Source of the DNA: Catenuloplanes atrovinosus | GTDB taxonomy: Bacteria; Actinomycetota; Actinomycetes; Mycobacteriales; Micromonosporaceae | Length of the DNA stretch: 64,000 nt | Assembly: GCF_031458235.1 (NCBI RefSeq) | Contig: NZ_JAVDYB010000001.1 | Location: forward strand, 2,377,001 to 2,441,000 | Direction: 5' to 3' | Shown here: one piece after another, positions 1-64,000 of the stretch | Position numbering within the stretch: position 1 is the stretch's first letter | Layout of the letters: each line of letters opens with the position of its first letter | Notes under the pieces: generated by a model | Databases searched by the model: none | What the model was told of the DNA's origin: nothing | The model's input: the letters and a program-made list of their open reading frames with translations, nothing else | Program-made: the position numbers and the translations under genes

Positions 1-2
1 GG

Positions 3-761
3 ATCGGCGTGGGGGACCGGCTGGCGGTCCGCGGCCCGTCCGGCACGTTCCACGCCGGCGCCCGCCCGCCGGCCGATGCGGTGCTGGTGGCCGCGGGCAG
101 CGGCATCACGCCGATGATGAGCATGATCCGCACGTGGCTGGCGGACCGGGACGGCGACGGCCGGATCGCGCTGCTCTACAGCAGCCGCGCCGAGGAGGAG
201 ATCATCTTCGGTGACGAACTGGCCCGGCTGGCCGCGTCGGCGCCCGGCCGGCTGACGGTCACGCACGTGCTGACGCGGCGGGACGGGCGGCTGGACGCGG
301 ACGGGGTGCGCCGCTGGGTGACCGCGCTGTCCCCGGCGGCGGGCGCGCACTACTTCGTCTGCGGGCCGGAGCCGCTGATGGAGGCGGTCCGCCAGGTGCT
401 GTCCGCATTGGACGTGCCGGACGCGCTGGTGCACCACGAGCGCTACACCAGCGCGCCGGAGGACGCTGCCGTGACCACCGTGCCGCAGAAGATGATCGTC
501 GAGGAGGACGGGCGGACGATCGGCACCGTGGTGGTCGAGCCGGGGCAGACCCTGCTCGACGCGGGACTCGCGGCGGGGCTGCCGATGCCGTACTCCTGCA
601 CGGTCGGCACCTGCGGCGAGTGCATGGTGCGGCTGCGCGGCGGCGAGGTCACCCAGGGCCGGCCGAACTGCCTCACGCCGGAACAGCGCGCGGACGGGTA
701 CGTCCTGGCGTGTGTGGGATGCCCACTGTCGACGGTCACGGTGGACGTCGCGGGACATTGA
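3..761 (+). CDS. Ferredoxin reductase-like electron-transfer protein, 5' truncated
   Basis: The frame is open from the window edge, so the N-terminal flavin-binding part lies upstream. An NAD-binding half is visible, with the AAGSGITPMMSM nucleotide loop and a YFVCGPEPLMEAV motif typical of the ferredoxin-NADP reductase superfamily. A plant-type 2Fe-2S domain follows, whose cysteines are spaced CX4CX2C (CTVGTCGEC), with the fourth in LACVG. This arrangement matches PaaE or oxygenase-reductase proteins that pass electrons from NAD(P)H through flavin and the iron-sulfur cluster to an oxygenase or desaturase. The GTG at 9 is probably internal, because family homology continues up to the window edge. 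The partner enzyme is not visible. The domain call is firm; the specific partner is unknown. Confidence 0.85.
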   Translation: MGVGDRLAVRGPSGTFHAGARPPADAVLVAAGSGITPMMSMIRTWLADRDGDGRIALLYSSRAEEEIIFGDELARLAASAPGRLTVTHVLTRRDGRLDADGVRRWVTALSPAAGAHYFVCGPEPLMEAVRQVLSALDVPDALVHHERYTSAPEDAAVTTVPQKMIVEEDGRTIGTVVVEPGQTLLDAGLAAGLPMPYSCTVGTCGECMVRLRGGEVTQGRPNCLTPEQRADGYVLACVGCPLSTVTVDVAGH

Positions 762-837
762 TGAGCGACGACTCAACGTACGCAGACTTCATCTCGTAGT
801 GGTGTGGGCACCGAAGGTCACGGGTATGGTCGGGATC

Positions 838-2034
838 ATGTCCGAACTGCTCGCGATCTCGGATGCCGCGGAGCACGTCAGCGGCATCTGCTTCAAGACC
901 GGGCCGCCCCGGCGGATCGGCGTCGAACTCGAATGGACCGTCCACCCCACCGAATCCCCGCACACCCCGCTCGATCTCGACCGGCTGCGGGAGGCGCTCG
1001 GGCCTCACGCACCCGCCACGCTCGGTAATCCCACGCCGGAGAAGCTGCCCGGCGGCGGCACCGTCACCGTCGAACCCGGCGGGCAGGTCGAGCTCTCCTC
1101 CGCCCCGGCCGCCACGCTCGCGGACCTGCACACCGCCGTCGAGGAGGGCCGCGCCCACCTCGCCGGCCGTCTCGCCCGGTCCGGCCTCGCGCTCGGCGAC
1201 GCCGGCCTCGATCCCCACCGGCCGCCGCGCCGGCTGCTGCACACCCCCCGGTACGGGGCCATGCAGCGCCTCTTCGACCGGCGCGGCGACCACGGGCGGA
1301 TCATGATGTGCAGTACCGCCGGGCTCCAGGTCTGCCTGGACGCGGGCCGGCCGGAGGACGTGGCCCGGCGCTGGGCCGCGGTGCACGAGCTCGGCCCGCC
1401 GCTGCTGGCCGCGTTCGCCACCTCCCGGTTCCGGGCCGGCCGGGACACCGGCTGGGCCAGCGGGCGGATGGCGGCCTGGTTCAGCATGGAGCCGGGGCTC
1501 ACCCGCCCGGTCGGCACCGGCGCCGACCCGGCACGCCTCTGGGCCGCGTACGCGCTCGCCGCGCCGCTGCTCTGCCTGCGCCGCGACGACGGCGACTGGG
1601 ACGCGCCGCCCGGGCTGACCTTCGCCGGCTGGATCCGCGGCCGGCTGCCCCGCCCACCCACGGTCGAGGACCTGGAGTACCACCTCGGCACGCTGTTCCC
1701 GCCGGTCCGGCCGCGCGGCTACCTGGAGATCCGCTACCTGGACGCGCAGCCCGGCGACGAGTGGATCGCACCGGCCGCGGTCCTGGCCGCGCTGCTCGAC
1801 GACGCGGTCCTCGACCGGGCCCGGGACCTGGCCGCACCGGCCCGCGACCGCTGGCTCGACGCGGCCCGCGAGGGCCTCGCCCATCCCGAGATCGGCACCG
1901 CCGCGTCCCACCTGCTGGACCTGGCCTGCCGGCACCTCTACCGCACCGGCCTGCCCGCGCACCTGCGCGACCGGGTGGCCGGCATCGCCGGGCGGCGCCT
2001 GTCCGCCCAACACCGTAAGGAGCCTCAGACATGA
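838..2034 (+). CDS. egtA: EgtA, glutamate-cysteine ligase of ergothioneine biosynthesis
   Basis: A 398-residue protein of the actinobacterial EgtA/GCS2-like glutamate-cysteine ligase family. It makes gamma-glutamylcysteine, the sulfur donor used by EgtB, in the cytoplasm. The N-terminal GVELEW and VTVEPGGQVELSS motifs are the glutamate-binding and metal-binding signatures of the family. The start at 838 gives MSELLAIS. The frame extends upstream to 712, but that part overlaps the preceding gene and looks non-coding. It is the first gene of egtABCD. Its TGA overlaps the ATG of a 25-codon repeat ORF (2031-2108) placed between it and egtB, and an AAGGAG just upstream would originally have served egtB. 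Identity is strongly supported by gene order. Confidence 0.9.
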   Translation: MSELLAISDAAEHVSGICFKTGPPRRIGVELEWTVHPTESPHTPLDLDRLREALGPHAPATLGNPTPEKLPGGGTVTVEPGGQVELSSAPAATLADLHTAVEEGRAHLAGRLARSGLALGDAGLDPHRPPRRLLHTPRYGAMQRLFDRRGDHGRIMMCSTAGLQVCLDAGRPEDVARRWAAVHELGPPLLAAFATSRFRAGRDTGWASGRMAAWFSMEPGLTRPVGTGADPARLWAAYALAAPLLCLRRDDGDWDAPPGLTFAGWIRGRLPRPPTVEDLEYHLGTLFPPVRPRGYLEIRYLDAQPGDEWIAPAAVLAALLDDAVLDRARDLAAPARDRWLDAAREGLAHPEIGTAASHLLDLACRHLYRTGLPAHLRDRVAGIAGRRLSAQHRKEPQT

Positions 2035-2108
2035 GCGAGCTTGCGAGTGAATCATCGGCTCAGCGCCGACCACGCCGGAACCGCGACGCCGAGGGGAGCC
2101 CGGCATGA
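2031..2108 (+). repeat. 74-bp micro-ORF repeat, copy 1 (egtA-egtB junction)
   Basis: The repeat unit runs from an ATG at 2031 to the next ATG at 2105 (74 nt). It is read through as a 25-codon frame beginning MSELASESSAQRRPRRNR and ending EGSPA, with its TGA at 2106-2108 overlapping the egtB start as ATGA. Its own ATG overlaps the egtA stop and is preceded by AAGGAG. Inside, AGGGGAG sits just upstream of the egtB ATG and supplies its ribosome binding site. The first 50 or so bases are nearly identical in the copies at 5777, 42273 and 42199 (minus). They include a TCGGC...GCCGA hairpin and codons that are rare in this genome (CTT, TCA, CGA, CCA). Translation is plausible but unproven. Confidence 0.85.
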
Positions 2109-3406
2109 CGCGAGACCTGCGTTTGACTGTCGCCGCCGAGCTGGAGCGCACCCGCGCCCGCACCGAGGTGCTGACCGAGGCGGTGGACGACGCCGACCTG
2201 ATCCGGCAGCACTCGCCACTGATGTCGCCGCTGGTCTGGGACCTGGCGCACGTCGGCAACCAGGAGGAGCTATGGCTGGTCCGCGACGTGGGCGGCCGGG
2301 ACCCGGTCCGGCGCGACATCGACGAGCTCTACGACGCGTTCAAGCACCCGCGCCGCGACCGCCCCGCGCTGCCGCTGCTCAACCCGGCGGAGGCCCGCGC
2401 CTACGTCCGGCAGGTCCGGGACAAGGCGATGGACATCCTGGACACGGTACGCATGGACGGGCGCCCGCTGGTGGCGGACGGCTTCGCGTTCGGCATGATC
2501 GTCCAGCACGAGCAGCAGCACGACGAGACCATGCTCGCCACCCATCAGCTCCGGGCCGGCGCGCCGGTGCTGACCGCGCCCGCGCCGCCGCCCGCCACCG
2601 CCGCACCCCGCGGCGAGGTGCTGATCCCGGCCGGGCCGTTCACCATGGGCACGGACGTGGAGCCGTGGGCGCTGGACAACGAGCGGCCCGCGCACCGGGT
2701 GGACCTGCCCGCGTACTTCATCGACGCCGCGCCGGTCACCAACGCGGCGTACGCGGAGTTCATCGCCGCCGGTGGCTACGACGACCCGCGCTGGTGGGGC
2801 GAGGACGGGTGGGCGCACCGCACCACGGCCGGGCTGACCGCGCCCGCGCACTGGAACCGGGACGGTGAGACGTACACCCGGTTCGGCCGCGTCGAGCGGA
2901 TCGTGCCGGACGAGCCGGTGGTGCACGTCTGCTGGTACGAGGCGCGCGCCTACGCCCGCTGGGCCGGGCGCCGCCTGCCGACCGAGGCGGAGTGGGAGAA
3001 GGCGGCCCGGTTCGACCCGGCGACCGGCCGGTCCCGCCGCTTCCCGTGGGGCGACGACCCGCCGGAGTCCCGGCACGCCAACCTCGGCCAGCGGCACCTG
3101 AGCCCGGCCCCGGCCGGCGCCTACCCGGACGGCGCGTCGCCGCTGGGCGTGCACCAGCTGATCGGCGACGTGTGGGAGTGGACGGACTCGGACTTCCACG
3201 GCTATCCGGGCTTCCGGGCGTTCCCGTACCGGGAGTATTCCGAGGTCTTCTTCGGCCCGGACTACAAGGTGCTGCGCGGCGGGTCGTTCGGCACGGACGC
3301 GGCCGCCTGCCGGGGCACGTTCCGCAACTGGGACTACCCGATCCGGCGGCAGATCTTCAGCGGCTTCCGGTGCGCGCGCGACGCCCGCCCGGAGGACCTC
3401 GGCTGA
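2105..3406 (+). CDS. egtB: EgtB, ergothioneine sulfoxide synthase
   Basis: A 433-residue non-heme iron enzyme. It joins gamma-glutamylcysteine to trimethylhistidine (hercynine) with O2, giving the sulfoxide intermediate. The N-terminal DinB-like helical domain carries the iron-binding HX3HXE motif (H135, H139, E141). The C-terminal half is a formylglycine-generating-enzyme/sulfatase-modifying fold with the typical IPAGPFTMG entry, RLPTEAEWEKAAR and GGSFG motifs. The start at 2105 lies just after AGGGGAG, which is supplied by the upstream repeat, and overlaps that repeat's micro-ORF stop. The stop overlaps the egtC start by one base (TGATG), so the two genes are translationally coupled. Length and motifs match characterised EgtB proteins. 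Confidence 0.95.
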   Translation: MTRDLRLTVAAELERTRARTEVLTEAVDDADLIRQHSPLMSPLVWDLAHVGNQEELWLVRDVGGRDPVRRDIDELYDAFKHPRRDRPALPLLNPAEARAYVRQVRDKAMDILDTVRMDGRPLVADGFAFGMIVQHEQQHDETMLATHQLRAGAPVLTAPAPPPATAAPRGEVLIPAGPFTMGTDVEPWALDNERPAHRVDLPAYFIDAAPVTNAAYAEFIAAGGYDDPRWWGEDGWAHRTTAGLTAPAHWNRDGETYTRFGRVERIVPDEPVVHVCWYEARAYARWAGRRLPTEAEWEKAARFDPATGRSRRFPWGDDPPESRHANLGQRHLSPAPAGAYPDGASPLGVHQLIGDVWEWTDSDFHGYPGFRAFPYREYSEVFFGPDYKVLRGGSFGTDAAACRGTFRNWDYPIRRQIFSGFRCARDARPEDLG

Positions 3407-4155
3407 TGTGCCGCCACCTGGCGTACCTCGGCCCGGCCGTACCGTTGCGGGAACTGCTCTTCGACGCGCCGCACGCGCTGTGCCGTCAGGCGTGGGCGCC
3501 GCGCGACATGCGGGGCGGCGGCACGATCAACGTGGACGGTTTCGGCGTCGGCTGGTTCCCGGACGGCGCCGCGGAGCCGGTGCGCTATCGGCGGGCCACG
3601 CCGATCTGGTCGGACCCGTCGCTCGCGGCCCTGGCCGGGGCGACGGCGTCCGGCGCGGTGCTCGCGGCCGTGCGCTCCGCGACCGTCGGCATGCCGGTGA
3701 CCGAGGCCGCCGCCGCGCCGTTCACGGACGGGCCGTGGCTGTTCAGTCACAACGGGAAGGTCACCGGCTGGCCGGACTCGATGACGGCGCTGGCCGAACG
3801 GCTGCCGGTGCGCGACCTGCTCACGCTGGACGCGCCGACCGACTCCGCGCTGCTCTGGGCGCTGGTGCGGCAGCGGTTGCGCGCCGGTGCCGATCCGGGC
3901 GCGGCGCTGCGCGAGACGGCCCGCGCGGTCAGCGCGGCCGCTCCTGACTCACGACTCAACCTACTGCTGACCGACGGCCGCCGCGTCGCCGCGACGACCC
4001 GGGGCCACGCGCTGTCCTACGTGGTACGCCGGGACGGGGTGACGGTCAGCTCCGAGCCGCTCGACGACGACCCCGGCTGGGAAGAGGTGCCGCCCGGCCA
4101 CCTGCTCGTCGCGACCCGATCCGCGCTGGACCTGACATCGCTGGAGGCATCGTGA
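3406..4155 (+). CDS. egtC: EgtC, gamma-glutamyl hercynylcysteine sulfoxide amidohydrolase
   Basis: A 249-residue class II glutamine amidotransferase-like (Ntn) hydrolase. It removes the gamma-glutamyl group from the EgtB product. The protein begins MCRHLAYLG, so Cys2 becomes the N-terminal nucleophile after methionine removal. The NVDGFGVGW and LFSHNGKV motifs are those of the Ntn amidotransferase fold. It overlaps egtB by one base and egtD by four bases (GTGA), so the whole block is one translation-coupled operon. Motifs and position between egtB and egtD make the assignment secure. Confidence 0.95.
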   Translation: MCRHLAYLGPAVPLRELLFDAPHALCRQAWAPRDMRGGGTINVDGFGVGWFPDGAAEPVRYRRATPIWSDPSLAALAGATASGAVLAAVRSATVGMPVTEAAAAPFTDGPWLFSHNGKVTGWPDSMTALAERLPVRDLLTLDAPTDSALLWALVRQRLRAGADPGAALRETARAVSAAAPDSRLNLLLTDGRRVAATTRGHALSYVVRRDGVTVSSEPLDDDPGWEEVPPGHLLVATRSALDLTSLEAS

Positions 4156-5129
4156 ACGCACCCCATTTGGAGATCCATCTCGACGAGCGGGACCTGGCCG
4201 CCGCACTGCGCGCCGACGTCCGCACCGGCCTGACCGCGGCACCGAAGTGGCTGCCGCCGAAGTGGTTCTACGACGCCCGCGGCAGCGAGCTGTTCGACGA
4301 GATCACCCGGCTGCCGGAGTACTACCCGACGCGCGCGGAACGGTCGATCCTGGCGGCCCGGGCCGGCGAGATCGCCCGGATCACGGAGGCGAAGACGCTG
4401 GTCGAGCTGGGCTCCGGCTCGTCGGAGAAGACCCGGCTGCTGCTGGACGCGCTGCTGGCCCACGGCACGCTCGGCGCGTTCGTGCCGCTGGACGTGTCCG
4501 CGTCCGCGCTCGCCGACGCGGTCGCCCGGCTGGACACGGCGTACCCGGCGCTGTCCGTGCGCGGCATCGTCGGCGACTACACCCGGCACCTGCACCACCT
4601 GCCGGACGGCGGCAGCCGGATGATCGCATTCCTCGGCGGTACGATCGGCAACCTGCCGCCCGCGGAACGCGCCACCTTCCTGCGCGGCGTGCGCGGCGTG
4701 CTCGACCCGGGGGAGTGGCTGCTGCTCGGCGCCGACCTGGTCAAGGGCGCGGACGTGCTGCTGCCCGCCTACGACGACGCGGCCGGCGTCACGGCGGACT
4801 TCAACCGCAACGTGCTCCGCGTGATCAACCGGCACCTGGACGCGTCGTTCGCGCCGGAGCGCTTCGACCACGTGGCGCGCTGGGACGAGACGCACGAGTG
4901 GATCGAGATGCGGCTGCGGGCGCGGGAGGCGATGCGGGTGCCGATCCGCGCGCTGGACCTCACGGTCGAGTTCGCCCGCGGCGAGGAGGTCCGCACCGAG
5001 ATCTCGGCGAAGTTCCGCCCGGACGGCCTGCGGGACGAACTGGCCGCGGCCGGGTTCCGAATCCGCCAGCGGTGGACGGACGACGCCGGGCGGTTCACGG
5101 TGTGCCTGGCGCAGGCGTCGGACGACTGA
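4152..5129 (+). CDS. egtD: EgtD, L-histidine N-alpha-methyltransferase
   Basis: A 325-residue SAM-dependent methyltransferase that trimethylates the alpha-amino group of histidine to form hercynine, the first ergothioneine precursor. The SAM-binding motif is VELGSGSSEKT at about residues 84-94. The AFLGGTIGNLPP motif and the C-terminal EISAKFRPDGL segment are typical of the DUF2260/EgtD family. The GTG start overlaps the egtC stop. A long perfect hairpin follows 9 bases after the stop, so the operon ends here. No PLP-dependent lyase (EgtE) follows, so the last step must be encoded elsewhere. Confidence 0.95.
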   Translation: MNAPHLEIHLDERDLAAALRADVRTGLTAAPKWLPPKWFYDARGSELFDEITRLPEYYPTRAERSILAARAGEIARITEAKTLVELGSGSSEKTRLLLDALLAHGTLGAFVPLDVSASALADAVARLDTAYPALSVRGIVGDYTRHLHHLPDGGSRMIAFLGGTIGNLPPAERATFLRGVRGVLDPGEWLLLGADLVKGADVLLPAYDDAAGVTADFNRNVLRVINRHLDASFAPERFDHVARWDETHEWIEMRLRAREAMRVPIRALDLTVEFARGEEVRTEISAKFRPDGLRDELAAAGFRIRQRWTDDAGRFTVCLAQASDD

Positions 5130-5137
5130 TCGCGATC

Positions 5138-5165
5138 GCGGCGCCGGGTACGCACCCGGCGCCGC
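5138..5165. terminator. Bidirectional hairpin between egtD and a minus-strand gene
   Basis: A perfect 12-bp inverted repeat (GCGGCGCCGGGT at 5138-5149 and its complement at 5154-5165) with a 4-nt ACGC loop. It lies between the convergent 3' ends of egtD and the zinc-ribbon gene. There is no T-run, as is usual for actinobacterial hairpin terminators. The structure is read directly; termination is inferred. Confidence 0.75.
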
Positions 5166-5174
5166 CCCGCGGGC

Positions 5175-5420
5175 TCAGCGCAGCGCCGGCTGCAGGCGGC
5201 GGGCCTCGTCGCCGCTGATCCGGGTCTCGGCGTGGCAGAACGCGTTCTGGCAGCGCACCACGTGCTTGGTGCGGACCGGGATGAGCGGGATGAAGAACAG
5301 GCTGAACTTGGTGGTCTCGCGGATCAGCAGCAGGCTGCCGGCCTGACCGCAGACGCGGCAGGTCTCCGGCACCCAGCCGAGCGCGGTGGCCTTGGTCCGG
5401 AAACCGAAGATCAGAAACAC
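5175..5420 (-). CDS. Small zinc-ribbon family protein
   Basis: An 81-residue protein with two cysteine pairs, CRVCGQAG near residue 22 and CQNAFCHAE near residue 57, consistent with one zinc-ribbon knuckle pair. Between them lies a hydrophobic stretch (FSLFFIPLIPV). This layout matches the widespread actinobacterial zinc-ribbon-15 type proteins of unknown function. It ends 9 bases before the egt terminator hairpin and is transcribed toward it. No function can be assigned from the sequence. Confidence 0.75.
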   Translation of the reverse strand: MFLIFGFRTKATALGWVPETCRVCGQAGSLLLIRETTKFSLFFIPLIPVRTKHVVRCQNAFCHAETRISGDEARRLQPALR

Positions 5421-5484
5421 GGGGGAACGCTCCGAGGGTGTGCGTGCGGCCCTGACACCATCAACTGTGCCAGGGCCGGGCGAA

Positions 5485-5703
5485 TCAGTTCGGGCCGGTC
5501 GGTCCGGTGAAGTCGGTGCGCAGCGCGCGGTCGTTCCCGCCGCGCTCGCGGTCGACGTCCTCGATGCCCGCGTCGTTACCGGTCGGGTCGTCGGTCTGGC
5601 CGTCCGCGGGCGACGTGGCGACGGCGGCGGCCAGCTCGGACAGCGGCAGCCGCTCCTCGTCCCGCCAGACCCCGTCCGGCCGCTCCTCAGCTGATGTACT
5701 CAT
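5485..5703 (-). CDS. Small acidic hypothetical protein behind a micro-ORF repeat
   Basis: A 72-residue acidic, probably disordered protein beginning MSTSAEERPDG and rich in Asp, Glu, Thr and Gly, with no recognisable domain. The start at 5703 is supported by GGAGGAGAG a few bases upstream. It overlaps the TGA of a 25-codon repeat ORF (5700-5777), so translation is probably coupled to that leader. It is transcribed divergently from the DUF5709 gene at 5851. The reading frame is plausible because of its ribosome binding site and composition. The function is unknown. Confidence 0.55.
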   Translation of the reverse strand: MSTSAEERPDGVWRDEERLPLSELAAAVATSPADGQTDDPTGNDAGIEDVDRERGGNDRALRTDFTGPTGPN

Positions 5704-5777
5704 GCCGCGCTCTCCTCCATGTATCCGTTCCGGCGTGGTCGGCGCTGAGCCGCTGATTCGCTCGCAAGCTCGCTCAT
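5700..5777 (-). repeat. 74-bp micro-ORF repeat, copy 2 (leader of a small gene)
   Basis: On the minus strand, ATG at 5777 opens a 25-codon frame beginning MSELASESAAQRRPRRN and ending EESAA. Its TGA (5702-5700) overlaps the ATG of the downstream 72-residue gene. This copy diverges from the others only in the variable tail (GYMEESAA), where GGAGGAGAG gives the downstream Shine-Dalgarno sequence. Unlike the other three copies, no gene stop overlaps its ATG, so it forms the 5' leader of the transcript. Copy length (74 nt, ATG to ATG) is identical to that of the other copies. Confidence 0.8.
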
Positions 5778-5850
5778 GCCGAGCGGCGTACCCCGCCCGC
5801 CGAGCCGCAAACGCGCGTGTGGAAACCGTGCCACTGGGTAGACGGCAGAC

Positions 5851-6429
5851 ATGTCCGACAACACCTATCCGCAGCCGGTCTCCGACCCGGAGGCCGAGGG
5901 CCTGCCCGATATCGCCGACGACGACTCCACCGCCCGGGACGACGTGGCCACCGGCCGGATCGCCGACGGTCCCGACCCGGCCGCGCTCCCGCTGGACCGC
6001 GACGACCGGCCGCTCGCGGTCGACCAGTTCGGTACCACGCCGGAGGAGGCCCGGCAGGGCGAGTCGCTCGACCACAAGATCGGTCGCGAGGTGCGCGACC
6101 CGGCGCTGGACGAGGCCGTGATCAGGGCGGACACCGTGCCGTCGCCGGTCTCCGCGGAGTCGTTCGACCCGGACGCGGTGGCCGAGGACGTGGACGCGGT
6201 CGACCGGGACACGCCGCTGGACGACGGCGGGCCGGTGGACCCGCACCTGGACTCCCAGGTCTCGATGTACGACACCGGGGTCGGTGACCGCCCGGTCGGC
6301 CGCCTGGTCGAACCGGACGAAGGTCTCGAAACAGATACCGAGTCCCAGTCGATCGCGTACGACGCCGGTGCGGCCGGCGGCGGCGCCAGCGCCGAGGAAC
6401 TGGCGATCCACCCCGTTCCGGACCGCTGA
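5851..6429 (+). CDS. DUF5709 family acidic protein
   Basis: A 192-residue, strongly acidic, low-complexity protein. It opens MSDNTYPQPVSDPEAEG and contains FGTTPEEARQGESLDHKIGREV and SYDTG-like elements typical of the actinobacterial DUF5709 family. It has no membrane segment, signal peptide or catalytic motif and is probably mostly disordered. The family has no established function. It stands alone, divergent from the small gene at 5703, with the next gene 17 bases downstream. Confidence 0.75.
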   Translation: MSDNTYPQPVSDPEAEGLPDIADDDSTARDDVATGRIADGPDPAALPLDRDDRPLAVDQFGTTPEEARQGESLDHKIGREVRDPALDEAVIRADTVPSPVSAESFDPDAVAEDVDAVDRDTPLDDGGPVDPHLDSQVSMYDTGVGDRPVGRLVEPDEGLETDTESQSIAYDAGAAGGGASAEELAIHPVPDR

Positions 6430-6446
6430 GACGGCAAAATGATCTG

Positions 6447-6884
6447 ATGAGCGTCAGTCTCGACGAGTTCGTCGCCTCCGACTCTTATCAGGCCGTGCTG
6501 CACGACGTGCTGTCCCGCTGCGGCCTGCCGCTGCATCACGGCCCGGAGCCGGCGGTCCTCGGCGAGCTGCTGCGACAGGACCTGGAGGCGGCGGACGTCG
6601 GCGTGCGCGAGCTCGCCGGCGTCGTCTCCACCCACGGCGCCGAGCTGGCCCGGTACGTCCAGCTGAAACTGGTCGCCTACCTGCGCGACCACGAGGGCGA
6701 CTCGCGGATCGTGACCGAGGACCTCTCGCCCGCCTTCCTGGTCGGTCACATCGTCGAGTTCCACCTGCTCGCCAACCGCCCGGACGAGCTGGAACGGTAC
6801 GTGCGCCGGCTGCGCATCCCGAACGCCCGCCGCTACGCGGTCAAGGTGCGAAGCATCTACGAACTGGCACTGCGTACCGTGTGA
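6447..6884 (+). CDS. Helical protein of unknown function, coupled to the NB-ARC regulator
   Basis: A 145-residue, predicted mostly alpha-helical soluble protein (MSVSLDEFVASDSYQAVL...), with no cysteine cluster, signal peptide or recognised domain. Its stop overlaps the GTG start of the following regulator (GTGTGA), which suggests co-translation and a possible partner role. I do not recognise the family. The gene is supported by frame length, codon bias and the tight overlap. Confidence 0.6.
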   Translation: MSVSLDEFVASDSYQAVLHDVLSRCGLPLHHGPEPAVLGELLRQDLEAADVGVRELAGVVSTHGAELARYVQLKLVAYLRDHEGDSRIVTEDLSPAFLVGHIVEFHLLANRPDELERYVRRLRIPNARRYAVKVRSIYELALRTV

Positions 6885-9103
6885 GGGTGCCTGAACCGAC
6901 CCTGGGCGCCCGGCTGCGGGCGCTGCGCCACGCCGCCGGTCTCACACTCGAACAGCTCGCCGAGGCCTCCGGGATCAGCGCCCGGGCGATCAGCGACATG
7001 GAGCGCGGGCACAGCCGCACCCCGCAGGCCCGCACGCTCGCCGCGCTCGCCACCGCGCTGCGCGCCGACCCGGACGCGCTCGGCGCGGGCCGGGAGACCC
7101 GCACCGGCGGCCGGCCCCGGCAGCACGACCTGCCCCGCGCGGTCGCCGACTTCGTCGGCCGGGAGGACGAGTTGGCCCGGGTACGGGCACACGCGGCCAC
7201 CGCCGGGCCCGGGCCGGCGCCGGTCGTGGTGGTGCACGGGCAGGGCGGTCTCGGCAAGACCGCGCTGGCCGTCCGGGCGGCCGGCGAACTGGCCGGGGCG
7301 TACCCGGACGGGCGGTTCCACGTCGACCTGCGCGGCGCCGGCGCCGACCCGCTGCCCGCGGGCGAGGCGCTGCTGCGGCTGCTGCGCGCGCTGGACGTAC
7401 CGCCGCGCCGGATATCCGGCAGCGACGACGAGCGCGCCGCGCAGCTGCGCGACGCGCTGCGGGACCGCCGCTGCCTGCTGCTGCTCGACAACGCGGCCGA
7501 CGAGGCGCAGGTCCGCCCGCTGCTGCCCGGCGACGGCCGCTGCCTGACCGTGATCACCAGTCGGCGCGCGCTCGCCGGGCTGGAGGGCGTGCTGCGCATC
7601 GCGCTGTCCCCGCTGGCGCCGGAGGAGTCCGCCGCGCTGCTCGGCCGGATCGCCGGGCAGGCCGCGGACCCGGCCGTCGCCGCGGACGTGGGCCGGGTGG
7701 CCCAGCTGTGCGGGCACCTGCCGCTGGCGCTGCGGATCGCCGGGACGCGGCTGGCCAGCCGGCCCGCCTGGACGGTCGAGAACCTGGTCGCGCGGCTGTC
7801 GGACGAGGACCGGCGACTGGCGAACCTGACCGCGGGCGACACCGGCGTGGAGGCCGCGTTCGCGCTGTCGTACGCGCAGCTGTCCGCGGCCGGGCGGGCG
7901 CTGTTCCGGCGGCTCGGGCACGTACCCGGCGGGGATTTCGGTCTTCCGCTCGTCGCGGCGCTGACCGGCGACGACCCGATGGAGGCGCTGGACGAGCTGG
8001 AGGAGTTGGGCCTGCTGGAGGCGGCCGGACCGGAGCGGTACCGCTTCCACGATCTGATCCGGCTGTTCGCGCGCGACCGGCTGCGCCGCGAGGAACCGCC
8101 CGGGGTCCGCGCCGCCGTGCGGCGTCAGCTGGCGCACCGTCTGCTGGACACCGCGATCGTGGCGGGCCGCTGGTTCGAGCCCGGCTACGGCGCGCCGCCG
8201 GACGGCTGGACCGGGCTGGTGCCGCTGCCCACCCAGGAGGACGCGCTCACCTGGCTGCGGCTGGAGGCGGAGAACTGGCTCGGCGCGCTGCGCATCGCGG
8301 CCCGGGCCGGCGACCACCAGCTCGTGGTGGACGCGGCCGAGGCGATGCACTGGTACTCGGACACCACGCTGTCCTGGACCGGCTGGTACGAGGTGTACGG
8401 GCTGTCCCGGGCCGCGGCGGCGCGGCTGCCCGACCGGCGCCAGGAGGTCAGGCACCTCAACTACCTGGCCTGGGCCGCGTTCACCTGCGCGCACCGGCAC
8501 GAGGAGGGCGCCCGGCTGGCGACGGCCGCCCACGAGCTCGCGGTGGAGCTCGGCGACCCGCGCGAGCAGGCGTGGGCGCTGACCTACGCCGCGTCCGCGT
8601 GGCGCCGGGGCGGGCAGCCGGAGCGCGCGCTGGAGACCTACCGCCGCGCGGCCGGGATCGCGGACCGGGCCGGCGACCACGACTCGTACGTGCACGGCCT
8701 GCAGGGCGTCGGCCTGGCGCTGCACGCGCTCGGCCGGCACGACGCGGCGGTCGACGCGTTCCGGGTGGTGCTGGCCGAGACCGCGCGCCGCCCGGTCGCC
8801 CAGCGTCCGGCGCTGGGCGCGCAGACCGGCGCGCACGCGTACGCGGCACTGGCGCTGGCCGACGCCGGCCGCTGGCCGGAGGCGCTGCGCGAGGCGGAGA
8901 TCGCGCTGCGGTACGCGGCCGAGTTCCGCGAGGCGGGCCTGCTCGCCGTGGTGCACCTGGTGCTGGGCCGGGCCAAGCGCGCACTCGGCGACGCGGCCGA
9001 CGCCCGCGGCGACCTCACCCGCGCGCTGGAGTTCACCGAGGCCGGCGGCTTCGACGAGTACGAGCGGGCCGCGCGCGCCGAGCTGGCCGCGCTGGAATGC
9101 TGA
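6881..9103 (+). CDS. XRE-HTH / NB-ARC NTPase / TPR transcriptional regulator
   Basis: A 740-residue AfsR/SARP-like STAND regulator without the SARP activation domain. It starts with an XRE helix-turn-helix (residues about 6-60, [20 protein letters not shown]). An NB-ARC NTPase follows, with Walker A GQGGLGKT at 120-127, a LLLLDNAAD Walker B and the downstream [11 protein letters not shown] winged-helix region. The C-terminal third consists of TPR-like helical repeats (about residues 500-735). Such proteins bind DNA when ATP and a ligand release autoinhibition. GTG 6881 overlaps the upstream gene's stop; GTG 6887 is an alternative start. Target genes are unknown. Confidence 0.85.
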
Positions 9104-9185
9104 CGTTCTGCGTATCTTCTCGCATGGCCTCCGCCACGCGCCGCTGGTTGCATGGACACCGCAATCCACACGGACAGGGAGCACC

Positions 9186-10019
9186 ATGACGTACGTGACC
9201 ACGCCCGACGGCACGCAGATCTTCCTCAAGGACTGGGGTGCCGGCCGCCCGGTCGTGCTCAGCCACGGCTGGCCGCTGAACTCGGACAGCTGGGAGGCGC
9301 AGGCGCTGCATCTGGCCTCGAACGGCTACCGCGTGATCGCCCACGACCGCCGGGGCCACGGCCGGTCCACGCAGACCTGGCACGGCAACGAGATGAACAC
9401 GTACGCGGACGACCTCGCCGCCGTGATCGAGGCGCTGGACCTGCGCGACGCCACGCTGATCGGCTTCTCCACCGGGGGCGGCGAGGTGGCCCGCTACATC
9501 GGCCGCCACGGCACCGCCCGCGTCGCCCAGGCCGTGCTCGTCTCCGCCGTGCCGCCGCTGATGCTGAAGACCGACGACAACCCCGGCGGCGTGCCGATCG
9601 ACGTCTTCGACGGCCTGCGCGCCGGCTCGCTGGCCGACCGCTCGCAGCTCTACCGCGACCTGGCCGACGGCCCGTTCTTCGGCAACAACCGGCCGGGCGC
9701 CACCGTCTCGCAGGGCATGCGGGACTCGTTCTGGCTGCAGGGCATGGCGGCCGGGCACCGCAACGCGTACGAGTGCATCGCCGCGTTCTCCGCTACCGAC
9801 TTCCGCCCCGACCTGGCCGCCTTCGACGTCCCCACGCTGGTCATCCACGGCGACGACGACCAGGTGGTGCCGTTCGAGGTGGGCGGCAAGGCGTCCGCTG
9901 CGCTGATCAAGGACGCGGAGCTGATCGTCTACCCGGGCGCGCCGCACGGCATCACCGACACCCACAAGGACCGGCTCAACGACGACCTGCTGACGTTCCT
10001 CAACGCGTACCAGGGCTGA
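9186..10019 (+). CDS. Alpha/beta hydrolase, non-heme chloroperoxidase/esterase type
   Basis: A 277-residue alpha/beta hydrolase. It has an oxyanion [10 protein letters not shown] region, the nucleophile elbow GFSTGGGE (Ser95), an acid residue in [10 protein letters not shown] and a catalytic His in APHGIT. This is the classic set of the arylesterase/cofactor-free haloperoxidase family, which hydrolyses esters and forms peracids in vitro. No signal peptide is present, so it should be cytoplasmic. An AGGGAG-like purine run precedes the ATG. The gene is followed 11 bases later by a strong hairpin and looks monocistronic. The natural substrate cannot be told from sequence. Confidence 0.85.
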
Positions 10020-10030
10020 CGCCCGTGGTC

Positions 10031-10059
10031 GCCCGGCCGCGCGCCCGCCGCGGCCGGGC
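10031..10059 (+). terminator. Hairpin after the alpha/beta hydrolase
   Basis: A perfect 11-bp inverted repeat (GCCCGGCCGCG at 10031-10041 and its complement at 10049-10059) with a 7-nt loop, starting 11 bases after the hydrolase stop. The GC-only stem without a T-run fits an actinobacterial terminator. Confidence 0.7.
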
Positions 10060-10109
10060 ACCCCGGAATCGGGTGTACGGCGCCGTGGATCAGGCAGCAG
10101 AATGACACC

Positions 10110-10307
10110 ATGGTCAGACAACCCAGCGATTCCCTCGGCCGCCGCCGGCCGGGCCGTGGCACGGACCCGAACACGCTCGCCGGCCGCACCTCGAACCAGG
10201 ACGAGGCCTACCGCCGCCGTCAGTCCCTGGCGGAGAAGATGCGCGCCCGCACCCGCGACCCCGAGGCCTCCGACGCCACCCCGCCCGACGCGGACCCGGT
10301 GGAGTGA
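10110..10307 (+). CDS. Small basic hypothetical protein
   Basis: A 65-residue, Arg-rich, hydrophilic protein (MVRQPSDSLGRRRPGRG...), with a charged helical middle (DEAYRRRQSLAEKMRAR) and an acidic Pro-rich tail. No domain is recognised. The ribosome binding site is weak, and the next element downstream is a gene remnant. It resembles small actinobacterial proteins that are often annotated as hypothetical. It may equally be a chance frame. Confidence 0.45.
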   Translation: MVRQPSDSLGRRRPGRGTDPNTLAGRTSNQDEAYRRRQSLAEKMRARTRDPEASDATPPDADPVE

Positions 10308-10319
10308 CCGCCGGCTCCG

Positions 10320-10400
10320 GTGGTGCACTCCCCGCCGACCGTGCGCCCGGCCCGGGCCGGGGACGCCGCGCGGATGGCAACGGTGCACGTCCGGCCATCC
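10320..10400 (+). pseudogene. N-terminal remnant of a GNAT acetyltransferase
   Basis: The translated stretch TVRPARAGDAARMATVHVR is the characteristic first beta strand and helix of a GNAT N-acetyltransferase. The similarity then stops abruptly and continues into Arg/Pro-rich nonsense. There is no acetyl-CoA-binding motif (R/QxxGxG/A) in any frame before the convergent XdhC gene at 10460. I read it as the decayed 5' end of a deleted acetyltransferase gene. The remnant is visible; its history is inferred. Confidence 0.55.
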
Positions 10401-10459
10401 CGGGTACGTCGTCGCGGCGCCACCTGGAGGCGAACATGGCCGCGACCGACTTCCTCTGA

Positions 10460-11470
10460 TCAGAGCGCGCAGCTGACCGGCAGTTCGTCGCCGTCCGGCA
10501 GGCCGGGCGGGCGCACGGCACCGGCCGGCTGGGCCTGGATCGGCAGCGCGGACGCGGAGATCGGGCCGCCGGCTCGCGCGTGACCGGCCGCGACGATCTC
10601 GGCGAGGATCGACAGCGCGGTCTCCGCGATCGAGGTGGCGCCCAGGTCCAGGCCGGCAGGGCCGGACAGCCGGTCCAGGCCCGGCGTGCCGTGCAGCCGG
10701 TCCAGCCGCTGCTTCTGGGTGGCGCGGCTGCCGAGCGCGCCGACGTAGCCGGCCGGCCCGGGCAGCGCCACCCGCAGCACCCGGTCGTCGATGCGCGGGT
10801 CGTGCGTGATCGCGACGACCGCGTCGGCCGGCGAGGGCGGGTGCGCGGCCAGCCACTCGTCCGGCCAGGCGCGGGTGACCCGCGACGCGCCGGGGAACAT
10901 GCCGGCACGGGCGTGGCTGGGGCGCGGGTCGACGATCTCCACCCGGCGGCCGACGGTGCGGCCGAGCGCGGCCAGCGCGGCGCCCAGGTCCGTGGCGCCG
11001 GCGACGATCAGCCGCGGGCCGGGCCGCAACTCCTCGGTGAAGCCGGCCGCGGCCGGGCCGGCCGACCAGGCCCACGGCGCCTCCGGCGAGACGCCGACCG
11101 TGATCGGCCGGTCCGCGGCCAGCGCCTCCGTGATCTCCTCGAAGACCGGGGACGGCGGCACCGGCACGATCAGCACCCGCAGCGTGCCGCCGCAGGCCGG
11201 GGCCGCCTCCCACGGCATCAGGTGCTCGCCCGGGCTGACCGAGACGAGGCGTGGTGCGCCGCCGTCGAGCACGGCGCGGGCCGCGTCGAGCACGATGCCC
11301 TCCACGCAGCCGCCGGAGACCGACCCGCACCAGGAGCCGTCGCCGGCCACGGCCATGGTGGCGCCGAGCGGCCGGGAGCCGGGCCCGTCGCGGTCCACCA
11401 GCCGGGCCAGCACGACCGGCTGACCTGCCTGCCGGGCCCGCACGACGAACGGCCACACCTCGATCAGCAC
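10460..11470 (-). CDS. XdhC/PaoD-type molybdenum cofactor maturation factor
   Basis: A 336-residue XdhC/CoxI family protein. It binds the molybdenum cofactor, promotes its sulfuration and inserts it into the partner hydroxylase. The N-terminal XdhC domain shows the family motifs PLGATMAV and GSVSGGCVEG. The C-terminal Rossmann domain shows VAGATDLGAALA, VVAITHDPRIDD, and YVGALGSRATQKQR. It lies 15 bases downstream of the Mo-binding subunit and is the last gene of the operon, the position that PaoD holds in E. coli. By context it serves the adjacent PaoABC-like enzyme. Confidence 0.85.
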   Translation of the reverse strand: MLIEVWPFVVRARQAGQPVVLARLVDRDGPGSRPLGATMAVAGDGSWCGSVSGGCVEGIVLDAARAVLDGGAPRLVSVSPGEHLMPWEAAPACGGTLRVLIVPVPPSPVFEEITEALAADRPITVGVSPEAPWAWSAGPAAAGFTEELRPGPRLIVAGATDLGAALAALGRTVGRRVEIVDPRPSHARAGMFPGASRVTRAWPDEWLAAHPPSPADAVVAITHDPRIDDRVLRVALPGPAGYVGALGSRATQKQRLDRLHGTPGLDRLSGPAGLDLGATSIAETALSILAEIVAAGHARAGGPISASALPIQAQPAGAVRPPGLPDGDELPVSCAL

Positions 11471-11485
11471 GGATGCTCCTCTCTC

Positions 11486-13684
11486 TCAGGCGAGCGCGGC
11501 CAGAATCCGGTCCTGGGTGATCGGCAGGTCGCGCATGCGGTGGCCGGTCGCGTGGAACACCGCGTTCCCGATCGCCGCGGTCACGCCGGTCATCGGCGTC
11601 TCACCGAATCCGCGCGCGCCCAGGGCGGGGCTGTGCGGGTCCGGCTGGTCGACGAAGTCGACGTCGATGTCCGGCACGTCCGCGTTGACCGGCAGCAGGT
11701 ACCCGGACAGGTTCGGTGTAACCACCCGCCCGAGGTGCGGGTCGACCAGCGTGTGCTCGGTCAGCGTGAACCCGATCGCCCACACCGCGCCGCCGATCGC
11801 CTGGCTGCGCGCGGTCTGCCGGTTCAGCACCCGGCCCGGGTCGAACACGCCGACCACCCGCCGGACCCGGACGCGGCCGAGCAGCGGGTCGACGTGCACC
11901 TCCACGAAGACCGCACCGGTCGAGTAGCCGAGCGGTGCCGGGACCGGGCCGGTCGACGTGGCGATCGGCGCGCCGTGCCGTCTCATCACGTCACGGTACG
12001 CGATCCGCCGCCACGGCTGCCCGATCGCGAACAGGTGCCCGTCCTCGGCTCCGATCCGGTCCGGCGCCAGCCCGTGCAGCGGCGAGCCCGGATCGGCCAG
12101 CGTCGCGGCCACGACCCGCTCGCGTGCGGCGGTGGCGGCCCGGACCACGGCCGCGCCCGCGCTCGGCACGGTGGCCGACGCGGCGGAGGCGAACGCGGCC
12201 GGGTACCGGGTGTCGCCGAGCAGGAACGTCACCTGGTGCAACGGCAGCCCGAGCGTCTGCGCGCCGGCCTGCCGCATCACCGTGTACGTACCGGTGCCGA
12301 TGTCCTGCGTGCCACACGTGATCACGGCGGTGCCGTCCAGCCCGACCGTGGCGGTGGCGCCGGAGCCGGGCCGTCCGCCCGCGGTGTGCGCGGCCGTGGC
12401 CATGCCCCAGCCGATCAGCCCGTCCCGGTCCCGCATCGACCCGGGCCGCGGATTCCGCCGTGACCAGCCGAACCGTTCCGCGCCGCGCCGATAGCACTCG
12501 CGCAGGTGGTTGCTGCCCCACGGCTCGCCCGTCTCCTGGTTGACGCCGGACCAGTTGCGCAGCCGCAGTTCCACCGGGTCGACGCCGAGCGCGTACGCCA
12601 GCTCGTCCAGCGTGGACTCCAGCACGTGACCGGTCGCGGCCTCCGGGGAGCGCACGAAGCTCCCGGTGGCCAGGTCGAGCCGGACCGCGCGCTGCCGCGA
12701 GCGCACGTTCGCGCAGGCGTAGAGCAGCCGGGTCGGCTCGGAGCTGTTGAACATCGCCTCCTCGGTGCGCGACACCTGCTGCGTGACCTCGTGATCGATC
12801 GCGGTCAGCCGCCCGTCCCGGGTCGCGCCGACGCGCATCACCTGGTGGGTCTCCGCGCGGTGCCCGTGGGACGTGTACGTCTGCGCGCGGGTCAGCACCA
12901 GCTTCACCGGCCGGCCGACCTGCCGGGCCGCGGCGGCGGCGAGCACGGTGTGCGGCCAGCCCGGCCCCTTCGCGCCGAAGCCGCCGCCGAGGAACGGGCT
13001 GATCACCCGGACCCGGTCGCGGGGGAGCTGGAACGCCTGCATCAGCACGGTCTGCGTGATCGAGATGCCCTGTGCCGACTCGTGCGCGGTGAGGCCGTCG
13101 CCGTCCCAGACCGCGACGGTCGCGGACGGTTCGAGCGCGTTGTGATGTTGCAGCGGCGTCGTGTACGTCGCCTCCACGGTGACGTGGGCGGCGGCGAGCC
13201 CGGCGGCGACGTCGCCACGCAGGTAGTCGTTGGTGCCGTCCGCGCCGGGCGGGGGGATGTAGGCCTCGTCCAGGGCGTCGGCCAGGACCACGCGGGGCGG
13301 CTGGGATTCGTACCGGACCACCACGCGCGCGGCCGCCTCCTGCGCCTGGGCCAGGGTCTCCGCGACCGCGATCGCGACCGGCTGTCCCGCGTGCCGGATC
13401 ACGTCGTCGTGCAGCGGCATGAACCGTTTCGGGAACTGCGCGTCGAGCCCGGGCAGCGTCACCGGCCGCAGGTTGCGGTGGGTGAGAACGGCCAGCACGC
13501 CGCGCCCGGTGGTGGCCGTGCTGGTGTCGATGGCGGTGATTCGGCCGCGGGCGATGGTGCTGGTGACCAGGGCGGCGTGGGCGAGGCCGGGGATGTGGGT
13601 GTCGGCGGCGTAGGTGGCGTTGCCGGTGACTTTGGTGGTGCCGTCGGTGCGGGCGATCGGTCGGCCGACCACGGTGGGGCTCAT
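11486..13684 (-). CDS. Molybdopterin-binding subunit of an aldehyde oxidoreductase (PaoC-like)
   Basis: A 732-residue xanthine dehydrogenase family large subunit that carries the molybdenum cofactor and the active site. The N-terminal aldehyde oxidase a/b hammerhead domain begins GRPIARTDGTTKVTG. The Mo-binding region includes GGFGAKGPGW, and the C-terminal GARGFGETPMTG contains the conserved catalytic glutamate. It overlaps the FAD-subunit stop by four bases (ATGA). The likely reaction is hydroxylation of aldehydes (or a heterocycle) to acids, with electrons leaving through the 2Fe-2S and FAD subunits. The exact substrate is not predictable. Codon choice in its first part resembles the unusual style of the upstream FAD subunit. 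Confidence 0.87.
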   Translation of the reverse strand: MSPTVVGRPIARTDGTTKVTGNATYAADTHIPGLAHAALVTSTIARGRITAIDTSTATTGRGVLAVLTHRNLRPVTLPGLDAQFPKRFMPLHDDVIRHAGQPVAIAVAETLAQAQEAAARVVVRYESQPPRVVLADALDEAYIPPPGADGTNDYLRGDVAAGLAAAHVTVEATYTTPLQHHNALEPSATVAVWDGDGLTAHESAQGISITQTVLMQAFQLPRDRVRVISPFLGGGFGAKGPGWPHTVLAAAAARQVGRPVKLVLTRAQTYTSHGHRAETHQVMRVGATRDGRLTAIDHEVTQQVSRTEEAMFNSSEPTRLLYACANVRSRQRAVRLDLATGSFVRSPEAATGHVLESTLDELAYALGVDPVELRLRNWSGVNQETGEPWGSNHLRECYRRGAERFGWSRRNPRPGSMRDRDGLIGWGMATAAHTAGGRPGSGATATVGLDGTAVITCGTQDIGTGTYTVMRQAGAQTLGLPLHQVTFLLGDTRYPAAFASAASATVPSAGAAVVRAATAARERVVAATLADPGSPLHGLAPDRIGAEDGHLFAIGQPWRRIAYRDVMRRHGAPIATSTGPVPAPLGYSTGAVFVEVHVDPLLGRVRVRRVVGVFDPGRVLNRQTARSQAIGGAVWAIGFTLTEHTLVDPHLGRVVTPNLSGYLLPVNADVPDIDVDFVDQPDPHSPALGARGFGETPMTGVTAAIGNAVFHATGHRMRDLPITQDRILAALA

Positions 13685-14646
13685 CGCATGCCTTCCAGGG
13701 CGCTTGTCAGGGCGCGCTGTACCAGTGGGATTTTGAAGGCGTTGTGTTCTTGGGGGGTCGCGGAGGCGACGAGTGCTCGGCCGGCGGCGGTGATGGTGGT
13801 GTCGTCGAGGCGTCGGCCGATGAGTGCCTGCTCGGCCTGTGTGGACCGCCAGGGTATGGGTGCGATTCCGCCGAATGCCAGGGATGCCTCCCGCACGATG
13901 CCGCTGTTGGTGCGGATCAGGGCGGCGACGGAGACGACCGCGAACTCGAAGGTGGCCCGGTCGCGGAGTTTGAGGTAGCGGCCGGTCATGCCGGTGACGG
14001 GTACGTCGACGGCGGTGATGAGTTCACCGTGGCGCAGCGTGGTTTCCAGGTGTGGGGTGTTGCCGGGTGGGCGGTAGAAGTCGCGGATGGGGATGGTGCG
14101 TGGTCCGGTGGTGTGTTGGGTGTGGATGGTGGCGTTGAGGGCGGTGAGTGTGACGGCGAGGTCGGAGGGGTGTACGGCGATGCAGTGGTCGCTGCCGCCG
14201 ATGATGGCGTGCCAGCGGTTGTGGCCTTGGAGGGCGGCGCATCCGGTGCCGGGTTGGCGTTTGTTGCAGGGCATGGTGTCGTCGCGGAAGTACCAGCAGC
14301 GGGTGCGTTGTAGGAGGTTCCCGCCGATGGTGGCCATGTTGCGGATCTGTGGTGATGCTCCGGCCAGCAGTGTTTGCGGTAGCAGTGGTATGAGTGTGCC
14401 GGTCTGGGGGTGGGCGGCGACGGTGGCCATGGTGGCGAGGGCGCCGAGGCGTATCCGGTGGGGGGTGGTGTGGATGTCGTGGAGGGGGAGGCGGTTGATG
14501 TCGATGAGCTGGTCGTGGCGTTGGACGCCGTCCTTCATCAGGTTGAGCAGGTCGGTGCCGCCGGCGATGTAGCGGGTGCCTGGTCTGGTGGCGAGGGTCA
14601 GGGCGGTGGGGGTGGTGGTGGGGGCGTGGTAGGTGAAGTTGTGCAT
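13681..14646 (-). CDS. FAD-binding subunit with 4Fe-4S insert (PaoB-like)
   Basis: A 321-residue FAD subunit of the molybdenum hydroxylase family (FAD-binding domain 5 plus the CO-dehydrogenase flavoprotein C-terminal domain). The FAD-contacting motifs YIAGGTDLLNLMK and TIGGNLLQRTRC are clear. The loop after the latter has extra cysteines (RCWYFRDDTMPCNKR, then GTGCAAL and DHC), as in E. coli PaoB, where they bind a 4Fe-4S cluster. The start at 14646 (MHNFTYHAP) overlaps the 2Fe-2S gene stop as TGATG. Codon use is unlike its neighbours, with a marked preference for C and A over G at third positions, suggesting separate acquisition. Confidence 0.87.
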   Translation of the reverse strand: MHNFTYHAPTTTPTALTLATRPGTRYIAGGTDLLNLMKDGVQRHDQLIDINRLPLHDIHTTPHRIRLGALATMATVAAHPQTGTLIPLLPQTLLAGASPQIRNMATIGGNLLQRTRCWYFRDDTMPCNKRQPGTGCAALQGHNRWHAIIGGSDHCIAVHPSDLAVTLTALNATIHTQHTTGPRTIPIRDFYRPPGNTPHLETTLRHGELITAVDVPVTGMTGRYLKLRDRATFEFAVVSVAALIRTNSGIVREASLAFGGIAPIPWRSTQAEQALIGRRLDDTTITAAGRALVASATPQEHNAFKIPLVQRALTSALEGMR

Positions 14647-15194
14647 CAGTTGTCCTTGCCGGAGGTGGCGGCGTCGCGGATCGCGGCGACGATGTTGGGG
14701 TAGCAGCCGCATCGGCACAGGTTCCCGCTCATCCAGTCGCGGACTTCGTCGTCGGAGTCGGCGTGGCCTTCGCGGATGCAGGCGACGCCGGACATGATCT
14801 GGCCCGGGGTGCAGAACCCGCATTGCAGGCCGTCGTGGCGGATGAACGCCGCTTGGACCGGGTGCAGCCGTTCCCCGTCGGCCAGGCCCTCGATCGTGGT
14901 GATCTCCCGGCCCTGTTGCATCACGGCCAGGGTCAGGCAGGACTTGATCCGCCGGCCGTCGACCAGGACCGTGCACGCCCCGCACTCACCCCGGTCACAG
15001 CCCTTCTTCGTCCCGGTCAGTCCCAGGTCCTCCCGCAACGCGTCGAGCAACGTCACCCGCGCCTCCCACTCCCGCGAGTAGGACTCACCATTCACCCGCA
15101 ACGTCACGTCGGTCGCGGGAACCGGAGACGGCACGAGCGCCGGCACCGGCGCCGCGATCGCCGTCTTGAGAATCGTTCGCCTGCTGGGATGCAC
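14646..15194 (-). CDS. Tat-exported 2Fe-2S subunit (PaoA-like)
   Basis: A 182-residue small subunit of the aldehyde oxidoreductase. The N terminus has a twin-arginine signal (SRRTILK at residues 4-10, then a hydrophobic Ala/Val/Pro stretch), as in E. coli PaoA, so the assembled complex is probably exported. Two 2Fe-2S domains follow: a plant-type site (GCDRGECGACTVL with a downstream C in SCLTL) and a helical site (CGFCTPGQ and CRCGCYPN). It is the first gene of the minus-strand paoABCD-like operon. Its start lies 15 bases from a duplicated palindromic operator candidate. Confidence 0.88.
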   Translation of the reverse strand: MHPSRRTILKTAIAAPVPALVPSPVPATDVTLRVNGESYSREWEARVTLLDALREDLGLTGTKKGCDRGECGACTVLVDGRRIKSCLTLAVMQQGREITTIEGLADGERLHPVQAAFIRHDGLQCGFCTPGQIMSGVACIREGHADSDDEVRDWMSGNLCRCGCYPNIVAAIRDAATSGKDN

Positions 15195-15209
15195 GATCCC
15201 TCCACGGTG

Positions 15210-15246
15210 GTAGCGATACTAACAAGTTGACGGTAGCGACGCTAAC
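15210..15246. promoter_or_regulatory. Two direct copies of a palindromic operator before the pao-like operon
   Basis: Two 14-bp elements, GTAGCGATACTAAC (15210-15223) and GTAGCGACGCTAAC (15233-15246), lie 23 bp apart in the divergent promoter region between the 2Fe-2S gene (start 15194, minus) and the SagB-like gene. The second contains the exact odd palindrome TAGCG-A-CGCTA; the first differs at one arm position. The spacing of about two helical turns suggests cooperative binding by a dimeric repressor (TetR- or MarR-type). No regulator gene lies beside it. Repeat and symmetry are seen; function is inferred. Confidence 0.6.
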
Positions 15247-15284
15247 GCATGATCGCAACACAGTGGATCTGTCAGGATGGGCGG

Positions 15285-16724
15285 GTGAACGACGACACGG
15301 GGACCGGGCTGCTGCACCGGCTGACGTCCTACCTGCCGGGACGCGAATGGAACGTGCCGGCCGACGATCCGCGGCTGCGGCACGACCTCACGCCGAACGA
15401 TCCGGAGACGCTGCCGCCGCCGGTCAAGGCGTACCCGCCGGGGCTGCCGGTGACCGAGCTGCCGCGCGACCTGCCGGTGCCGGACGTGGCCGCGGTCGCG
15501 GTGCTCTCCGGCGTGACGGCGCCGCGCCTGCCGCTGGACGCGGCGCAGCTCGGCCGGATCCTGTTCCTCGGTGCCGGCGTGGTGCGCACGTCGGAGCGCA
15601 ACGGCCGGCCGTGGCTGTTCCGAGCCGCGGGGTCGGCCGGCGCGCGGTTCCCGCTGGAGGTCTACGCGGTCACCACCGGCGTGCCCGGCGTGCCCGACGG
15701 CGTGCACTGGTACGACCCGGTGCGGCACGCGCTGATCCAGGTCGGGCCCGCGACCGGCGGCGCCACCACGCTGGTGGTGACCGGCGTGCCGTGGCGCACC
15801 GGCTGGCGTTACGCCGAGCGCGGCTTCCGCCACCTCTACTGGGACGCCGGGACGCTACTGTCCCAGCTGGAGGCGGCGGCCGCCAGCGCGGGCCTGCGGG
15901 CGCGGCTGCACACCCGGTTCCCGGACCGGCGGGTACGGGACCTGGTCGGCGCGGACGGCGTGCACGAGTTCCCGCTGGCGCTGCTCACCGTGGACGGTGA
16001 CGTGCCGGTCGTCGACGCGGCCGGCCCGGCCGCCGCCGGTGAGCTGCCACCGGCGGAGTTCCCGCTGGTCACCCAGGCGCAGCGGGCCGGTGACGCGGAC
16101 ACGCTGGGCGCGCCCTGGCCGGTCGGCGCGCCGATCGAGGCGCCGGCGGGCACGGAGACGCTGGACGACGTGATCCGCCGCCGGGGCTCGCAGCGCCGGA
16201 TGGACCGCTCCCGGACCGTACCGGCGGAGGCTCTGCACTGGCCGCTGGCGGCCGCGATGCGGGGCGTGGACGTGCCGCACTGGGTGGTCGTGCACGGGGT
16301 GGACGGCGTCGCGCCCGGCGTCTACCGCTGGCCCGACCTGGGCGCGCCGGTCCGCCCCGGCGCGCTTCGCGACGAGCTGACCCGGATCTGCCTCGACCAG
16401 GCGCTCGGCGGCGACGCCGGGTACGTGGTGATCGGCGCGGCCGACGGCTCCACACTGGACGATCGCGGCTACCGCGAGGCGCAGCTGGCCGCGGGCGTGG
16501 TGGAGGGGCGGCTGCACCTGGCCGGGTACGCGATGGGCGCCACCGCGTCCGGCATGACGTTCCTGGACTCGGAGGTGCCCGCGCTGCTGGGGGAGGACGA
16601 CGGCCTGGTCACGCTGCTGTTCACGTGCGTCGGGGTCGCCGAGTACCGGTCGCGGCCCGGCGGTCGTCCCGGCGCGCCGGTGGAGTTTCGTACCGTTGTG
16701 CCCAGGATGGGGAGTGCGTCCTGA
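15285..16724 (+). CDS. SagB-type (nitroreductase-like) oxidoreductase, tandem domain
   Basis: A protein of about 479 residues related to SagB/ThcOx flavin-dependent dehydrogenases, which oxidise azolines in ribosomal peptides, and more broadly to nitroreductases. The N-terminal region has the SagB-like SYLPGREWNVPADDPRL and PPP-K-YP elements. Two nitroreductase-fold halves follow: AQLGRILFLGAGVVRT...LEVYAVT and a second starting DDVIRRRGSQRRMDRS. There is no YcaO, leader peptide or other RiPP gene nearby, so its natural role is open. GTG 15285, preceded by AGGATGGGCGG, is chosen. An upstream in-frame ATG at 15249 would add a short non-conserved extension that runs close to the pao operator. 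Confidence 0.72.
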   Translation: MNDDTGTGLLHRLTSYLPGREWNVPADDPRLRHDLTPNDPETLPPPVKAYPPGLPVTELPRDLPVPDVAAVAVLSGVTAPRLPLDAAQLGRILFLGAGVVRTSERNGRPWLFRAAGSAGARFPLEVYAVTTGVPGVPDGVHWYDPVRHALIQVGPATGGATTLVVTGVPWRTGWRYAERGFRHLYWDAGTLLSQLEAAAASAGLRARLHTRFPDRRVRDLVGADGVHEFPLALLTVDGDVPVVDAAGPAAAGELPPAEFPLVTQAQRAGDADTLGAPWPVGAPIEAPAGTETLDDVIRRRGSQRRMDRSRTVPAEALHWPLAAAMRGVDVPHWVVVHGVDGVAPGVYRWPDLGAPVRPGALRDELTRICLDQALGGDAGYVVIGAADGSTLDDRGYREAQLAAGVVEGRLHLAGYAMGATASGMTFLDSEVPALLGEDDGLVTLLFTCVGVAEYRSRPGGRPGAPVEFRTVVPRMGSAS

Positions 16725-16794
16725 CAGGACGGCGTTCGGTGGCTAGGTTGTGCCTTGACTTTCTACAACCGGTTTGACGGGAGGCCACCGCTCC

Positions 16795-17190
16795 ATGCGC
16801 CTGGTCCACATTCTCGACTGCGCCGACCCGCAGCCGCTCGCCGAGTTCTGGTCGCAGGCGCTCGGGTTCCGGGTCGGCGCCTGGGAGCCGCCCTACCAGC
16901 GCATCGTCGACCCGTCCGGCCGCTGGCCCGACCTCATCTTCCAGGCGGTGCCGGAGGTCAAGCGCGGCAAGAACCGCATGCACCTGGACATCCAGCTCAC
17001 CGACATGCGCGGCGAGCTGGGCCGGTTCCTCGCGCTCGGCGCCCAGCTGGTGGAGGCGCCGCACGACGACAACGGATACGAGATCGCGACGCTGGCCGAC
17101 CCGCAGGGCAACGAGTTCTGCCTGGTGGTGCCGCCGCCCGGCTCCTACGACTACGACCACCTCAAGGCGCTGGAGGCGCAGCACCCCTGA
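16795..17190 (+). CDS. VOC superfamily (glyoxalase/dioxygenase-like) protein
   Basis: A 131-residue single-domain VOC protein (MRLVHILDCADPQPLAEFW...) with the fold's paired beta-alpha-beta-beta-beta elements. Typical signatures are ALGFRVGAW, RMHLDIQL (His as a candidate metal ligand) and LADPQGNEFCLV (Glu as a candidate ligand). Such small actinobacterial proteins are often called glyoxalase-like; their substrates are unknown. The start at 16795 is favoured by GGGAGG 10 bases upstream over a TTG at 16774. The 3' end lies 3 bases from the convergent gene at 17194. Confidence 0.75.
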   Translation: MRLVHILDCADPQPLAEFWSQALGFRVGAWEPPYQRIVDPSGRWPDLIFQAVPEVKRGKNRMHLDIQLTDMRGELGRFLALGAQLVEAPHDDNGYEIATLADPQGNEFCLVVPPPGSYDYDHLKALEAQHP

Positions 17191-17193
17191 CGG

Positions 17194-17508
17194 TCAGCCC
17201 TCCGGCGAGACGTAGGACAGCGCCAGCGTGAACGCGCCGTCGCGCTGCACGGTCAGCGTGTAGGTGTTCCACGGCTCCGCGTCCGCGGCCGCGGTGTCGT
17301 CCCAGAGCTGGATCAGCGTCAGGTCGAACTCCGGCGGCGAGGCGACCGGCGTGACCGTACCGCCCGCATCGGACACCGTCAGTGACGACGTCGAGTGCCC
17401 GAGATCGGTCTCGCCGGTCGCGGTGATCCGCTCCGCGCCCTCCGGGAGCACCGAGACCAGCAGGTCGACCAAGGACTTCACGATCTCGTCGTGGCGCGGG
17501 CCGTGCAT
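17194..17508 (-). CDS. Small hypothetical protein, possibly immunity-like
   Basis: A 104-residue soluble protein (MHGPRHDEIVKSLVDLLVSVLPEGAE...). The C-terminal PWNTYTLTVQRDGAFTLALSYV recalls the beta-hairpin end of DUF600/YezG-like immunity proteins, which neutralise polymorphic toxins. That resemblance is weak, and no toxin gene is nearby. The start is well supported by AACAGGAG upstream of the ATG. It is convergent with the VOC gene, and about 190 bases without a gene follow before 17703. Treat the function as unknown. Confidence 0.55.
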   Translation of the reverse strand: MHGPRHDEIVKSLVDLLVSVLPEGAERITATGETDLGHSTSSLTVSDAGGTVTPVASPPEFDLTLIQLWDDTAAADAEPWNTYTLTVQRDGAFTLALSYVSPEG

Positions 17509-17702
17509 CCGTGACTCCTGTTCCCCGGGGTGATCTTGGGGAGAGATTACTCAACGTGCGCACCGATCCGGTGCACCCGGGGCCGTGCGGCGCGCGCCAA
17601 GGACCGAGATCACAGCGCCGGGGCGGCGGGGCGTCGGCATTGCGACGCTCCCGGCCCGATCGTGACAAGATCAAGACCTGACGACCACCGGAGGGTACGT
17701 AC

Positions 17703-18167
17703 ATGAGCGACGCCGATCTCATCGCCCGGATCGAGGAGCAGGAGGAGCGGTTGCGGTTCGACCGCTTCGACGACGACGACGCGTGGCGGCTGGGGGTGCT
17801 GCTGGTCGAGACGGCCCGGGAGCGTGGCCTGCCCGTCACCGTCGACATCCGCCGCGGCGGGCAGCAGCTCTTCCACGCGGCGCTGGCCGGCACCGCGCCG
17901 GACAACGACCGCTGGATCGACCGGAAGGTGCGCGTGGTCGAGCGGTTCCACGCCAGCTCGTACCTGGTCGGCCGCCGGCTCGCCGCCAAGGACCGGGCGC
18001 TGGACGCGAGCCAGGGCGTGGACCCGGCCGAGTACGCCGCGCACGGCGGCGCGTTCCCGATCCGGGTGCGCGGCGTGGGCGTGGTCGGCGTGGTCACCGT
18101 CTCCGGGCTGCCGCAGGCCGACGACCACGCGCTGGTCGTGGAGGTCCTGGAGTCGTACCTGCGCTGA
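17703..18167 (+). CDS. Heme-degrading-domain (UPF0303/HbpS-like) protein
   Basis: A 154-residue protein of the Haem_degrading (PF03928-type) family. Family motifs include PVTVDIRRGGQQLFHAAL, DRWIDRKVRVVERFH and AHGGAFPIRVRG-GVVGVVTVSG. Members include the UPF0303 proteins and, more distantly, Streptomyces HbpS, which binds heme. No signal peptide is present, so a cytoplasmic location is expected. It is preceded by a GGAGGG purine run near 17690. The gene stands alone between short hypothetical genes. The family call is good; actual heme binding is inferred. Confidence 0.78.
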   Translation: MSDADLIARIEEQEERLRFDRFDDDDAWRLGVLLVETARERGLPVTVDIRRGGQQLFHAALAGTAPDNDRWIDRKVRVVERFHASSYLVGRRLAAKDRALDASQGVDPAEYAAHGGAFPIRVRGVGVVGVVTVSGLPQADDHALVVEVLESYLR

Positions 18168-18326
18168 TCAGCCCTGCGGCACGGTCAGCGGCTCGTCGCC
18201 GCTGATCGCCTGATTCGCCGGCGGCGGGCTCGCCGGCGTGGTGGCGCGCTGATCCTCCGGGCGGATCCGCTCCGGCATCCGCCGCCAGCGCTCGGTGGCG
18301 GCGCGCTCCTCGATCTTCTGCTCCAT
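18168..18326 (-). CDS. Short hypothetical protein
   Basis: A 52-residue hydrophilic frame (MEQKIEERAATERWRRMPERIRP...), with a charged helical start and a Pro-rich tail, converging on the heme-degrading-domain gene with no gap. No domain or strong ribosome binding site is seen. Composition and codon bias are compatible with a real small actinobacterial protein. The evidence is thin. Confidence 0.4.
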   Translation of the reverse strand: MEQKIEERAATERWRRMPERIRPEDQRATTPASPPPANQAISGDEPLTVPQG

Positions 18327-18430
18327 GACGGCATCGTCGCATACGCACGCGGACGTAGTCAGTCCTACGACGCGGTGCGGATGTCCCCGGTCGCGCACGC
18401 GGGCACGCTGTGCGCGACGGGGGAGGCCTC

Positions 18431-19378
18431 ATGATCAGGATTCGGGCGTGCGTCACCGCCGCGACGCTGCTCGCGCTGGCCGGCTGTGGCCTGCTGGGCG
18501 AGGAGCCGGTGGCGGACCGGGCCGGCACCACCGCGATCACGGTGTCGGTCATGCCGACGATCGACCTGGCGCCGTTCCACCTCGCGATGCGCAACGGCTA
18601 CTTCACGGCCGAGGGGCTGGCCGTCACCACGGTCGGCGCGCCGAGCGGGCAGGCGTCGGTGGCGAAGCTGATCGGTGGCGACGTCGACATCGCCTACAGC
18701 AGCTACCCGCCGTTCTTCGTGGCGCAGGCCAGGGGCGCGGCGGACCTGAGGCTGGTCGCGGACGCGTCCGCCGCCGGGCCGCGCACCACCATGGTCGTGG
18801 CCATGCCGGACTCGCCGGTGAAGGGCATCGCGGACCTGGCCGGCCGGCGCGTCGCGGTCACCGGCCGCAACACCGTCTCCGACATGCTGGTCAAGTCCGC
18901 GATGCGCACCGCGGGCGCGGACTTCTCCGGCGTGCGCTGGGTGGAGATCCCGTTCCCGGACACCGCGGCCGCGCTGGAGCGCGGCGACGTCGACGCCGCG
19001 TTCCTCACCGAACCGTTCATCACCCAGGCCCGCCGCACCGTCGGCGCGGTCCCGGTCGCGGACACCGCGGTCGGCCCGGCCCGGGATCTGCCCACCGCCG
19101 GGTACGCCGCGCTGCGCACGTTCACCGACGCGCACCCGGACGCGGTCACCGCGTTCCGCCGCGCGATGGAACGGGCCACGGCCGAGGCGGCGGACCGGGC
19201 CGTGGTCGAGCCGCTGATCGTCGAGTTCGCCAAGGTCGACCCGGCGGTCGCGGCCGAGACGGAGATGCTCACGCTGCGCTCCCGGATCGAGCCGGCCACG
19301 CTGCAGCGGGTGCCGAACCTGCTGGCCGAGTACGGCATCATCCCCGCGCCGCTCGACGTCACCGGCATGATCGCATGA
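18431..19378 (+). CDS. NMT1/SsuA-like ABC transporter substrate-binding lipoprotein
   Basis: A 315-residue periplasmic-binding-type protein anchored as a lipoprotein. The signal ends in the lipobox LALAGC, so the mature protein begins at the cysteine near residue 18. The fold matches SsuA/THI5/NMT1 proteins that bind sulfonates, thiamine pyrimidines or similar small molecules (IDLAPFHLAMRNGYFTAEGL; DIAYSSYPPFF; LAGRRVAVTGRNTVSD). The ATG at 18431 follows GGGGGAGG and is preferred over the longer frame. It heads a block of six overlapping genes, and its TGA overlaps the permease ATG. The ligand is unresolved. Confidence 0.86.
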   Translation: MIRIRACVTAATLLALAGCGLLGEEPVADRAGTTAITVSVMPTIDLAPFHLAMRNGYFTAEGLAVTTVGAPSGQASVAKLIGGDVDIAYSSYPPFFVAQARGAADLRLVADASAAGPRTTMVVAMPDSPVKGIADLAGRRVAVTGRNTVSDMLVKSAMRTAGADFSGVRWVEIPFPDTAAALERGDVDAAFLTEPFITQARRTVGAVPVADTAVGPARDLPTAGYAALRTFTDAHPDAVTAFRRAMERATAEAADRAVVEPLIVEFAKVDPAVAAETEMLTLRSRIEPATLQRVPNLLAEYGIIPAPLDVTGMIA

Positions 19379-20124
19379 TCCGCGGCCTGGCCGGCTCCGC
19401 CGCGCTGCTGCTGGCCTGGGAGACGGCCGTGCGGTCCGGCGCGGTGGACGGCCGCTTCCTGCCGCCGCCGTCCACGGTCGGCGCGCGGCTGGCCGAGCTG
19501 CTCGGCACGGCCGCGTTCCTGCGGGACGTGATCGCGACCGTGCTGGCCTGGCTGATCGCGCTCGGCATCGCGGCCGCGATCGCGGTGCCGGCCGGGCTCG
19601 CGCTCGGCATCAGCCCGCCGCTGCGCGCTGCCACGTACGCGGTGGTCGAGTTCCTCCGACCGATCCCGGCCGTGGCGCTGATCCCGCTGGTCATCCTGCT
19701 GGTCGGTGGCGGGCCCGAGGCGAAGCTGACGCTGGCGGCGTACGCGTGCGCCTGGCCGATCCTCTACAACACCGCGTACGCGGTCGCGGACCTGGACCCG
19801 CTGATGCTGGACAGCGCGCGGCTGTGCGGCGCCGGCCGGCTCGGCACGCTCACCCGGGTGGCGCTGCCGCACGCGGCCCCGTTCGTCCTCACCGGCCTGC
19901 GGATGGCCGCCGCGATCGGCCTGATCGTGGTGGTCAGCGTGGAGTTCCTGGCCGGCGCCGGGCGCGGGCTGGGCGTCTTCGTGCTGGACGCCGCGTCCGG
20001 CGGCGGGCGCACCGACCTGGTGCTCGCCGGCACCGCCGTGGCCGGGCTCGCCGGGCTGGCGGCCAACGAGGGCCTGGAACGGCTGGGCCGCAGGCTGTTC
20101 CGCTGGGACGTGGCGTACCGATGA
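19375..20124 (+). CDS. ABC transporter permease 1 (SsuC/TauC-like)
   Basis: A 249-residue inner-membrane permease of the BPD/SsuC family with about five or six predicted membrane helices. The N-terminal FLPPPSTVGARLAELL motif is typical of the family, and the coupling-helix region reads SARLCGAGRLGTLTRVALPHAAPFVLTGLR, contacting the ATPase. It overlaps the binding-protein gene by four bases and the second permease by four bases. Two different permease genes imply a heterodimeric channel. Confidence 0.88.
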   Translation: MIRGLAGSAALLLAWETAVRSGAVDGRFLPPPSTVGARLAELLGTAAFLRDVIATVLAWLIALGIAAAIAVPAGLALGISPPLRAATYAVVEFLRPIPAVALIPLVILLVGGGPEAKLTLAAYACAWPILYNTAYAVADLDPLMLDSARLCGAGRLGTLTRVALPHAAPFVLTGLRMAAAIGLIVVVSVEFLAGAGRGLGVFVLDAASGGGRTDLVLAGTAVAGLAGLAANEGLERLGRRLFRWDVAYR

Positions 20125-20852
20125 GGTCCCTGCTGCTGCCCGCGCTGCTGCTCGCCGCCGGCGAGGCGGCCACCCGCGCGGCCGGCCACCCGTTCTTCCC
20201 GCCGCCGTCGCGGGTCGCGGCCACCGCGGCCGGGCTGTGGACCGGCCCGATGCTCGGCGGCGACATCCTGCCCAGCCTGGCCCGGGTGCTCGGCGGCTTC
20301 GCGATCGCGGCGCTGCTCGGGGTCGCGGCCGGCACCGCGCTGGGCCGGTCCCGCACTGGCCTGGCCTACCTGGGGCCGGCGTGCGCGTTCGCCCGTGCGG
20401 TGCCGCCGCCGGTGCTGATCCCGGTGGTGCTGGTGCTGCTGCACATCGGGCCGGTGGCGCAGGTGGCGGTCATCGTCTCCGGCGCGGTCTGGCCGGTGCT
20501 GCTGAACACGGCCGACGGCGTGCGCGCGGTCGAGCCGGTGCGCGAGGAGGCGGTCCGCGCGATGCGCACGCCCGCGGCGTACCGGCTGATGCTGGTGATC
20601 CTGCCCGGCGCGGCGCCGAAGATCTTCGCCGGGCTGCGGCTCGCGCTGTCGATCGCGCTCATCCTGATGGTCGTCTCCGAGATGACCGGCGCCGTCGACG
20701 GCATCGGCTACCAGCTTATCTTCGCGCAGCGGCAGTTCGACTTCCCGGCCATGTGGTCCGGCATCGCGCTGCTCGGCCTGCTCGGCTGGGGCCTCAACAC
20801 CGCGCTGCTCGCCGTGGAGCGCCGCGTGCTGCGCCGGCGGCCCCGATGCTGA
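20121..20852 (+). CDS. ABC transporter permease 2 (SsuC/TauC-like)
   Basis: A 243-residue paralogue of the preceding permease, with the same FFPPPSRVAATAAGLW entry and an EEAVRAMRTPAAYRLMLVILPGAAPKIFAGLRLAL coupling region split over the cytoplasmic loop. About six membrane helices are apparent. Translation is coupled to permease 1 through ATGA. The ATPase gene overlaps its 3' end by seven bases. The pair most likely forms the heterodimeric pore of the importer. Confidence 0.88.
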   Translation: MRSLLLPALLLAAGEAATRAAGHPFFPPPSRVAATAAGLWTGPMLGGDILPSLARVLGGFAIAALLGVAAGTALGRSRTGLAYLGPACAFARAVPPPVLIPVVLVLLHIGPVAQVAVIVSGAVWPVLLNTADGVRAVEPVREEAVRAMRTPAAYRLMLVILPGAAPKIFAGLRLALSIALILMVVSEMTGAVDGIGYQLIFAQRQFDFPAMWSGIALLGLLGWGLNTALLAVERRVLRRRPRC

Positions 20853-21589
20853 CGATCACGAACCTCAGCCATCGGTACGCCGGCGGCCGGCTCGCGCTCG
20901 ACGGCGTGTCGCTGGCCGTGGCCGCGGACGAGCTGGTGTGCATCGTCGGCCCGTCCGGCTGCGGCAAGTCCACCCTGCTGCGCTGCGTGGCCGGGCTGGT
21001 CACGCCCACCGCCGGCACGATCGGCCTGGCCGGCGACCCCGCGCCGGCCATGGTGTTCCAGGACTACGGCCGATCGCTGTTCCCGTGGCTGTCCGTCCGG
21101 TCCAACGTGGATTTCCCGTTGCGCGGCCGGGTGCCACGCGCGGAGCGGCGCGCGCGTGCGGCGGAGGCGCTGCGGGACGTGGGACTGCCGGACGTCGCGG
21201 ACCGGTACCCGTGGGAGCTGTCCGGCGGCATGCAGCAGCGCGTCGCCATCGCCCGCGCGCTGGTGGTCCGGCCCGCGCTGCTGCTGATGGACGAGCCGTT
21301 CGCGTCCGTGGACGCGCAGACCCGGGCCGGCCTGGAGGACCTGCTGCTGCGCGTGCGGCGGGCGCACGGCGTCACGGTCCTGCTGGTCACGCACGACATC
21401 GACGAGAGCGTCTACCTCGGCGACCGGATCGTGGTGCTCTCGCCCGGGCCGGGCACGGTGGTCGCGGACCTGCCGTCCGGCCTGCCCGCGGAGCGCGACC
21501 AGATCGGCACCCGCGGCTCGCCCGCGTTCGCCGCCGCCCGTACCGCGGTGGCGAAGCTGCTCATGACCGGTACCGAGGAGACGCCATGA
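20846..21589 (+). CDS. ABC transporter ATP-binding protein (SsuB/TauB-like)
   Basis: A 247-residue ATPase with Walker A GPSGCGKST (residues 35-43), a Q-loop in VFQDYGRSLFPW, the signature LSGGMQQR, Walker B LLLMDEPF and an H-loop in LLVTHDIDES. The FPWLSVRSNV after the Q-loop is typical of the nitrate/sulfonate/taurine subfamily. It energises the two permeases. The start overlaps permease 2 by seven bases, and the stop overlaps the flavoenzyme ATG, so transporter and enzyme are co-translated. Confidence 0.9.
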   Translation: MLTITNLSHRYAGGRLALDGVSLAVAADELVCIVGPSGCGKSTLLRCVAGLVTPTAGTIGLAGDPAPAMVFQDYGRSLFPWLSVRSNVDFPLRGRVPRAERRARAAEALRDVGLPDVADRYPWELSGGMQQRVAIARALVVRPALLLMDEPFASVDAQTRAGLEDLLLRVRRAHGVTVLLVTHDIDESVYLGDRIVVLSPGPGTVVADLPSGLPAERDQIGTRGSPAFAAARTAVAKLLMTGTEETP

Positions 21590-22752
21590 CCGCGCTGCTG
21601 GAGACGGCGGCGACGCTCGCGGACACCTTCGCGGAGCGGGCCGCCGCGCACGACCGGGACAACACGTTCCCGTACCGCAACGTCGAGGATCTGCGCGCGG
21701 CCGGGTTCCTGCGCCTATCCGTACCGGAGGAACTGGGCGGGCTCGGCGCCGGGATGGCCGAGGTCCTGGCGGTGCTGGAGCGCCTCGCCATGGGCTGCGG
21801 GTCCACCGCGCTGGCGGCCACCATGCACATCTCGCCGCTCGGCCAGTGGGCCGGCGTGTGGCGCCGCACCCGTGACCCGCACCTGGAACGGCTGCTGCGC
21901 CGGGCCGCCGACGGCACGCTGATCTGGGCGTCGCTCACCGGCGAGCTGGGCCTGCGCAACGACCTGACCGACGCGCGCACCACGGCCGTGCGGGTGCCCG
22001 GCGGATACCGGCTGACCGGCCGCAAGAGCTTCGCCACGAACAGCGCCGTCGCCACCGACTGCTCGGTCACCGCACGGTACGAACTCGCGGACGGCGGACC
22101 CCGGCTGCTGCTCTGCCGGATCTCGCTGCGCGACCCGGCCGTCACCGTGCTCGACACCTGGGACACGCTCGGCATGCGCGCCACCCGCAGCGGAGACGTG
22201 CGGCTGGACGGCGTGTTCGTGCCGGACGCGCAGGTGGTGCACTCGCTGCCGGTCGGCCACCTGGACGCGCGCGTGGCCGAGACCGTGTGGGCGTGGGCGA
22301 TGCCCGCGTTCTCCGCGGTGTACACCGGCATCGCGGCCGGTGCGCTGGACTTCGCGGCCCGCCAGGCGCGCCGGCGCGGCACGGACGGCGACCCGCTGGT
22401 GCAGGACGCGGTCGCGGAGTGCGTGGTGCTGGTCGAGACCGCGCGGGCGCTGATGCACCGGCACGCGGCCGAGGTCGCCGACCGCAGCCTGTTCGCCGGG
22501 GGGGTGCAGGCCGCGATCGCGCGCAGCGCGCTGGTCAAGTACGTGGCCAGCAACAACGCGGTGCGGGTGGTGCAGCGGCTGGTCGACGTGCTGGGCGGGG
22601 CGGCGTTCGCGCGGGCGCTGCCGTACGAGCGCATGTTCCGCGACGCGCAGGCCGGCGTGATCATGCCGATGAGCAATCTCGCGGCCCGGCGGCTGATCGG
22701 CGCGGACGCGCTCGGCCTGACCACCGCGCCCGTCCACGGGAGGTTCACATGA
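21586..22752 (+). CDS. Acyl-CoA dehydrogenase-fold flavoenzyme
   Basis: A 388-residue member of the acyl-CoA dehydrogenase superfamily with N-terminal helical, middle beta and C-terminal helical domains. Signatures include SVPEELGGLGAGMAEV, GYRLTGRKSFATNSAVA, WDTLGMRATRSGDV and the C-terminal VQRLVDVLGGAAFARALPYERMFRDA split over its helices. Genes of this type embedded in sulfonate or organosulfur importers are often DszC/SfnB-like FMNH2-dependent monooxygenases rather than true dehydrogenases, and that reading fits the transporter context. It overlaps both neighbours by four bases. The chemistry is inferred from context only. Confidence 0.78.
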   Translation: MTALLETAATLADTFAERAAAHDRDNTFPYRNVEDLRAAGFLRLSVPEELGGLGAGMAEVLAVLERLAMGCGSTALAATMHISPLGQWAGVWRRTRDPHLERLLRRAADGTLIWASLTGELGLRNDLTDARTTAVRVPGGYRLTGRKSFATNSAVATDCSVTARYELADGGPRLLLCRISLRDPAVTVLDTWDTLGMRATRSGDVRLDGVFVPDAQVVHSLPVGHLDARVAETVWAWAMPAFSAVYTGIAAGALDFAARQARRRGTDGDPLVQDAVAECVVLVETARALMHRHAAEVADRSLFAGGVQAAIARSALVKYVASNNAVRVVQRLVDVLGGAAFARALPYERMFRDAQAGVIMPMSNLAARRLIGADALGLTTAPVHGRFT

Positions 22753-23765
22753 GGCGACTGCTGTCCGTACCGCTGATGCTGCTGCTGCTCCTGGTCTCCG
22801 GGTTCACGGCGGTGCGCCATCCGCTCGCCGTGATCTACGACAGCGACCTCGACTTCGACGACGCGTCCACCCTGGCCATGCTCTGCGAGCAGGACAGGCG
22901 CGGCCGGATCTCGCTGCGCGCGGTCACGGTCGCGGAGAACGGGTTCGGGCTGCCCGGCCGCGCGCTCACCCACGCGCGCAGCATCCTCGACGAGTGCGGG
23001 CTGCCCGGCGTGCCGATCGCGGCCGGGGCGGCCGGCCGCGGCGTCCATCCGGCCCCGGCGGAGCTGGTCACCGCGATCGAGACGGTGCTGACCGACGCGC
23101 TCGGCGACGCCGGCCACGGCGTGCCGGACACCCGGGAGACCGCGCCGGAGCTGATCGCGCGCACCGCGCGCAGCAGCCCGGACGGCGTGGTGGTGCTGGC
23201 CACCGGCGCGCTGACGAACGTGGCGGACGCGCTCGCCGACCCGCGCGTGGCCCGGCGGGTCGACGCGGTGCGGGTGATGGGCGGCGCGCTGGAGGTCGGC
23301 GGCAACCTGTTCGGCTCCGCGCTGCCCGGCTTCGACAACAGCCAGGAGTTCAACATGTGGCTGGACCCGGTGAGCGCGGCCCTGGTCCTGGACCGCGCGC
23401 GGGTGGATCTGGTGCCGCTGGACGCCACCCGGTTCGTGCCGATCACCACGGACTTCGTGGCCCGGCTCGGCGCGCAGCGGTCCGCGCCGGCCGCGGACAT
23501 CACGTACCGGATCGTGTCGCACCCGATCCTGGCCGCGCTGATCGCGCAGGACGTCATGTACTGGTGGGACGCGCTGGCCGCGGTGTCGCTGCTGCACCCC
23601 GCCGTGATCACCGCGGAGGCGCGGGTCCGGGTGACCGTCGTCCAGGACGGGCCGCAGTCCGGCCGTACCGTGACCGGCCCGCACGGCAGCCGCGTCCGGG
23701 CCGCGCTCGCCGCGGACGGCCCGCGTTTCGAGGAGCTGTTCCTGCGCGCGCTCAACGGCGCCTAG
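22749..23765 (+). CDS. Exported nucleoside hydrolase-like protein
   Basis: A 338-residue inosine/uridine-preferring nucleoside hydrolase family protein, which cleaves ribonucleosides to base and ribose. The calcium-binding motif DSDLDFDDAST follows an N-terminal hydrophobic segment (LLSVPLMLLLLLVSGF) that acts as a signal peptide or anchor, so it should work outside the membrane. Further family signatures are VVLATGALTNVADAL and FDNSQEFNMWLDP. It is the last gene of the overlapping importer block, linked by ATGA. Its presence next to an NMT1-like importer is unusual and hints that the imported molecule may be a base or pyrimidine. Confidence 0.83.
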   Translation: MRRLLSVPLMLLLLLVSGFTAVRHPLAVIYDSDLDFDDASTLAMLCEQDRRGRISLRAVTVAENGFGLPGRALTHARSILDECGLPGVPIAAGAAGRGVHPAPAELVTAIETVLTDALGDAGHGVPDTRETAPELIARTARSSPDGVVVLATGALTNVADALADPRVARRVDAVRVMGGALEVGGNLFGSALPGFDNSQEFNMWLDPVSAALVLDRARVDLVPLDATRFVPITTDFVARLGAQRSAPAADITYRIVSHPILAALIAQDVMYWWDALAAVSLLHPAVITAEARVRVTVVQDGPQSGRTVTGPHGSRVRAALAADGPRFEELFLRALNGA

Positions 23766-23786
23766 GCTGTCCATCGAGGAGGACTG

Positions 23787-24890
23787 ATGCCGCGGCGCCG
23801 CTATGTGATCGCGGCGGTGGCGGCCGCGCTCGTCGCCGCGCCCGCCACGGTGGCCGTGGACGTGTTCAACCCGGCCGACCGGCCGCCGGACGCGCCGGCG
23901 CTCGCGCTGGTCGTCGCCGGCGTGCTCAGCCTCGCCTGGCTGCGGGACCGGCCGCTGGCCGTGCTCGCGGTGGTCACGTCCAGCACCACGGCGTACCTGT
24001 GGTGCGGATACCCGTACGGGCCGGTGATGGTCACGTTCCTGATCGCGGTCTACGGCGTCGCGGTCGCGCTGCCGCTCACGGCCGCGCTGCCCGCGTCCGC
24101 CGCCGCGCTCGCGATGCTGCTCACCCACATCGCGGTCAACGACGCGGCGCTGCCCGGCCTGCTCGGCCTGCTGCCCGGGTCCGCGTGGGCGGTCGTGCCG
24201 TTCGCGGTCGGCATGTCCGTGCGCATGTGGCGCGAGGGTGCCCGCCGCGACCGCGAGGACCAGCTGCGCCGCCACCTCGACGCGGAACGCCTGCGGATGG
24301 CCCGGGAGGTGCACGACATCGTCGGCCACGGGCTCGCCGCGATCCACATGCAGGCCGGCGTGGCGCTGCACGTGCTCGGCAAGGACCCCGGCCGCGCCGA
24401 GGCCGCGCTGCGCGCGATCGCCACCTCCAGCGCCGCCGCGCTCGAGGAGCTCCGGCACACGCTCGCGGTCGTCCGCGGCGGTGACGGCACCGCGCCCCGG
24501 CAGCCGTCGCCCGGCCTGGACGGCGTCGACGACCTGGTCGCCCGCATGCGCGACGCCGGCCTGCGCGTGGCGCTGACCTCGGCCGTCCCGCCGGGCACGG
24601 TGCCGGCCGCGATCGGCCTGGCCGCGTACCGGGTGATCCAGGAGTCGCTGACCAACGTGCTGCGTCACGGCCCGGTCAAGAGCTCGGCCGTCACGCTCTC
24701 CTACCACGACGGTACGGTGGAGGTGCGCGTGGTGAATCCGGACGTCCCCGGCCGGGGACTGCGGCCGGGCACCGGCATCGCCGGCATGCGGGACCGGGTC
24801 GAGGCACTCGGCGGGCACTTCACGGCCGGATTCGCCCCGGCCGGGCGGTTCGAGGTCGTCGCCCGGCTCCCGACCGAGGAGAGGCCATGA
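23787..24890 (+). CDS. Two-component sensor histidine kinase (NarL-partner type)
   Basis: A 367-residue membrane kinase. The N-terminal third holds about four hydrophobic helices. A coiled segment (RRDREDQLRRHLDAERLRM) leads into the HisKA_3 dimerisation helix with the phospho-acceptor His176 in AREVHDIVGHGLAAIHM. The C-terminal HATPase shows an N-box in QESLTNVLRHG and a G-box in GTGIAGMRDR. GAGGAGG precedes the ATG, 21 bases after the nucleoside hydrolase. The stop overlaps the response regulator by four bases. It may control the upstream importer block, but the signal is unknown. Confidence 0.88.
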   Translation: MPRRRYVIAAVAAALVAAPATVAVDVFNPADRPPDAPALALVVAGVLSLAWLRDRPLAVLAVVTSSTTAYLWCGYPYGPVMVTFLIAVYGVAVALPLTAALPASAAALAMLLTHIAVNDAALPGLLGLLPGSAWAVVPFAVGMSVRMWREGARRDREDQLRRHLDAERLRMAREVHDIVGHGLAAIHMQAGVALHVLGKDPGRAEAALRAIATSSAAALEELRHTLAVVRGGDGTAPRQPSPGLDGVDDLVARMRDAGLRVALTSAVPPGTVPAAIGLAAYRVIQESLTNVLRHGPVKSSAVTLSYHDGTVEVRVVNPDVPGRGLRPGTGIAGMRDRVEALGGHFTAGFAPAGRFEVVARLPTEERP

Positions 24891-25540
24891 TCACCGTCGT
24901 CATCGCCGACGACCAGGACCTGGTCCGGATGGGCCTGCGCACGCTGCTGCAGCACGAGGACGACATCACCGTGGTCGGCGAGGCCGCCGACGGCCTGGAC
25001 GCGCTGGTCGCCACCCGCCGCGAACGGCCCGACGTGGTCCTGATGGACATCCGCATGCCGGGCGTCGACGGCCTGGAGGCCGTCAAGCGCATCGCCGCCG
25101 ACCCGGCGCTGTCCGCCACCCGCGTCATCGTGCTCACCACCTTCGAGATCGACGAGTACGTCTTCGAGGCGCTCCGCCACGGCGCCAGCGGCTTCCTGCT
25201 CAAGGACACCCGGCCCACCGCCATCCTCGAGGCGATCCGCGTGGTGCGGCAGGGCCAGGCGCTGCTGTCCCCGTCCGTCACCCGCCGCGTCGTGCGCGAG
25301 CTGAGCGGCCGCCCGCCCCGCGTCCTCAAACCCCACCCGCACCTGGACCGCCTCACCAACCGCGAGCGCGAGGTGGTCGCGCTGGTGGGGGAGGGCCTGT
25401 CCAACGACGAGATCGCGGACCGGCTGGTGGTCAGCACGGCCACGGCACGCACCCACGTGAGCCGGGCGATGGTCAAGCTCGCGGCCCGGGACCGGGCCCA
25501 GCTGGTGGTGTTCGCCTATCAGTCCGGGCTGGTCGCCTGA
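24887..25540 (+). CDS. NarL/LuxR-family response regulator
   Basis: A 217-residue response regulator with a receiver domain (acidic pair in IADDQD, phospho-acceptor Asp54 in VLMDIRMPG, Lys in LLKDTRP) and a C-terminal LuxR-type helix-turn-helix (LTNREREVVALVGEGLSNDEIADRL). It is co-translated with the kinase (ATGA). The domain layout and length are standard for the family. Target promoters are not identifiable from the sequence. Confidence 0.92.
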   Translation: MITVVIADDQDLVRMGLRTLLQHEDDITVVGEAADGLDALVATRRERPDVVLMDIRMPGVDGLEAVKRIAADPALSATRVIVLTTFEIDEYVFEALRHGASGFLLKDTRPTAILEAIRVVRQGQALLSPSVTRRVVRELSGRPPRVLKPHPHLDRLTNREREVVALVGEGLSNDEIADRLVVSTATARTHVSRAMVKLAARDRAQLVVFAYQSGLVA

Positions 25541-25657
25541 TCCGTGGGTTGTCCGGAGGTGTGTCCGGCGGCTCCGGACGACGTCCGTCGCGGAGCGGCC
25601 AGGGCAACAGCGACATCACCATCCACCGGTATCGGGTGTCGTAACCAGCGCACCGAC

Positions 25658-25691
25658 AGCGGCGGCCGGGGCCGTGCATCCGGCCGCCGCT
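25658..25691 (+). terminator. Hairpin downstream of the two-component genes
   Basis: A perfect 12-bp inverted repeat (AGCGGCGGCCGG at 25658-25669 and its complement at 25680-25691) with a 10-nt loop, flanked by GAC/GTC bases that extend the pairing. It lies in the 281-base space (25541-25821) between the response regulator and the nSTAND gene. The rest of that space shows no gene and only a smaller 6-bp hairpin at 25563-25579. Confidence 0.65.
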
Positions 25692-25821
25692 CGCTGTCGT
25701 GCCGGCCCCGCCTCGGGATCTCGGGTGCTCCTCCGGCCGGCATCGGTGCGGCCCCGTACGGACAGGGGCCGGGCACGCAGTGATAATCGGCGATGGGTGG
25801 CGCTTGTATCGGGGGTGGGCG

Positions 25822-28800
25822 ATGCCGAGGCCGGAACGGCCGTTGGAAGGGCTGGGCGGGCCGGTCGAGCAGTTGGCGGCCGGGCTGCGGGAGTTGCGGG
25901 AGCGGGCGGGCAGGCCGGGTTACCGGCAGATGGCCGCGCGGGTGAACTACTCGGTGGCGACGCTGTCCGCGGCGGCCTCGGGCCGGCGGTTGCCGACGTG
26001 GGAGGTGACGCTGGCCTACGTCACGGCCTGCGGTGGTGACCGGGAGGAGTGGGAGCGGCGCTGGCGGGAGGCCGAGCGGCTGACCACGGCACCGGCCGAG
26101 AACCCCGGCGTGGCGAACGGCCACTGCGCGCCGCCGTACCCGGGGCTGGCGGCGTTCCAGCCGCGGGACGCGGAGCTGTTCTTCGGCCGGGCCGCGCTGG
26201 TCGGTGAGCTGACGCGGCGCTTGCGGGAGCGGCGTTTCCTGGCGGTGTTCGGGCCGTCCGGGGTCGGTAAGTCGTCGGTGGTCCGCGCGGGGCTGGTCCC
26301 GGCGGCCGGCGGGCCGGCCGTGGTGCTGACGCCGGGTGCGCACCCGATGGCGGAGTTGGCCGTGCACCTCGCGCGGCATGCCGGGGTGGCGTGCGGCGGG
26401 CTGCTGGACGAGTTGCGGGCGGACCCGGCGCGGGCATCGCTGCTGGTCCGGCAGGGCATGTGCGGCGTACCCGCGGATGTCGATCTTCTGGTGGTGGTGG
26501 ACCAGTTCGAGGAGGCCTTCGCCACCTGCGCTGACGCGGCCGAGCGGGCGGACTTCGTCGCCGCGTTGCTGGCGATGTGCCAGGCACCGGACGCCCGCGC
26601 CCGGGTGGTGCTGGCCACCCGGGCCGATCACTTCGTCCGGTTCACCGAGCATCCGGCGCTGCTCGCCGCGCTGACGGACGCGCAACTGCTGATCGGCGGG
26701 ATGAGCCCGGCCGAGCTGCGCGAGGCGGTGACCGGACCGGCCGAGCGATGCGGTGCGCGGGTGGAGGGCGCGCTGGTGGCCACGATCGTCGCGGAGGTGA
26801 CCGACCGGCCCGGCGCCCTGCCGCTGGCCGCGCACGCGCTGCGGCAGGCGTGGCACCGCCGCAAGGGCACGATCGTCACGCTGTCCGGGTACGAGGTGGC
26901 CGGTGGCATGGCCGGCGCGGTCGCGCACACGGCGGAGGAGGCGTACGAGCGGCTGTCCGTGCGGGAACGGCACGTGGCGCGGCAGGTGCTGCGGCGGATG
27001 GTCGACGTCGGGGAGGACGGACTGATCACCCGCCGGCGGCTGTACCGGACCGAGCTGGACGCGATCGGCCACGCGCCGGCCGTGGTCGACACGCTGGCGG
27101 CGGCGCGGCTGGTCACCACGGACCGGGACACCGTGGAGATCGCGCACGAGGCGCTGATCCATGCCTGGCCGCGGCTGCGCGGCTGGGTGGAGACCGACCG
27201 TGCCGGGCTGCGCCTGCACCGCCAGCTCACCGAGGCGGCCACGGTCTGGGAGACCCTCGGCCGCGACGACGGCGCGCTGTACCGGGGCGTACGCCTGGCG
27301 ATGACCGCGGAGGCGGCGGACGCGAAGATCATCGACCTGACCGGTACGGAGAGCGCGTTCCTCGAGGCGAGCCTGGCCCTGCGCGACCGCGAGACCCGGC
27401 AGCGGCGGCGGCGCGCCCGGCGGCTGCTGACCGCGCTCACCGCCGTGCTGACCCTGGTTCTCTCCCTCGCCGCCGGCGCGGTCGCCTCCGCGTTGCGCGC
27501 GGAGTCCGAGCGCAGCCGCGCCACCGCCCGCGAACTGGCCGCCGCCGCCCGCGCGGAGCGGATGACCGACCCGGACCTGGCGCTGCTGCTCGCGCTGCGC
27601 GCCTACCGCCTCCACCCGGACGCCGAGACCGAGTCGGTGCTGCGCCAGGCGACGGCGCACTCCCGAACCGTGTCCACGTTCGCCTCGCACGACGCGGAGG
27701 TGCGCTCGATCGACGTGAGCGGCTCCCAGATCGCCAGCGCGGACGCGGACGGCGTGGTGAAGGTGTGGGACACGCAGCGCCGGACGCCGCCGGTCACCGC
27801 GCCCGTCTCCGGTCGCTTCGTCGACTTCGGCCCGGCCGGCATGCTGGCCCTCACCTGCTACAACCCGAGTCTCCGCGCCAGTTCGGTCGTGCTGTGGCGG
27901 CCGGGGGACACGGGCCCGGGCCGCAGGCTGGAACCGCCGGCCCCGGCCGCGCTCTCCCGCGTGGCGTACAGCGAGGACGGCCGGTGGGTCGCCGCGGTCG
28001 CCGACGACGACCGCGTCTACGTCTGGGACACCGCGACCGACGGCGGCCGGACGTCCATCGACTACACCGGCGACGTCGGCGGCCTCGCCTTCGGACCCGA
28101 CGGGCGGCTCGCCGTCGCCTCGGACGACGGCACCGTCCGCGTCTGGAGGGCCGGCACGGCGGCGCCACCCGTGCTGATCCGCCAGGCCGAGGAGACCTAT
28201 CCGTCGTCCGTGGCGTTCAGCCCCGACGGGCGCAGCATCGCGGTCGGCGGCTACGAGAAGGTCAGCGTCTGGTCCGCGGACGGGCGCTCCGGCCCGCGCA
28301 TCTACCTCGGCCCGGAACTCTGGTACACCAGCGTCGCGTTCAGCCCGGACGGGCTCCGGATCGCCGCGGGAACCGCCGAGCGCACCGTGCGGATCTGGAC
28401 CATGTCCGACGGCACGCGCCCACGGGTGCCGCACCGTGCGGACGGCGGTCACGGCACGGCGCTCCGTGGCCACCACGGCACGGTCCGGGACCTGGCGTTC
28501 AGCCCGGACGGCCGGCGCCTGATCTCCGGCAGCGACGACACCACCGTGCGGGTGTGGGACACCACCGCCGAACCCGAGACGATGACGCTCGCCGACGCCG
28601 CGCGGATCAGCGAGGACGGCAGCGTCGTGGCATCCTCCGCCGGCCCCGGTGCGATCTCCGTCTTCCCCGTCCGTACGCCGGGGACCGCGACCATGCTGCG
28701 GGGTGGCCCGCCCGGCCCACTGTCCCTCGCCGTCGGCCCGGGCGGCCGCGGCGTCGCGACCGCGTCCCCCGGCAGCCCGCGGATCCACTGGTGGGACACC

Positions 28801-29520
28801 GCGGGCGCCGGCGACCCGGCCGTGGTCGACTGCGGGAGCGACCCGGCGACGATGAACCCCGACCAGCTCCTGCTCGGCGCCGACGGGCGCACACTCGTCA
28901 CCGACTGCGGGGACAACGAGATCCGGCTGTGGCGGTCGAGCGAACCGCACGACCCCACCGTCATCAGGGGCGACTGGCCGGTCGCCGTCGACGGTGCCGG
29001 CGGGCTGATGGCGGTGCGCGTGTGGCCGCAGGACATGGTGCTGTGGGATCCGGCCGCCGACCGGCTGGTCCGCACCCTGCACGCCCGGGCCGACCAGGCC
29101 CGGTTCAGCCCCGACGGGAGGCTGCTGGCCCTCTCCGGCGACGACGGCACGATCCGCGTGTGGACCGTCGCCGAGGCCGCGGACCCCGTCGTGCTGACCG
29201 GCGCGGTCGGGCGGATCTCCGCGATCGCCTTCAGCCCCGACGGCCGGCTGATCGCCGCCATCGGCACGGACGACGTGCTCCGGATCTGGAACACCGACGG
29301 CAGCGGCGAGCCGCTCACCTTCGACCAGCCGGCCGGGACGCAACAGGTCGCCTTCAGCGCGGACGGACGACAGCTGATCACCCTGCACGGTACGCACCTG
29401 CGCTTCACCCCGTGCGAGGTGTGCGGCCCGGTGGACGAGGTGCTCCGGCTGGCCCAGCAGCGCACCACCCGCGACTTCACCCCCGGCGAACGCACAAGAT
29501 ACCTGCACGACCCCGGATGA
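25822..29520 (+). CDS. HTH-nSTAND1 NTPase-WD40 protein
   Basis: A 1,232-residue multidomain protein. An N-terminal HTH-like domain (about residues 10-75, YRQMAARVNYSVATLSAAASG) is followed by an nSTAND1 NTPase with Walker A GPSGVGKSS (about 144-152) and Walker B LLVVVDQFEEAF (about 222-233). A helical region precedes a single membrane helix (about 535-557) preceded by an Arg-rich stretch. From about residue 620 to 1190 there is a long WD40 array (repeats ending VKVWDT, VRVWRA, VRIWTM, VRVWDT, IRVWTV), probably two propellers. The end CEVCGPVDEVLRLAQ is typical of the family. These STAND proteins are predicted signalling or conflict switches. The ligand is unknown. The start at 25822 is supported by GGGGGTGGG. 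Confidence 0.85.
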   Translation: MPRPERPLEGLGGPVEQLAAGLRELRERAGRPGYRQMAARVNYSVATLSAAASGRRLPTWEVTLAYVTACGGDREEWERRWREAERLTTAPAENPGVANGHCAPPYPGLAAFQPRDAELFFGRAALVGELTRRLRERRFLAVFGPSGVGKSSVVRAGLVPAAGGPAVVLTPGAHPMAELAVHLARHAGVACGGLLDELRADPARASLLVRQGMCGVPADVDLLVVVDQFEEAFATCADAAERADFVAALLAMCQAPDARARVVLATRADHFVRFTEHPALLAALTDAQLLIGGMSPAELREAVTGPAERCGARVEGALVATIVAEVTDRPGALPLAAHALRQAWHRRKGTIVTLSGYEVAGGMAGAVAHTAEEAYERLSVRERHVARQVLRRMVDVGEDGLITRRRLYRTELDAIGHAPAVVDTLAAARLVTTDRDTVEIAHEALIHAWPRLRGWVETDRAGLRLHRQLTEAATVWETLGRDDGALYRGVRLAMTAEAADAKIIDLTGTESAFLEASLALRDRETRQRRRRARRLLTALTAVLTLVLSLAAGAVASALRAESERSRATARELAAAARAERMTDPDLALLLALRAYRLHPDAETESVLRQATAHSRTVSTFASHDAEVRSIDVSGSQIASADADGVVKVWDTQRRTPPVTAPVSGRFVDFGPAGMLALTCYNPSLRASSVVLWRPGDTGPGRRLEPPAPAALSRVAYSEDGRWVAAVADDDRVYVWDTATDGGRTSIDYTGDVGGLAFGPDGRLAVASDDGTVRVWRAGTAAPPVLIRQAEETYPSSVAFSPDGRSIAVGGYEKVSVWSADGRSGPRIYLGPELWYTSVAFSPDGLRIAAGTAERTVRIWTMSDGTRPRVPHRADGGHGTALRGHHGTVRDLAFSPDGRRLISGSDDTTVRVWDTTAEPETMTLADAARISEDGSVVASSAGPGAISVFPVRTPGTATMLRGGPPGPLSLAVGPGGRGVATASPGSPRIHWWDTAGAGDPAVVDCGSDPATMNPDQLLLGADGRTLVTDCGDNEIRLWRSSEPHDPTVIRGDWPVAVDGAGGLMAVRVWPQDMVLWDPAADRLVRTLHARADQARFSPDGRLLALSGDDGTIRVWTVAEAADPVVLTGAVGRISAIAFSPDGRLIAAIGTDDVLRIWNTDGSGEPLTFDQPAGTQQVAFSADGRQLITLHGTHLRFTPCEVCGPVDEVLRLAQQRTTRDFTPGERTRYLHDPG

Positions 29521-29926
29521 ACCGCCGGCATGTCCAGCCGGTCACCTCCCGCACCGACGGCGGGCGAGGCCCTCTGACCAGCTCCGCTGGCCGGTCGGCC
29601 GGCGCTCGCCGCGAGTGTCCGCCGGAGGCCTCGCTCATTCGTGACCCAGCGGCGAGCCGGGCCGTCCACCTGCTCGGCGAAGGTCCGCAGCCGGATGGCG
29701 TCGGTCGGCGCCATCCGTCGGCGGGGCTACATAGCCGCAGTTCACATACGGCTCGATGTTGCCCGCCCGTTCTCCGGGAGCCGAGCATCGATCGGATCTC
29801 GCTCGGACAGCGGGCAGTTCATGATTGAAAACTGCCGCCGTCGGATTGATCGTCGGCGGTGGGCCGGTAGCCGGCGACGACCACCGGCGCGGACCACCGA
29901 CCCGGAGCGCCGGTGGTCCGCGGACC
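29521..29926. other. 406-base stretch without a supported gene
   Basis: Convergent intergenic space between the nSTAND-WD40 gene and the AraC gene. It is less GC-rich around 29750-29860 than its surroundings. Short frames exist on both strands but none has a ribosome binding site plus a recognisable domain. The only clear element is the hairpin at 29891-29919. It may contain decayed sequence. Confidence 0.5.
29891..29919 (-). terminator. Hairpin at the end of the AraC-type gene
   Basis: A perfect 9-bp inverted repeat (GGACCACCG at 29891-29899, CGGTGGTCC at 29911-29919) with an 11-nt loop, starting 8 bases after the minus-strand AraC stop. It could serve both convergent transcripts. Confidence 0.6.
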
Positions 29927-30883
29927 TTACGCGACCGAGTCGGAGCGGAATTCGCCCGGGGTGACGCCGTAGGCTCTGCGGAAGGTCCGGCTGAAGTTGG
30001 CCGGGTCGGGATAGCCCCACCGGGCGGCGATGTCCCGGACCGGGAGGCGCGCCTGGTGGGGGTCGGCCAGGTCGCGCCGGCATCTCTCCAGGCGGCATCG
30101 GCGGATGTACTCGCCCGCGCTGGTGTCGTGGCCCAGGAAGAGGCGGTGCAGTGAGCGCACCGAGAGGTGATGCGCGGCGGCCACCTCGGCCACGGACAGG
30201 GCCGGGTCGCCGAGCCGGCTCTCGATGTACTGCCGCACCTGCAGGAGCCCGACCCGCCCCTGTGGGGTTTCGCCGGTTCCCAGGTGCGCGGCCAGCACCC
30301 CGCCGACCAGGTCGGTGAGGATGCCGCTGAGCCGCGCCTCATCGCTGGGCTGATATCGCCCGCAGTCCCGGCCCACCGTGCGCAGGAACTGCACCAGCAG
30401 GGTGCCGATCCCGCTGTCCACCGGAAGGCGTACGGCGACGACGTCGTCGGCCCGCGTCGCCGGCACCGGGACGAGACGGCGCGGGATGTGGGCCTCGATC
30501 ACGGACACGGTGCCCGGCCGGCCGTCCGACGTGGTGCGGAACGGCCGCCACGATTGGTACAGCACCAGGTCGCCGGGCCCGAAGGTGACCGTCCGCCCCG
30601 CCTGACTCAGCCCGAACCGGCCGCGGATGCCGAGGTTCAGGTGAAAGCACTCCGGGTCTGAGCGGCGGATCAGCCGGGTCGTCCGGCTCGCCGTGACCGC
30701 CGAACAGCGAACGGTGGCCACCTGGGTGACGCCGCCCATGTCCAGGGCCTCGACGCCGCCGCGGAACGACGGTGGATGCGCGGCCCGGACGTCGATCGGC
30801 GCGTACATCGTGCTCAGGCTCTCGTGCCAGAAGTCGAACCGGTCGCGCGCGGCCAATCCATGAAGATCAATGATGTGGTGCAT
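29927..30883 (-). CDS. AraC-family transcriptional regulator
   Basis: A 318-residue regulator. The N-terminal AraC-binding-like (cupin) domain runs from about residue 10 to 190 (HHIIDLHGLAARDRFDFWHE; LNLGIRGRFGLSQAGR; FGPGDLVLYQSWRPF). The C-terminal AraC double helix-turn-helix ends in the signature DIAARWGYPDPANFSRTFRRAYG. It resembles the NahR/OruR-like 'AraC_binding_2' group of activators. The ATG at 30883 (MHHIIDLHG) is chosen because upstream codons lose coding character. An inverted repeat GTTCGG/CCGAAC lies just upstream at 30897-30918. It is divergent from the secreted protein at 31291, a likely target. Confidence 0.85.
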   Translation of the reverse strand: MHHIIDLHGLAARDRFDFWHESLSTMYAPIDVRAAHPPSFRGGVEALDMGGVTQVATVRCSAVTASRTTRLIRRSDPECFHLNLGIRGRFGLSQAGRTVTFGPGDLVLYQSWRPFRTTSDGRPGTVSVIEAHIPRRLVPVPATRADDVVAVRLPVDSGIGTLLVQFLRTVGRDCGRYQPSDEARLSGILTDLVGGVLAAHLGTGETPQGRVGLLQVRQYIESRLGDPALSVAEVAAAHHLSVRSLHRLFLGHDTSAGEYIRRCRLERCRRDLADPHQARLPVRDIAARWGYPDPANFSRTFRRAYGVTPGEFRSDSVA

Positions 30884-31290
30884 AGTCGCTTCCCCCGTTC
30901 GGCGGCTATCCACCGAACACTGTAGACGCTGCGCGTCCCCGGCTGTGTGGCACGCGATGACAACGGGGACGGCGCGTCCGCCCAATGACGGCGGCCCGGA
31001 CGGCACGCGAAGGTACCGGAGGAGATCACGCGCTACGAAGGGGAACGCATGAGACTTCGCCGCCTCGTCGCCCCGGCGTCGGTGGGTGGAAGCACCCGGG
31101 CGCCGCACCGTGGGGGTCCGCACCCGACGGCGCGAGGCGATCCGCCTCCGCCCGGCACGCCGGGCCGTGTCACGGCGCGCACACCAACTCCGGCTCCGCC
31201 TGGTGGGCCGGTCCGGCGTCGGCGAGCGGCACATCATCGCCGCTCGCCCACAGAATCCATAACAGCCCGATCAACGAGAGGAACGGGGCA
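30884..31290. promoter_or_regulatory. 407-base divergent intergenic region with an inverted repeat
   Basis: Space between the AraC-type gene and the small secreted protein gene. GTTCGG (30897-30902) and CCGAAC (30913-30918) form an inverted repeat with a 10-base spacer, 14 bases before the AraC start, and make an autoregulatory operator candidate. An ATG at 31049 has a good ribosome binding site (GAAGGGGAA). However, its 83-codon frame is Pro/Arg-rich, runs into the next gene and looks non-coding. Nothing else is recognised. Confidence 0.4.
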
Positions 31291-31875
31291 ATGTCGATGA
31301 AAAGGTTCGGCGTCCTGACGGCGCTGGCGCTGGCCGCCGCGCTGATCCCGGGCGCCGCCGCACAGGCCGACACGGGCGCTCCCCTGTCGGCTTCCGGCAA
31401 GGCGTTCGTGGCCGAGTCGAGAGCGGCCGGCCTGACCGCCGAGCAGGCCAACGGCCTGCAGGCCAAGGTCGACGAGTATCTGTCCACGCTGGGGGAGGGC
31501 GCGACGCAGGTCGGCCCGGACAAGATCACGAGCGACGGATCGGACCTTTTCGTCACCGTGCCGGGCGAGGATCGCCCGCGCGGTCTCTCCTCACCGGAGG
31601 ACGCGAAGCTCCTGGCCGTCCCGTGTCCCTACTACTACTTCTGCGCATTCTCGGGCGAGCAGTTCACCGGCGACGCGCGCCTCGAGGACGACTGCGGAAC
31701 GTGGATCTCCATCCCGTTCTGGGGGTACGGCTCCTGGATCAACAACCAGACTCCGGGCACCCAGCCGACGGCCTACTTCAACAACGGAACCGCGCCGTGG
31801 CGGATGCCCGGCGCCTACGCCGAGGCCCGGGCCGGTGTCCTGTGGGACCCGGTCGTGAACATCGATCCTTGCTGA
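31291..31875 (+). CDS. Secreted peptidase-inhibitor I36-like protein
   Basis: A 194-residue secreted protein. A Sec signal peptide (MSMKRFGVLTALALAAAL, cleaved near AAAQA) is followed by a helical propeptide-like region (about residues 30-100). The C-terminal domain of about 85 residues is rich in aromatic residues and has four cysteines (CPYYYFC, DDCGTW and the terminal DPC). The C-x5-C start, FSGEQFTGDARLEDDCGTW and NNGT pattern resembles the beta/gamma-crystallin-like I36 inhibitors of Streptomyces, which block metalloproteases. A GAGAGG ribosome binding site precedes the ATG. A 15-bp hairpin follows. The fold assignment is by pattern only; inhibition is not shown. Confidence 0.65.
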   Translation: MSMKRFGVLTALALAAALIPGAAAQADTGAPLSASGKAFVAESRAAGLTAEQANGLQAKVDEYLSTLGEGATQVGPDKITSDGSDLFVTVPGEDRPRGLSSPEDAKLLAVPCPYYYFCAFSGEQFTGDARLEDDCGTWISIPFWGYGSWINNQTPGTQPTAYFNNGTAPWRMPGAYAEARAGVLWDPVVNIDPC

Positions 31876-31891
31876 ACAGGAGGGGGTGACC

Positions 31892-31924
31892 GGGTGGCGG
31901 CCGTGGATTCCACGGCCGCCACCC
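31892..31924 (+). terminator. Strong hairpin after the secreted protein
   Basis: A perfect 15-bp inverted repeat (left arm 31892-31906, beginning GGGTGGCGGCC, right arm 31910-31924) with an ATT loop, 17 bases after the stop codon. This is one of the strongest hairpins in the window and a confident terminator. Confidence 0.8.
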
Positions 31925-31932
31925 CGGTTCTC

Positions 31933-32119
31933 CTACCGGCCGCGCCCGATCCCGGAGTCGCTTCGGACCGCGGCGCGGGCGATGTCCCCGGAGCGGACGA
32001 GTTCGCGGATCGCGGCGGTCATCGCCGGTAGACCCGGGTGCGGCACGATCAGTTGGCCGGCGGCCCCAGAAATAGCTGCCGTTCGCCACCTCGCCGATCC
32101 CGCTGGCTCGTCGTGCCAC
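31933..32119 (-). pseudogene. Frameshifted C-terminal remnant of an unidentified gene
   Basis: On the minus strand a coding-like stretch reads GIGEVANGSYFWG. After a one-base shift near 32057 it continues AAGQLIVPHPGLPAMTAAI and RELVRSGDIARAAV to a TAG at 31933. Both segments have good codon bias and join naturally across the shift, suggesting the C terminus of a decayed protein. No start codon or upstream portion remains, because the HxlR gene lies next to it. I do not recognise the family. It could also be noise. Confidence 0.35.
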
Positions 32120-32152
32120 CCGGCTCCGCGCCCCGATCCTGAGGCCCCGCCG

Positions 32153-32530
32153 TCAGCGCGCGCGGGCCTCGTACGCGGCGCGGCTCTCCTCGATGTGTGG
32201 CACGTGCTCGATCGCCCAGCTCGCCAGGGCGAGCGCCGGCGGGATGAGGCTGCTGCCGGCCGGCGTCAGCGCGTACTCCACCCGCGGCGGGACCTCGGCG
32301 TGCACGGTGCGGGAGACGAGCCCGTCGCGTTCCAGGTTGCGCAGCGTCAACGTCAGCATGCGCTGGGAGATGCCGGGGATCTGGGCGTGCAGGTCGCTGA
32401 AGCGCAGCGTGGAGCCGTCGAGCGTGGCGACCACCAGCAGCGTCCATTTGTTGCAGATCCGGTCCAGGATGCCGCGGAGTGTCCGGCCGCCGTCGCCGCG
32501 GATCATGCAGGTGTGCTCGTACTGCTCCAT
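32153..32530 (-). CDS. HxlR-family winged-helix regulator
   Basis: A 125-residue MarR-related HxlR regulator (C-terminal signature SQRMLTLTLRNLERDGLVSR, with RILDRICNKWTLLVV at the N-terminal helix). A conserved cysteine lies in the EHTC segment near residue 7; HxlR proteins often sense electrophiles or redox state through such an N-terminal cysteine. The start at 32530 is supported by GGGAGCC. Tandem palindromes (32541-32566) sit immediately upstream, so autorepression is likely. It is divergent from the DoxX-like gene, a common HxlR target. Confidence 0.85.
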   Translation of the reverse strand: MEQYEHTCMIRGDGGRTLRGILDRICNKWTLLVVATLDGSTLRFSDLHAQIPGISQRMLTLTLRNLERDGLVSRTVHAEVPPRVEYALTPAGSSLIPPALALASWAIEHVPHIEESRAAYEARAR

Positions 32531-32540
32531 GACGGCTCCC

Positions 32541-32566
32541 TGTGCCTGAGGCACACGCGTGTGCCT
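32541..32566. promoter_or_regulatory. Tandem palindromic operator upstream of hxlR
   Basis: AGGCACACGCGTGTGCCT (32549-32566) is a perfect 18-bp palindrome. Its left arm also pairs with TGTGCCT at 32541-32547, giving three half-sites in alternating orientation (TGTGCCT, AGGCACA, TGTGCCT). It starts 11 bases from the HxlR start codon. A dimeric winged-helix repressor bound here would block hxlR transcription or translation. Confidence 0.6.
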
Positions 32567-32604
32567 TTTGTACGGCCCTGGAAAGTGACGCATGATGGGG
32601 CTAC

Positions 32605-32617
32605 TTACCTGCGGTAA
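32605..32617. promoter_or_regulatory. TTACC-TGC-GGTAA palindrome between hxlR and doxX-like gene
   Basis: A perfect inverted repeat TTACC (32605-32609) and GGTAA (32613-32617), followed by the related GGTAACC...GGTCACC pair (32613-32632). The spacing and TTAC-type half-sites resemble operators of HxlR/YodB-type regulators. It sits 43 bases before the DoxX start and is probably the site that controls the divergent partner. Confidence 0.5.
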
Positions 32618-32659
32618 CCATCCTGGTCACCGCCATTGTGCCATGCGGAGAGGTCGTCA

Positions 32660-33025
32660 ATGGAGATCGCCTACTGGATCATCGCGGGCCTGCTGGCCGC
32701 GTTCTACCTCTACGCCGGCGGGCTGAAGGTCGGGCGCGACCGTGAGCGGTTGCGGCCGATGATGGGCTGGGTCGACACGATCCCGATGCCGGTGGTCCGG
32801 ACGATCGGCACGCTGGAGATCCTCGGCGCGGCGGGTCTGATCCTGCCGCCGCTGACCGGCATAGCGCCCGGCCTGGCGGTGGCGGCCGCGGCGGGGCTGG
32901 TGCTGATCCAGGCCGGCGGCATCGTGGTGCACCTGTCCCGCGGCGAGGCCCGCCTGATCGGGCTCAACGTGGCGCTGTTGGTGCTGGCGGCGGTCGCCGT
33001 CTGGCTGGGCGCGGCCCGCCTGTGA
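32660..33025 (+). CDS. DoxX-family membrane protein
   Basis: A 121-residue small integral membrane protein with four predicted helices. It shows the DoxX-type entry IAGLLAAFYLYAGGLKVGRDRERLRPMMGW and TIGTLEILGAAGLILPP. The ATG at 32660 is preceded by GGAGAGG. It is divergent from the HxlR regulator, a common pairing for DoxX-like proteins linked to redox or electrophile stress. The biochemical role of the family is not firmly known. Confidence 0.78.
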   Translation: MEIAYWIIAGLLAAFYLYAGGLKVGRDRERLRPMMGWVDTIPMPVVRTIGTLEILGAAGLILPPLTGIAPGLAVAAAAGLVLIQAGGIVVHLSRGEARLIGLNVALLVLAAVAVWLGAARL

Positions 33026-33075
33026 AAAGGCGGATATCGCCCCGGCGGCCGGGCGGGCGGCCCTAGCCTGCACCT

Positions 33076-33993
33076 ATGAGCCGCAGGACCGCGGACGCCG
33101 TGGCGTGGCTGGAGACGAACCCGGCGCTGGAGGAACTGGCCGAGGCGTTCCCGGACGAGTGGGTGCGGGTGCGGCGCGGCCTGGACGCGCTGATCGCCCG
33201 GGACGACGCCGAGGAGATCAAGGCGTACATCACCCGGGTGTCCCAGCCGGAGGCGGCGCTGCCCGGACGGTCACGGTCGCGGCGGGACCGGCTGCTGGCC
33301 GAGGTGCGCCGGCAGATGTCGGTCGCGGTGCTCAAACGGGAGATCCTGAGCGCCACCACCGGCGTGTCCGAGGGGCGGGTCAGGTTCAACCTCATCAACG
33401 GGTACGTGGCGCAGCGGCTGCTGTTCCGGCGCGGGCTGGAGCGCAAGCCGGTGCGGATGGGCGTGTTCCGGGCGGTGTGGCCGCTCCTGGGCCAGCGCCG
33501 GCTGCTGATGCCCCTGGTCCAGAGGAGGGGCATCTGGTGCTTCTACTCGAAGCCGCTGATCACACGGCTGGCGCGGCTGATCGGTGACCGATCGTGCCTG
33601 GAGATCGCGGCCGGGGACGGCACGCTGTCGCGGTTCCTGGCGCGGGCCGGCGTGCGGATCGTGGCGACGGACGATCACAGTTGGAGCGACAGCATCGAGT
33701 TCCCGGAGAGCGTGCTGCGCCAGGACGCCCGCGCGGCGCTGCGCGCACACGCGCCGGAGGTGGTGATCTGCTCGTGGCCGCCGGCCGGCAACGACTTCGA
33801 GCGGCACGTGTTCACCACCGAGAGCGTGCGGCTGTACGTGGTGATCGGCTCGAAGCACCGGGAGAGCACCGGTGACTGGGCCGCCTACGAGCGCCAGGAC
33901 GGGTTCACCATGACGGCCGACGACGACCTCGGGCGGCTGGTGCTGCCACCCGAGGTCGAGCACGCGGTCTACGTGTTCCGGCGCCGGACGTGA
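33076..33993 (+). CDS. Putative SAM-dependent methyltransferase
   Basis: A 305-residue protein. The N-terminal 120 residues are helical, basic and of unknown type. The C-terminal half has a methyltransferase-like motif I (CLEIAAGDGTLSRFL), an acidic strand-2 end (IVATDDHSW) and an aromatic/Pro motif ICSWPPAGNDFE, which recalls the N/D-PP-Y/F active-site loop of amino-methyltransferases. The substrate is unknown. The start has no strong ribosome binding site but the frame fits well. It is nearly back to back with the convergent SDR gene (one base gap). Confidence 0.6.
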   Translation: MSRRTADAVAWLETNPALEELAEAFPDEWVRVRRGLDALIARDDAEEIKAYITRVSQPEAALPGRSRSRRDRLLAEVRRQMSVAVLKREILSATTGVSEGRVRFNLINGYVAQRLLFRRGLERKPVRMGVFRAVWPLLGQRRLLMPLVQRRGIWCFYSKPLITRLARLIGDRSCLEIAAGDGTLSRFLARAGVRIVATDDHSWSDSIEFPESVLRQDARAALRAHAPEVVICSWPPAGNDFERHVFTTESVRLYVVIGSKHRESTGDWAAYERQDGFTMTADDDLGRLVLPPEVEHAVYVFRRRT

Positions 33994-33994
33994 C

Positions 33995-34726
33995 TCACCA
34001 CGGCACGGTGCCCTCGTCGGACAGGAACGCGGCGGTGGGGCGCTCACCGGAGGTGGCGAGCGTGACCGCGATGGCGGCGCCCTGCGCGGCGGTGCGGTCC
34101 AGGTGCAGGCCGAGCGCGGTGGCGAAGTCGGTGTCGCAGGCGCCGGGCGCGATGGCGGTGACCGTGATGCCGTCGTCGGCGAGCGCCTTGGCGTACTGGA
34201 CGGTCAGCATGTTCAGCGCCGACTTCGACACCGGGTAGCCGGCCATCGCGATCCTGGTGGCGAACGAGAAGTCCGGGTCGGTCATCCGCGCCATCGACGC
34301 CGTACCGCTGGAGACGTTGATGATCCGGGCGCCGGAGGCGCGGCGCAGCAGCGGCAGGAACGCCTCGGTCACGCGGATGACGCCGAACAGGTTGGTGTCG
34401 AAGATGCCGCGGACGACGTCCAGGTCGACCGCGCCCGGTACCTGCCGCCGGCCGCCGGAGATGCCGGCGTTGTTGACCAGCACGTCGAGGCGGCCGAAGC
34501 GGTCGGTGACCTCCGCGGCGGCGCGGGCCACGGACGCGTCGTCGGTGACGTCCAGCGTGACCGCGTGCGCGCCGATCCGGGCCGCGGTCGCCGCGCCCTT
34601 GGCGGCGTCGCGCGCCGCCACCACCACGGTCAGCCCGTGCCCGGCGAGCCCTTCCGCGATCGCCGCGCCGATGCCCTTGTTCGCCCCGGTGACCAGGGCG
34701 ATTCGCTCGTTGTCCATGCCTGCCAT
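33995..34726 (-). CDS. Short-chain dehydrogenase/reductase (carbonyl-reductase type)
   Basis: A 243-residue classical SDR with TGANKGIG (NADP-binding, near residue 14), NNAGIS, the catalytic Ser in INVSSGTAS and YPVSK (Tyr164, Lys168). TGANKGIG followed by LAGHGLTVVVAAR is typical of carbonyl-reductase-like SDRs that reduce aldehydes and quinones. MAGMDN at 34726 or MDNER at 34717 could be the start. It is divergent from the LysR gene at 34788, its probable regulator. Confidence 0.85.
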   Translation of the reverse strand: MAGMDNERIALVTGANKGIGAAIAEGLAGHGLTVVVAARDAAKGAATAARIGAHAVTLDVTDDASVARAAAEVTDRFGRLDVLVNNAGISGGRRQVPGAVDLDVVRGIFDTNLFGVIRVTEAFLPLLRRASGARIINVSSGTASMARMTDPDFSFATRIAMAGYPVSKSALNMLTVQYAKALADDGITVTAIAPGACDTDFATALGLHLDRTAAQGAAIAVTLATSGERPTAAFLSDEGTVPW

Positions 34727-34774
34727 CGGACCACCGGCGGCTCCGCCGCTCCAAGATCGATCGGGTCCAGACCG

Positions 34775-34789
34775 ATACCCTGAGGGTAT
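34775..34789 (+). promoter_or_regulatory. T-N11-A palindrome overlapping the LysR start
   Basis: ATACCC (34775-34780), TGA, GGGTAT (34784-34789) is a perfect 6-bp inverted repeat with the T-N11-A form of LysR-type binding sites. It overlaps the ATG (34788) of the LysR gene and lies 49 bases from the divergent SDR start. It is a good candidate autoregulatory site. Confidence 0.55.
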
Positions 34790-35636
34790 GGATGACGTGG
34801 AGACCCGGGAGCTGCGCTACTTCGTGGCGGTGGCGGAGGAGCTGCACTTCGGGCGCGCGGCCGACCGGCTCGGCATCGCGCAGCCGCCGCTGTCGCGGGC
34901 GATCCGGCGGCTGGAGCACCGGCTCGGTGTGCCGCTGCTGGCGCGCACCAGCCGGTCGGTGCGGCTCACCCCGGCCGGGGAGACGCTGCTGCACGAGGGG
35001 CGCGCGGCGCTGAACGGGGTCGCGGCCGCGGTGCGGCGCACCCGCCGGGCCGGCCGGGACACCCCGGCGCTGGTGCTCGCGCTGAAGGCCGGCGGCGACT
35101 CGGGGCTGCTGCGGGCGATCCTGCGCGGGTACGCCGAGCGGCCCGGGTCCGTACCGGTGGAGCTAGTCTTCTCGGTGCACGAGCGGGCCGCCATGGTCCG
35201 GGACGGGCGCGCCGACCTGGCGCTGCTGCACCATCCGCAGAACGATCTCACCGGCCTGGACAGCGCGCCGCTGCACACCGAGCCCCGGATGCTGGCGCTG
35301 GCCGAGGACCACCCGCTGGCCGCGCGCGAGTCGATCACGCTGGCCGACCTGGACGGGCTGCCGATGCCGCGGTGGCCGGAGGCGGCCGATCCCGGGCCGG
35401 GCCCGATGGTGACCGAGGTCGGCGAACTGCTGCACCTGGTCGTGCTGGGCCGCGCGGTGTCGCTGGTCACCGAGTCGGCGGCCCGCCGCCCGTACGCCGG
35501 CGTCGCGTACCGCCCGGTGGTCGACGCCGCTCCGGCCACGCTGGTGGTCGCGTGGCCGGAGGGCAGCCGCTCGCGCCGGATCGCCGGGTTCGTCGAGGCG
35601 GCCCGGGCCGTGACGAGCGCGCTCAGTCCCGGGTGA
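34788..35636 (+). CDS. LysR-family transcriptional regulator
   Basis: A 282-residue LTTR with an N-terminal winged helix-turn-helix (ELRYFVAVAEELHFGRAADRLGIAQPPLSRAIRRLE, residues 8-43, quoted in parts) and a periplasmic-binding-like effector domain (LVLALKAGGDSG; VFSVHERAAMVRDGRADLALLH). It overlaps a palindromic T-N11-A site at its start codon and is divergent from the SDR gene. Its 3' end overlaps the convergent SPW gene by 14 bases. The effector is unknown. Confidence 0.88.
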   Translation: MDDVETRELRYFVAVAEELHFGRAADRLGIAQPPLSRAIRRLEHRLGVPLLARTSRSVRLTPAGETLLHEGRAALNGVAAAVRRTRRAGRDTPALVLALKAGGDSGLLRAILRGYAERPGSVPVELVFSVHERAAMVRDGRADLALLHHPQNDLTGLDSAPLHTEPRMLALAEDHPLAARESITLADLDGLPMPRWPEAADPGPGPMVTEVGELLHLVVLGRAVSLVTESAARRPYAGVAYRPVVDAAPATLVVAWPEGSRSRRIAGFVEAARAVTSALSPG

Positions 35637-36069
35637 CGCTGCGGGACCGGCCGCCCGCCGCGGCGCTGGCCAGCGCCAGCACGCCGATGATCGCGCCGGT
35701 GGCCAGGCCGGTGCGCGCGGCGGTCAGGTCGTCGCCGTAGCCGAGCAGCCAGGGCGAGCCGATCAGCCAACCGCCGAGCGCCAGGTGCACCAGCCCGAGC
35801 CGGCTGGTCCGCGGCGGCGACCCGAGCCGGACCACCGCCAGCAGCGCGACCAGCACGCCGGTGACCAGCGTGTTCCACCGGCCGGCGCCGTCGAGGCCGA
35901 GCACGAACGGCGCCGCGACCAGCCAGACGCCGGCCAGCAGCACCGCGATGTCCGTGATCAGCGACAGCCGGCCGCCGGCCGGTCCCGGGTACGTCGGCGG
36001 CGCGCTCTCCTCGGCCAGCTCGTGACCGGGTGGCCGCGGCCGGTTCTCCGGTCCCTTGACGTTGTCCAT
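35623..36069 (-). CDS. SPW-repeat membrane protein
   Basis: A 148-residue actinobacterial membrane protein with two SPW-type repeats: the first in LLAGVWLVAAPFVLGL (degenerate, APF) and the second in LALGGWLIGSPWLLGY (canonical SPW). A hydrophilic N-terminal tail of about 35 residues precedes about four helices. The ATG at 36069 has AGAGG upstream; longer frames start at 36084 and 36102. The function of the family is unknown. Its 3' end overlaps the LysR gene, an antisense arrangement. Confidence 0.8.
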   Translation of the reverse strand: MDNVKGPENRPRPPGHELAEESAPPTYPGPAGGRLSLITDIAVLLAGVWLVAAPFVLGLDGAGRWNTLVTGVLVALLAVVRLGSPPRTSRLGLVHLALGGWLIGSPWLLGYGDDLTAARTGLATGAIIGVLALASAAAGGRSRSVTRD

Positions 36070-36091
36070 GACGTTCCTCTGCATGCCTCGG

Positions 36092-36119
36092 GGGTGGGGC
36101 ATCGACGGCTACCCCACCC
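36092..36119 (-). terminator. Hairpin after the first M28 peptidase gene
   Basis: An 8-bp inverted repeat GGGTGGGG (36092-36099) / CCCCACCC (36112-36119), 16 bases downstream of the minus-strand M28 stop and just before the SPW start. It is a probable terminator or leader structure. Confidence 0.5.
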
Positions 36120-36135
36120 GCCGTGGCGGCAAACG

Positions 36136-37530
36136 CTACGGGTTGCGGGCCGTGGCGTACGCGGCCGCGCCGATCAACTCCATCGACACCTTCAGCCGCT
36201 CCAGGCTGATGTTCTTCGCGATCGTGTCCTCGGGGCTGTGGTACGGCGGTTCGAGCGTCGCCGGGGACTCCTCGCCCCGCCAGGAGAAGTTCGCCGCCGC
36301 GATGCCGACCTCCTGGAACGACTGGTGGTCGCTGGACCCGCGCAGCGTGACCGGGGAGATCCGCGGCGTGTAGCCGAGCCGCCCGGCCGCGGCGGCCACC
36401 TCGTCGGTGGCGCGGTTCGCCAGGCCGGTGAAGGAGAGCAGCCAGTAGCGGGTGGCCGGGTCCCAGCTGGTGGCGACCATGTCGTTCTGGAACACCGCGA
36501 CGATCCGGTCCCGCTCGGCCTGCGGTAGCTGTGCCACGTGGTAGCGCGAGCCGACCAGGCCCTGCTCCTCCGAGCCCCACAGCCCGAACCGGAGCGTGGC
36601 GTTGACCGGCAGCCGGCGCAGCACCCGGGCGAGTTCCAGGTTGAGCACGGTGCCGGAGCCGTCGTCGTTCGCCCCGGGCGCGCCGATCACGGAGTCGTAG
36701 TGCGCGCTGACCATGACGACCGGCCCGGTGCCGTCCCCCCTGGTCCGCTCCGCGAGCACGTTGTGCGAGGTCAGGCCGCGGTGCGCGGTGGTGGTGACGG
36801 TCAGCTTCCGCAGCCGTCCCGCGGCCAGCAGCGCGCGCAGCCGGTGCTTCTGCGCCTGCGCCACGCCGACCACCGGGATCGGCACCGGCGTGGTGGCCGA
36901 GCCGGGCAGCGACGGGCTGAACGCGGGCGCGCGGCGCGGGTCCACCAGGTCGGCCGGGAGGAACACCACGGCGGCGGCGCCGCGCGCCACCGCGGTCGCG
37001 ACCACGGTCTCGCGGTCCGCGGCCACGTAGTCGACGAGCAGGATCTTGCGGCGCACGTCCTCCGGGTAGTCGGCGGCGGCGCCCGCGCCCGCGTCCAGCA
37101 CCTCGCCGCGCACGGTCACGTCCAGCCGCGCCTGGCCGGACGCGCCGGCCTGCCAGCACAGGTCGCGGGGCAGCCCGCCGGGGGTGTCCAGGTCGGCGAG
37201 GAACTTGTCCGCCACCGGGAACGGCTGCAGCGTGGTGTCGTATCCGAGCCGGTCGAACACGCCGGCGCAGTAGTCGGCGGCGCGCCGCTCCGAGCGGGTG
37301 CCGCCGATCCGCGGGCCGATCCGCTCGGCGAGCACGCGCAGGTGCTCCAGCGCGCGGCGCGCGGACACCTCGCCGGCGACCTGCCGATCGGCCGGGGTCA
37401 GGGCGGGCGGGCGCACCGAGCCGGGGCGCTGCTCGTCCACGGCCCAGGCGGGTGCGGGCAGCGCGACGCCGGCCGCACCCCCGGCCGCGATCACCAGCAT
37501 CCGGCGGCGGCTGAACGAGGACTGTTCCAC
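36136..37530 (-). CDS. Tat-exported M28 family zinc aminopeptidase, copy 1
   Basis: A 464-residue exported peptidase with a twin-arginine signal SRRRMLVIAAGG (near residues 7-18) and cleavage likely after AWA. It is followed by a protease-associated (PA) insert and the M28 catalytic domain. Zinc ligands fit the co-catalytic pattern: His277 (SAHYDS), Asp289 (GANDDGSG), the Glu pair near 321 (WGSEEQ), Asp in FQNDM and the C-terminal His in EPPYHSPEDT. It should cleave N-terminal residues from peptides outside the cell. A close paralogue with the same layout lies at 51903-53282. A hairpin follows the gene. Confidence 0.9.
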   Translation of the reverse strand: MEQSSFSRRRMLVIAAGGAAGVALPAPAWAVDEQRPGSVRPPALTPADRQVAGEVSARRALEHLRVLAERIGPRIGGTRSERRAADYCAGVFDRLGYDTTLQPFPVADKFLADLDTPGGLPRDLCWQAGASGQARLDVTVRGEVLDAGAGAAADYPEDVRRKILLVDYVAADRETVVATAVARGAAAVVFLPADLVDPRRAPAFSPSLPGSATTPVPIPVVGVAQAQKHRLRALLAAGRLRKLTVTTTAHRGLTSHNVLAERTRGDGTGPVVMVSAHYDSVIGAPGANDDGSGTVLNLELARVLRRLPVNATLRFGLWGSEEQGLVGSRYHVAQLPQAERDRIVAVFQNDMVATSWDPATRYWLLSFTGLANRATDEVAAAAGRLGYTPRISPVTLRGSSDHQSFQEVGIAAANFSWRGEESPATLEPPYHSPEDTIAKNISLERLKVSMELIGAAAYATARNP

Positions 37531-37643
37531 GTCTCCTCCTAGGTGTCCGGCCGGCTTCGGTCCGTCGCCGTACCGTCACAGGAAGAGACTAGGGTCGATC
37601 TTGATCGTGGTCTATGGGGAATCCGTTTCGCCGGGATGATCTT

Positions 37644-38105
37644 TTATCGCGCGTTCAGGTGCGCGCGCAGCGCGGCGGCGATCGCCCCGGCGGCGGCGAG
37701 CTGCTCCGGGGTGAGCGCGTCGACGAACAGCTCGCGCACCACGCGCAGGTGCGGCACCGTGGCCGCGCGGAACGCCGCGCCGCCGGCCTCGGTCAGCACG
37801 ACCAGCGCGCCGCGGTTGTCGCCCGGCGAGTCGGTGCGGCCGATCAGCCCGCGGCGCTCCATCCGGCCCAGGTGGTGGGAGAGTCGGCTGCGCTCCCAGC
37901 CGATGTGCGCGGCCAGCTCGGAGGAGCGCATCCGGGTGTCCGGCGCCTCGCTGAGCGCGAGCAGCACCGCGTAGTCGCCGGACCCGAGCCCGGTGTCGCT
38001 CTGCAGGCGGCTCACCACCCGGGTGCGCAGCGCCTCGGTGGACTCGATGAAGTCGCGCCAGACCGCGAGCTCGCCGCGATCGGGAAGTCTGCGGGCACCG
38101 GGCAT
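37644..38105 (-). CDS. MarR-family transcriptional regulator
   Basis: A 153-residue MarR protein with the winged helix (SSELAAHIGWERSRLSHHLGRMERRGLI) and the basic wing (RTDSPGDNRGALVVLTEAG), each split over its helices, and a C-terminal dimerisation helix. The start at 38105 follows GGAGGTGAGG. The divergent promoter to the flavin oxidoreductase at 38180 contains a long symmetric set of inverted repeats, so it very probably represses that gene and itself. Confidence 0.88.
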   Translation of the reverse strand: MPGARRLPDRGELAVWRDFIESTEALRTRVVSRLQSDTGLGSGDYAVLLALSEAPDTRMRSSELAAHIGWERSRLSHHLGRMERRGLIGRTDSPGDNRGALVVLTEAGGAAFRAATVPHLRVVRELFVDALTPEQLAAAGAIAAALRAHLNAR

Positions 38106-38124
38106 AAACCCTCACCTCCACTGG

Positions 38125-38160
38125 TTGACGTGTCCATCGTACCGATGATTGACACGTCAA
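38125..38160. promoter_or_regulatory. Nested inverted repeats in the marR-LLM divergent promoter
   Basis: TTGACGTGTC (38125-38134) and GACACGTCAA (38151-38160) are perfect 10-bp arms around a 16-base centre, which itself holds CATCG-TAC-CGATG (38135-38147). The right arm is also a local palindrome GTTGAC-like site (GATTGAC-AC-GTCAATC, 38148-38163). Such sites are typical for MarR dimers. It lies 20 bases before both the MarR and LLM starts. Confidence 0.65.
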
Positions 38161-38179
38161 TCACCCCTCGGAGGGCATC

Positions 38180-39205
38180 ATGATTCTCGGACTGGACACG
38201 TTCGGCGACGTGCCGGTGGGCGACGACGGCGCGCCGGTCTCGCACGCGGTCGCGATCCGCCAGGTGGTCGACGAGGCCGTGCTCGCCGACGACCTCGGCG
38301 TGGACGTGATCGCGCTCGGCGAGCACCACCGGCCGGAGTACTCGATCTCCACGCCGGAGACCGTGCTGGCCGGCATCGCCACCCGTACCCGCCGGATCGG
38401 GCTCGCCTCCGGCGTGACCGTGCTCAGCTCGGACGACCCGGTCCGGGTGTTCCAGCGGTTCGCGACCGTGGACGCGCTGTCCGGCGGCCGGGCGCAGGCG
38501 ATCCTCGGGCGCGGCTCGTTCACCGAGTCGTTCCCGCTGTTCGGCTACGACCTCAGCCGGTACGACGTGCTGTTCGAGGAGAAGCTCGACCTCTTCGTCA
38601 AGCTCCTCGACGAGACGCCGGTGACCTGGGAGGGCACGACCCGGCCCGCGCTCACCGACGCGGAGGTGTTCCCCAGGACCGAGTCCGGCCGGCTGGACAC
38701 CTGGGTCGGCGTCGGCGGATCGCCGCAGTCGGTGGTCCGTACCGCCCGGCACGGCCTGCCCCTGATGCTGGCCATCATCGGTGGCGCGCCCGAGCGGTTC
38801 GCGCCCTACGTCGACCTCTACCGCCGGGCCGCGGACCAACTCGGCACGGTCGCGCACCCGGTCGGCATGCACTCGCCCGGCTTCGTCGCCGACACCGACG
38901 AGCAGGCCAAGGAGCTGTTCTACCCGTACTACAAGGTGCAGCGGGACCGGATCGGCGCGCTGCGCGGCTGGCCGCCGCTGCGCCGGGAGGAGTTCGACCA
39001 CGAGGTCGCGCACGGGTCGCTCTACATCGGCTCGCCGGAGACGGTGGCCCGTAAGATCGCCCGCGCGGCGAAGGCGCTGGACGTGGGACGGTTCGACCTG
39101 ATCTACACGGTCGGCGCGCAGCCGATCAGCGCGCGCACGCGCGCGGTCGAGCTGCTCGGCGCGAAGGTCTTCCCGATGGTTCGCGACCTGATGACGGAGA
39201 ACTGA
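38180..39205 (+). CDS. LLM-class flavin-dependent oxidoreductase
   Basis: A 341-residue bacterial luciferase-like monooxygenase (single-subunit LLM class, TIM barrel). Motifs include LDTFGDVP at strand 1, [45 protein letters not shown] and the C-terminal [12 protein letters not shown]. Members use FMNH2 or F420 to oxidise or reduce small organics. The ribosome binding site GGAGGG precedes the ATG. It is likely under the divergent MarR regulator and in one transcript with the F420-reductase-like gene 4 bases downstream. Confidence 0.88.
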
Positions 39206-39209
39206 CACC

Positions 39210-39887
39210 ATGAGCGTCATCGGCATCCTCGGCGCCGGCAAGCTCGGCACGGTCCTGGCCCGGCTCGCGGTCGCGGCCGGCCACGACGTGCTGATCGCCG
39301 GCTCCGGCGACCCCGCCAGGATCAAACTGATCGTCGAGATCCTCACGCCGGGCGCGGTCGCGGTCACCGCCGACGAGGCCGCGCGGCGCGCCGACGTGGT
39401 CGTGCTCGCGCTGCCCCTCGGCCGGTACCGCACGGTCCCCGCGGACGCGCTGCGCGGCAAGCTGGTGATCGACGCGATGAACTACTGGTGGGAGGTCGAC
39501 GGCGTCCGCGACGACCTCACCGACCCGCGCACCTCCTCCAGCGAGACCGTGCGCGCCTTCCTGACCGGCGCTCGCGTGGTCAAGGCGTTCAACCACATGG
39601 GATACCACGACCTGGAGGAGGGCGCGCTGCCCGCGGGCGCGCCCGGCCGCCGCGCCATCGCGATCGCCGGCGAGCCGGACGACGCGGCCGAGGTGGCGGC
39701 GCTGGTCGACGCGCTCGGCTTCGACCCGGTGGTGGCCGGGCCGCTCGCCGAGGGCGTACGGATGGAGCCGGGCACCGAACTGTTCGGCGCGAACACGGAC
39801 GCGGCCGAGGTCCGCGCCATGCTGGACCGCTTCGCCGACTCCGCGCGCGGCCGCGTCGTCACGGCCGCGCGCGGCGGCGCGGTGTGA
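39210..39887 (+). CDS. NADPH-dependent F420 reductase-like oxidoreductase
   Basis: A 225-residue Rossmann-fold protein with GILGAGKLG at the N-terminal nucleotide site, [25 protein letters not shown] and [15 protein letters not shown]. This is the pattern of the NADPH:F420 oxidoreductase / F420-binding coenzyme domain. It could supply reduced F420 (or act directly as a reductase) for the preceding LLM enzyme. It starts 4 bases after that gene's stop. The assignment to F420 is by family likeness; direct evidence is absent. Confidence 0.75.
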
Positions 39888-39916
39888 CCGCCGCCGCGCC
39901 GTCTCCGCCACGGCGA

Positions 39917-40309
39917 TCAGCTGCCGCGGATCCGGCCCGGCCACCCGCCGGCGACGTCGTCCCGCCCGCCGGTGAATCGGACCGTCACGACGGCGCGGCG
40001 GTCGTTCAGGCGTACGGCCGTCGCGTGGCCGGGGCGGTCGAAGCCGTCGAGCCGTACCGTGAGGGGGCCGCCCGCGCCGGTGAAGTTGCGCCACCACCGC
40101 TTGGTGTCCGGGATCGCGACGTTGATGCGCACGCCGTCGGGCGTGCGGACGTAGGCGACCGGGGTGCTGAACGCGCGCCCCGAGCGGCGCCCGACGTAGG
40201 AGACGACGGTCATCCGCCGCCGGACCAGCGGGCCCAGCCGGGGTGAGTCCTGGAGCGCGACGGCACAGGAGTTGACATGATGGACGATCGCCCGCGCAGC
40301 ATGGTTCAT
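39917..40309 (-). CDS. DDN-like deazaflavin (F420H2)-dependent nitroreductase family protein
   Basis: A 130-residue protein of the actinobacterial DDN/DUF385 split-barrel family. Family motifs are LVRRRMTVVSYVGRRSGRAFSTPVAYV and KRWWRNFTGAGGPLTVRL (each continuous in the family, quoted in parts). Such proteins bind F420H2 and reduce quinones or nitro compounds. The start at 40309 abuts the divergent TetR gene: its ATG overlaps the other ATG on the opposite strand (CATGG). No good ribosome binding site is visible, as for a possible leaderless transcript. Confidence 0.7.
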   Translation of the reverse strand: MNHAARAIVHHVNSCAVALQDSPRLGPLVRRRMTVVSYVGRRSGRAFSTPVAYVRTPDGVRINVAIPDTKRWWRNFTGAGGPLTVRLDGFDRPGHATAVRLNDRRAVVTVRFTGGRDDVAGGWPGRIRGS

Positions 40310-41006
40310 GGCGGCGAACCTATCCACCGAACCCCCGCCGGAGCCGGAAGTGACAGAAACGAGTGCCGCGGCGTCTCCGCTTCCGGGCCTGCGGGCCGAC
40401 GCCCGGCGCAATCGTGACCGGATCGTCGAGACCGCACGGGACCTGTTCACCGAGCGCGGCCCGGGCGTGCCGATGGCCGCGATCGCCCGGCGCGCCGGCA
40501 TCGGCACCGCCACCCTCTACCGCCGGTTCCCCACCAAGGAGTCCCTGCTCGCGGCGGCCTACGCGGAGCAGTTCGCGGAGTGCGTGGCGGTGGTCGACGA
40601 CGCGCTCGCCGATCCGGACCCGTGGCGGGGATTCCGCACCATGATCGGCGAGATCTGCGCGCTCCAGCTCGCCGACCACGGCTTCAGCGCCGCGTTCCTG
40701 GCCGGTGCCGGCACGGAGGAGCCGGGCCGGCACCGGGAGCGGGCGGTGCGGGGCTTCGGCGAACTCGTCGCCCGGGCTCAGGCGGCCGGCCGGCTGCGCG
40801 CGGACTTCGTACCCGCGGACCTCGCACTGGCCGTCGCCGCGACGGCCGGCCTCGCCGCGCTCTTCCCGGACGACGCGGCCGAGGCGTCCCGGCGGATGAC
40901 GGCTTTCCTGATCGCCGGCTTCGCCGCCGGCCACGGCGGGCCACCGCTGCCGCCGACGCCGCTGACCATGCGCGACCTCTTCGACGCGAGCCGGCGGGCG
41001 CGGTAG
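40308..41006 (+). CDS. TetR-family transcriptional regulator
   Basis: A TetR regulator of up to 232 residues with the N-terminal HTH (RDRIVETARDLFTERGPGVPMAAIARRAG... GTATLYRRFPTKESLLAAAY) and a variable ligand domain. The first in-frame start is ATG 40308. A GTG at 40350 with GGAG upstream is more likely, because the first 14 residues are Pro-rich and non-conserved, and it would leave a short divergent promoter. By position it likely controls the F420-type gene at 39917. Confidence 0.85.
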   Translation: MAANLSTEPPPEPEVTETSAAASPLPGLRADARRNRDRIVETARDLFTERGPGVPMAAIARRAGIGTATLYRRFPTKESLLAAAYAEQFAECVAVVDDALADPDPWRGFRTMIGEICALQLADHGFSAAFLAGAGTEEPGRHRERAVRGFGELVARAQAAGRLRADFVPADLALAVAATAGLAALFPDDAAEASRRMTAFLIAGFAAGHGGPPLPPTPLTMRDLFDASRRAR

Positions 41007-41045
41007 ATCCGTCGCGGCCCGCCGCCCGCGTGCCTGAGCCGCCGC

Positions 41046-42125
41046 TCAGTGGCCGGCCCCGGCCGCCGGGTCGAAGGTGCTGGTCACGGAGACGTACTCG
41101 CCGCGTTCGGCGGACTCGGTGATGGACAGCATCAGGTCGAGTACGTGCAGCGCACGCTCGCCGGAGGCCGCGTGCGGCACGCCGGCCCGGATCGCGCGCG
41201 CCATCTCGGCCACACCCAGGCCGCGCGCGATGCGCGGGTCGTCGTCGCCGGGCAGGTCCGTCCACGTGGTCTCGCCGCGGCGCAGCATCCGGCCGTGGTC
41301 GCGGTGCCGGTTCGGGTCCGGCAGCGCGAGCGTGGCGCCGGTGCCGGTGATCTCCAGCAGGCCGGACCGGCCGAGCGGCGAGTCGAAGCTCATCACCAGC
41401 GTGGCGATCGTTCCGGCGGCGAACTCGATCAGCGCGGTCACGTGCGTCGGCACCTCGACCTCGAACACGGTGCCGGCCTTCGGGCCGCTGCCGACCGTGC
41501 GCTCGGCGAACGCCTGCCGGGCCAGCGCGACCACCCGCGTGGCCGGGCCGAACGCGGCGGTCAGCGCGGTCAGGTAGTACGGGCCGATGTCCAGCAGAGG
41601 GCCGGCACCGCGCTGGTACAGGAACTCGGGGGAGGGGTGCCACGACTCCGGGCCGGGGCCCTGCATGATCAGCAGCGCGCTCTGCGGCGTACCGATGCTG
41701 CCGTCGTTGACCGCGCGCAGCGCGTTCCGCAGGCCCGGCGCGAGGAACGTGTCCGGCGCGCCGCCCACCCGGACGCCCGCGGCGGCCGCGGCGTCGAGCA
41801 TGCGCGCACCGGACGCGCGGTCGAGCGCCAGCGGCTTCTCGTTGTAGACGTGCCGGCCGGCCGCGATCACGTCGGCCGCGACCAGATCGTGCGCGGCGGG
41901 AACGGTCAGGTTGACCACCAGCTCCACGTCCGGGTGCGTGATCGCGGTGGCCACGTCGGTGCCCAGCGGTACGCCGTACAGCGCGGCGACCTCGGCCGCG
42001 CGCGTGACGTCGAGGTCGGCGCAGGCGACCACGCGCACGTCGTCCGGGTAGCCGGCGAGCGTGGGAAGGTACTGGTGACTGACGTTGCCGCAGCCCACCA
42101 CCGCGACCCCGACCGGCCCGCTCAT
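41046..42125 (-). CDS. Gfo/Idh/MocA-family sugar dehydrogenase
   Basis: A 359-residue NAD(P)-dependent oxidoreductase with an N-terminal Rossmann fold (VAVVGCGNVSHQYLPTL), the EKPLALD signature with its catalytic lysine, and the C-terminal Gfo/Idh/MocA domain (PEFLYQRGAGPLLDIGPYYLTAL). These act on sugars or inositols. The ATG at 42125 is preceded by AGGGGAG provided by the repeat and overlaps the TGA of the second tandem micro-ORF. It is the second gene after a sugar isomerase, so both probably act on the same sugar. A small hairpin (41034-41049) spans its stop. Confidence 0.88.
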   Translation of the reverse strand: MSGPVGVAVVGCGNVSHQYLPTLAGYPDDVRVVACADLDVTRAAEVAALYGVPLGTDVATAITHPDVELVVNLTVPAAHDLVAADVIAAGRHVYNEKPLALDRASGARMLDAAAAAGVRVGGAPDTFLAPGLRNALRAVNDGSIGTPQSALLIMQGPGPESWHPSPEFLYQRGAGPLLDIGPYYLTALTAAFGPATRVVALARQAFAERTVGSGPKAGTVFEVEVPTHVTALIEFAAGTIATLVMSFDSPLGRSGLLEITGTGATLALPDPNRHRDHGRMLRRGETTWTDLPGDDDPRIARGLGVAEMARAIRAGVPHAASGERALHVLDLMLSITESAERGEYVSVTSTFDPAAGAGH

Positions 42126-42199
42126 GCCGGACTCCCCTCGAAGCCGCGGTTCCGGCGTGGTCGGCGCTGCGCCGATGATTCGCTCGCAAGCTCGCTCAT
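42122..42199 (-). repeat. 74-bp micro-ORF repeat, copy 4 (adjacent to the dehydrogenase gene)
   Basis: ATG at 42199 (minus) opens a 25-codon frame with MSELASESSAQRRPRRNR followed by GFEGSPA. TGA overlaps the dehydrogenase ATG at 42125. AGGGGAG in the tail serves as its ribosome binding site. Its own ATG overlaps the stop of the preceding tandem copy. The core is identical in sequence to that copy except at one base, near position 48 of the unit. Confidence 0.85.
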
Positions 42200-42273
42200 G
42201 CCGGATTCCCTTTCGCGCTGCGGTTGCGGCGTGGTCGGCGCTGCGCCGATGATTCGCTCGCAAGCTCGCTCAT
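42196..42273 (-). repeat. 74-bp micro-ORF repeat, copy 3 (after the sugar isomerase)
   Basis: ATG at 42273 (minus) overlaps the TGA of the sugar isomerase gene. The frame reads MSELASESSAQRRPRRNR then SAKGNPA, with a stop in ATGA at 42196-42199, where copy 4 begins. It carries AAAGGGAA upstream of that ATG. The two units form a head-to-tail tandem with a 74-base period. Confidence 0.85.
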
Positions 42274-42992
42274 CGCAGCGCCGCCGCGCTCGCGACCAGG
42301 GCGTCGAGCACGTCGCCGGCGCACCGGTCGAGCTCGACGATGCGCTGTGCGCCGGGGGCGGCGGCGAGCGAGGCCGCGATCGGCACCACGCCCTCGCCGA
42401 CCGCGGTCATCGGCCCCTCCACGGTCGCGGGACCGTCCTTGACGTGCAGATATCGGACGCGATCACCGAGGCGGCCGAGCAGCGCGGGCACGTCGGCGCC
42501 GCCGGTCGCGGCCCAGTAGAGGTCGACCTCGAGCAGCACCTCGGGTGCCAGCCGGTCCGCGAGCACCTCCAGCGCGGTCCGGCCGCTGATCAGCGTGCCG
42601 ACCTCCCAGTGATGGTTGTGGTAGCCGACCCGCAGGCCGAGGTCGCCGGCCCGGACCGCGGCCGCGTTCAGGCGGCGGGCGGTGTCCGCGACGGCGTCGG
42701 CGTCCGTGAACCGGTCGGGCGGCAGGTACGCCTGGATCAGCGTGTCCGTGCCGAGCACCGGCGCGGCGGCGAGCGCGGCGTCCGCGTCGTCGCCGAGCAC
42801 GTCGGTGTGCGCGCTGCACACGGACAGCCCGGCCGCGTCGAGGTCGGCGCGGAGCGCGTGCGGGTCGCGGTGTGCCTGGAACGGCTCGACGGCGCCGTAC
42901 CCGGCGTCGGCGAGCGCGCGGAGCGTGCCGGGCCGGTCCTCGGCGAGGCGGTCCCGGACGGTGTAGAGCTGGACGGCGAGGACGCTGCTCAA
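42270..42992 (-). CDS. Sugar phosphate isomerase/epimerase family TIM-barrel protein
   Basis: A 240-residue xylose-isomerase-like TIM barrel (AP_endonuc_2 family), beginning SVLAVQLYTVRDRLAED. It has metal-site-like motifs CSAHTDVLGD, VGYHNHHWEV, LLEVDLYWA and YLHVKDGPA, as in IolE- and IolI-type enzymes. The start is a TTG with a clear GAAGGAG 5 bases upstream. Its TGA forms the ATGA at which the first of two tandem repeats begins, and the Gfo/Idh dehydrogenase follows. Together they suggest catabolism of inositol or a related sugar. The substrate is not determined. Confidence 0.82.
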   Translation of the reverse strand: MSSVLAVQLYTVRDRLAEDRPGTLRALADAGYGAVEPFQAHRDPHALRADLDAAGLSVCSAHTDVLGDDADAALAAAPVLGTDTLIQAYLPPDRFTDADAVADTARRLNAAAVRAGDLGLRVGYHNHHWEVGTLISGRTALEVLADRLAPEVLLEVDLYWAATGGADVPALLGRLGDRVRYLHVKDGPATVEGPMTAVGEGVVPIAASLAAAPGAQRIVELDRCAGDVLDALVASAAALR

Positions 42993-43339
42993 TGAGACTC
43001 CTTCGGGCGCCGGAGGTTTTTCGAGTCTCGCCGAGTCCGGCCGGTACGTCTAGATCTTTATCGATGCGTTCGTGGTGTCACTGTAAGTAGTCACCGCATC
43101 GCTACGCGTTTCGGCGGCGCATCCTCCGTTCGATCACGACCCCCTCCCCCCTTTATGCCGATATTTCCGGACTTGGTGGCCGGGACGGTACGGGGCGATC
43201 GAAAGTCGCGGAGCTGCACGACCGACGGCGGCTTGTCAAGGTCATGCCTGACGGGCCGAGGGTGACCTACCGTTCTGCGACGGCCCGGATCTCACCCCAC
43301 GACCCCGCGCCGCCCGACCGCAGAAGGGCCACCATCCCG
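42993..43339. other. 347-base intergenic region, promoter of the sugar operon
   Basis: Divergent space between the TTG start of the isomerase (minus) and the small membrane protein (plus). It includes an AT-richer island (around 43050-43090, with TCTAGATCTTTATCG) that may be the promoter of the sugar operon. No perfect operator, gene or RNA element was recognised. A frame starting at 43244 runs into the next gene but lacks coding character. Confidence 0.4.
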
Positions 43340-43642
43340 ATGAAGACCCGCGTGCTCGCCGGTACCGTCCACGACCTGCCGATCGAGGCCCGAGCCCTGA
43401 TCGCCGGCACCGTCACCGCCCTCTGCGGCATGCTCGCCGGCGCCCTCCTGCTCAGCGCCTACCTCTTCCCCGGCCTGCACGGCCCCGCCCGCCAGGCCGC
43501 CGAACTCACCGCCGCCCTCACCCTGCTCGCCGCCGCCCCGATCGTCTGGTTCCGCGTCCTCCCGCGCCTGCGCTGGCTGGGCCTCCCCGCCGTGGCGCTG
43601 CTGCCCGCGGTGTTCGCCCTCTACCTGGGTGTCCGGCTCTAG
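43340..43642 (+). CDS. Small membrane protein
   Basis: A 100-residue protein with three or so hydrophobic helices (LIAGTVTALCGMLAGALLLSAYLF; LTAALTLLAAAPIVWFRVL; LPAVALLPAVFALYLG, quoted by segment). The ATG at 43340 (MKTRVLAGTV) is favoured over an upstream in-frame start at 43244 that precedes low-quality sequence. Codon choice is unusually C-rich at third positions relative to neighbours. No family was recognised. Confidence 0.55.
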   Translation: MKTRVLAGTVHDLPIEARALIAGTVTALCGMLAGALLLSAYLFPGLHGPARQAAELTAALTLLAAAPIVWFRVLPRLRWLGLPAVALLPAVFALYLGVRL

Positions 43643-43719
43643 GTGTGCCGTCCCCGGATGTGATCCTTCATCGCGGAACAGCACGACGGCCCGATGGGGT
43701 TCTGGGGCACGATCAACGC

Positions 43720-44079
43720 GTGGGCCTGGATCGGATCGTCGGATCGTTCGTGGTGGAGGTCGGCTTTCGTCAGGCGTGGCCGTTCCTCGGCTTGGCCGAC
43801 AACCGCCCGGCGGTTGCCCGAGAGACACGCCTCTACATCGATTCCACCTGGACCATCACGACGGCAACAGCTGTCGCGGGCGGGGCCGACGAGGGCCTGG
43901 CCTGGCTGACCGCGGCCATTGCGATGAACGGGGAGACCATTCACACCGCCCGGGTGGATGACGGCGTCCTGGCGTTGACGACGATCTCGGGAATCGAACT
44001 CGTCGTCTCGAACGAGCCGCAGCCCTACACCGCCGGCGAGCCATGGCGCCTGTCCGGCTGGCGCGACGCCGCGTACTGA
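43720..44079 (+). CDS. DUF6188-like hypothetical protein
   Basis: A 119-residue soluble protein from GTG 43720 (MGLDRIVGSFVVEVGFRQAW...). Alternating hydrophobic beta strands and the C-terminal GETIHTARVDDGVLALTT plus EPWRLSGW resemble DUF6188-type proteins of actinobacteria, which have no known function. An in-frame ATG exists at 43645, but its residues look non-coding. It shows no signal peptide or motif residues. The call is tentative. Confidence 0.5.
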   Translation: MGLDRIVGSFVVEVGFRQAWPFLGLADNRPAVARETRLYIDSTWTITTATAVAGGADEGLAWLTAAIAMNGETIHTARVDDGVLALTTISGIELVVSNEPQPYTAGEPWRLSGWRDAAY

Positions 44080-44130
44080 CGGGCCCGGCGAACCGGCCGG
44101 CACGGCGGCACGGAGCCGATCCGGAACCGG

Positions 44131-44712
44131 TCAGCGGCGAACCGGATAGCGCAGGTGGAGCACCCGGTTGCCGGGGAGCACCACGTCCGGGTCCGCCAGG
44201 AGGTGCTGCGCGCCGACCGCGCCGAAGTAGCGCCTGCCGGAGCCGAACACCACGGGGACGACGTCCATGCGCACCTCGTCGACCAGGCCGGCGGCGAGTG
44301 CCTGGCCGCCGACGTCGCCGGCGGCGACCTCGACGACGCGGTCGCCGGCGAGTTCCCGCGCCTTCGCCACGGCGGCCTCGATGCCGTCGACGAAGTGGAA
44401 CGGGGCCTCGGGGTTCCAGCCGTCGGGCATCGGCCGGTGGGTCACGACGACCACGTGCTCGACGCCGCTGGGCGGCTTGCCGTCCCAGCCGTCGGTCAGG
44501 TCGAAGACGCGGCGGCCGGCGATCGTCACCCCGATCGAGTCCCAGTACGGCCGGGTGTAGTCGTGGGAGGCCCGCGACACCGTCAGCACGCCGCTGTCGT
44601 CGAGCGGGACCTCGCCGTTGGACAGCCAGTCGAACAGCGGTCCGGGCTGGTCGTGCTCGTCCGCGATGAAGCCGTCCACCGACACCGCGCCGTACATGAC
44701 AACCTTGCCCAC
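44131..44712 (-). CDS. Dihydrofolate reductase (RibD C-terminal)-family protein
   Basis: A 193-residue protein with the RibD_C fold (VMYGAVSVDGFIADEHDQPG at the start, GVTIAGRRVFDLTDGWDG, VVVVTHRPMP, VEVAAGDVGGQALAAGLVDEV and VPVVFGSGRRYFG). Actinobacteria have many such NADPH-dependent reductase paralogues of unknown substrate; it is not the housekeeping DHFR. The GTG start has AGAGGAG 7 bases upstream. It follows the AraC-type gene on the same strand with 68 bases between and may be regulated by it. Confidence 0.85.
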   Translation of the reverse strand: MGKVVMYGAVSVDGFIADEHDQPGPLFDWLSNGEVPLDDSGVLTVSRASHDYTRPYWDSIGVTIAGRRVFDLTDGWDGKPPSGVEHVVVVTHRPMPDGWNPEAPFHFVDGIEAAVAKARELAGDRVVEVAAGDVGGQALAAGLVDEVRMDVVPVVFGSGRRYFGAVGAQHLLADPDVVLPGNRVLHLRYPVRR

Positions 44713-44780
44713 GGGGGCTCTCCTCTGCTCGAAGGTGGCCCTCACGCTAACGCGTCGTGAGCTGCCGCTCTTGTAGAAAA

Positions 44781-45632
44781 TCAATCGGCCGGCAGCGACC
44801 AGCCGTCCAGCGTGTGGCCGGGATGCTCGCGCAGGAACCGCCGCCGGACCTCGACGTACCGGGTGGGGGTGAGCCCGGTGAACGCCCGGAACTCGTGGCC
44901 GAAGTGGGCCTGGTCGAAATAGCCCGCGCCACCGGCGAGCTCGCCCCAGTCGATCGGCCCGGCGGGGTCGATCGCGAACACGGTGGCGGTGAAGCGGTGC
45001 GTGCGGGCCAGCCGCTTCGGCGTGACGCCGACGACCTCCTTGAACCGCCGTGCCAGTTGAGTGCCGCTGACCCCGGCCGCCTCGCTCAGGCCGCCGATCG
45101 ACACCGCGCCGGCGGCCGCCGCGATGACGCCGCTCGCGTGGCGGACCAGCCCCAGGCCGGCGGTCCCGCGCAGCCGCCGCATCAGCTCCTCCTCGAGCAG
45201 CGTCAGCATCTCCTGCGGCCCGGCCGCCGAGGCCAGCCGGTCCCGCAGCTCGGCGACGGCGGACCGGCCCCAGACCTGCTCCACCGTCACCGGCCGGTCG
45301 CACAGCTCGGCCGCGGGCATCGGCAGGAACGGAGCCAGGCCCCACGCCTTGACGTGTGCGCCGACGGACCGGGTCCGGGCCGGGTAACCGAACTGCCACG
45401 CGCGGGTGGGCGTGGTGACCACGCAGCCGTCGGCGTACTCGGCCGGCTCCGCGTCGATGCCGGCGCGAATCCGGAACGGCGCCCCGAGGTTGATGATGAG
45501 TAGCGCCGACGGCGCTGGCGGCAGCGTCAGCCGGGCGTACGGCGCCGTGCCCTCCAGGTAGTAGAGGTCGTCGATCAGCCCGTCGAGCGGCGGTCGCGGC
45601 ACTCTGGAGAGGTACTTCACGCCCGACAGCAT
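44781..45632 (-). CDS. AraC-family regulator with an N-terminal DUF6597-like domain
   Basis: A 283-residue regulator. The N-terminal half (YLSRVPRPPLDGLIDDLYYLEG; VGAHVKAWGLAPFLPMPAAEL) matches the DUF6597 sensor common in actinobacterial AraC proteins. The C-terminal AraC HTH reads ARRFKEVVGVTPKRLARTHRF and DQAHFGHEFRAFTGLTPTRY. The start at 45632 lies in the divergent region to the TetR gene at 45734. It probably regulates the adjacent DHFR-like gene. Confidence 0.85.
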   Translation of the reverse strand: MLSGVKYLSRVPRPPLDGLIDDLYYLEGTAPYARLTLPPAPSALLIINLGAPFRIRAGIDAEPAEYADGCVVTTPTRAWQFGYPARTRSVGAHVKAWGLAPFLPMPAAELCDRPVTVEQVWGRSAVAELRDRLASAAGPQEMLTLLEEELMRRLRGTAGLGLVRHASGVIAAAAGAVSIGGLSEAAGVSGTQLARRFKEVVGVTPKRLARTHRFTATVFAIDPAGPIDWGELAGGAGYFDQAHFGHEFRAFTGLTPTRYVEVRRRFLREHPGHTLDGWSLPAD

Positions 45633-45733
45633 CGCGGACGGCCCGCCGGCCTCGCGCGCCGGGGAGGTTTCCGCCTGTCAGGCCGGGATCCGCGCGGGGG
45701 AGAGGGCTATTCATGGGATGTTAGCGTGGGCGG

Positions 45734-46327
45734 GTGCAGACCAGTCGGCGGGCGGAATACGCGGCGGCCACACGCCAGGCGATCATCGCGGCGTCGCGGG
45801 AGTTGTTCCTGGCCAAGGGGTATGTGAAGACCACGGTCAACGAGATCGCCCGGACGGCCCGGGTGGCGCCGGCCACCGTGTACGCGGTCGGTGGCGGGAA
45901 GCAGGACCTGCTGCGGACCGTGATCCAGGACGGTACGGCGAATCTGCCGTGCGGCCCGCTCTTCGCGGCGAGCGTGGGCGCGGCCGGCGAGCCCGATGAG
46001 GTGCTGCAACTGGTCGTGCACGCGACCCGTGAGGCGTTCGAGGCGTGGGCCGACCTGATGCGCGTGGTCACGGACACCGCACCGCACGAGCCGGCCGCGG
46101 CGGAGAGCCTGCGGGTGGCGCAGGAGGGCCTGCGCAGCGGGCTGGCGCTCGGGGCGCGCCGGCTGGAGTCGCTCGGCGCGCTGCGGCTGGGCGTCGACCA
46201 GGCCACCGACGTGCTCTACTACTACCTCGGCACCACCTCCTGGTCCACGCTGACCGGCGACAACGCGTGGACCTTGGACCGCGCGGAACGGTGGCTGCTG
46301 GTCGCGGTGCGCACGGCACTGCTCTGA
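45734..46327 (+). CDS. TetR-family transcriptional regulator
   Basis: A 197-residue TetR protein from GTG 45734. Its HTH (RQAIIAASRELFLAKGYVKTTVNEIARTARVAPATVYAVGGGKQDLL, residues 12-58) has an unusual VGGG in place of the common YFxxK turn after the recognition helix. The C-terminal ligand-binding part is helical. It is divergent from the AraC gene. No operator was pinned down. A GC hairpin follows. Confidence 0.82.
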   Translation: MQTSRRAEYAAATRQAIIAASRELFLAKGYVKTTVNEIARTARVAPATVYAVGGGKQDLLRTVIQDGTANLPCGPLFAASVGAAGEPDEVLQLVVHATREAFEAWADLMRVVTDTAPHEPAAAESLRVAQEGLRSGLALGARRLESLGALRLGVDQATDVLYYYLGTTSWSTLTGDNAWTLDRAERWLLVAVRTALL

Positions 46328-46351
46328 CCGATGAGCGGTGCCCACGCCGAT

Positions 46352-46375
46352 CACCGCCGATGCCGGGTGGCGGTG
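46352..46375. terminator. Hairpin between convergent tetR and lacI genes
   Basis: CACCGCC (46352-46358) and GGCGGTG (46369-46375) pair with a 10-base loop. The flanks GCCGATC...GATCGGC extend the structure with a bulge. It lies between the convergent TetR and LacI genes. Confidence 0.5.
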
Positions 46376-46412
46376 CCGATCGGCGATCACCGCCGGTCGC
46401 GCGCGAGGTCGG

Positions 46413-47423
46413 TCAGCGAGTGCTCTCGCGTACCGTGATGACGGGTTTCTGGGGGTTCTCGGGCTCGTCCGGGGTGCCGTGCACCAGGCGGAGCAGGCGG
46501 CGGGCGACCGCCTCGCCGAGGAGGACCGGGTCGCGGTGCACCGCGGTCAGGGACGGTCGCAGCGCCGTGCAGACGGGGGAGTCCTCCACGGTCGCCACCG
46601 CGACGTCGTCCGGGATGGCGAGGCCGGCGGAGCGCAGTTCGTGGACGCCCGCGACGGCCAGCACCTCGTTGTCGAAGATCAGCGCGTCCGGCCGGGCCGG
46701 CGCGGTGAGCAGCCGGCGGGTGGCGGTCCGGCCCTGCGCGTCGCCGTAGTCGGTGCCCAGCACGTCCATCGGCGCCCGGGCGGCGCCCGCCGCGCGGCGG
46801 AACGCGGTGACGCGCCGGTGCACGTGCAACAGCTCGCCGGGGCCGCTGACGTAGGCGAGCCGGCGCCGGCCGGTTTCCAGCAGGTGGCCGACCAGCAGCG
46901 TGATCGCCTCGCCGTCGTCGACGCTGACGCACGGGATCAGGCGTTTCGGGTCCGGTCCGCCGGCCAGCACCGCGGGCAGGCCGGCGTCGCGCAGCGCGGT
47001 GGGGCGGGGGTCGCCGCGGCGCAGATCGCTGATGATCACGCCGTCGACGCGGCGCTCGTCGCCCCAGCGGCGCAGCACGGTCAGTTCCTCGGCCATCGAT
47101 CGGGTCATGTGGAACAGCAGGCCGTAGCCGGCACCGCCGAGCACGGCCTGCGTGCCGGCCAGCAGCCGCAGGTAGAAGCTCTCGGTGCCGAACTCGCGCA
47201 CGTCCCGGGTGAGCGCGAAGCCGATCGTCATGGACGCGCTGCCGGAGAGCGTGCGGGCCGCGTGGTGCGGCGACCACTGGAGTTCCTCGGCGAGCGCCAG
47301 CACCCGCCGGCGGGTCTGCTCGGAGACGCCGGCGCGCCCGTTCAGCGCGAGCGAGGCGGCGGTCTCCGAGATGCCGAGGCGGGCGGCGAGGTCCTTCAAC
47401 GTCGGGCGTGCTCTGCGCGGCAT
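46413..47423 (-). CDS. LacI-family transcriptional regulator
   Basis: A 336-residue LacI/GalR regulator with an N-terminal HTH (TLKDLAARLGISETAASLALNGRAGVSEQTRRRVLALAEEL, residues 8-48) and a periplasmic-binding-like sugar-sensing domain. It is divergent from the secreted mannanase gene at 47572, so mannan-derived sugars are the likely inducers. A weak operator candidate, TTGCGA-TCG-TTTCAA (47453-47467), is in the shared promoter but only partly symmetric. Confidence 0.87.
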   Translation of the reverse strand: MPRRARPTLKDLAARLGISETAASLALNGRAGVSEQTRRRVLALAEELQWSPHHAARTLSGSASMTIGFALTRDVREFGTESFYLRLLAGTQAVLGGAGYGLLFHMTRSMAEELTVLRRWGDERRVDGVIISDLRRGDPRPTALRDAGLPAVLAGGPDPKRLIPCVSVDDGEAITLLVGHLLETGRRRLAYVSGPGELLHVHRRVTAFRRAAGAARAPMDVLGTDYGDAQGRTATRRLLTAPARPDALIFDNEVLAVAGVHELRSAGLAIPDDVAVATVEDSPVCTALRPSLTAVHRDPVLLGEAVARRLLRLVHGTPDEPENPQKPVITVRESTR

Positions 47424-47571
47424 GGTGGTCCCACCGTACCGACATCGACGGATTGCGATCGTTTCAACCCGGCGGTAGGTTGAGGGACGATCCGGGCACC
47501 GTCACATGCGTCGCGCGCGGTCGTCGACCACGTGCTTGGGCAGGCGCATCATCACCTGTCTGAGGAAGGCC

Positions 47572-48909
47572 ATGACACGCAAGCTGCTCGCGATCGGCGC
47601 GGTCCTCGCCGCCGCCATCGCCTCCGTCCTCCTGATCGTGCCGCCCGCGTCCGCCGCGGTCGGCCTGCACGTCAGCGGCACCGACATCGTCGAGGCCAAC
47701 GGCCAGAAACTGATCATGCGGGGGATCAACCATCCGCACGTGTGGTACACCGGCCAGACCCGCGCGTTCGCGGACATCAAGGCCACCGGCGCGAACACGG
47801 TCCGCGTGGTGCTCGGCACCGGCAAGCGGTGGGGCCCGTCGAACGACGTGGCCGACGTGATCGCGCTGTGCAAGCAGAACCGGCTCATCTGCGTGCTCGA
47901 GGTGCACGACACCACCGGGTACGGCGAGGAGGCCGCGGCCGCGTCGCTGGACGAGGCGGTGAACTACTGGATCGGCCAGCAGGCGGCACTGGCCGGCCAG
48001 GAGAGCTACGTCGTGATCAACATCGGCAACGAGCCGATCGGCAACGTCGACGCGGGACAGTGGACCGCCGCCACGGCCGCCGCCGTGGCGAAGATGCGCG
48101 CCAACGGCTTCGAGCACCTGCTCATGGTGGACGCGCCGAACTGGGGCCAGGACTGGCAGTACACCATGCGGGACACCGCGCAGACCGTGCTCGACGCGGA
48201 CCCGCACGGCAACACCGTGCTGTCGATCCACATGTACGCGGTGTTCAACACGGCACAGTCGATAATCAACTACCTGGACGCGATCGCGGCGAAGGGCTGG
48301 CCGCTGGTGATCGGCGAGTTCGGCTGGCAGTTCGCCGCCGGCGAGGTCGACGACGCCACCATCCTGGCGGAGGCGCAGCGGCGCGGTCTCGGCTACATCG
48401 GCTGGTCCTGGTCCGGCAACACCGACCCGATCCTGGACATGGTGCTCGCCTTCGACCCCGCGCAGATCACCACGTGGGGCGAGCGGATCATCAACGGGCC
48501 GAACGGCATCAGGGCCACCTCCCGCGAGGCGTCGGTCTACGGCGGCACCCAGCCCACCACGCCGTCCACCCCGTCCACGTCGCCCTCCACCTCGCCGTCA
48601 CCCGGCGGGCGCGGGTGCACCGCGGTCTACGCCACGGCCGGACAGTGGCAGGGCGGCTTCCAGGGCGACGTCACCGTGACCGCCGGCGCGGCACCCATCA
48701 CCGGCTGGACGGTCACGCTGTCGTTCCCGAACGGACAGTCGGTCACCCAGGCCTGGAACGCCACCGTCACGGGTACGGGCGCCACCGTCACCGCACGGAA
48801 CGTCTCCTACAACGGCGCGCTCGCCGCCCGCGGCACCGCGTCGTTCGGCCTCCTCGGCTCCTGGACCGGCACGAACGGCGCCCCCGCGGTGGCCTGTACC
48901 GCGAGCTGA
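47572..48909 (+). CDS. Secreted GH5 endo-beta-mannanase with CBM2
   Basis: A 445-residue secreted glycoside hydrolase. A Sec signal peptide (KLLAIGAVLAAAIASVLLIVP) is followed by a GH5 catalytic domain whose sequence (VEANGQKLIMRGINHPHVWY; VVLGTGKRWGPSND; LEVHDTTGYGEE) matches actinobacterial subfamily-8 beta-1,4-mannanases. The acid/base is Glu154 (NIGNEPIG) and the nucleophile Glu249 (VIGEFGW). A Pro/Thr/Ser linker (about 328-346) joins a C-terminal CBM2 cellulose-binding module with its terminal cysteines (GCTAVY...VACTAS). AGGAAGG precedes the ATG. It should bind plant cell wall and cut mannan. Control by the divergent LacI gene is likely. Confidence 0.92.
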   Translation: MTRKLLAIGAVLAAAIASVLLIVPPASAAVGLHVSGTDIVEANGQKLIMRGINHPHVWYTGQTRAFADIKATGANTVRVVLGTGKRWGPSNDVADVIALCKQNRLICVLEVHDTTGYGEEAAAASLDEAVNYWIGQQAALAGQESYVVINIGNEPIGNVDAGQWTAATAAAVAKMRANGFEHLLMVDAPNWGQDWQYTMRDTAQTVLDADPHGNTVLSIHMYAVFNTAQSIINYLDAIAAKGWPLVIGEFGWQFAAGEVDDATILAEAQRRGLGYIGWSWSGNTDPILDMVLAFDPAQITTWGERIINGPNGIRATSREASVYGGTQPTTPSTPSTSPSTSPSPGGRGCTAVYATAGQWQGGFQGDVTVTAGAAPITGWTVTLSFPNGQSVTQAWNATVTGTGATVTARNVSYNGALAARGTASFGLLGSWTGTNGAPAVACTAS

Positions 48910-48915
48910 CGGCCC

Positions 48916-48950
48916 GGCGGGCCGGGGTCGCCCGATCATCCCGGCCCGCC
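48916..48950 (+). terminator. Hairpin after the mannanase
   Basis: A perfect 11-bp inverted repeat (GGCGGGCCGGG at 48916-48926, complement 48940-48950) with a 13-base loop, 7 bases after the mannanase stop. The remainder of the space to 49145 shows no gene. Confidence 0.7.
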
Positions 48951-49145
48951 CTGCCCGCGGCGCCGATCTGACCTGCGGATCTTCGGGCACAGCGTGCGCA
49001 CGACGGCACGGAAGGGTGTGCGCGATCGCGCGGGCCGGCGTGACCGAGTTCGTCGCCGCGCCGTTCGGCGACGGTGAGCGGCGGCGGCGCGCGCTCGATC
49101 TGCCCGGGGCCCGCGCGCATTGACCGCGGCGGTCATCATGGCTGC

Positions 49146-49640
49146 ATGGTCCACGCTGACGTGTTGCGGCCGCCGCGGTACCGGGTGGACCGGCGGTTCG
49201 TCCTGTGGCGGACGCTGCGGGCGGCGATCGGGGCGGTGGTCGTGCTCGTACCGCTCGGGGCCGTCTATCTGCTCGTCGACGTCACCCGGCCGTGGATCGG
49301 TCCGGTGTGGCTGGTGCTCGACGTGGTCTACCTGATCGGCATCGCGGTCACGCCGGCCTGGCGCTACCGGGTGCACCGGTGGGAGGCGACCGGCGACGCG
49401 GTCTACGCGCTCGAGGGCTGGCTGACCCGCAAGTGGCAGATCGTGCCGATCTCGCGCATCCAGAGCATCGACACGGAGATCGGGCCGATCCAGAACCTGC
49501 TCGGCCTCGCCACGATCAAGGTGACCACCGCCTCGTCCGAGGGTGCGATCTCGATCGAAGGGCTGGACCGGGAGACCGCGGAGGCCACCGTGGACCGGTT
49601 GCGCGCGGTCACCGCGGCCACGCCGGGCGATGCCACGTGA
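49146..49640 (+). CDS. bPH2 (YdbS-like) membrane protein
   Basis: A 164-residue bacterial PH-domain protein of the DUF304/YdbS type. Two membrane helices (LRAAIGAVVVLVPLGAVYLLV; WLVLDVVYLIGIAVTPAW) precede a bPH2 domain with GWLTRKWQIVPISRIQSIDTEIGPIQNLLGLATIKVTT (quoted by function region). It is coupled to the next gene by GTGA. In Bacillus the YdbS/YdbT pair affects resistance to certain secreted peptides; the role here is unknown. Confidence 0.82.
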   Translation: MVHADVLRPPRYRVDRRFVLWRTLRAAIGAVVVLVPLGAVYLLVDVTRPWIGPVWLVLDVVYLIGIAVTPAWRYRVHRWEATGDAVYALEGWLTRKWQIVPISRIQSIDTEIGPIQNLLGLATIKVTTASSEGAISIEGLDRETAEATVDRLRAVTAATPGDAT

Positions 49641-51133
49641 GCGACTGGCGGCGGCTGAGCACCCGGCTGGTGGCGGTCGACCTGATCAGGGCCGTGCTGT
49701 CATCCGTACCCGGATATCTGGGCATCGTCGTGTTCGGCGACGACGGCCCGGTGTGGCCGCTGGTCGGCGCGTCCGTGGCCGGCGTGCTCCAGGCCCTGTT
49801 CGACCTGGTACGGGTGCTGACCACGCGGTACCGGGTGCTGGACGACCGGGTGGAGCTGCACAGCGGCCTGCTGGCGCGGCGGCGGCGCACCGTCGCCCGG
49901 GACCGCATCCGCAGCGTGGACACCACGGCGAAGCTGCTGCACCGGCCGTTCGGGCTGCGCGTGGTGCGGATCGGCACCGGCGAGCAGCAGTCGTCGTTCA
50001 CGCTGGACGCGCTCGACCACCGCGCCGCCACCGGGCTGCAGCGGGACCTGCTGCACCAGCCCGACCCCGATGCCGGGGCCGACGCCGTGCCGGAGCCCGA
50101 GGGCGACGTCATCGTCCGGCTGCGCCCGGCCTGGGTGCTGATCAACGCGGTACGCGTCTGGGCCGTGCTCGCCGCCGTCGGCCCGGTCTTCGGCGCCTAC
50201 TGGTTCCTGCGGCTGTTCGGCGTCGACCTGCTGGACACCGGCGAGCGGATCTACGCCGCGCTCGGGCTCGGGCCGGTCGCCACCGCCGCGCTGGTGCTCG
50301 CCGTCGCGTACCCGGCCGGCGTCGCGCTCCAGGCCGGCGCGTTCCTGGCGGAGAACTGGCGGTTCACGCTGGTTCGGGACGGCCACACGCTGATCACCCG
50401 GCGCGGCCTGCTGGACACGCACACCGCGCAGCGCGACGACCGGCGGGTGCGCGGCCTCGCGTTCCGGGAACCGCTGCTCTGGCGCCCGCTGCGGCTGACC
50501 GAGACGCTGCTGATCACGACCGGCCTGCGCGGCGTCGGCGAGGCCGGCTCTGCCACGCTGCTGCCCAGGGTGCGGCGCGCGGAGGCCCGCGCGGTCGCGG
50601 CCCGGGTGCTCCCCGACGGGCACCGGCCGCTGGAGGCGAGCCCGCACCGGCATCCGCGCGGCGCGCTCACCCGCCGCCTGATCCGCGCGGTCGCCGGCCC
50701 GATGATCATGTCCGGGGTGCTGTTCGGCTTCGGGCTCAGCGGCGCGATCCCGGACCGGTGGTGGCCGCTGCCGCTGACGCTGCTGCCGCTCACGCTGGTG
50801 CTCGCGGTCGCCGGCTACCGCGCGCTCGGGCACGCCGTGGCCGGGCCGTACCTGGTGCTGCGCCGCGGCGCGCTCACCCGGCTCACGGTGGCGCTGCGCC
50901 GGGACGCGGTGATCGGCTGGACGCTGCGGCAGTCGCTGTTCCAGCGGTGGGGCGGCCGGATCACGATCGGCGTCTCCACCGCGGCGGGCGACCGTTTCTA
51001 CCACACCGAGGACGCGGGTACGGATCAGGCGATCGCGTTCATTCGGCAGGCGACGCCGGAATTGGCCGCCCAATTCGCCGAGTGTGTCCAGGCCGAACGG
51101 AACACCCCATCCGAAGCGGCCACCACCTGCTGA
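49637..51133 (+). CDS. Triple bPH2-domain (YdbT-like) membrane protein
   Basis: A 498-residue multispanning protein with three bPH2 units separated by membrane helices: HSGLLARRRRTVARDRIRSVDT (about 75-96), TLITRRGLLDTHTAQRDDRRVRG (about 252-275) and VLRRGALTRLTVALRRDAVIGW (about 410-430). This is the YdbT architecture. The GTG start overlaps the preceding YdbS-like gene's stop. The two probably form one membrane complex. Confidence 0.85.
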   Translation: MSDWRRLSTRLVAVDLIRAVLSSVPGYLGIVVFGDDGPVWPLVGASVAGVLQALFDLVRVLTTRYRVLDDRVELHSGLLARRRRTVARDRIRSVDTTAKLLHRPFGLRVVRIGTGEQQSSFTLDALDHRAATGLQRDLLHQPDPDAGADAVPEPEGDVIVRLRPAWVLINAVRVWAVLAAVGPVFGAYWFLRLFGVDLLDTGERIYAALGLGPVATAALVLAVAYPAGVALQAGAFLAENWRFTLVRDGHTLITRRGLLDTHTAQRDDRRVRGLAFREPLLWRPLRLTETLLITTGLRGVGEAGSATLLPRVRRAEARAVAARVLPDGHRPLEASPHRHPRGALTRRLIRAVAGPMIMSGVLFGFGLSGAIPDRWWPLPLTLLPLTLVLAVAGYRALGHAVAGPYLVLRRGALTRLTVALRRDAVIGWTLRQSLFQRWGGRITIGVSTAAGDRFYHTEDAGTDQAIAFIRQATPELAAQFAECVQAERNTPSEAATTC

Positions 51134-51276
51134 AACGCTCCGCGGCGAAGGACAGCACATTCGTGGTACGGGTGACATCCGTTCGCGGTACCGGTGGCCC
51201 GCTCGGATCATTCCGATCAGGATCGCGCGCGTGATACCACGGTGCTCAATCGATTCCGACGGACGGATGATCTCGC

Positions 51277-51840
51277 ATGGGCACTGTTCCGCAGGACATG
51301 GACCCGGCGTCGCGATGCGCGACCCGGCTCGCCGAGGCCGTGCTGCCGGACGAGGCCGCGATCGCCGCGGACCTCACCGCACGGTACGGGGCCGGCGGCC
51401 ACGCCCGCCGCGAGCTGCTCCGGCCCGCCCGGGCCGGCACCGGCACCGCCGGCGGCGACACCGCCCTCGCGTTCGTGCGGCTGCTCGAATCGCTCGACGG
51501 CGCCCAGGCCGCGCTGCGCGTCGTCCTCGCCGACCCGCTGGTGGCGAACCCGATCGCGGTCGCCAACCTGCTGGTCGCCTGGCGCATGTGCCGCAACGAC
51601 CGGACGCGCCGGTTCGCGCCGCCGCGCGGCATCGACGCCGGCCTCGCCGCGCGCGTACAGAGCGGCGCGGAGAGCCTCTGCCTGGAGCAGGAGCGCCGCG
51701 GTACGCCCCCGGCCACCTCGATCGCCCGCACCGAGCTCGTGATCCGGGTGCTGGTGGACTCGCCGGAGGAGGCGCGCGCGTTCCTGGACGCGATCGCGCC
51801 GCGCCCCCGCCGTGGCTGGCTCGGCCGTGGGCGCGGCTGA
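51277..51840 (+). CDS. Hypothetical soluble protein
   Basis: A 187-residue, mostly helical protein (MGTVPQDMDPASRCATRLAEAVLPDEAAIAADL...) with no recognisable domain. ATG 51277 or 51298 could be the start. Codon bias and frame length support a real gene. It converges with the second M28 peptidase across a strong hairpin (51851-51877). No function is assigned. Confidence 0.6.
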   Translation: MGTVPQDMDPASRCATRLAEAVLPDEAAIAADLTARYGAGGHARRELLRPARAGTGTAGGDTALAFVRLLESLDGAQAALRVVLADPLVANPIAVANLLVAWRMCRNDRTRRFAPPRGIDAGLAARVQSGAESLCLEQERRGTPPATSIARTELVIRVLVDSPEEARAFLDAIAPRPRRGWLGRGRG

Positions 51841-51850
51841 CCCGCGCGCC

Positions 51851-51877
51851 GCCGGACACCCGGCCTGGGTGTCCGGC
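51851..51877. terminator. Bidirectional hairpin between the hypothetical gene and the M28 gene
   Basis: A perfect 11-bp inverted repeat (GCCGGACACCC at 51851-51861, complement 51867-51877) with a 5-base loop. It lies 10 bases after the plus-strand stop and 25 bases after the minus-strand stop. Confidence 0.75.
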
Positions 51878-51902
51878 ATGCCGGTCGTGCTCGTGCGACG
51901 GG

Positions 51903-53282
51903 TCAGCGGGCCGCGCCGACGGTGGCGGCGGCGATGAGTTCCATGGAGACCTGGAGACGATCGAGGCTGACGTTGTGCGCGATGGTGTCCTGGGGGGTGT
52001 GGTAGGGCGGCTCGAGCTTCCAGGGACCTTCCTCGGAGCGCCAGGAGAAGTTCGCGGCCGCGATGCCGGCATCGTGGAACGACTGGTGGTCGCTCATGCC
52101 GCGCTCGGTCACCGGGGAGAGGTGCGGGGCGTAGCCGAGGCGGCCCGCGGCGGCGGCGACCTCGTCCGTGGCCCGGTTCGGTTCGCCGGTGACGGACAGC
52201 CGCCAGTAGCGGGTGGCCTCGTCCCAGCTGGTGGCGACCATGTCATTCTGGAACACGGCGACGAAACGGTCGCGTTCGGCCTGGGGCAGCTGCGCGACGT
52301 AGTGGGCGGAGCCGACCAGGCCCTCCTCCTCCGCGCCCCACAGCCCGAACCGCAGCGTGGCGTTGACCGGCAGCCGGCGCAGCGCGCGGGCGATCTCCAG
52401 CGTGAGGACGGTGCCGGAGCCGTCGTCGTTCGCGCCCGGGGAGCCGACCACCGTGTCGTAGTGGGCGCAGACCATGACGATCGGTCCGGTGCCGTCCCCG
52501 TGCCGGAGCTCCGCGACCACGTTGTGCGAGGTCAGGTTGCGCTCGGCGGTGGTGGTGACGCGCAGTTCGGGCAGCCGGCCGGCGGCCAGCAGCTCGCGCA
52601 GCCGGTACTTCTGCGCCTGGCCGGCGCCGACCACCGGGATCGGCACGGTCTCGCCCAGCCACGGGCCGAACGCGGGCGCCTGCGAGTGGTCGAAGTGGTC
52701 GAAGTGCCCGAACACGATCGCGGCGGCGCCCCGGGCGACCGCCCGCCCGGCCAGCTCGGCCGGGTCGTCGTTGAACGGGTAGTCGATGATCACGATCTTC
52801 CCGGTGACGTCCTCGGGGTACTCGCCGGCACCGCCCTCGCCCCCGTCGACGACACCGGCGCTCACCGTGGTGCCCAGCACCCCGAACGGCGACGCGCCCA
52901 CCTGCCAGCCCAGGTCCCCGGGGAGCCCGCCGGGCGCGTCGAGGGTGCCCAGATCCTTGTCCATGGCCGGGAACGGCTGCAGCATCGTGTCGTATCCGAG
53001 ACCGTCCAGCACGCCGGCGAGGTGGTCGGCCGCGCGCCGCTCCGCGGCCGTCCCGCCGACCCGCGGGCCGATCTCCTCCGACAGGACCCGCAGGTCCGCC
53101 AGCGCCCGCCGCACCGACAGCTTCGTCATCACCTGCCGGTCCGCGGGCGTGAGCGCGGGCATCCGCACCGATCCGGGCCGCCGGTCACCGACCGCCCAGG
53201 CCGGCGCCGGCATCGCCAGCCCGGCCAGGCCTCCGGCCGCGATCGCGAGCAGCGCGCGCCGATCTACAGAGGATTCGTCCAT
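51903..53282 (-). CDS. Exported M28 family zinc aminopeptidase, copy 2
   Basis: A 459-residue paralogue of the peptidase at 36136. It has an exported N-terminus (DRRALLAIAAGGLAGLAMPAPAWA, with RR consistent with Tat), a PA insert and the same metal-ligand set: CAHYDT, GANDDGSG, WGAEEEGL, FQNDM and EPPYHTPQDT. The start at 53282 is the first with a signal sequence; a longer upstream frame is Arg-rich and non-coding. Much of the sequence is closely parallel to copy 1, including the mature N-terminus and the C-terminal tail. The role is extracellular peptide trimming. No transposon marks flank it. Confidence 0.9.
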   Translation of the reverse strand: MDESSVDRRALLAIAAGGLAGLAMPAPAWAVGDRRPGSVRMPALTPADRQVMTKLSVRRALADLRVLSEEIGPRVGGTAAERRAADHLAGVLDGLGYDTMLQPFPAMDKDLGTLDAPGGLPGDLGWQVGASPFGVLGTTVSAGVVDGGEGGAGEYPEDVTGKIVIIDYPFNDDPAELAGRAVARGAAAIVFGHFDHFDHSQAPAFGPWLGETVPIPVVGAGQAQKYRLRELLAAGRLPELRVTTTAERNLTSHNVVAELRHGDGTGPIVMVCAHYDTVVGSPGANDDGSGTVLTLEIARALRRLPVNATLRFGLWGAEEEGLVGSAHYVAQLPQAERDRFVAVFQNDMVATSWDEATRYWRLSVTGEPNRATDEVAAAAGRLGYAPHLSPVTERGMSDHQSFHDAGIAAANFSWRSEEGPWKLEPPYHTPQDTIAHNVSLDRLQVSMELIAAATVGAAR

Positions 53283-53351
53283 GCCGTCTGAGACTAGGAG
53301 CGGTCGTGACGCCAGTCTATGGGCCGTGACATTGCGGATACACCGGCAACC

Positions 53352-53370
53352 GATCCGGGGCGGCCGGATC
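53352..53370 (-). terminator. Hairpin at the end of the CHAT operon
   Basis: GATCCGG (53352-53358) and CCGGATC (53364-53370) pair with a 5-base loop, overlapping the stop of the last operon gene. It is short but perfectly paired, so a terminator is plausible. Confidence 0.45.
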
Positions 53371-54247
53371 AGCAGCTTACCGCCAGTGAAGCGACGACGC
53401 CGGTGACGAGCCCGGTCGCGAACAGCCACTCCAGGGTGACGAGCTCCGACCATCGGCGGAGGCCGAGCTCCTCGTCGGTGATCGCGCCGCCGGATCGCAC
53501 GACGGCCAGCACCCGGTGCAGATCCGCGACGACCGCGGCCCGGCGTGCCCGCCAGGGCGGGCCCAGCATGGCGAAGACCTCATCCGTGGGGCGCCGGGCG
53601 AAGCCGTCGCCGGCGCCGAGCAGTTCGCGGCGATTGTGCCAGGCGGCGCCGGCCCGTGACGCCACGGCCACGAGGAGCCCGGCGAGCAGGATCAGCCGGT
53701 TGGGCCACGTCACGGCGGACCAGAGAGCGGCGACGCCGGTGGGCGAGCAGACTCCGGCGGACTCGAGCATCCGGCCGAGGACGACGGCGATCAGCAGCCC
53801 GGTTCCGGCGGTGGCGAGCCGTACCACGGAGCGCCGCGGCTGCCGGAGCCGCCGATCCGGGTAGCCGGCGGCGCGCAACCGGTGCGCGGCGGCGCGGACA
53901 TCGTCCGGACGGCATGCCAGGAGATGGCGGACCGCGAGCCCGTGCCGCTCGTACGCCGTGGCGATGTCCGGCCGGTTCCGCAGCACGTCGAGGAAGACTC
54001 CGGCGTGCCGGCCGACGATCTCCTTCGCGTACGCCTCGGCCTGGGTGAAGACGAAACGCTCGATCGCCGTGCTGCGGCAGAGGATGATCAGCGCGGTCCC
54101 GAACGCGAGTGACCCGGCCTGCATCAGCGGCAGACCGGCGAACGCGAGCAGCGCGGTGAAGACCGTCGTGAGGACGACGGTCCTGATCAGCGCGAGCCGG
54201 TGCTCCGCCGACCGGTCGACGTCCTCGTCGAAGACGGGATCATTCAT
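53369..54247 (-). CDS. Membrane protein of the TPR-CHAT operon
   Basis: A 292-residue protein with two N-terminal helices (LIRTVVLTTVFTALLAFAGL; LMQAGSLAFGTALIIL), a soluble segment (about 65-145), two central helices (VVRLATAGTGLLIAVVLG; LILLAGLLVAVAS) and a C-terminal helix. It overlaps the preceding gene by eight bases, so it is part of the same unit. Similar membrane proteins accompany CHAT-type conflict systems and may be the effector or anchor. I do not recognise a catalytic domain. Confidence 0.65.
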   Translation of the reverse strand: MNDPVFDEDVDRSAEHRLALIRTVVLTTVFTALLAFAGLPLMQAGSLAFGTALIILCRSTAIERFVFTQAEAYAKEIVGRHAGVFLDVLRNRPDIATAYERHGLAVRHLLACRPDDVRAAAHRLRAAGYPDRRLRQPRRSVVRLATAGTGLLIAVVLGRMLESAGVCSPTGVAALWSAVTWPNRLILLAGLLVAVASRAGAAWHNRRELLGAGDGFARRPTDEVFAMLGPPWRARRAAVVADLHRVLAVVRSGGAITDEELGLRRWSELVTLEWLFATGLVTGVVASLAVSC

Positions 54248-55667
54248 GTTCGCCCGCCCGCCCGCGCCACCGGAGCGCCGTCGCCAGGCCCGCGGCCGCC
54301 GCAGCGCCGGTCAGCGGCAGTGTCCACCGTGGTGGTGCCGGTGTTGAGGCGGCGATCTGCCAACCCGCCGTCAGCGCCAGCCAGACCAGCGATGCGGCGA
54401 GTCCGGCGATCGGGACGGACAACCATCCGGGGATACGCCGCCGCGGCGCGGACGCGGTCGGCAACCGGCCGACGTACGCGGGGAGCAGCACGGCCGCCCA
54501 TCCCAGCGTGACGATCACCGGTAGCCGCAGCGACGGCGACAGCGGCCAGGTGTAGCCGAGCGATTGGATCGCCGTCAGCACCACCACCAGCGCGCCGAGC
54601 ACGGTGGTCTGGAGCAGCACGAGCTGTTCGGTGCGGTCGGTGAGTTCGTGCAGGCGGCGTTCGACGCGGCCGGCGGTCAGACGATCCAGTGGCTCGATCA
54701 TGTCGAGAGCGGCACGAGCGCGCGGCAGTTCGTCGGCGGTCTCCCGTTCCAGACGCCGAGCCGCCCGCAGATCGGCCGTGAACGGTCCCCGCTCCAGGCA
54801 CTCGTGCGGCCACCCGCGAAGGATCGCCTCCGCGTCCGTGCGCGCCGAGGTCACGGTCGCCGCTATGTCCCGCGTCTCGGCGTGGACGAGGGCCAGGCGA
54901 ACACCGCGGCGCTGCAGGTTCTCGGCGACCTCGTCCACGGCGGAGTCCGGTGCGGGCGGCTCCAGCGCGATCAGCACGTCCGTCGCGGCGTCGCGGACCG
55001 CGCGGCGCGTGACGCCGGGGCGAAGGGCGTTCCAGCGGCGGTCCTGCGCCCGGATCTGAGCGACCGCCCAGAGGACGCCGGCGAGCATGGGCAGGGTGCC
55101 GTCGTGCGGCCACAACCAGCGGTCCACCGTCTCCCGCTGGTCGACGGAGACCAGCAGCACCAGGTGACGGTGCTCCGGACGGCCGGATTCCGGTGTGACC
55201 TCCCAGAACAGGACGCCCGTCGCGAGTTCGACGATCTCCGTCGCCGTCCCGCGTATCGAGGCGGGCAGGGCCTTCTCGGCCGCCGCCCGCCATGCGGCCG
55301 GATGGGCGTGCGCGGTCGGTACGTACTCCGCGACGTACACCCGGGCACGGCCGGTCGGGGCGCGCTCCCCGGACGGGGCGCCGAGCGCGCGGTCCCAGGC
55401 CTCGACGAGCGACGGCCAGCCGATCTCCTCCGGCCGGGGAAGGAGTCGTACGAGCACCGCGGTCGGGTTGCCGGGACGCACCTGGACCTCGAACCGGCCC
55501 GGTGGCGAGCCGCCGGACAGCCGGGTCCCGCCGAGGCCGACGGCGTCGGAACCGTGCATGCCGAACGCGGGTGTGCGGGCGGCGGCCAGCATCCGTCCCA
55601 CCTCGGGGGCGTTCGGCGCGGGGAGACCGAGGGCGTACTCGTACAGCGATTGGTCCCTCAGCTCCAC
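54240..55667 (-). CDS. CHAT-associated membrane protein (CATRA-like)
   Basis: A 475-residue protein. The soluble N-terminal part (about residues 1-340; LRDQSLYEYALGLPAPN; VYVAEYVPTAHAHPAAW) has no motif I recognise. A helical hairpin (LPRARAALDMIEPLDRLTAGRVERRL) leads into four C-terminal membrane helices from about residue 355. This layout recalls the CASPASE/TPR-repeat-associated (CATRA) proteins predicted in actinobacterial conflict systems. The GTG start at 55667 has GGAGGGA upstream and overlaps the 120-residue gene by ten bases. The family name is from memory and not checked. Confidence 0.6.
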   Translation of the reverse strand: MELRDQSLYEYALGLPAPNAPEVGRMLAAARTPAFGMHGSDAVGLGGTRLSGGSPPGRFEVQVRPGNPTAVLVRLLPRPEEIGWPSLVEAWDRALGAPSGERAPTGRARVYVAEYVPTAHAHPAAWRAAAEKALPASIRGTATEIVELATGVLFWEVTPESGRPEHRHLVLLVSVDQRETVDRWLWPHDGTLPMLAGVLWAVAQIRAQDRRWNALRPGVTRRAVRDAATDVLIALEPPAPDSAVDEVAENLQRRGVRLALVHAETRDIAATVTSARTDAEAILRGWPHECLERGPFTADLRAARRLERETADELPRARAALDMIEPLDRLTAGRVERRLHELTDRTEQLVLLQTTVLGALVVVLTAIQSLGYTWPLSPSLRLPVIVTLGWAAVLLPAYVGRLPTASAPRRRIPGWLSVPIAGLAASLVWLALTAGWQIAASTPAPPRWTLPLTGAAAAAGLATALRWRGRAGEHE

Positions 55668-56020
55668 GGATTGTCCCTCCCCGCGGACGCTTCCTCGTCC
55701 GCCGGCGAGGCCAGCTGTTCCTGCAGCCTGTCCGCCAGCTCCACGGTTGCGGCGTGGAGCCGGTCCGGAATCGGTATCCGGCCGTCGGCCGGGTGCTCCT
55801 CCTCGTCCGGCGGCCGGTCGCCACGGTACGGGCTCAGCCGCGCCAGCCGCTGATGGGCGTCGTGGAGCAGATCGGCCCGGCGCTCGGTGAGCGCACGCCG
55901 GATCTGCCCGAGGTGTGCGTCCGCTTCCTCCCACTGCTCACGGGTCAGGGACCAGGAGGGGACCTGGCGCAGCGTGCGCAGCGTCCTGCTGGCCACCGTG
56001 CCGGCGGGCGGCGTGCTCAT
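55658..56020 (-). CDS. Small operon protein between CHAT protease and membrane component
   Basis: A 120-residue, charged, helix-forming protein (MSTPPAGTVASRTLRTLRQVPSWSLTREQWEEADAHL...). It sits between the CHAT protease and the CATRA-like gene, overlapping both (ATGA with the CHAT gene, ten bases with the next). It resembles the small 'CATRA system-associated' type of partner in size and location. A role as protease substrate or adaptor is a guess based on position. Confidence 0.6.
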   Translation of the reverse strand: MSTPPAGTVASRTLRTLRQVPSWSLTREQWEEADAHLGQIRRALTERRADLLHDAHQRLARLSPYRGDRPPDEEEHPADGRIPIPDRLHAATVELADRLQEQLASPADEEASAGRDNPWS

Positions 56021-58776
56021 GAGCGTCTCCGATCGGCGGGTGCGACTGTGTTGACCACGATGAATCCGGACCAGGAGCTGAGCCGCTCGAACAGCACCGG
56101 AGAGGACGCCCTTGCCGCGCGGAGGGCGGTGGCGAGCGCCTCGGCGGGGCTGAGTCCCGCGCGCAGCGCGGGATACAGGAGGTCCATGACGTGCTGTGAG
56201 CAGGCGTCCTGCACCGGCCACAGCGAGAGCACGAGCGCGGAGGCGCCGGCGGCGAGGAAGGCCCGGCTGAAACCGACCAGTCCCTCGCCGTCGCGTAGCT
56301 GTCCGTGGGCACTGTCGCAGGCGGCGCAGACCACCAGGTCCGCACGAAGGTCGAGGCCGATGATGTCGTGCAGGCTCAGGAACGGATCGTTGTCCTGCGC
56401 ATCCGGGTCCGGCGAGAGCAGGATTCCGGAGTACAGCGGCTGGCGTTCGTCGATCGACGCGTGCGCCGCGATGTGCAGCAGGCGCGCGTCCCCGCTGTGC
56501 GCGCGGAAGGCCGCCGCGGTCGCCCCCGGACCGACGAACGTCCTGGCGCCGGGGAACAGCGCGGCTGCCTCCTCCACCTCGTCCCGGGCGGCCGGCAGGT
56601 CGGCGTAGCCGCCCGATGGTCGTTCGGCGGCGAATCCGGCGAACGGCGTGCGACCACCCGGCCGGGCGGCCGCGCCGAATCGGACCATGGTGGTCGCGGA
56701 CGGCACCGACCAGGTCACGAAGTCGTCCACCAGACGGCCGGTGCCGACCGGCAACGCCGCGAACGGTACGTAGGCCAGCCGGCCTCCGGCGGAGAAGACG
56801 AGCTGGGTGATGCCGGGGCTGAGCCGGGCGAGCACGGGCTCGAGCAGCCACTCCGCGAGCCGCCGAAGCTCCTCGGCGGGCTCGGGGCCGCCGCGGGCCC
56901 GCAACGCGGTGATGGCCGCGTCCAGGGTGTGCAGAACGGTCGCGCTGGGCGTCCCGAGTCGCCGAAAGGCCCGGGACGAGGCGGTCAGCACCCACAGGAA
57001 CACGGACTCGCCGGTGGCCTCGTAGATCACCAGCGCGGTCCGCTCGTCGAGCCGGTCCTGTGCGTCGCGCATCGAGCACACCGGACTCTCCGGGTCCGGC
57101 AGTCTCGGCGGCAGCCCGGAACGGATCTCGGCTCGCAGCCGCTCGAGTGCCTGCTCCGTCTCGGCGAGCCGGCCCCGCAGCGCGGTGGCGAGTGCGTCCT
57201 CCTGACAGGAGAGCGCGGCCACATTCCGGGCCAGGGTCGCGGCGCGACGGTACAGGCGGGTCTCTCGCTCGCGAAGCGCCCGCACCGGCGGCGGCAGCGT
57301 CTGCGCTGCGGTGCCGCGGCGGGCCAGCAGGTCGGCCAGCGTACGCGCCCGGATGCCTTCGGCGGCCTCGAACGCGAGCGCGTCGTCGCCGTCGCGTCCC
57401 CGCCGGAACGTGACCTCGATCAGCGACCGGTAGGCCTCGGTCGACTCCGCGAAGAACGTCTCCAGGCCGGGCTCGTCGGCGGCCCCGAGGCGGTGCCGTT
57501 CGCTCACCGCGATCGCCGACCGGTACTCCCGGATCGCGCCGTCGAGGTCACCACGTCCGGCGGCCAGGTCACCGAGAGCGGTGTGCACGCCGGTCCGCTC
57601 GGCGAGCCACGGTGAGATCCGATCGCAGATCTGCTCGGCGTATCGCACCATCAACGCGGCGCGGTCCAGGTCGTCCATCGCCGCATAGGCCGCGGCGGCC
57701 ACCAGATAGGCGGCGATGAACTGCCGGCCGCCGCGTGCGCCGTCGGGGTGGCCGGAGATCGTCTCCCGGATCGTGGCGAGAGCCCGGTCCGGTTCGTCGC
57801 GTGCGAGCCACAGGTGAGCGAGGTGCTGGCTCAGGACGACGCTGAGCGGCGCTCGGGGCGCATGCGTGCGGCATATGGTGAGGGCTTCCCGCAGCTCGGC
57901 CTCGGCCGTCTCGTGATCGCCGGTGCGTAACAGCATCGCGGCGTGATTGCTGAGAGCGCCCGCGAGCATCATGGAATCCGGCACTGCCGTCCGCATCATG
58001 CCGAGCGCCGCGGCCCGGTGCCCGGCGGCCGATTCGTACTGGCCCATCTGTGCGTAGACCTCGCCGAGGTTCCCGCGGCAGAGTGCCGCCAGGAGGGTGT
58101 TCCCCGGGATCGTGCCGTCCCGCTCCATGGCTTCCACGTCCGCCCACTGCCCCTGGCAGAGGCGTAGCGCTTCGGCGAGATGGCCGGCACCGAGATGGTG
58201 GAAGGCCAGATTGCCACGCAGTCCGGCGACGGCGGTCCTGGTCAGTCCGGGCAGCTCGAGCGCCTCACGGGCCGCGGCGAGCGCGCCGTCGATGTCGCCC
58301 ATCGACTGACGGGTCAGTGACAAGGCCGTCAGCGCCTGGGCGACCCGCTCCGGGCCGGCGCCGATCGCACGGGTGATCCGGACGGCTCGCTGGAGCCGCG
58401 CGTCGGCGTCGGCGAACTCGCCGGTTGCCTCCAGCACCGCACCGAGGGCGGTGAGCGCGTCGGCGACGGCTTCCGACCCGTCGGGGAAGAGCGCCTCGTA
58501 CTGACGAAGGGCCGATTCGACCTGCACCCGTGCCGCTTGCGGACGGCCGAGCACGATCTCGACGCGGCCGAGGGCGAGCCGGACCCCGGCGCGATGCACC
58601 GCCCACATCAGCCGGACGGCCTCGTTCGCGAAGCGTGGCGGACCGCTCTCGAGGATGTGCATCGCGTCCCGGTAGAGCTCTCGCGCCTGGTCGATCTCGT
58701 ACCGGTCGAGCCGCGACGTCGCCTGTCCGGACAGTTCGGCCACCCGGTCGAGGTGCCGCGACCGGGCGCGGATCAT
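56017..58776 (-). CDS. TPR-CHAT caspase-like protease
   Basis: A 919-residue protein. The N-terminal two-thirds consist of TPR-type helical repeats (about residues 15-480), followed by a helical linker. A C-terminal CHAT domain (caspase HetF-associated with TPRs) runs from about residue 610 to 915. The catalytic dyad is visible: His772 (LLHIAAHA) and Cys820 (VVCAACDSAHG), with the downstream GEGLVGFSRAFLAAGASALVLSLWPV typical of the fold. CHAT proteases are cysteine peptidases activated by partner signals. ATG 58776 overlaps the upstream gene; the stop overlaps the small partner gene. It is probably the proteolytic core of a predicted conflict or stress system. Confidence 0.85.
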   Translation of the reverse strand: MIRARSRHLDRVAELSGQATSRLDRYEIDQARELYRDAMHILESGPPRFANEAVRLMWAVHRAGVRLALGRVEIVLGRPQAARVQVESALRQYEALFPDGSEAVADALTALGAVLEATGEFADADARLQRAVRITRAIGAGPERVAQALTALSLTRQSMGDIDGALAAAREALELPGLTRTAVAGLRGNLAFHHLGAGHLAEALRLCQGQWADVEAMERDGTIPGNTLLAALCRGNLGEVYAQMGQYESAAGHRAAALGMMRTAVPDSMMLAGALSNHAAMLLRTGDHETAEAELREALTICRTHAPRAPLSVVLSQHLAHLWLARDEPDRALATIRETISGHPDGARGGRQFIAAYLVAAAAYAAMDDLDRAALMVRYAEQICDRISPWLAERTGVHTALGDLAAGRGDLDGAIREYRSAIAVSERHRLGAADEPGLETFFAESTEAYRSLIEVTFRRGRDGDDALAFEAAEGIRARTLADLLARRGTAAQTLPPPVRALRERETRLYRRAATLARNVAALSCQEDALATALRGRLAETEQALERLRAEIRSGLPPRLPDPESPVCSMRDAQDRLDERTALVIYEATGESVFLWVLTASSRAFRRLGTPSATVLHTLDAAITALRARGGPEPAEELRRLAEWLLEPVLARLSPGITQLVFSAGGRLAYVPFAALPVGTGRLVDDFVTWSVPSATTMVRFGAAARPGGRTPFAGFAAERPSGGYADLPAARDEVEEAAALFPGARTFVGPGATAAAFRAHSGDARLLHIAAHASIDERQPLYSGILLSPDPDAQDNDPFLSLHDIIGLDLRADLVVCAACDSAHGQLRDGEGLVGFSRAFLAAGASALVLSLWPVQDACSQHVMDLLYPALRAGLSPAEALATALRAARASSPVLFERLSSWSGFIVVNTVAPADRRRS

Positions 58777-59447
58777 GGCCGTCCCGGGTGCCCGGGTGGC
58801 AGCGCGGGACGTGCCGGGACCGGCGGGGCCCCGTGGATCTGAGGGTGCGGCGCGACCGGAGGAAGGAAGCCCGGCGGGAACGGCCGGCCGAACATCAGGG
58901 CCGAGATGGCGACGGTCAGCCAGGGGATCCACGGACCGCGCAACATCATCGGCGGAGTGCCCTCGAAGTGCATGACGACGGACCAGTCTCCCAGGTCGGG
59001 CTGCATGGAGACCAACGAGCGGAGTTCGCATGATCGCCACTGATTCTCGATCATCACCAGGAGCCGCTGGTCGGTGATCGCCACCGGTGCCGTCCCGAGC
59101 GGACGCCACTGCGGCCTGGCCTGCTGCTCCGCCCGTCGCCGCTTCCGTGCGTCGTTGGCCGCGCCGGCCAGCATCCCGGCGGCCACGAACATCAGGCCGC
59201 CGCCGAACATGTAGCCGCCGGTACTGTATTCGACGTCCATGCCATGAAACGCGCTCACATCGGCCGCGAGTGCGCCGAACTGCGACTCGCCCGGCCGCGT
59301 CATAATGCTCGGACTGATGGCATATGGGCGCCCGCCCCTATTGACCACCTCAATCAGAGAATTCATGGCGGCCCATCCACGCTGCGCTTCCAGTGCTTCC
59401 GCTTGAGCGCGTTCCCTCGTTGACACCAGCACCTCCGGAATCGTCAT
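58773..59447 (-). CDS. PH-like membrane-associated first gene of the CHAT operon
   Basis: A 224-residue protein from ATG 59447 (a start at 59483 adds 12 residues). It has an N-terminal amphipathic part, a hydrophobic segment (GGYMFGGGLMFVAAGMLAGAA), a PH-like beta-rich part (PVAITDQRLLVMIENQWRSCELRSL), a second hydrophobic patch and a Pro/His-rich tail. The ITDQRLLV strand is reminiscent of bacterial PH domains. It overlaps the CHAT gene by four bases and is the first gene of the operon. No function is established. Confidence 0.65.
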   Translation of the reverse strand: MTIPEVLVSTRERAQAEALEAQRGWAAMNSLIEVVNRGGRPYAISPSIMTRPGESQFGALAADVSAFHGMDVEYSTGGYMFGGGLMFVAAGMLAGAANDARKRRRAEQQARPQWRPLGTAPVAITDQRLLVMIENQWRSCELRSLVSMQPDLGDWSVVMHFEGTPPMMLRGPWIPWLTVAISALMFGRPFPPGFLPPVAPHPQIHGAPPVPARPALPPGHPGRP

Positions 59448-60050
59448 GCGCGGTGAATCGTCGCATCGATTTCCATGATCCATCCATGGTGCTCAACCAT
59501 TTGCGACGAGGATTGACCGATCGGTCGTCCCGGCGCACTGATCGTTGCGCTCGGACCTCGATTACGGCGACTCCGTTCCGCCCGCGGCCGGGCTAGCTTC
59601 TGACGGGGACGGGCCACGACAATCGACGTGCCGGGAGGCGTGGTGGCGGAGAAGGTCGCGGTACGACGGGCCGGTGACCTCGGCCCGGCACCGCCGAGGC
59701 GGATTCGCCGGGGGACCTACGGTGCCCCGGAAGGCTCAACCCGTCCGCCGGTTCCCGCCGATTTCCGTGCCGTCATCGGCCATCTTCCGGCACGTGCTCA
59801 GGCATTGTCGCGAGAGCCATTCATCGGTCACCCGGTCCCGTTCCTCGCTGATTCGTGCGTATGTCGGACGGTGGATCCGGGCGCGATCGGCAGCATCGCC
59901 ACGACAGAGTCGTGGTGCTATCCGACGGATTATCGAACGCTGACCGTGACGAGCGGCACGGGAGCATCAGTCGTGCCCGATGCCGCCACGGACCGGGCGC
60001 TCACCTGCCGCCGTGTCGCCATCGGCGAGTGGTGAGGATCGGAGGCGGTC
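59448..60050. other. 603-base divergent intergenic region
   Basis: Space between the CHAT operon (minus) and the J-domain gene (plus). It is less GC-rich than surrounding genes. A frame at 59628-60035 (135 codons) has no recognisable domain, poor codon bias toward the end and no ribosome binding site, so it is not called. It likely holds the promoter of the CHAT operon near its right side and that of the J-domain gene before GGAGG at 60041. Nothing else is seen. Confidence 0.5.
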
Positions 60051-60620
60051 GTGAACGATGAGGGACTCTTCCGCGCTCTCGGCGGTCGAGACGCATACGA
60101 CGTGCTCGGCGTGCCGCGCGGCGCCACCCGCGACGAGATTCTGCGAGCGAAGCGGGAACGGCAGCTGCAGGCCCATCCCGACCTGCACGGCAGCGACACG
60201 GGCGACGCCGACTCCAAGCTGATCAACATTGCGGCCGCGATCCTGGCGGATGACCGCGTCCGCGCCGACTACGACCGCTGGAGCGGCCGGGGCACCGCGT
60301 CGCAGGCGGCTTCGGCCACCGCGCCGTCCGCCTGGGACGCGGGAGTGCCGGGTACCGCCGCGCCCGTACCGGGTCATGGCGGCCCGCCCGGGCCCTTTCC
60401 ACCGGTGTTCGGGCCGCGGCCGCCCGCGCCACCGGCCTGGGCCGGCCCGGCGATGCCGGGCTCGTCCATCCCGGCGGGCCCGATGGCCATGCCCGCCTAC
60501 CAGCCGTCGCCGTCGGCGGCGTCACGGCCGTCCGCGCCGGCGATCGCCGGCCTGGTCATCCTGGTGCTGCTGGTGTTGTGCTGTGGCCCCGGTCTCTGCA
60601 TGCCCTTCCTGCAACGGTGA
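60051..60620 (+). CDS. J-domain membrane protein
   Basis: A 189-residue protein with an N-terminal J-domain (DAYDVLGVPRGATRDEI), the essential HPD at residues 42-44 (QAHPDLHG), a central Pro/Gly/Ala-rich low-complexity linker and a C-terminal membrane helix (IAGLVILVLLVLCCGPGLCM). It probably recruits DnaK (Hsp70) at the membrane. GTG start with GGAGG upstream. It stands divergent from the CHAT operon; a functional link is possible but not demonstrated. Confidence 0.85.
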   Translation: MNDEGLFRALGGRDAYDVLGVPRGATRDEILRAKRERQLQAHPDLHGSDTGDADSKLINIAAAILADDRVRADYDRWSGRGTASQAASATAPSAWDAGVPGTAAPVPGHGGPPGPFPPVFGPRPPAPPAWAGPAMPGSSIPAGPMAMPAYQPSPSAASRPSAPAIAGLVILVLLVLCCGPGLCMPFLQR

Positions 60621-60632
60621 CCGAGCGGTACG

Positions 60633-61340
60633 TCAGGCGAGCAGCTTCTCCCGCATGGTCCTGCCGGGGTTGAACTGGCCGACGACCTGCTGACCGGTGG
60701 GGAGGTACACGTCGACGGTGTTGTTGCGGCGCATCAGCTCGCGGACCGGCTGCGGCAGCGGGGGCTCCTGCGGCATGGCGGCGCGGACGTCGGTGGCGCA
60801 CTGGATGAGGCGGTCGGCGAGCATGGCGGAGTCGGCGTCGACGCGGACACGGCCGAACTCCCAGCCGCAGATGAGCAGGTCGAGCGTCTCGAAGAGGTGG
60901 GTGAGCGTGGCGTAGGAGTCGGTCACGTCGACGAAGCGGCCGGCGTTGCGGCCGATGGCGGTGGCGGCGGCCTGGACGTGGACGTACGGGTGGAAGCTGC
61001 ACGGCAGCGCGAACAGCGGCCACTGCAGCGCGTGCCCGGCCTCCCTCCACAGCGGCCGGTAGTTGCGGCGGTCGACCAGCATGCGGTGGCCGGTGCGCCG
61101 GTAGATGTCGGCGCACTGGGCGGCCAGCGCGTCGTTGGCGGTGTCGGCGAACTCGCGCAGGATGGTGGCGGCCACCATCAGGCCGTCGTCGCCCTGCAGG
61201 TAGGGGCCGACCGCGGCGGCCTGGTCCGGGAAGCGGCCCTGCACGTGCGCGCCGAGGCCCTGCCGGACCTGCGCGAGCAACGCGGCCTGCTGGCCCGCGT
61301 CGTGCTGCACCTTCCGCTTTCCCAGACCGAAAAGTCGCAT
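60633..61340 (-). CDS. Hypothetical protein of the glycosyltransferase cluster
   Basis: A 235-residue soluble protein, mainly helical (MRLFGLGKRKVQHDAGQQ...), without recognised motifs; its C-terminal part (VDVYLPTGQQVVGQFNPG) looks beta-rich. It lies downstream of the glycosyltransferases, but a strong hairpin between (61411-61453) suggests its own transcription. It is convergent with the J-domain gene (12 bases). No function assigned. Confidence 0.6.
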   Translation of the reverse strand: MRLFGLGKRKVQHDAGQQAALLAQVRQGLGAHVQGRFPDQAAAVGPYLQGDDGLMVAATILREFADTANDALAAQCADIYRRTGHRMLVDRRNYRPLWREAGHALQWPLFALPCSFHPYVHVQAAATAIGRNAGRFVDVTDSYATLTHLFETLDLLICGWEFGRVRVDADSAMLADRLIQCATDVRAAMPQEPPLPQPVRELMRRNNTVDVYLPTGQQVVGQFNPGRTMREKLLA

Positions 61341-61410
61341 GTGCCCTCGTTTCGACCGCGCCCGCCAGACGCGGCAATGCTAACGAAGATCACACGGGAC
61401 GGTCGCGGCG

Positions 61411-61453
61411 CGGGTGCCCGTTCCCTCCGGCGAGGTGCGGCAACGGGCACCCG
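61411..61453 (-). terminator. Hairpin downstream of the glycosyltransferase gene
   Basis: A perfect 12-bp inverted repeat (CGGGTGCCCGTT at 61411-61422, complement 61442-61453) with a 19-base loop, immediately after the minus-strand stop. It should end the glycosyltransferase transcript before the 235-residue gene. Confidence 0.7.
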
Positions 61454-61458
61454 GCGGC

Positions 61459-62994
61459 TCAGGCCGTGACCAGCGGGCGCGCGACCACGGCCGCGTAGAG
61501 CTGCTCCGGGGTCAGCGACGCGTACCAGGGCGCGCCGGGCGCCCGCTCGTAGCGCTCCATCGAGATCAGGAACGCGAACGCGTAGCCGGTGCTGAGCGCC
61601 ACGAACGCGCCCGCCCAGGCCGCGATCGCCACGTGCTCGCCCTGGGCGAGGCGCACCACCGCGAGCGTGAGCACGGCCAGGTTGGCCAGCGCGTACAGCC
61701 GGTAGATGTTCTTCAGGCCGGTGCTGGACGCGCGGTCGGTGCGCTTGACCGTGACGCCGAACTTCCGCTCGTTGCCGGCGATCGCCTTCAGCGCCGAGAT
61801 CATCGGTACGGTGTCCGCCACCGCGAACGCCTCGCTGTGCAGCAGGTGGTAGTGCCCGCGGCCGAACAGCACCACGATCCACACCGACACGACCGTGAAC
61901 GCCAGGAACGCGAAGCCGTACCGGCTGTACGGCCCGGTCACCGGCGCCACCCCGGTGATCAGCGCGGCGAGCGGCGCCAGCAGGTACAGCACCCGCATCG
62001 GCCCCTGCAGGTGCGTGATCATTGCGCTGAAGTAGTTGAGCCGTTGCCAGCCGGTCAGCCCGCGCACGCGCAGCGGCGAGTCCGGGTGCCGGAACAGCAG
62101 GCGCAGGCTGCCCGCGGCCCACCGCCGCCGGGTGCGGTAGTACTCGCGCAGGTTCTCCACCTCCAGGCCGTACGCCAGCGGCTCGCGCAGGTACACCGAC
62201 CTCCAGCCGCGGGCGTGGATGCGCAGCGAGGTGTGGATGTCCTCGGTGGGCGTGTCCGGCGCGAACCCGTCCGTGGAGTCCAGCGCGGCGCGGCGCAGGA
62301 TCGCGGACGTTCCGGTGTAGATCGCGCTGTTGGTGTAGTTCTTGGTCGGCTGGATGCCGCCGTAGAACATGCCCTGCTCGTGCCAGCCGCCGCGCCGGTA
62401 CGTGAACGACTCCTGGTTGTAGAAGCTCTGCGGCGACTGCACGAACCCGACCCGCGGATCGTCGAAGTACCCGATGGTCCGCTCGATGAACTCCGGCAGC
62501 GGGATGTGGTCCGCGTCCAGCGTGACCACGAACTCCGCGTCCGTGAAGCGCAGCCCGTTGTTGAGGTTGCCGGCCTTGGCACCCTCGTTCGTGGTCCGGG
62601 CCACGTAGCGGGCGCCGTGCCGCGCGGCCATCTCGCGCACCTCCGGCCGGTCGCCGTCGTCGAGCACCAGCACGTTCCGCACGCCGCGCACCCGGACCGC
62701 GCCGATCACGGTCGGTTCCAGCACCAGCGGCGGCTCGTTCGCGGTCGGGATCAGGATGTCGACGGTGCTGACGACCTCCGGGACGGTACGGGGTTCGGCG
62801 CTGGCCGCGCGGCGCAGCGTGAGCATGAAGCACACCGAGGTGAGCACGCCGAACAGCTCGATCAGCCAGGCGACCGGGCCGTACCAGACGGTCCAGTCGA
62901 CGACCGCGGTCCGCCACACGGCGAACGCGGCGGCGAGCGCGAGGAACGTCCAGAACAGCGCCGGGAACCAGCGCGGGTCACGGTGGACGATCAC
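61459..62994 (-). CDS. Cellulose synthase-like family 2 glycosyltransferase
   Basis: A 511-residue processive membrane GT2. Two N-terminal helices are followed by the GT domain with DILIPTANEPP, Asp112 in LDDGDR, DADH (Asp160), the TEDIHTS catalytic base, and RRRWAAGS as the processive QxxRW-like motif (here RRW with R preceding). Several C-terminal helices form the translocation channel. It resembles BcsA/cellulose-synthase-like enzymes that make and export a linear polysaccharide. No PilZ domain is present. The GTG start overlaps the upstream GT2 gene by four bases. The sugar and product are unknown. Confidence 0.88.
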   Translation of the reverse strand: MIVHRDPRWFPALFWTFLALAAAFAVWRTAVVDWTVWYGPVAWLIELFGVLTSVCFMLTLRRAASAEPRTVPEVVSTVDILIPTANEPPLVLEPTVIGAVRVRGVRNVLVLDDGDRPEVREMAARHGARYVARTTNEGAKAGNLNNGLRFTDAEFVVTLDADHIPLPEFIERTIGYFDDPRVGFVQSPQSFYNQESFTYRRGGWHEQGMFYGGIQPTKNYTNSAIYTGTSAILRRAALDSTDGFAPDTPTEDIHTSLRIHARGWRSVYLREPLAYGLEVENLREYYRTRRRWAAGSLRLLFRHPDSPLRVRGLTGWQRLNYFSAMITHLQGPMRVLYLLAPLAALITGVAPVTGPYSRYGFAFLAFTVVSVWIVVLFGRGHYHLLHSEAFAVADTVPMISALKAIAGNERKFGVTVKRTDRASSTGLKNIYRLYALANLAVLTLAVVRLAQGEHVAIAAWAGAFVALSTGYAFAFLISMERYERAPGAPWYASLTPEQLYAAVVARPLVTA

Positions 62995-64000
62995 GAAGGG
63001 TCCTCCTCGATCACGGTACGGGCGACCCGGCGCGCCTCCGCGCGCACCGGGTCCAGGAAGCGCGGGCTCAGCCGCAGCACCGCCGGCAGCAGCCGCGCCT
63101 CGGCCAGCGCGCCGTCGGCGTACGGCAGCGCCAGCCCGGCGATCGGCAGCCGCTCGGCGACGGTGACCTCGGCGGCGACCTCGCCGGTGACGCCGATGCG
63201 CAGCACGCCGTCGTGCCCGAGCACCACGGACGGCCGGACCTCGCCCAGCTCGTCCAGCAGGGCCGGGTAGGCCGCGTTCGCCCCGACGTCGCCGAGCGCG
63301 CAGGCCAGCTCCACGTCGTGGCCGGGCCAGCGGCGCAGGAAGTAGCGGTAGTTGACGGCCTCGGTGCGCCGGTTGGCGGCCACGTCACGCACGTGCGGCA
63401 GGTGCACGCCGTAGAAGTCGCGGCCCATGATGATCGGCGTGCCGGCGCGGCTCACCCGGTACGCCCATTCCAGGTCCTCCACGCCGTAGCCGGTGAAGGC
63501 CTCGTCGAAGAACGGCGTGTCCGCCCGGCGCAGCGCGATCAGCGCGGTCCAGGCGAACGCCCACGGGATCACGTGCGGCACGTGCAGGCGCGGGTCCTCG
63601 TCGACGACCTCCCGCGCCTGCAACTCGTCGAGCGTCCTGCGGTAGTGCGCGTAGGGCCGGGCGTCGACCGCGGCCACGTCGCCGGTGTTGTTGTCGTAGC
63701 CGAGCAGCTGACCGGCCACGCAGACGCGCTGCCCGTACCCGAAATGGCGCTGGTAGAGGGTTTCCAGCGCGCGCGACGGCAGCGCCATGTCCACGTCCAT
63801 CAGCACCAGGACCTCGCCGGTGGCCTGCCGCAGCGCCAGGTTGCGGGCCTCGCCGACCCGCCACGGCGCGGCGGAGAGCACGGACACGATCGGCAGCCGC
63901 CCGGTGAACTCGCGGCAGATGCCCACGTACTCGTCCGTGTACTCCATCGCGCCGATCACGACCTGCGGCGTGAGCGTCTGGCCGGCCAGCGACTCCAGCG
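62991..64000 (-). CDS. Family 2 glycosyltransferase (chondroitin-synthase-like), 5' truncated
   Basis: The gene continues beyond the window edge, so the N-terminus is missing. The visible part contains the nucleotide-sugar binding core: NLALRQATGEVLVLMDVDMALP with the DxD, and the acceptor-side EAFTGYGVEDLEWAYRVSRAG pattern of chondroitin-polymerase type GT2/GT7 enzymes. The tail is Ala/Arg rich. It is coupled (GTGA) to the BcsA-like gene. Together they suggest synthesis of an extracellular glycan. Confidence 0.85.
   Translation of the reverse strand, partial: LESLAGQTLTPQVVIGAMEYTDEYVGICREFTGRLPIVSVLSAAPWRVGEARNLALRQATGEVLVLMDVDMALPSRALETLYQRHFGYGQRVCVAGQLLGYDNNTGDVAAVDARPYAHYRRTLDELQAREVVDEDPRLHVPHVIPWAFAWTALIALRRADTPFFDEAFTGYGVEDLEWAYRVSRAGTPIIMGRDFYGVHLPHVRDVAANRRTEAVNYRYFLRRWPGHDVELACALGDVGANAAYPALLDELGEVRPSVVLGHDGVLRIGVTGEVAAEVTVAERLPIAGLALPYADGALAEARLLPAVLRLSPRFLDPVRAEARRVARTVIEEDPS

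Follow-up and report, generated by a model that had tools for sequence, protein, structure and literature searches.

A short repeat at start codons in Catenuloplanes that resembles mycobacterial MIRUs in architecture

Results

The window analysed here is a stretch of 64,000 nt, positions 2377001-2441000 of the 8.9 Mb single-contig genome of Catenuloplanes atrovinosus. It carries four copies of a short repeat, lying at the coordinates and on the strands given in a preliminary description of this DNA (Table 1). As that description also held, each copy runs over 78 nt from ATG to TGA, encodes a 25-codon micro-ORF that reads MSELASES(S/A)AQRRPRRN followed by eight variable residues, and ends in an ATGA. 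A 17-mer from the start of the repeat matched the window four times, in all cases exactly although up to three mismatches were allowed, compared with an expectation of 0.22 matches and with 0 of 100 shuffles that reached four.

Table 1. Repeat copies in the window and the genes next to them
Feature	Position	Strand	Evidence or remark
EgtA (ergothioneine glutamate-cysteine ligase)	712..2034	+	TIGR03444 391 bits vs cut-off 370.8; GCS2; ORF list
Single repeat unit, 25-codon micro-ORF MSELASESSAQRRPRRNRDAEGSPA and stop, ATGA on either end	2031..2108	+	
EgtB, start = right-hand ATGA of unit 2031..2108	2105..3406	+	TIGR03440 445 bits vs cut-off 360
72-aa ORF, start = right-hand ATGA of unit 5700..5777	5485..5703	-	GC3 0.92
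Single repeat unit preceding minus-strand ORF, no overlap with upstream gene	5700..5777	-	
GFO/IDH/MocA-family oxidoreductase, start = right-hand ATGA of two-unit array	41046..42125	-	PF01408, PF22725
Unit 2 of tandem array, spacing 74	42122..42199	-	
Unit 1 of two-unit tandem array; ATGA overlaps stop of upstream ORF (42270-42992, -)	42196..42273	-	

The copy at 2031, where the TGA of egtA (2032-2034) overlaps the ATG of the unit, and the array at 42122-42273 each begin within the stop of the ORF that precedes them, but the copy at 5700-5777 does not. The 72-aa ORF that follows this last copy had no protein family match, and an Rfam search of the whole window returned nothing at gathering scores. 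Both strands of the window together contain ATGA 207 times and DTGA 793 times, so that gene starts make up only a part of the possible NTGA sites. Repetition of other kinds also occurs in the window: two segments of about 1.4 kb (36145-37529 and 51906-53281), some 15.75 kb apart and with pieces 72-86% alike, are probably paralogous genes, and 27966-29163 holds degenerate repeats (FSPDG...VRVW) resembling WD40 blades.

The repeat is abundant in the host genome, which contains its 15-mer core 64 times (0 for the reversed control). BLAST with the 78-mer gave at least 95 matches there (E <= 0.01; 40 of the 273 first-look candidates were scored). Using a profile built on the unit's first 56 nt, we searched 1.6 Mb of stretches from five Catenuloplanes genomes, chosen around matches rather than covering whole genomes, and identified a total of 210 units in 116 arrays of 1-7 units each. 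The C. atrovinosus stretches accounted for 131 units in 54 arrays, and the four congeners (G001-G004) for 79 units in 62 arrays, with 28, 20, 18 and 13 units, respectively; since the queries were taken from the C. atrovinosus genome, the fewer copies in the congeners are partly an effect of the search. The longest array, at G000:C1:2620108-2620620 (G000 is C. atrovinosus), comprises seven units with spacings of 71, 73 and 74.

To describe where these arrays lie, we read each array in frame from its left start, restarting wherever a stop overlapped a start as NTGA, and called an ORF coding-like when it extended at least 60 codons beyond the array with a GC3 of at least 0.8. The arrays lie at gene starts, in the orientation of the gene that follows: a coding-like ORF was reached through NTGA overlaps alone in 95 of 116 arrays and by in-frame fusion in a further 14. 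The remaining 7 did not fit, comprising three broken paths, two arrays fused and one chained into ORFs with a GC3 of 0.71-0.77, and one truncated unit without a start. Along the paths, 156 of 159 micro-ORF stops were NTGA. In 70 of 116 cases the array begins within the TGA of a coding-like ORF lying upstream, the other arrays being located at starts without such an overlap, and both flanking NTGA were ATGA in 89 arrays, while in 8 the first base differed between the two, in either direction. Because copies were found by sequence alone, their location at starts is no artefact of the search; it could be the work either of targeting or of selection. Copies are dispersed, sit at start codons rather than at random positions, and occur in five species, so that two of the outcomes that would have counted against the preliminary description, random placement and absence from other genomes, were not observed.

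Orthologous junctions without the repeat were also found. The egtA-egtB junction has no unit in any of the four congeners; G004, for example, reads ...AAGGAGCCGCAGAC ATGA CCGAC... where the window reads ...AAGGAGCCTCAGAC ATGA-unit-ATGA CGCGAG.... Of nineteen candidate empty alleles, 12 are clean; they represent 9 sites, and every one, read by eye, has a single NTGA start (9 ATGA, 3 GTGA). Four others, at 3 sites, retain a remnant, and three were left out owing to overlapping flank alignments or an ambiguous locus. Such pairs of alleles probably reflect gain of a unit rather than its precise loss. The terminal NTGA persists in remnants of 38, 50 and 56 nt and, where junctions are shared between species, in units of 41, 50, 62, 71 and 74 nt. 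The sites are not all independent, since 16 orthologous groups take in 38 of the 116 arrays. At these 16 junctions the units differ in length by indels and the path is mostly intact; at one of them, three species have lengths of 41, 71 and 74 nt. At 5 of the 16, the tail is of the 74-nt form in one species and of the 77-nt form in another (G000:583261, 6696000, 7247500 and 2936000, and G001:C20:1-20000, each against its orthologues), a difference that a one-time insertion would not explain and that may reflect either repeated insertion at favoured starts or a genome-wide rewriting of tails.

The spacing of neighbouring units provides a further view of how the reading frame is treated. One set of unit lengths is 2 mod 3 by construction, and the evidence on frame was taken from measured spacings instead. 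Among 94 such spacings, 53 were 2 mod 3, 37 were 0 mod 3 and 4 were 1 mod 3. At a spacing of 2 mod 3 the micro-ORF stops and restarts at the junction, whereas at 0 mod 3 the frames merge, so that no internal start is needed. Correspondingly, the NTG was retained at all 53 junctions of the first class and at 8 of 37 in the second, where it was lost in 29 (Fisher p 1e-16 by junction; by array, 29:0 vs 4:12, p 6e-8, with three mixed arrays left out); it was also retained at all 4 junctions at 1 mod 3. The start is kept mainly where a ribosome would need one, with the spacing classes serving as an internal control, and junction and frame alike look kept for ribosome hand-over. Counterexamples are the four spacings at 1 mod 3, which are confined to two arrays, three of them (spacing 73) in the array at 2620108, and the unit at G001:C50:31806, which reads past the next start in a reading frame with a GC3 of 0.72.

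Beyond Catenuloplanes, at least 35 of 121 genomes of the family, including the five above, had BLAST matches at E <= 0.001 with up to seven candidates scored per genome, and 18 units in 15 loci (one per genome, in 15 genomes of other genera) combined an identical or similar head with different tails. EgtB relatives were seen in named genomes of Winogradskya, Actinoplanes and Micromonospora. Across the order, 13 of 298 genomes carry a 23-mer from the head (control, 0): G000 and G001, 8 genomes of one group (f15) and one each of three others (f4, f16 and f8). The 11 genomes other than G000 and G001 have 30 such places, of which 24 were inspected; 17 lead to an ORF via NTGA, 4 are fused to an ORF, including the single f8 copy, 2 stop at a TAG that precedes an ATG by two bases, and 1 reaches the contig end.

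A second sequence family (GTGAGCGCGAGGAGTGAGCC...), with a 59-nt unit of 20 codons and a GTGA joint, was found in 17 of the 121 family genomes. Among the 59 spacings listed for it, 29 were 2 mod 3, 27 were 0 and 3 were 1. The family was seen at L277-L286, L132, L134, L135 and L140, in Micromonospora and related genera, and some of its units are joined in frame to EgtB. Among 14 loci inspected, 5 lead to an ORF via NTGA, 8 end in an in-frame fused unit and 1 (L285) breaks. Each of the named hosts, Micromonospora noduli, M. alfalfae, M. saelicesensis and M. inaquosa, has the repeat at the egtB start. Two further cases differ in kind: in Actinoplanes sp. KI2 the egtB start region itself is tandemly repeated with TGATG joints (L110, ~3870-4001), which may offer a picture of how a unit is born, and in A. 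subtropicus (L129) the repeated stretch lies just upstream, within the end of the preceding gene.

Within C. atrovinosus, the head of the unit (34 nt compared) has an identity of 0.88 between arrays and 0.94 within them, and the tail 0.51 between and 0.78 within. Tails are more alike within than between arrays, which argues that arrays grow locally, in tandem. Units that are alike within a locus and differ between loci, together with the egtB start of KI2 repeated in place, might suggest a minisatellite produced by in-place slippage duplication of start regions and with no dispersal between loci; we consider this reading extremely improbable, given that a similar head occurs at about 94 different junctions (116 arrays less orthologues, in the searched stretches) and in other families, and that the empty alleles lack the head. 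Slippage is thus rejected as the whole explanation, countered by dispersal and empty sites, and survives as the mode of array growth.

Substitutions in the head lean synonymous. The dN/dS-like value of the 74-nt type was 0.36 in frame, vs 1.88 and 0.70 in the shifted frames, and 0.94 for the tail; in the 77-nt type, head and tail gave 0.56 and 0.90, with one shifted-frame control failing. As the copies are related, we treat these values as a hint. The preliminary description judged that conservation appears to act on the DNA; given the synonymous lean, it is not clearly confined to that level. A functional regulatory leader, in which the peptide, codons or promoter of the unit tunes downstream genes and the unit is kept for regulation, would account for the synonymous-leaning head (0.36) and for a head common to several families of the order, and it has a parallel in the MIRUs between senX3 and regX3, which reportedly drive regX3 expression independently of senX3 (PMC4213456). 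We nevertheless regard such a leader as very unlikely: codon 4 varies at its second base, codons 8-9 vary as well, the tails look unconstrained (0.94), the unit is absent from orthologous junctions at 9 sites, and it has no strong common fold.

Two further features had been proposed as general, a Shine-Dalgarno tract in each copy and a conserved palindromic core. Tracts resembling a Shine-Dalgarno sequence are enriched ahead of the right NTGA, though short of universal, being present in 46 of 63 units of the 74-nt type (13.5 in shuffled tails) and in 22 of 23 of the 77-nt type (8.6 in shuffled tails). The palindrome fared less well, as it is imperfect even in the window, where the copy at 2031 has TCGGCT instead of TCGGCG and the copy at 5700-5777 breaks one of five pairs. 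Taking one unit per array, all five core pairs were intact in 26 of 63 units, with 3 double compensations vs 48 broken pairs, and RNAalifold found no strong common fold among the units; a conserved RNA fold or palindrome is accordingly unsupported by these counts and by RNAalifold. By-eye inspection of the unit consensus revealed no terminal inverted repeats.

These results bear on whether the repeat could be a REP sequence or a derivative of IS200/IS605 mobilised by a Y1 transposase. A short, dispersed repeat with a fixed target and without a transposase gene of its own has the look of such an element, but its palindrome is poorly kept, and Y1_Tnp (PF01797) was found in 0 of 5 Catenuloplanes genomes by a search that was positive in 5 of 14 control genomes. 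We rejected a Y1 transposase as the mover on the grounds that it was not found in the genus, and hold this origin to be very unlikely.

Discussion

We propose, with a probability of roughly 0.86, that the repeat is a short, non-autonomous element of the MIRU kind that inserts at start-codon NTGA and forms a micro-ORF from which the ribosome passes to the next gene. A unit measuring some 74 nt, or 77 nt in its sister form, would insert into the NTGA of a start codon and leave an NTGA on either side, such that the unit itself becomes the micro-ORF, with its start at the left NTGA and its stop at the right. A ribosome ending the upstream gene, or loading on a leader, would start the micro-ORF, stop 25 codons on and restart at the original gene. 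Hand-over of this kind would make insertion nearly harmless, and copies would consequently survive at start codons, where arrays would afterwards enlarge by local tandem duplication. Translation of the micro-ORF and re-initiation at its end are what the pattern of starts, stops and spacings predicts. The start-codon copies in five species, the empty alleles and the keeping of frame support the original proposal, in which a mobile or amplified element enters start codons without breaking translational coupling.

A wider reading, which we advance tentatively and regard as somewhat less probable than its converse, is that start-codon parasites occur throughout the order. Their head of about 25 nt would be older than its genera and be recognised by the mover, tails would be co-rewritten in each genome and yield species dialects that differ even where the junctions are orthologous, and the mycobacterial MIRUs and the GTGA family of Micromonospora would be branches. 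On either scope, the occurrence of the same architecture outside mycobacteria, in many copies, with empty alleles and in two sequence families, means that two questions can be put to the test in bacteria other than pathogens: which agent mobilises these units, and whether they insert harmlessly on account of coupling. If the proposal is true, some annotated proteins that start with MSELASES or MSARSEP would be N-terminal fusions to a repeat unit.

Several known systems share parts of this pattern. REP/RAYT elements are short, dispersed and non-autonomous, as is the Catenuloplanes repeat, which differs from them in that no Y1 transposase was found in the five genomes searched, the palindrome is poorly conserved, the copies lie at start codons and the unit is read as an ORF. 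Rickettsia palindromic elements are inserted in frame within genes, and here too a repeat is tolerated in translated regions; in Catenuloplanes, however, units are mostly flanked by stop and start as NTGA, with only 14 of 116 arrays fused in frame.

The closest likeness is to MIRUs, a class that the preliminary description did not name. They reportedly trace to Supply et al. 1997, have DTGA as their insertion target and are widely used in tuberculosis strain typing; to our knowledge, what moves them has not been shown so far. According to published descriptions, MIRUs insert at start codons and contain an ORF with a -4 nt coupling to the gene that follows (PMC12548453), measure 40-100 bp at 41 locations (PMC2734929) and have unit lengths of 77 and 53 bp (PMC2453075); those of the senX3-regX3 region are said to be confined to the M. 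tuberculosis complex and M. leprae (PMC4213456). Small ORFs of mycobacteria that are coupled by RTGA, and whose linkage is kept while the peptide has diverged in one example, likewise tie a small ORF to the next gene; unlike the Catenuloplanes repeat, they are not presented as one repeated sequence, nor does the word MIRU occur, in the portion of PMC4633059 used here.

Searches of the literature, mostly without subscription papers, gave among the papers listed no report of such a class outside mycobacteria and no match to a 21-mer of the repeat, and the term "MIRU-like" matched a Trichodesmium paper. The Catenuloplanes element shares with MIRUs a short unit, single or in tandem, at dozens of loci and at start codons (74/77-nt units, in 54 arrays of 1-7 in the C. 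atrovinosus stretches), and unit lengths of 2 mod 3 (77 and 53 in MIRUs; 74, 77 and others here). It likewise shares an internal ORF with a -4 nt (NTGA) coupling architecture, which as a sequence pattern is present by NTGA alone in 95 of 116 arrays, with 14 fused and 7 neither, and signs of mobility and start-codon insertion, given that each of the 12 clean empty alleles (9 sites) has one NTGA start. It appears to be set apart by in-frame merged arrays (75-nt spacing), species-specific tails, a second sequence family and its host, which is not a mycobacterium, so that we file it as MIRU-like rather than as a MIRU, the likeness being one of architecture and not of compared sequence. The kind of element is already known from MIRUs; the class outside mycobacteria, with its common head and lineage-specific tails, and the Micromonospora family appear to be new. 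Judged by its architecture, the repeat is an element of the MIRU kind in another branch of the order.
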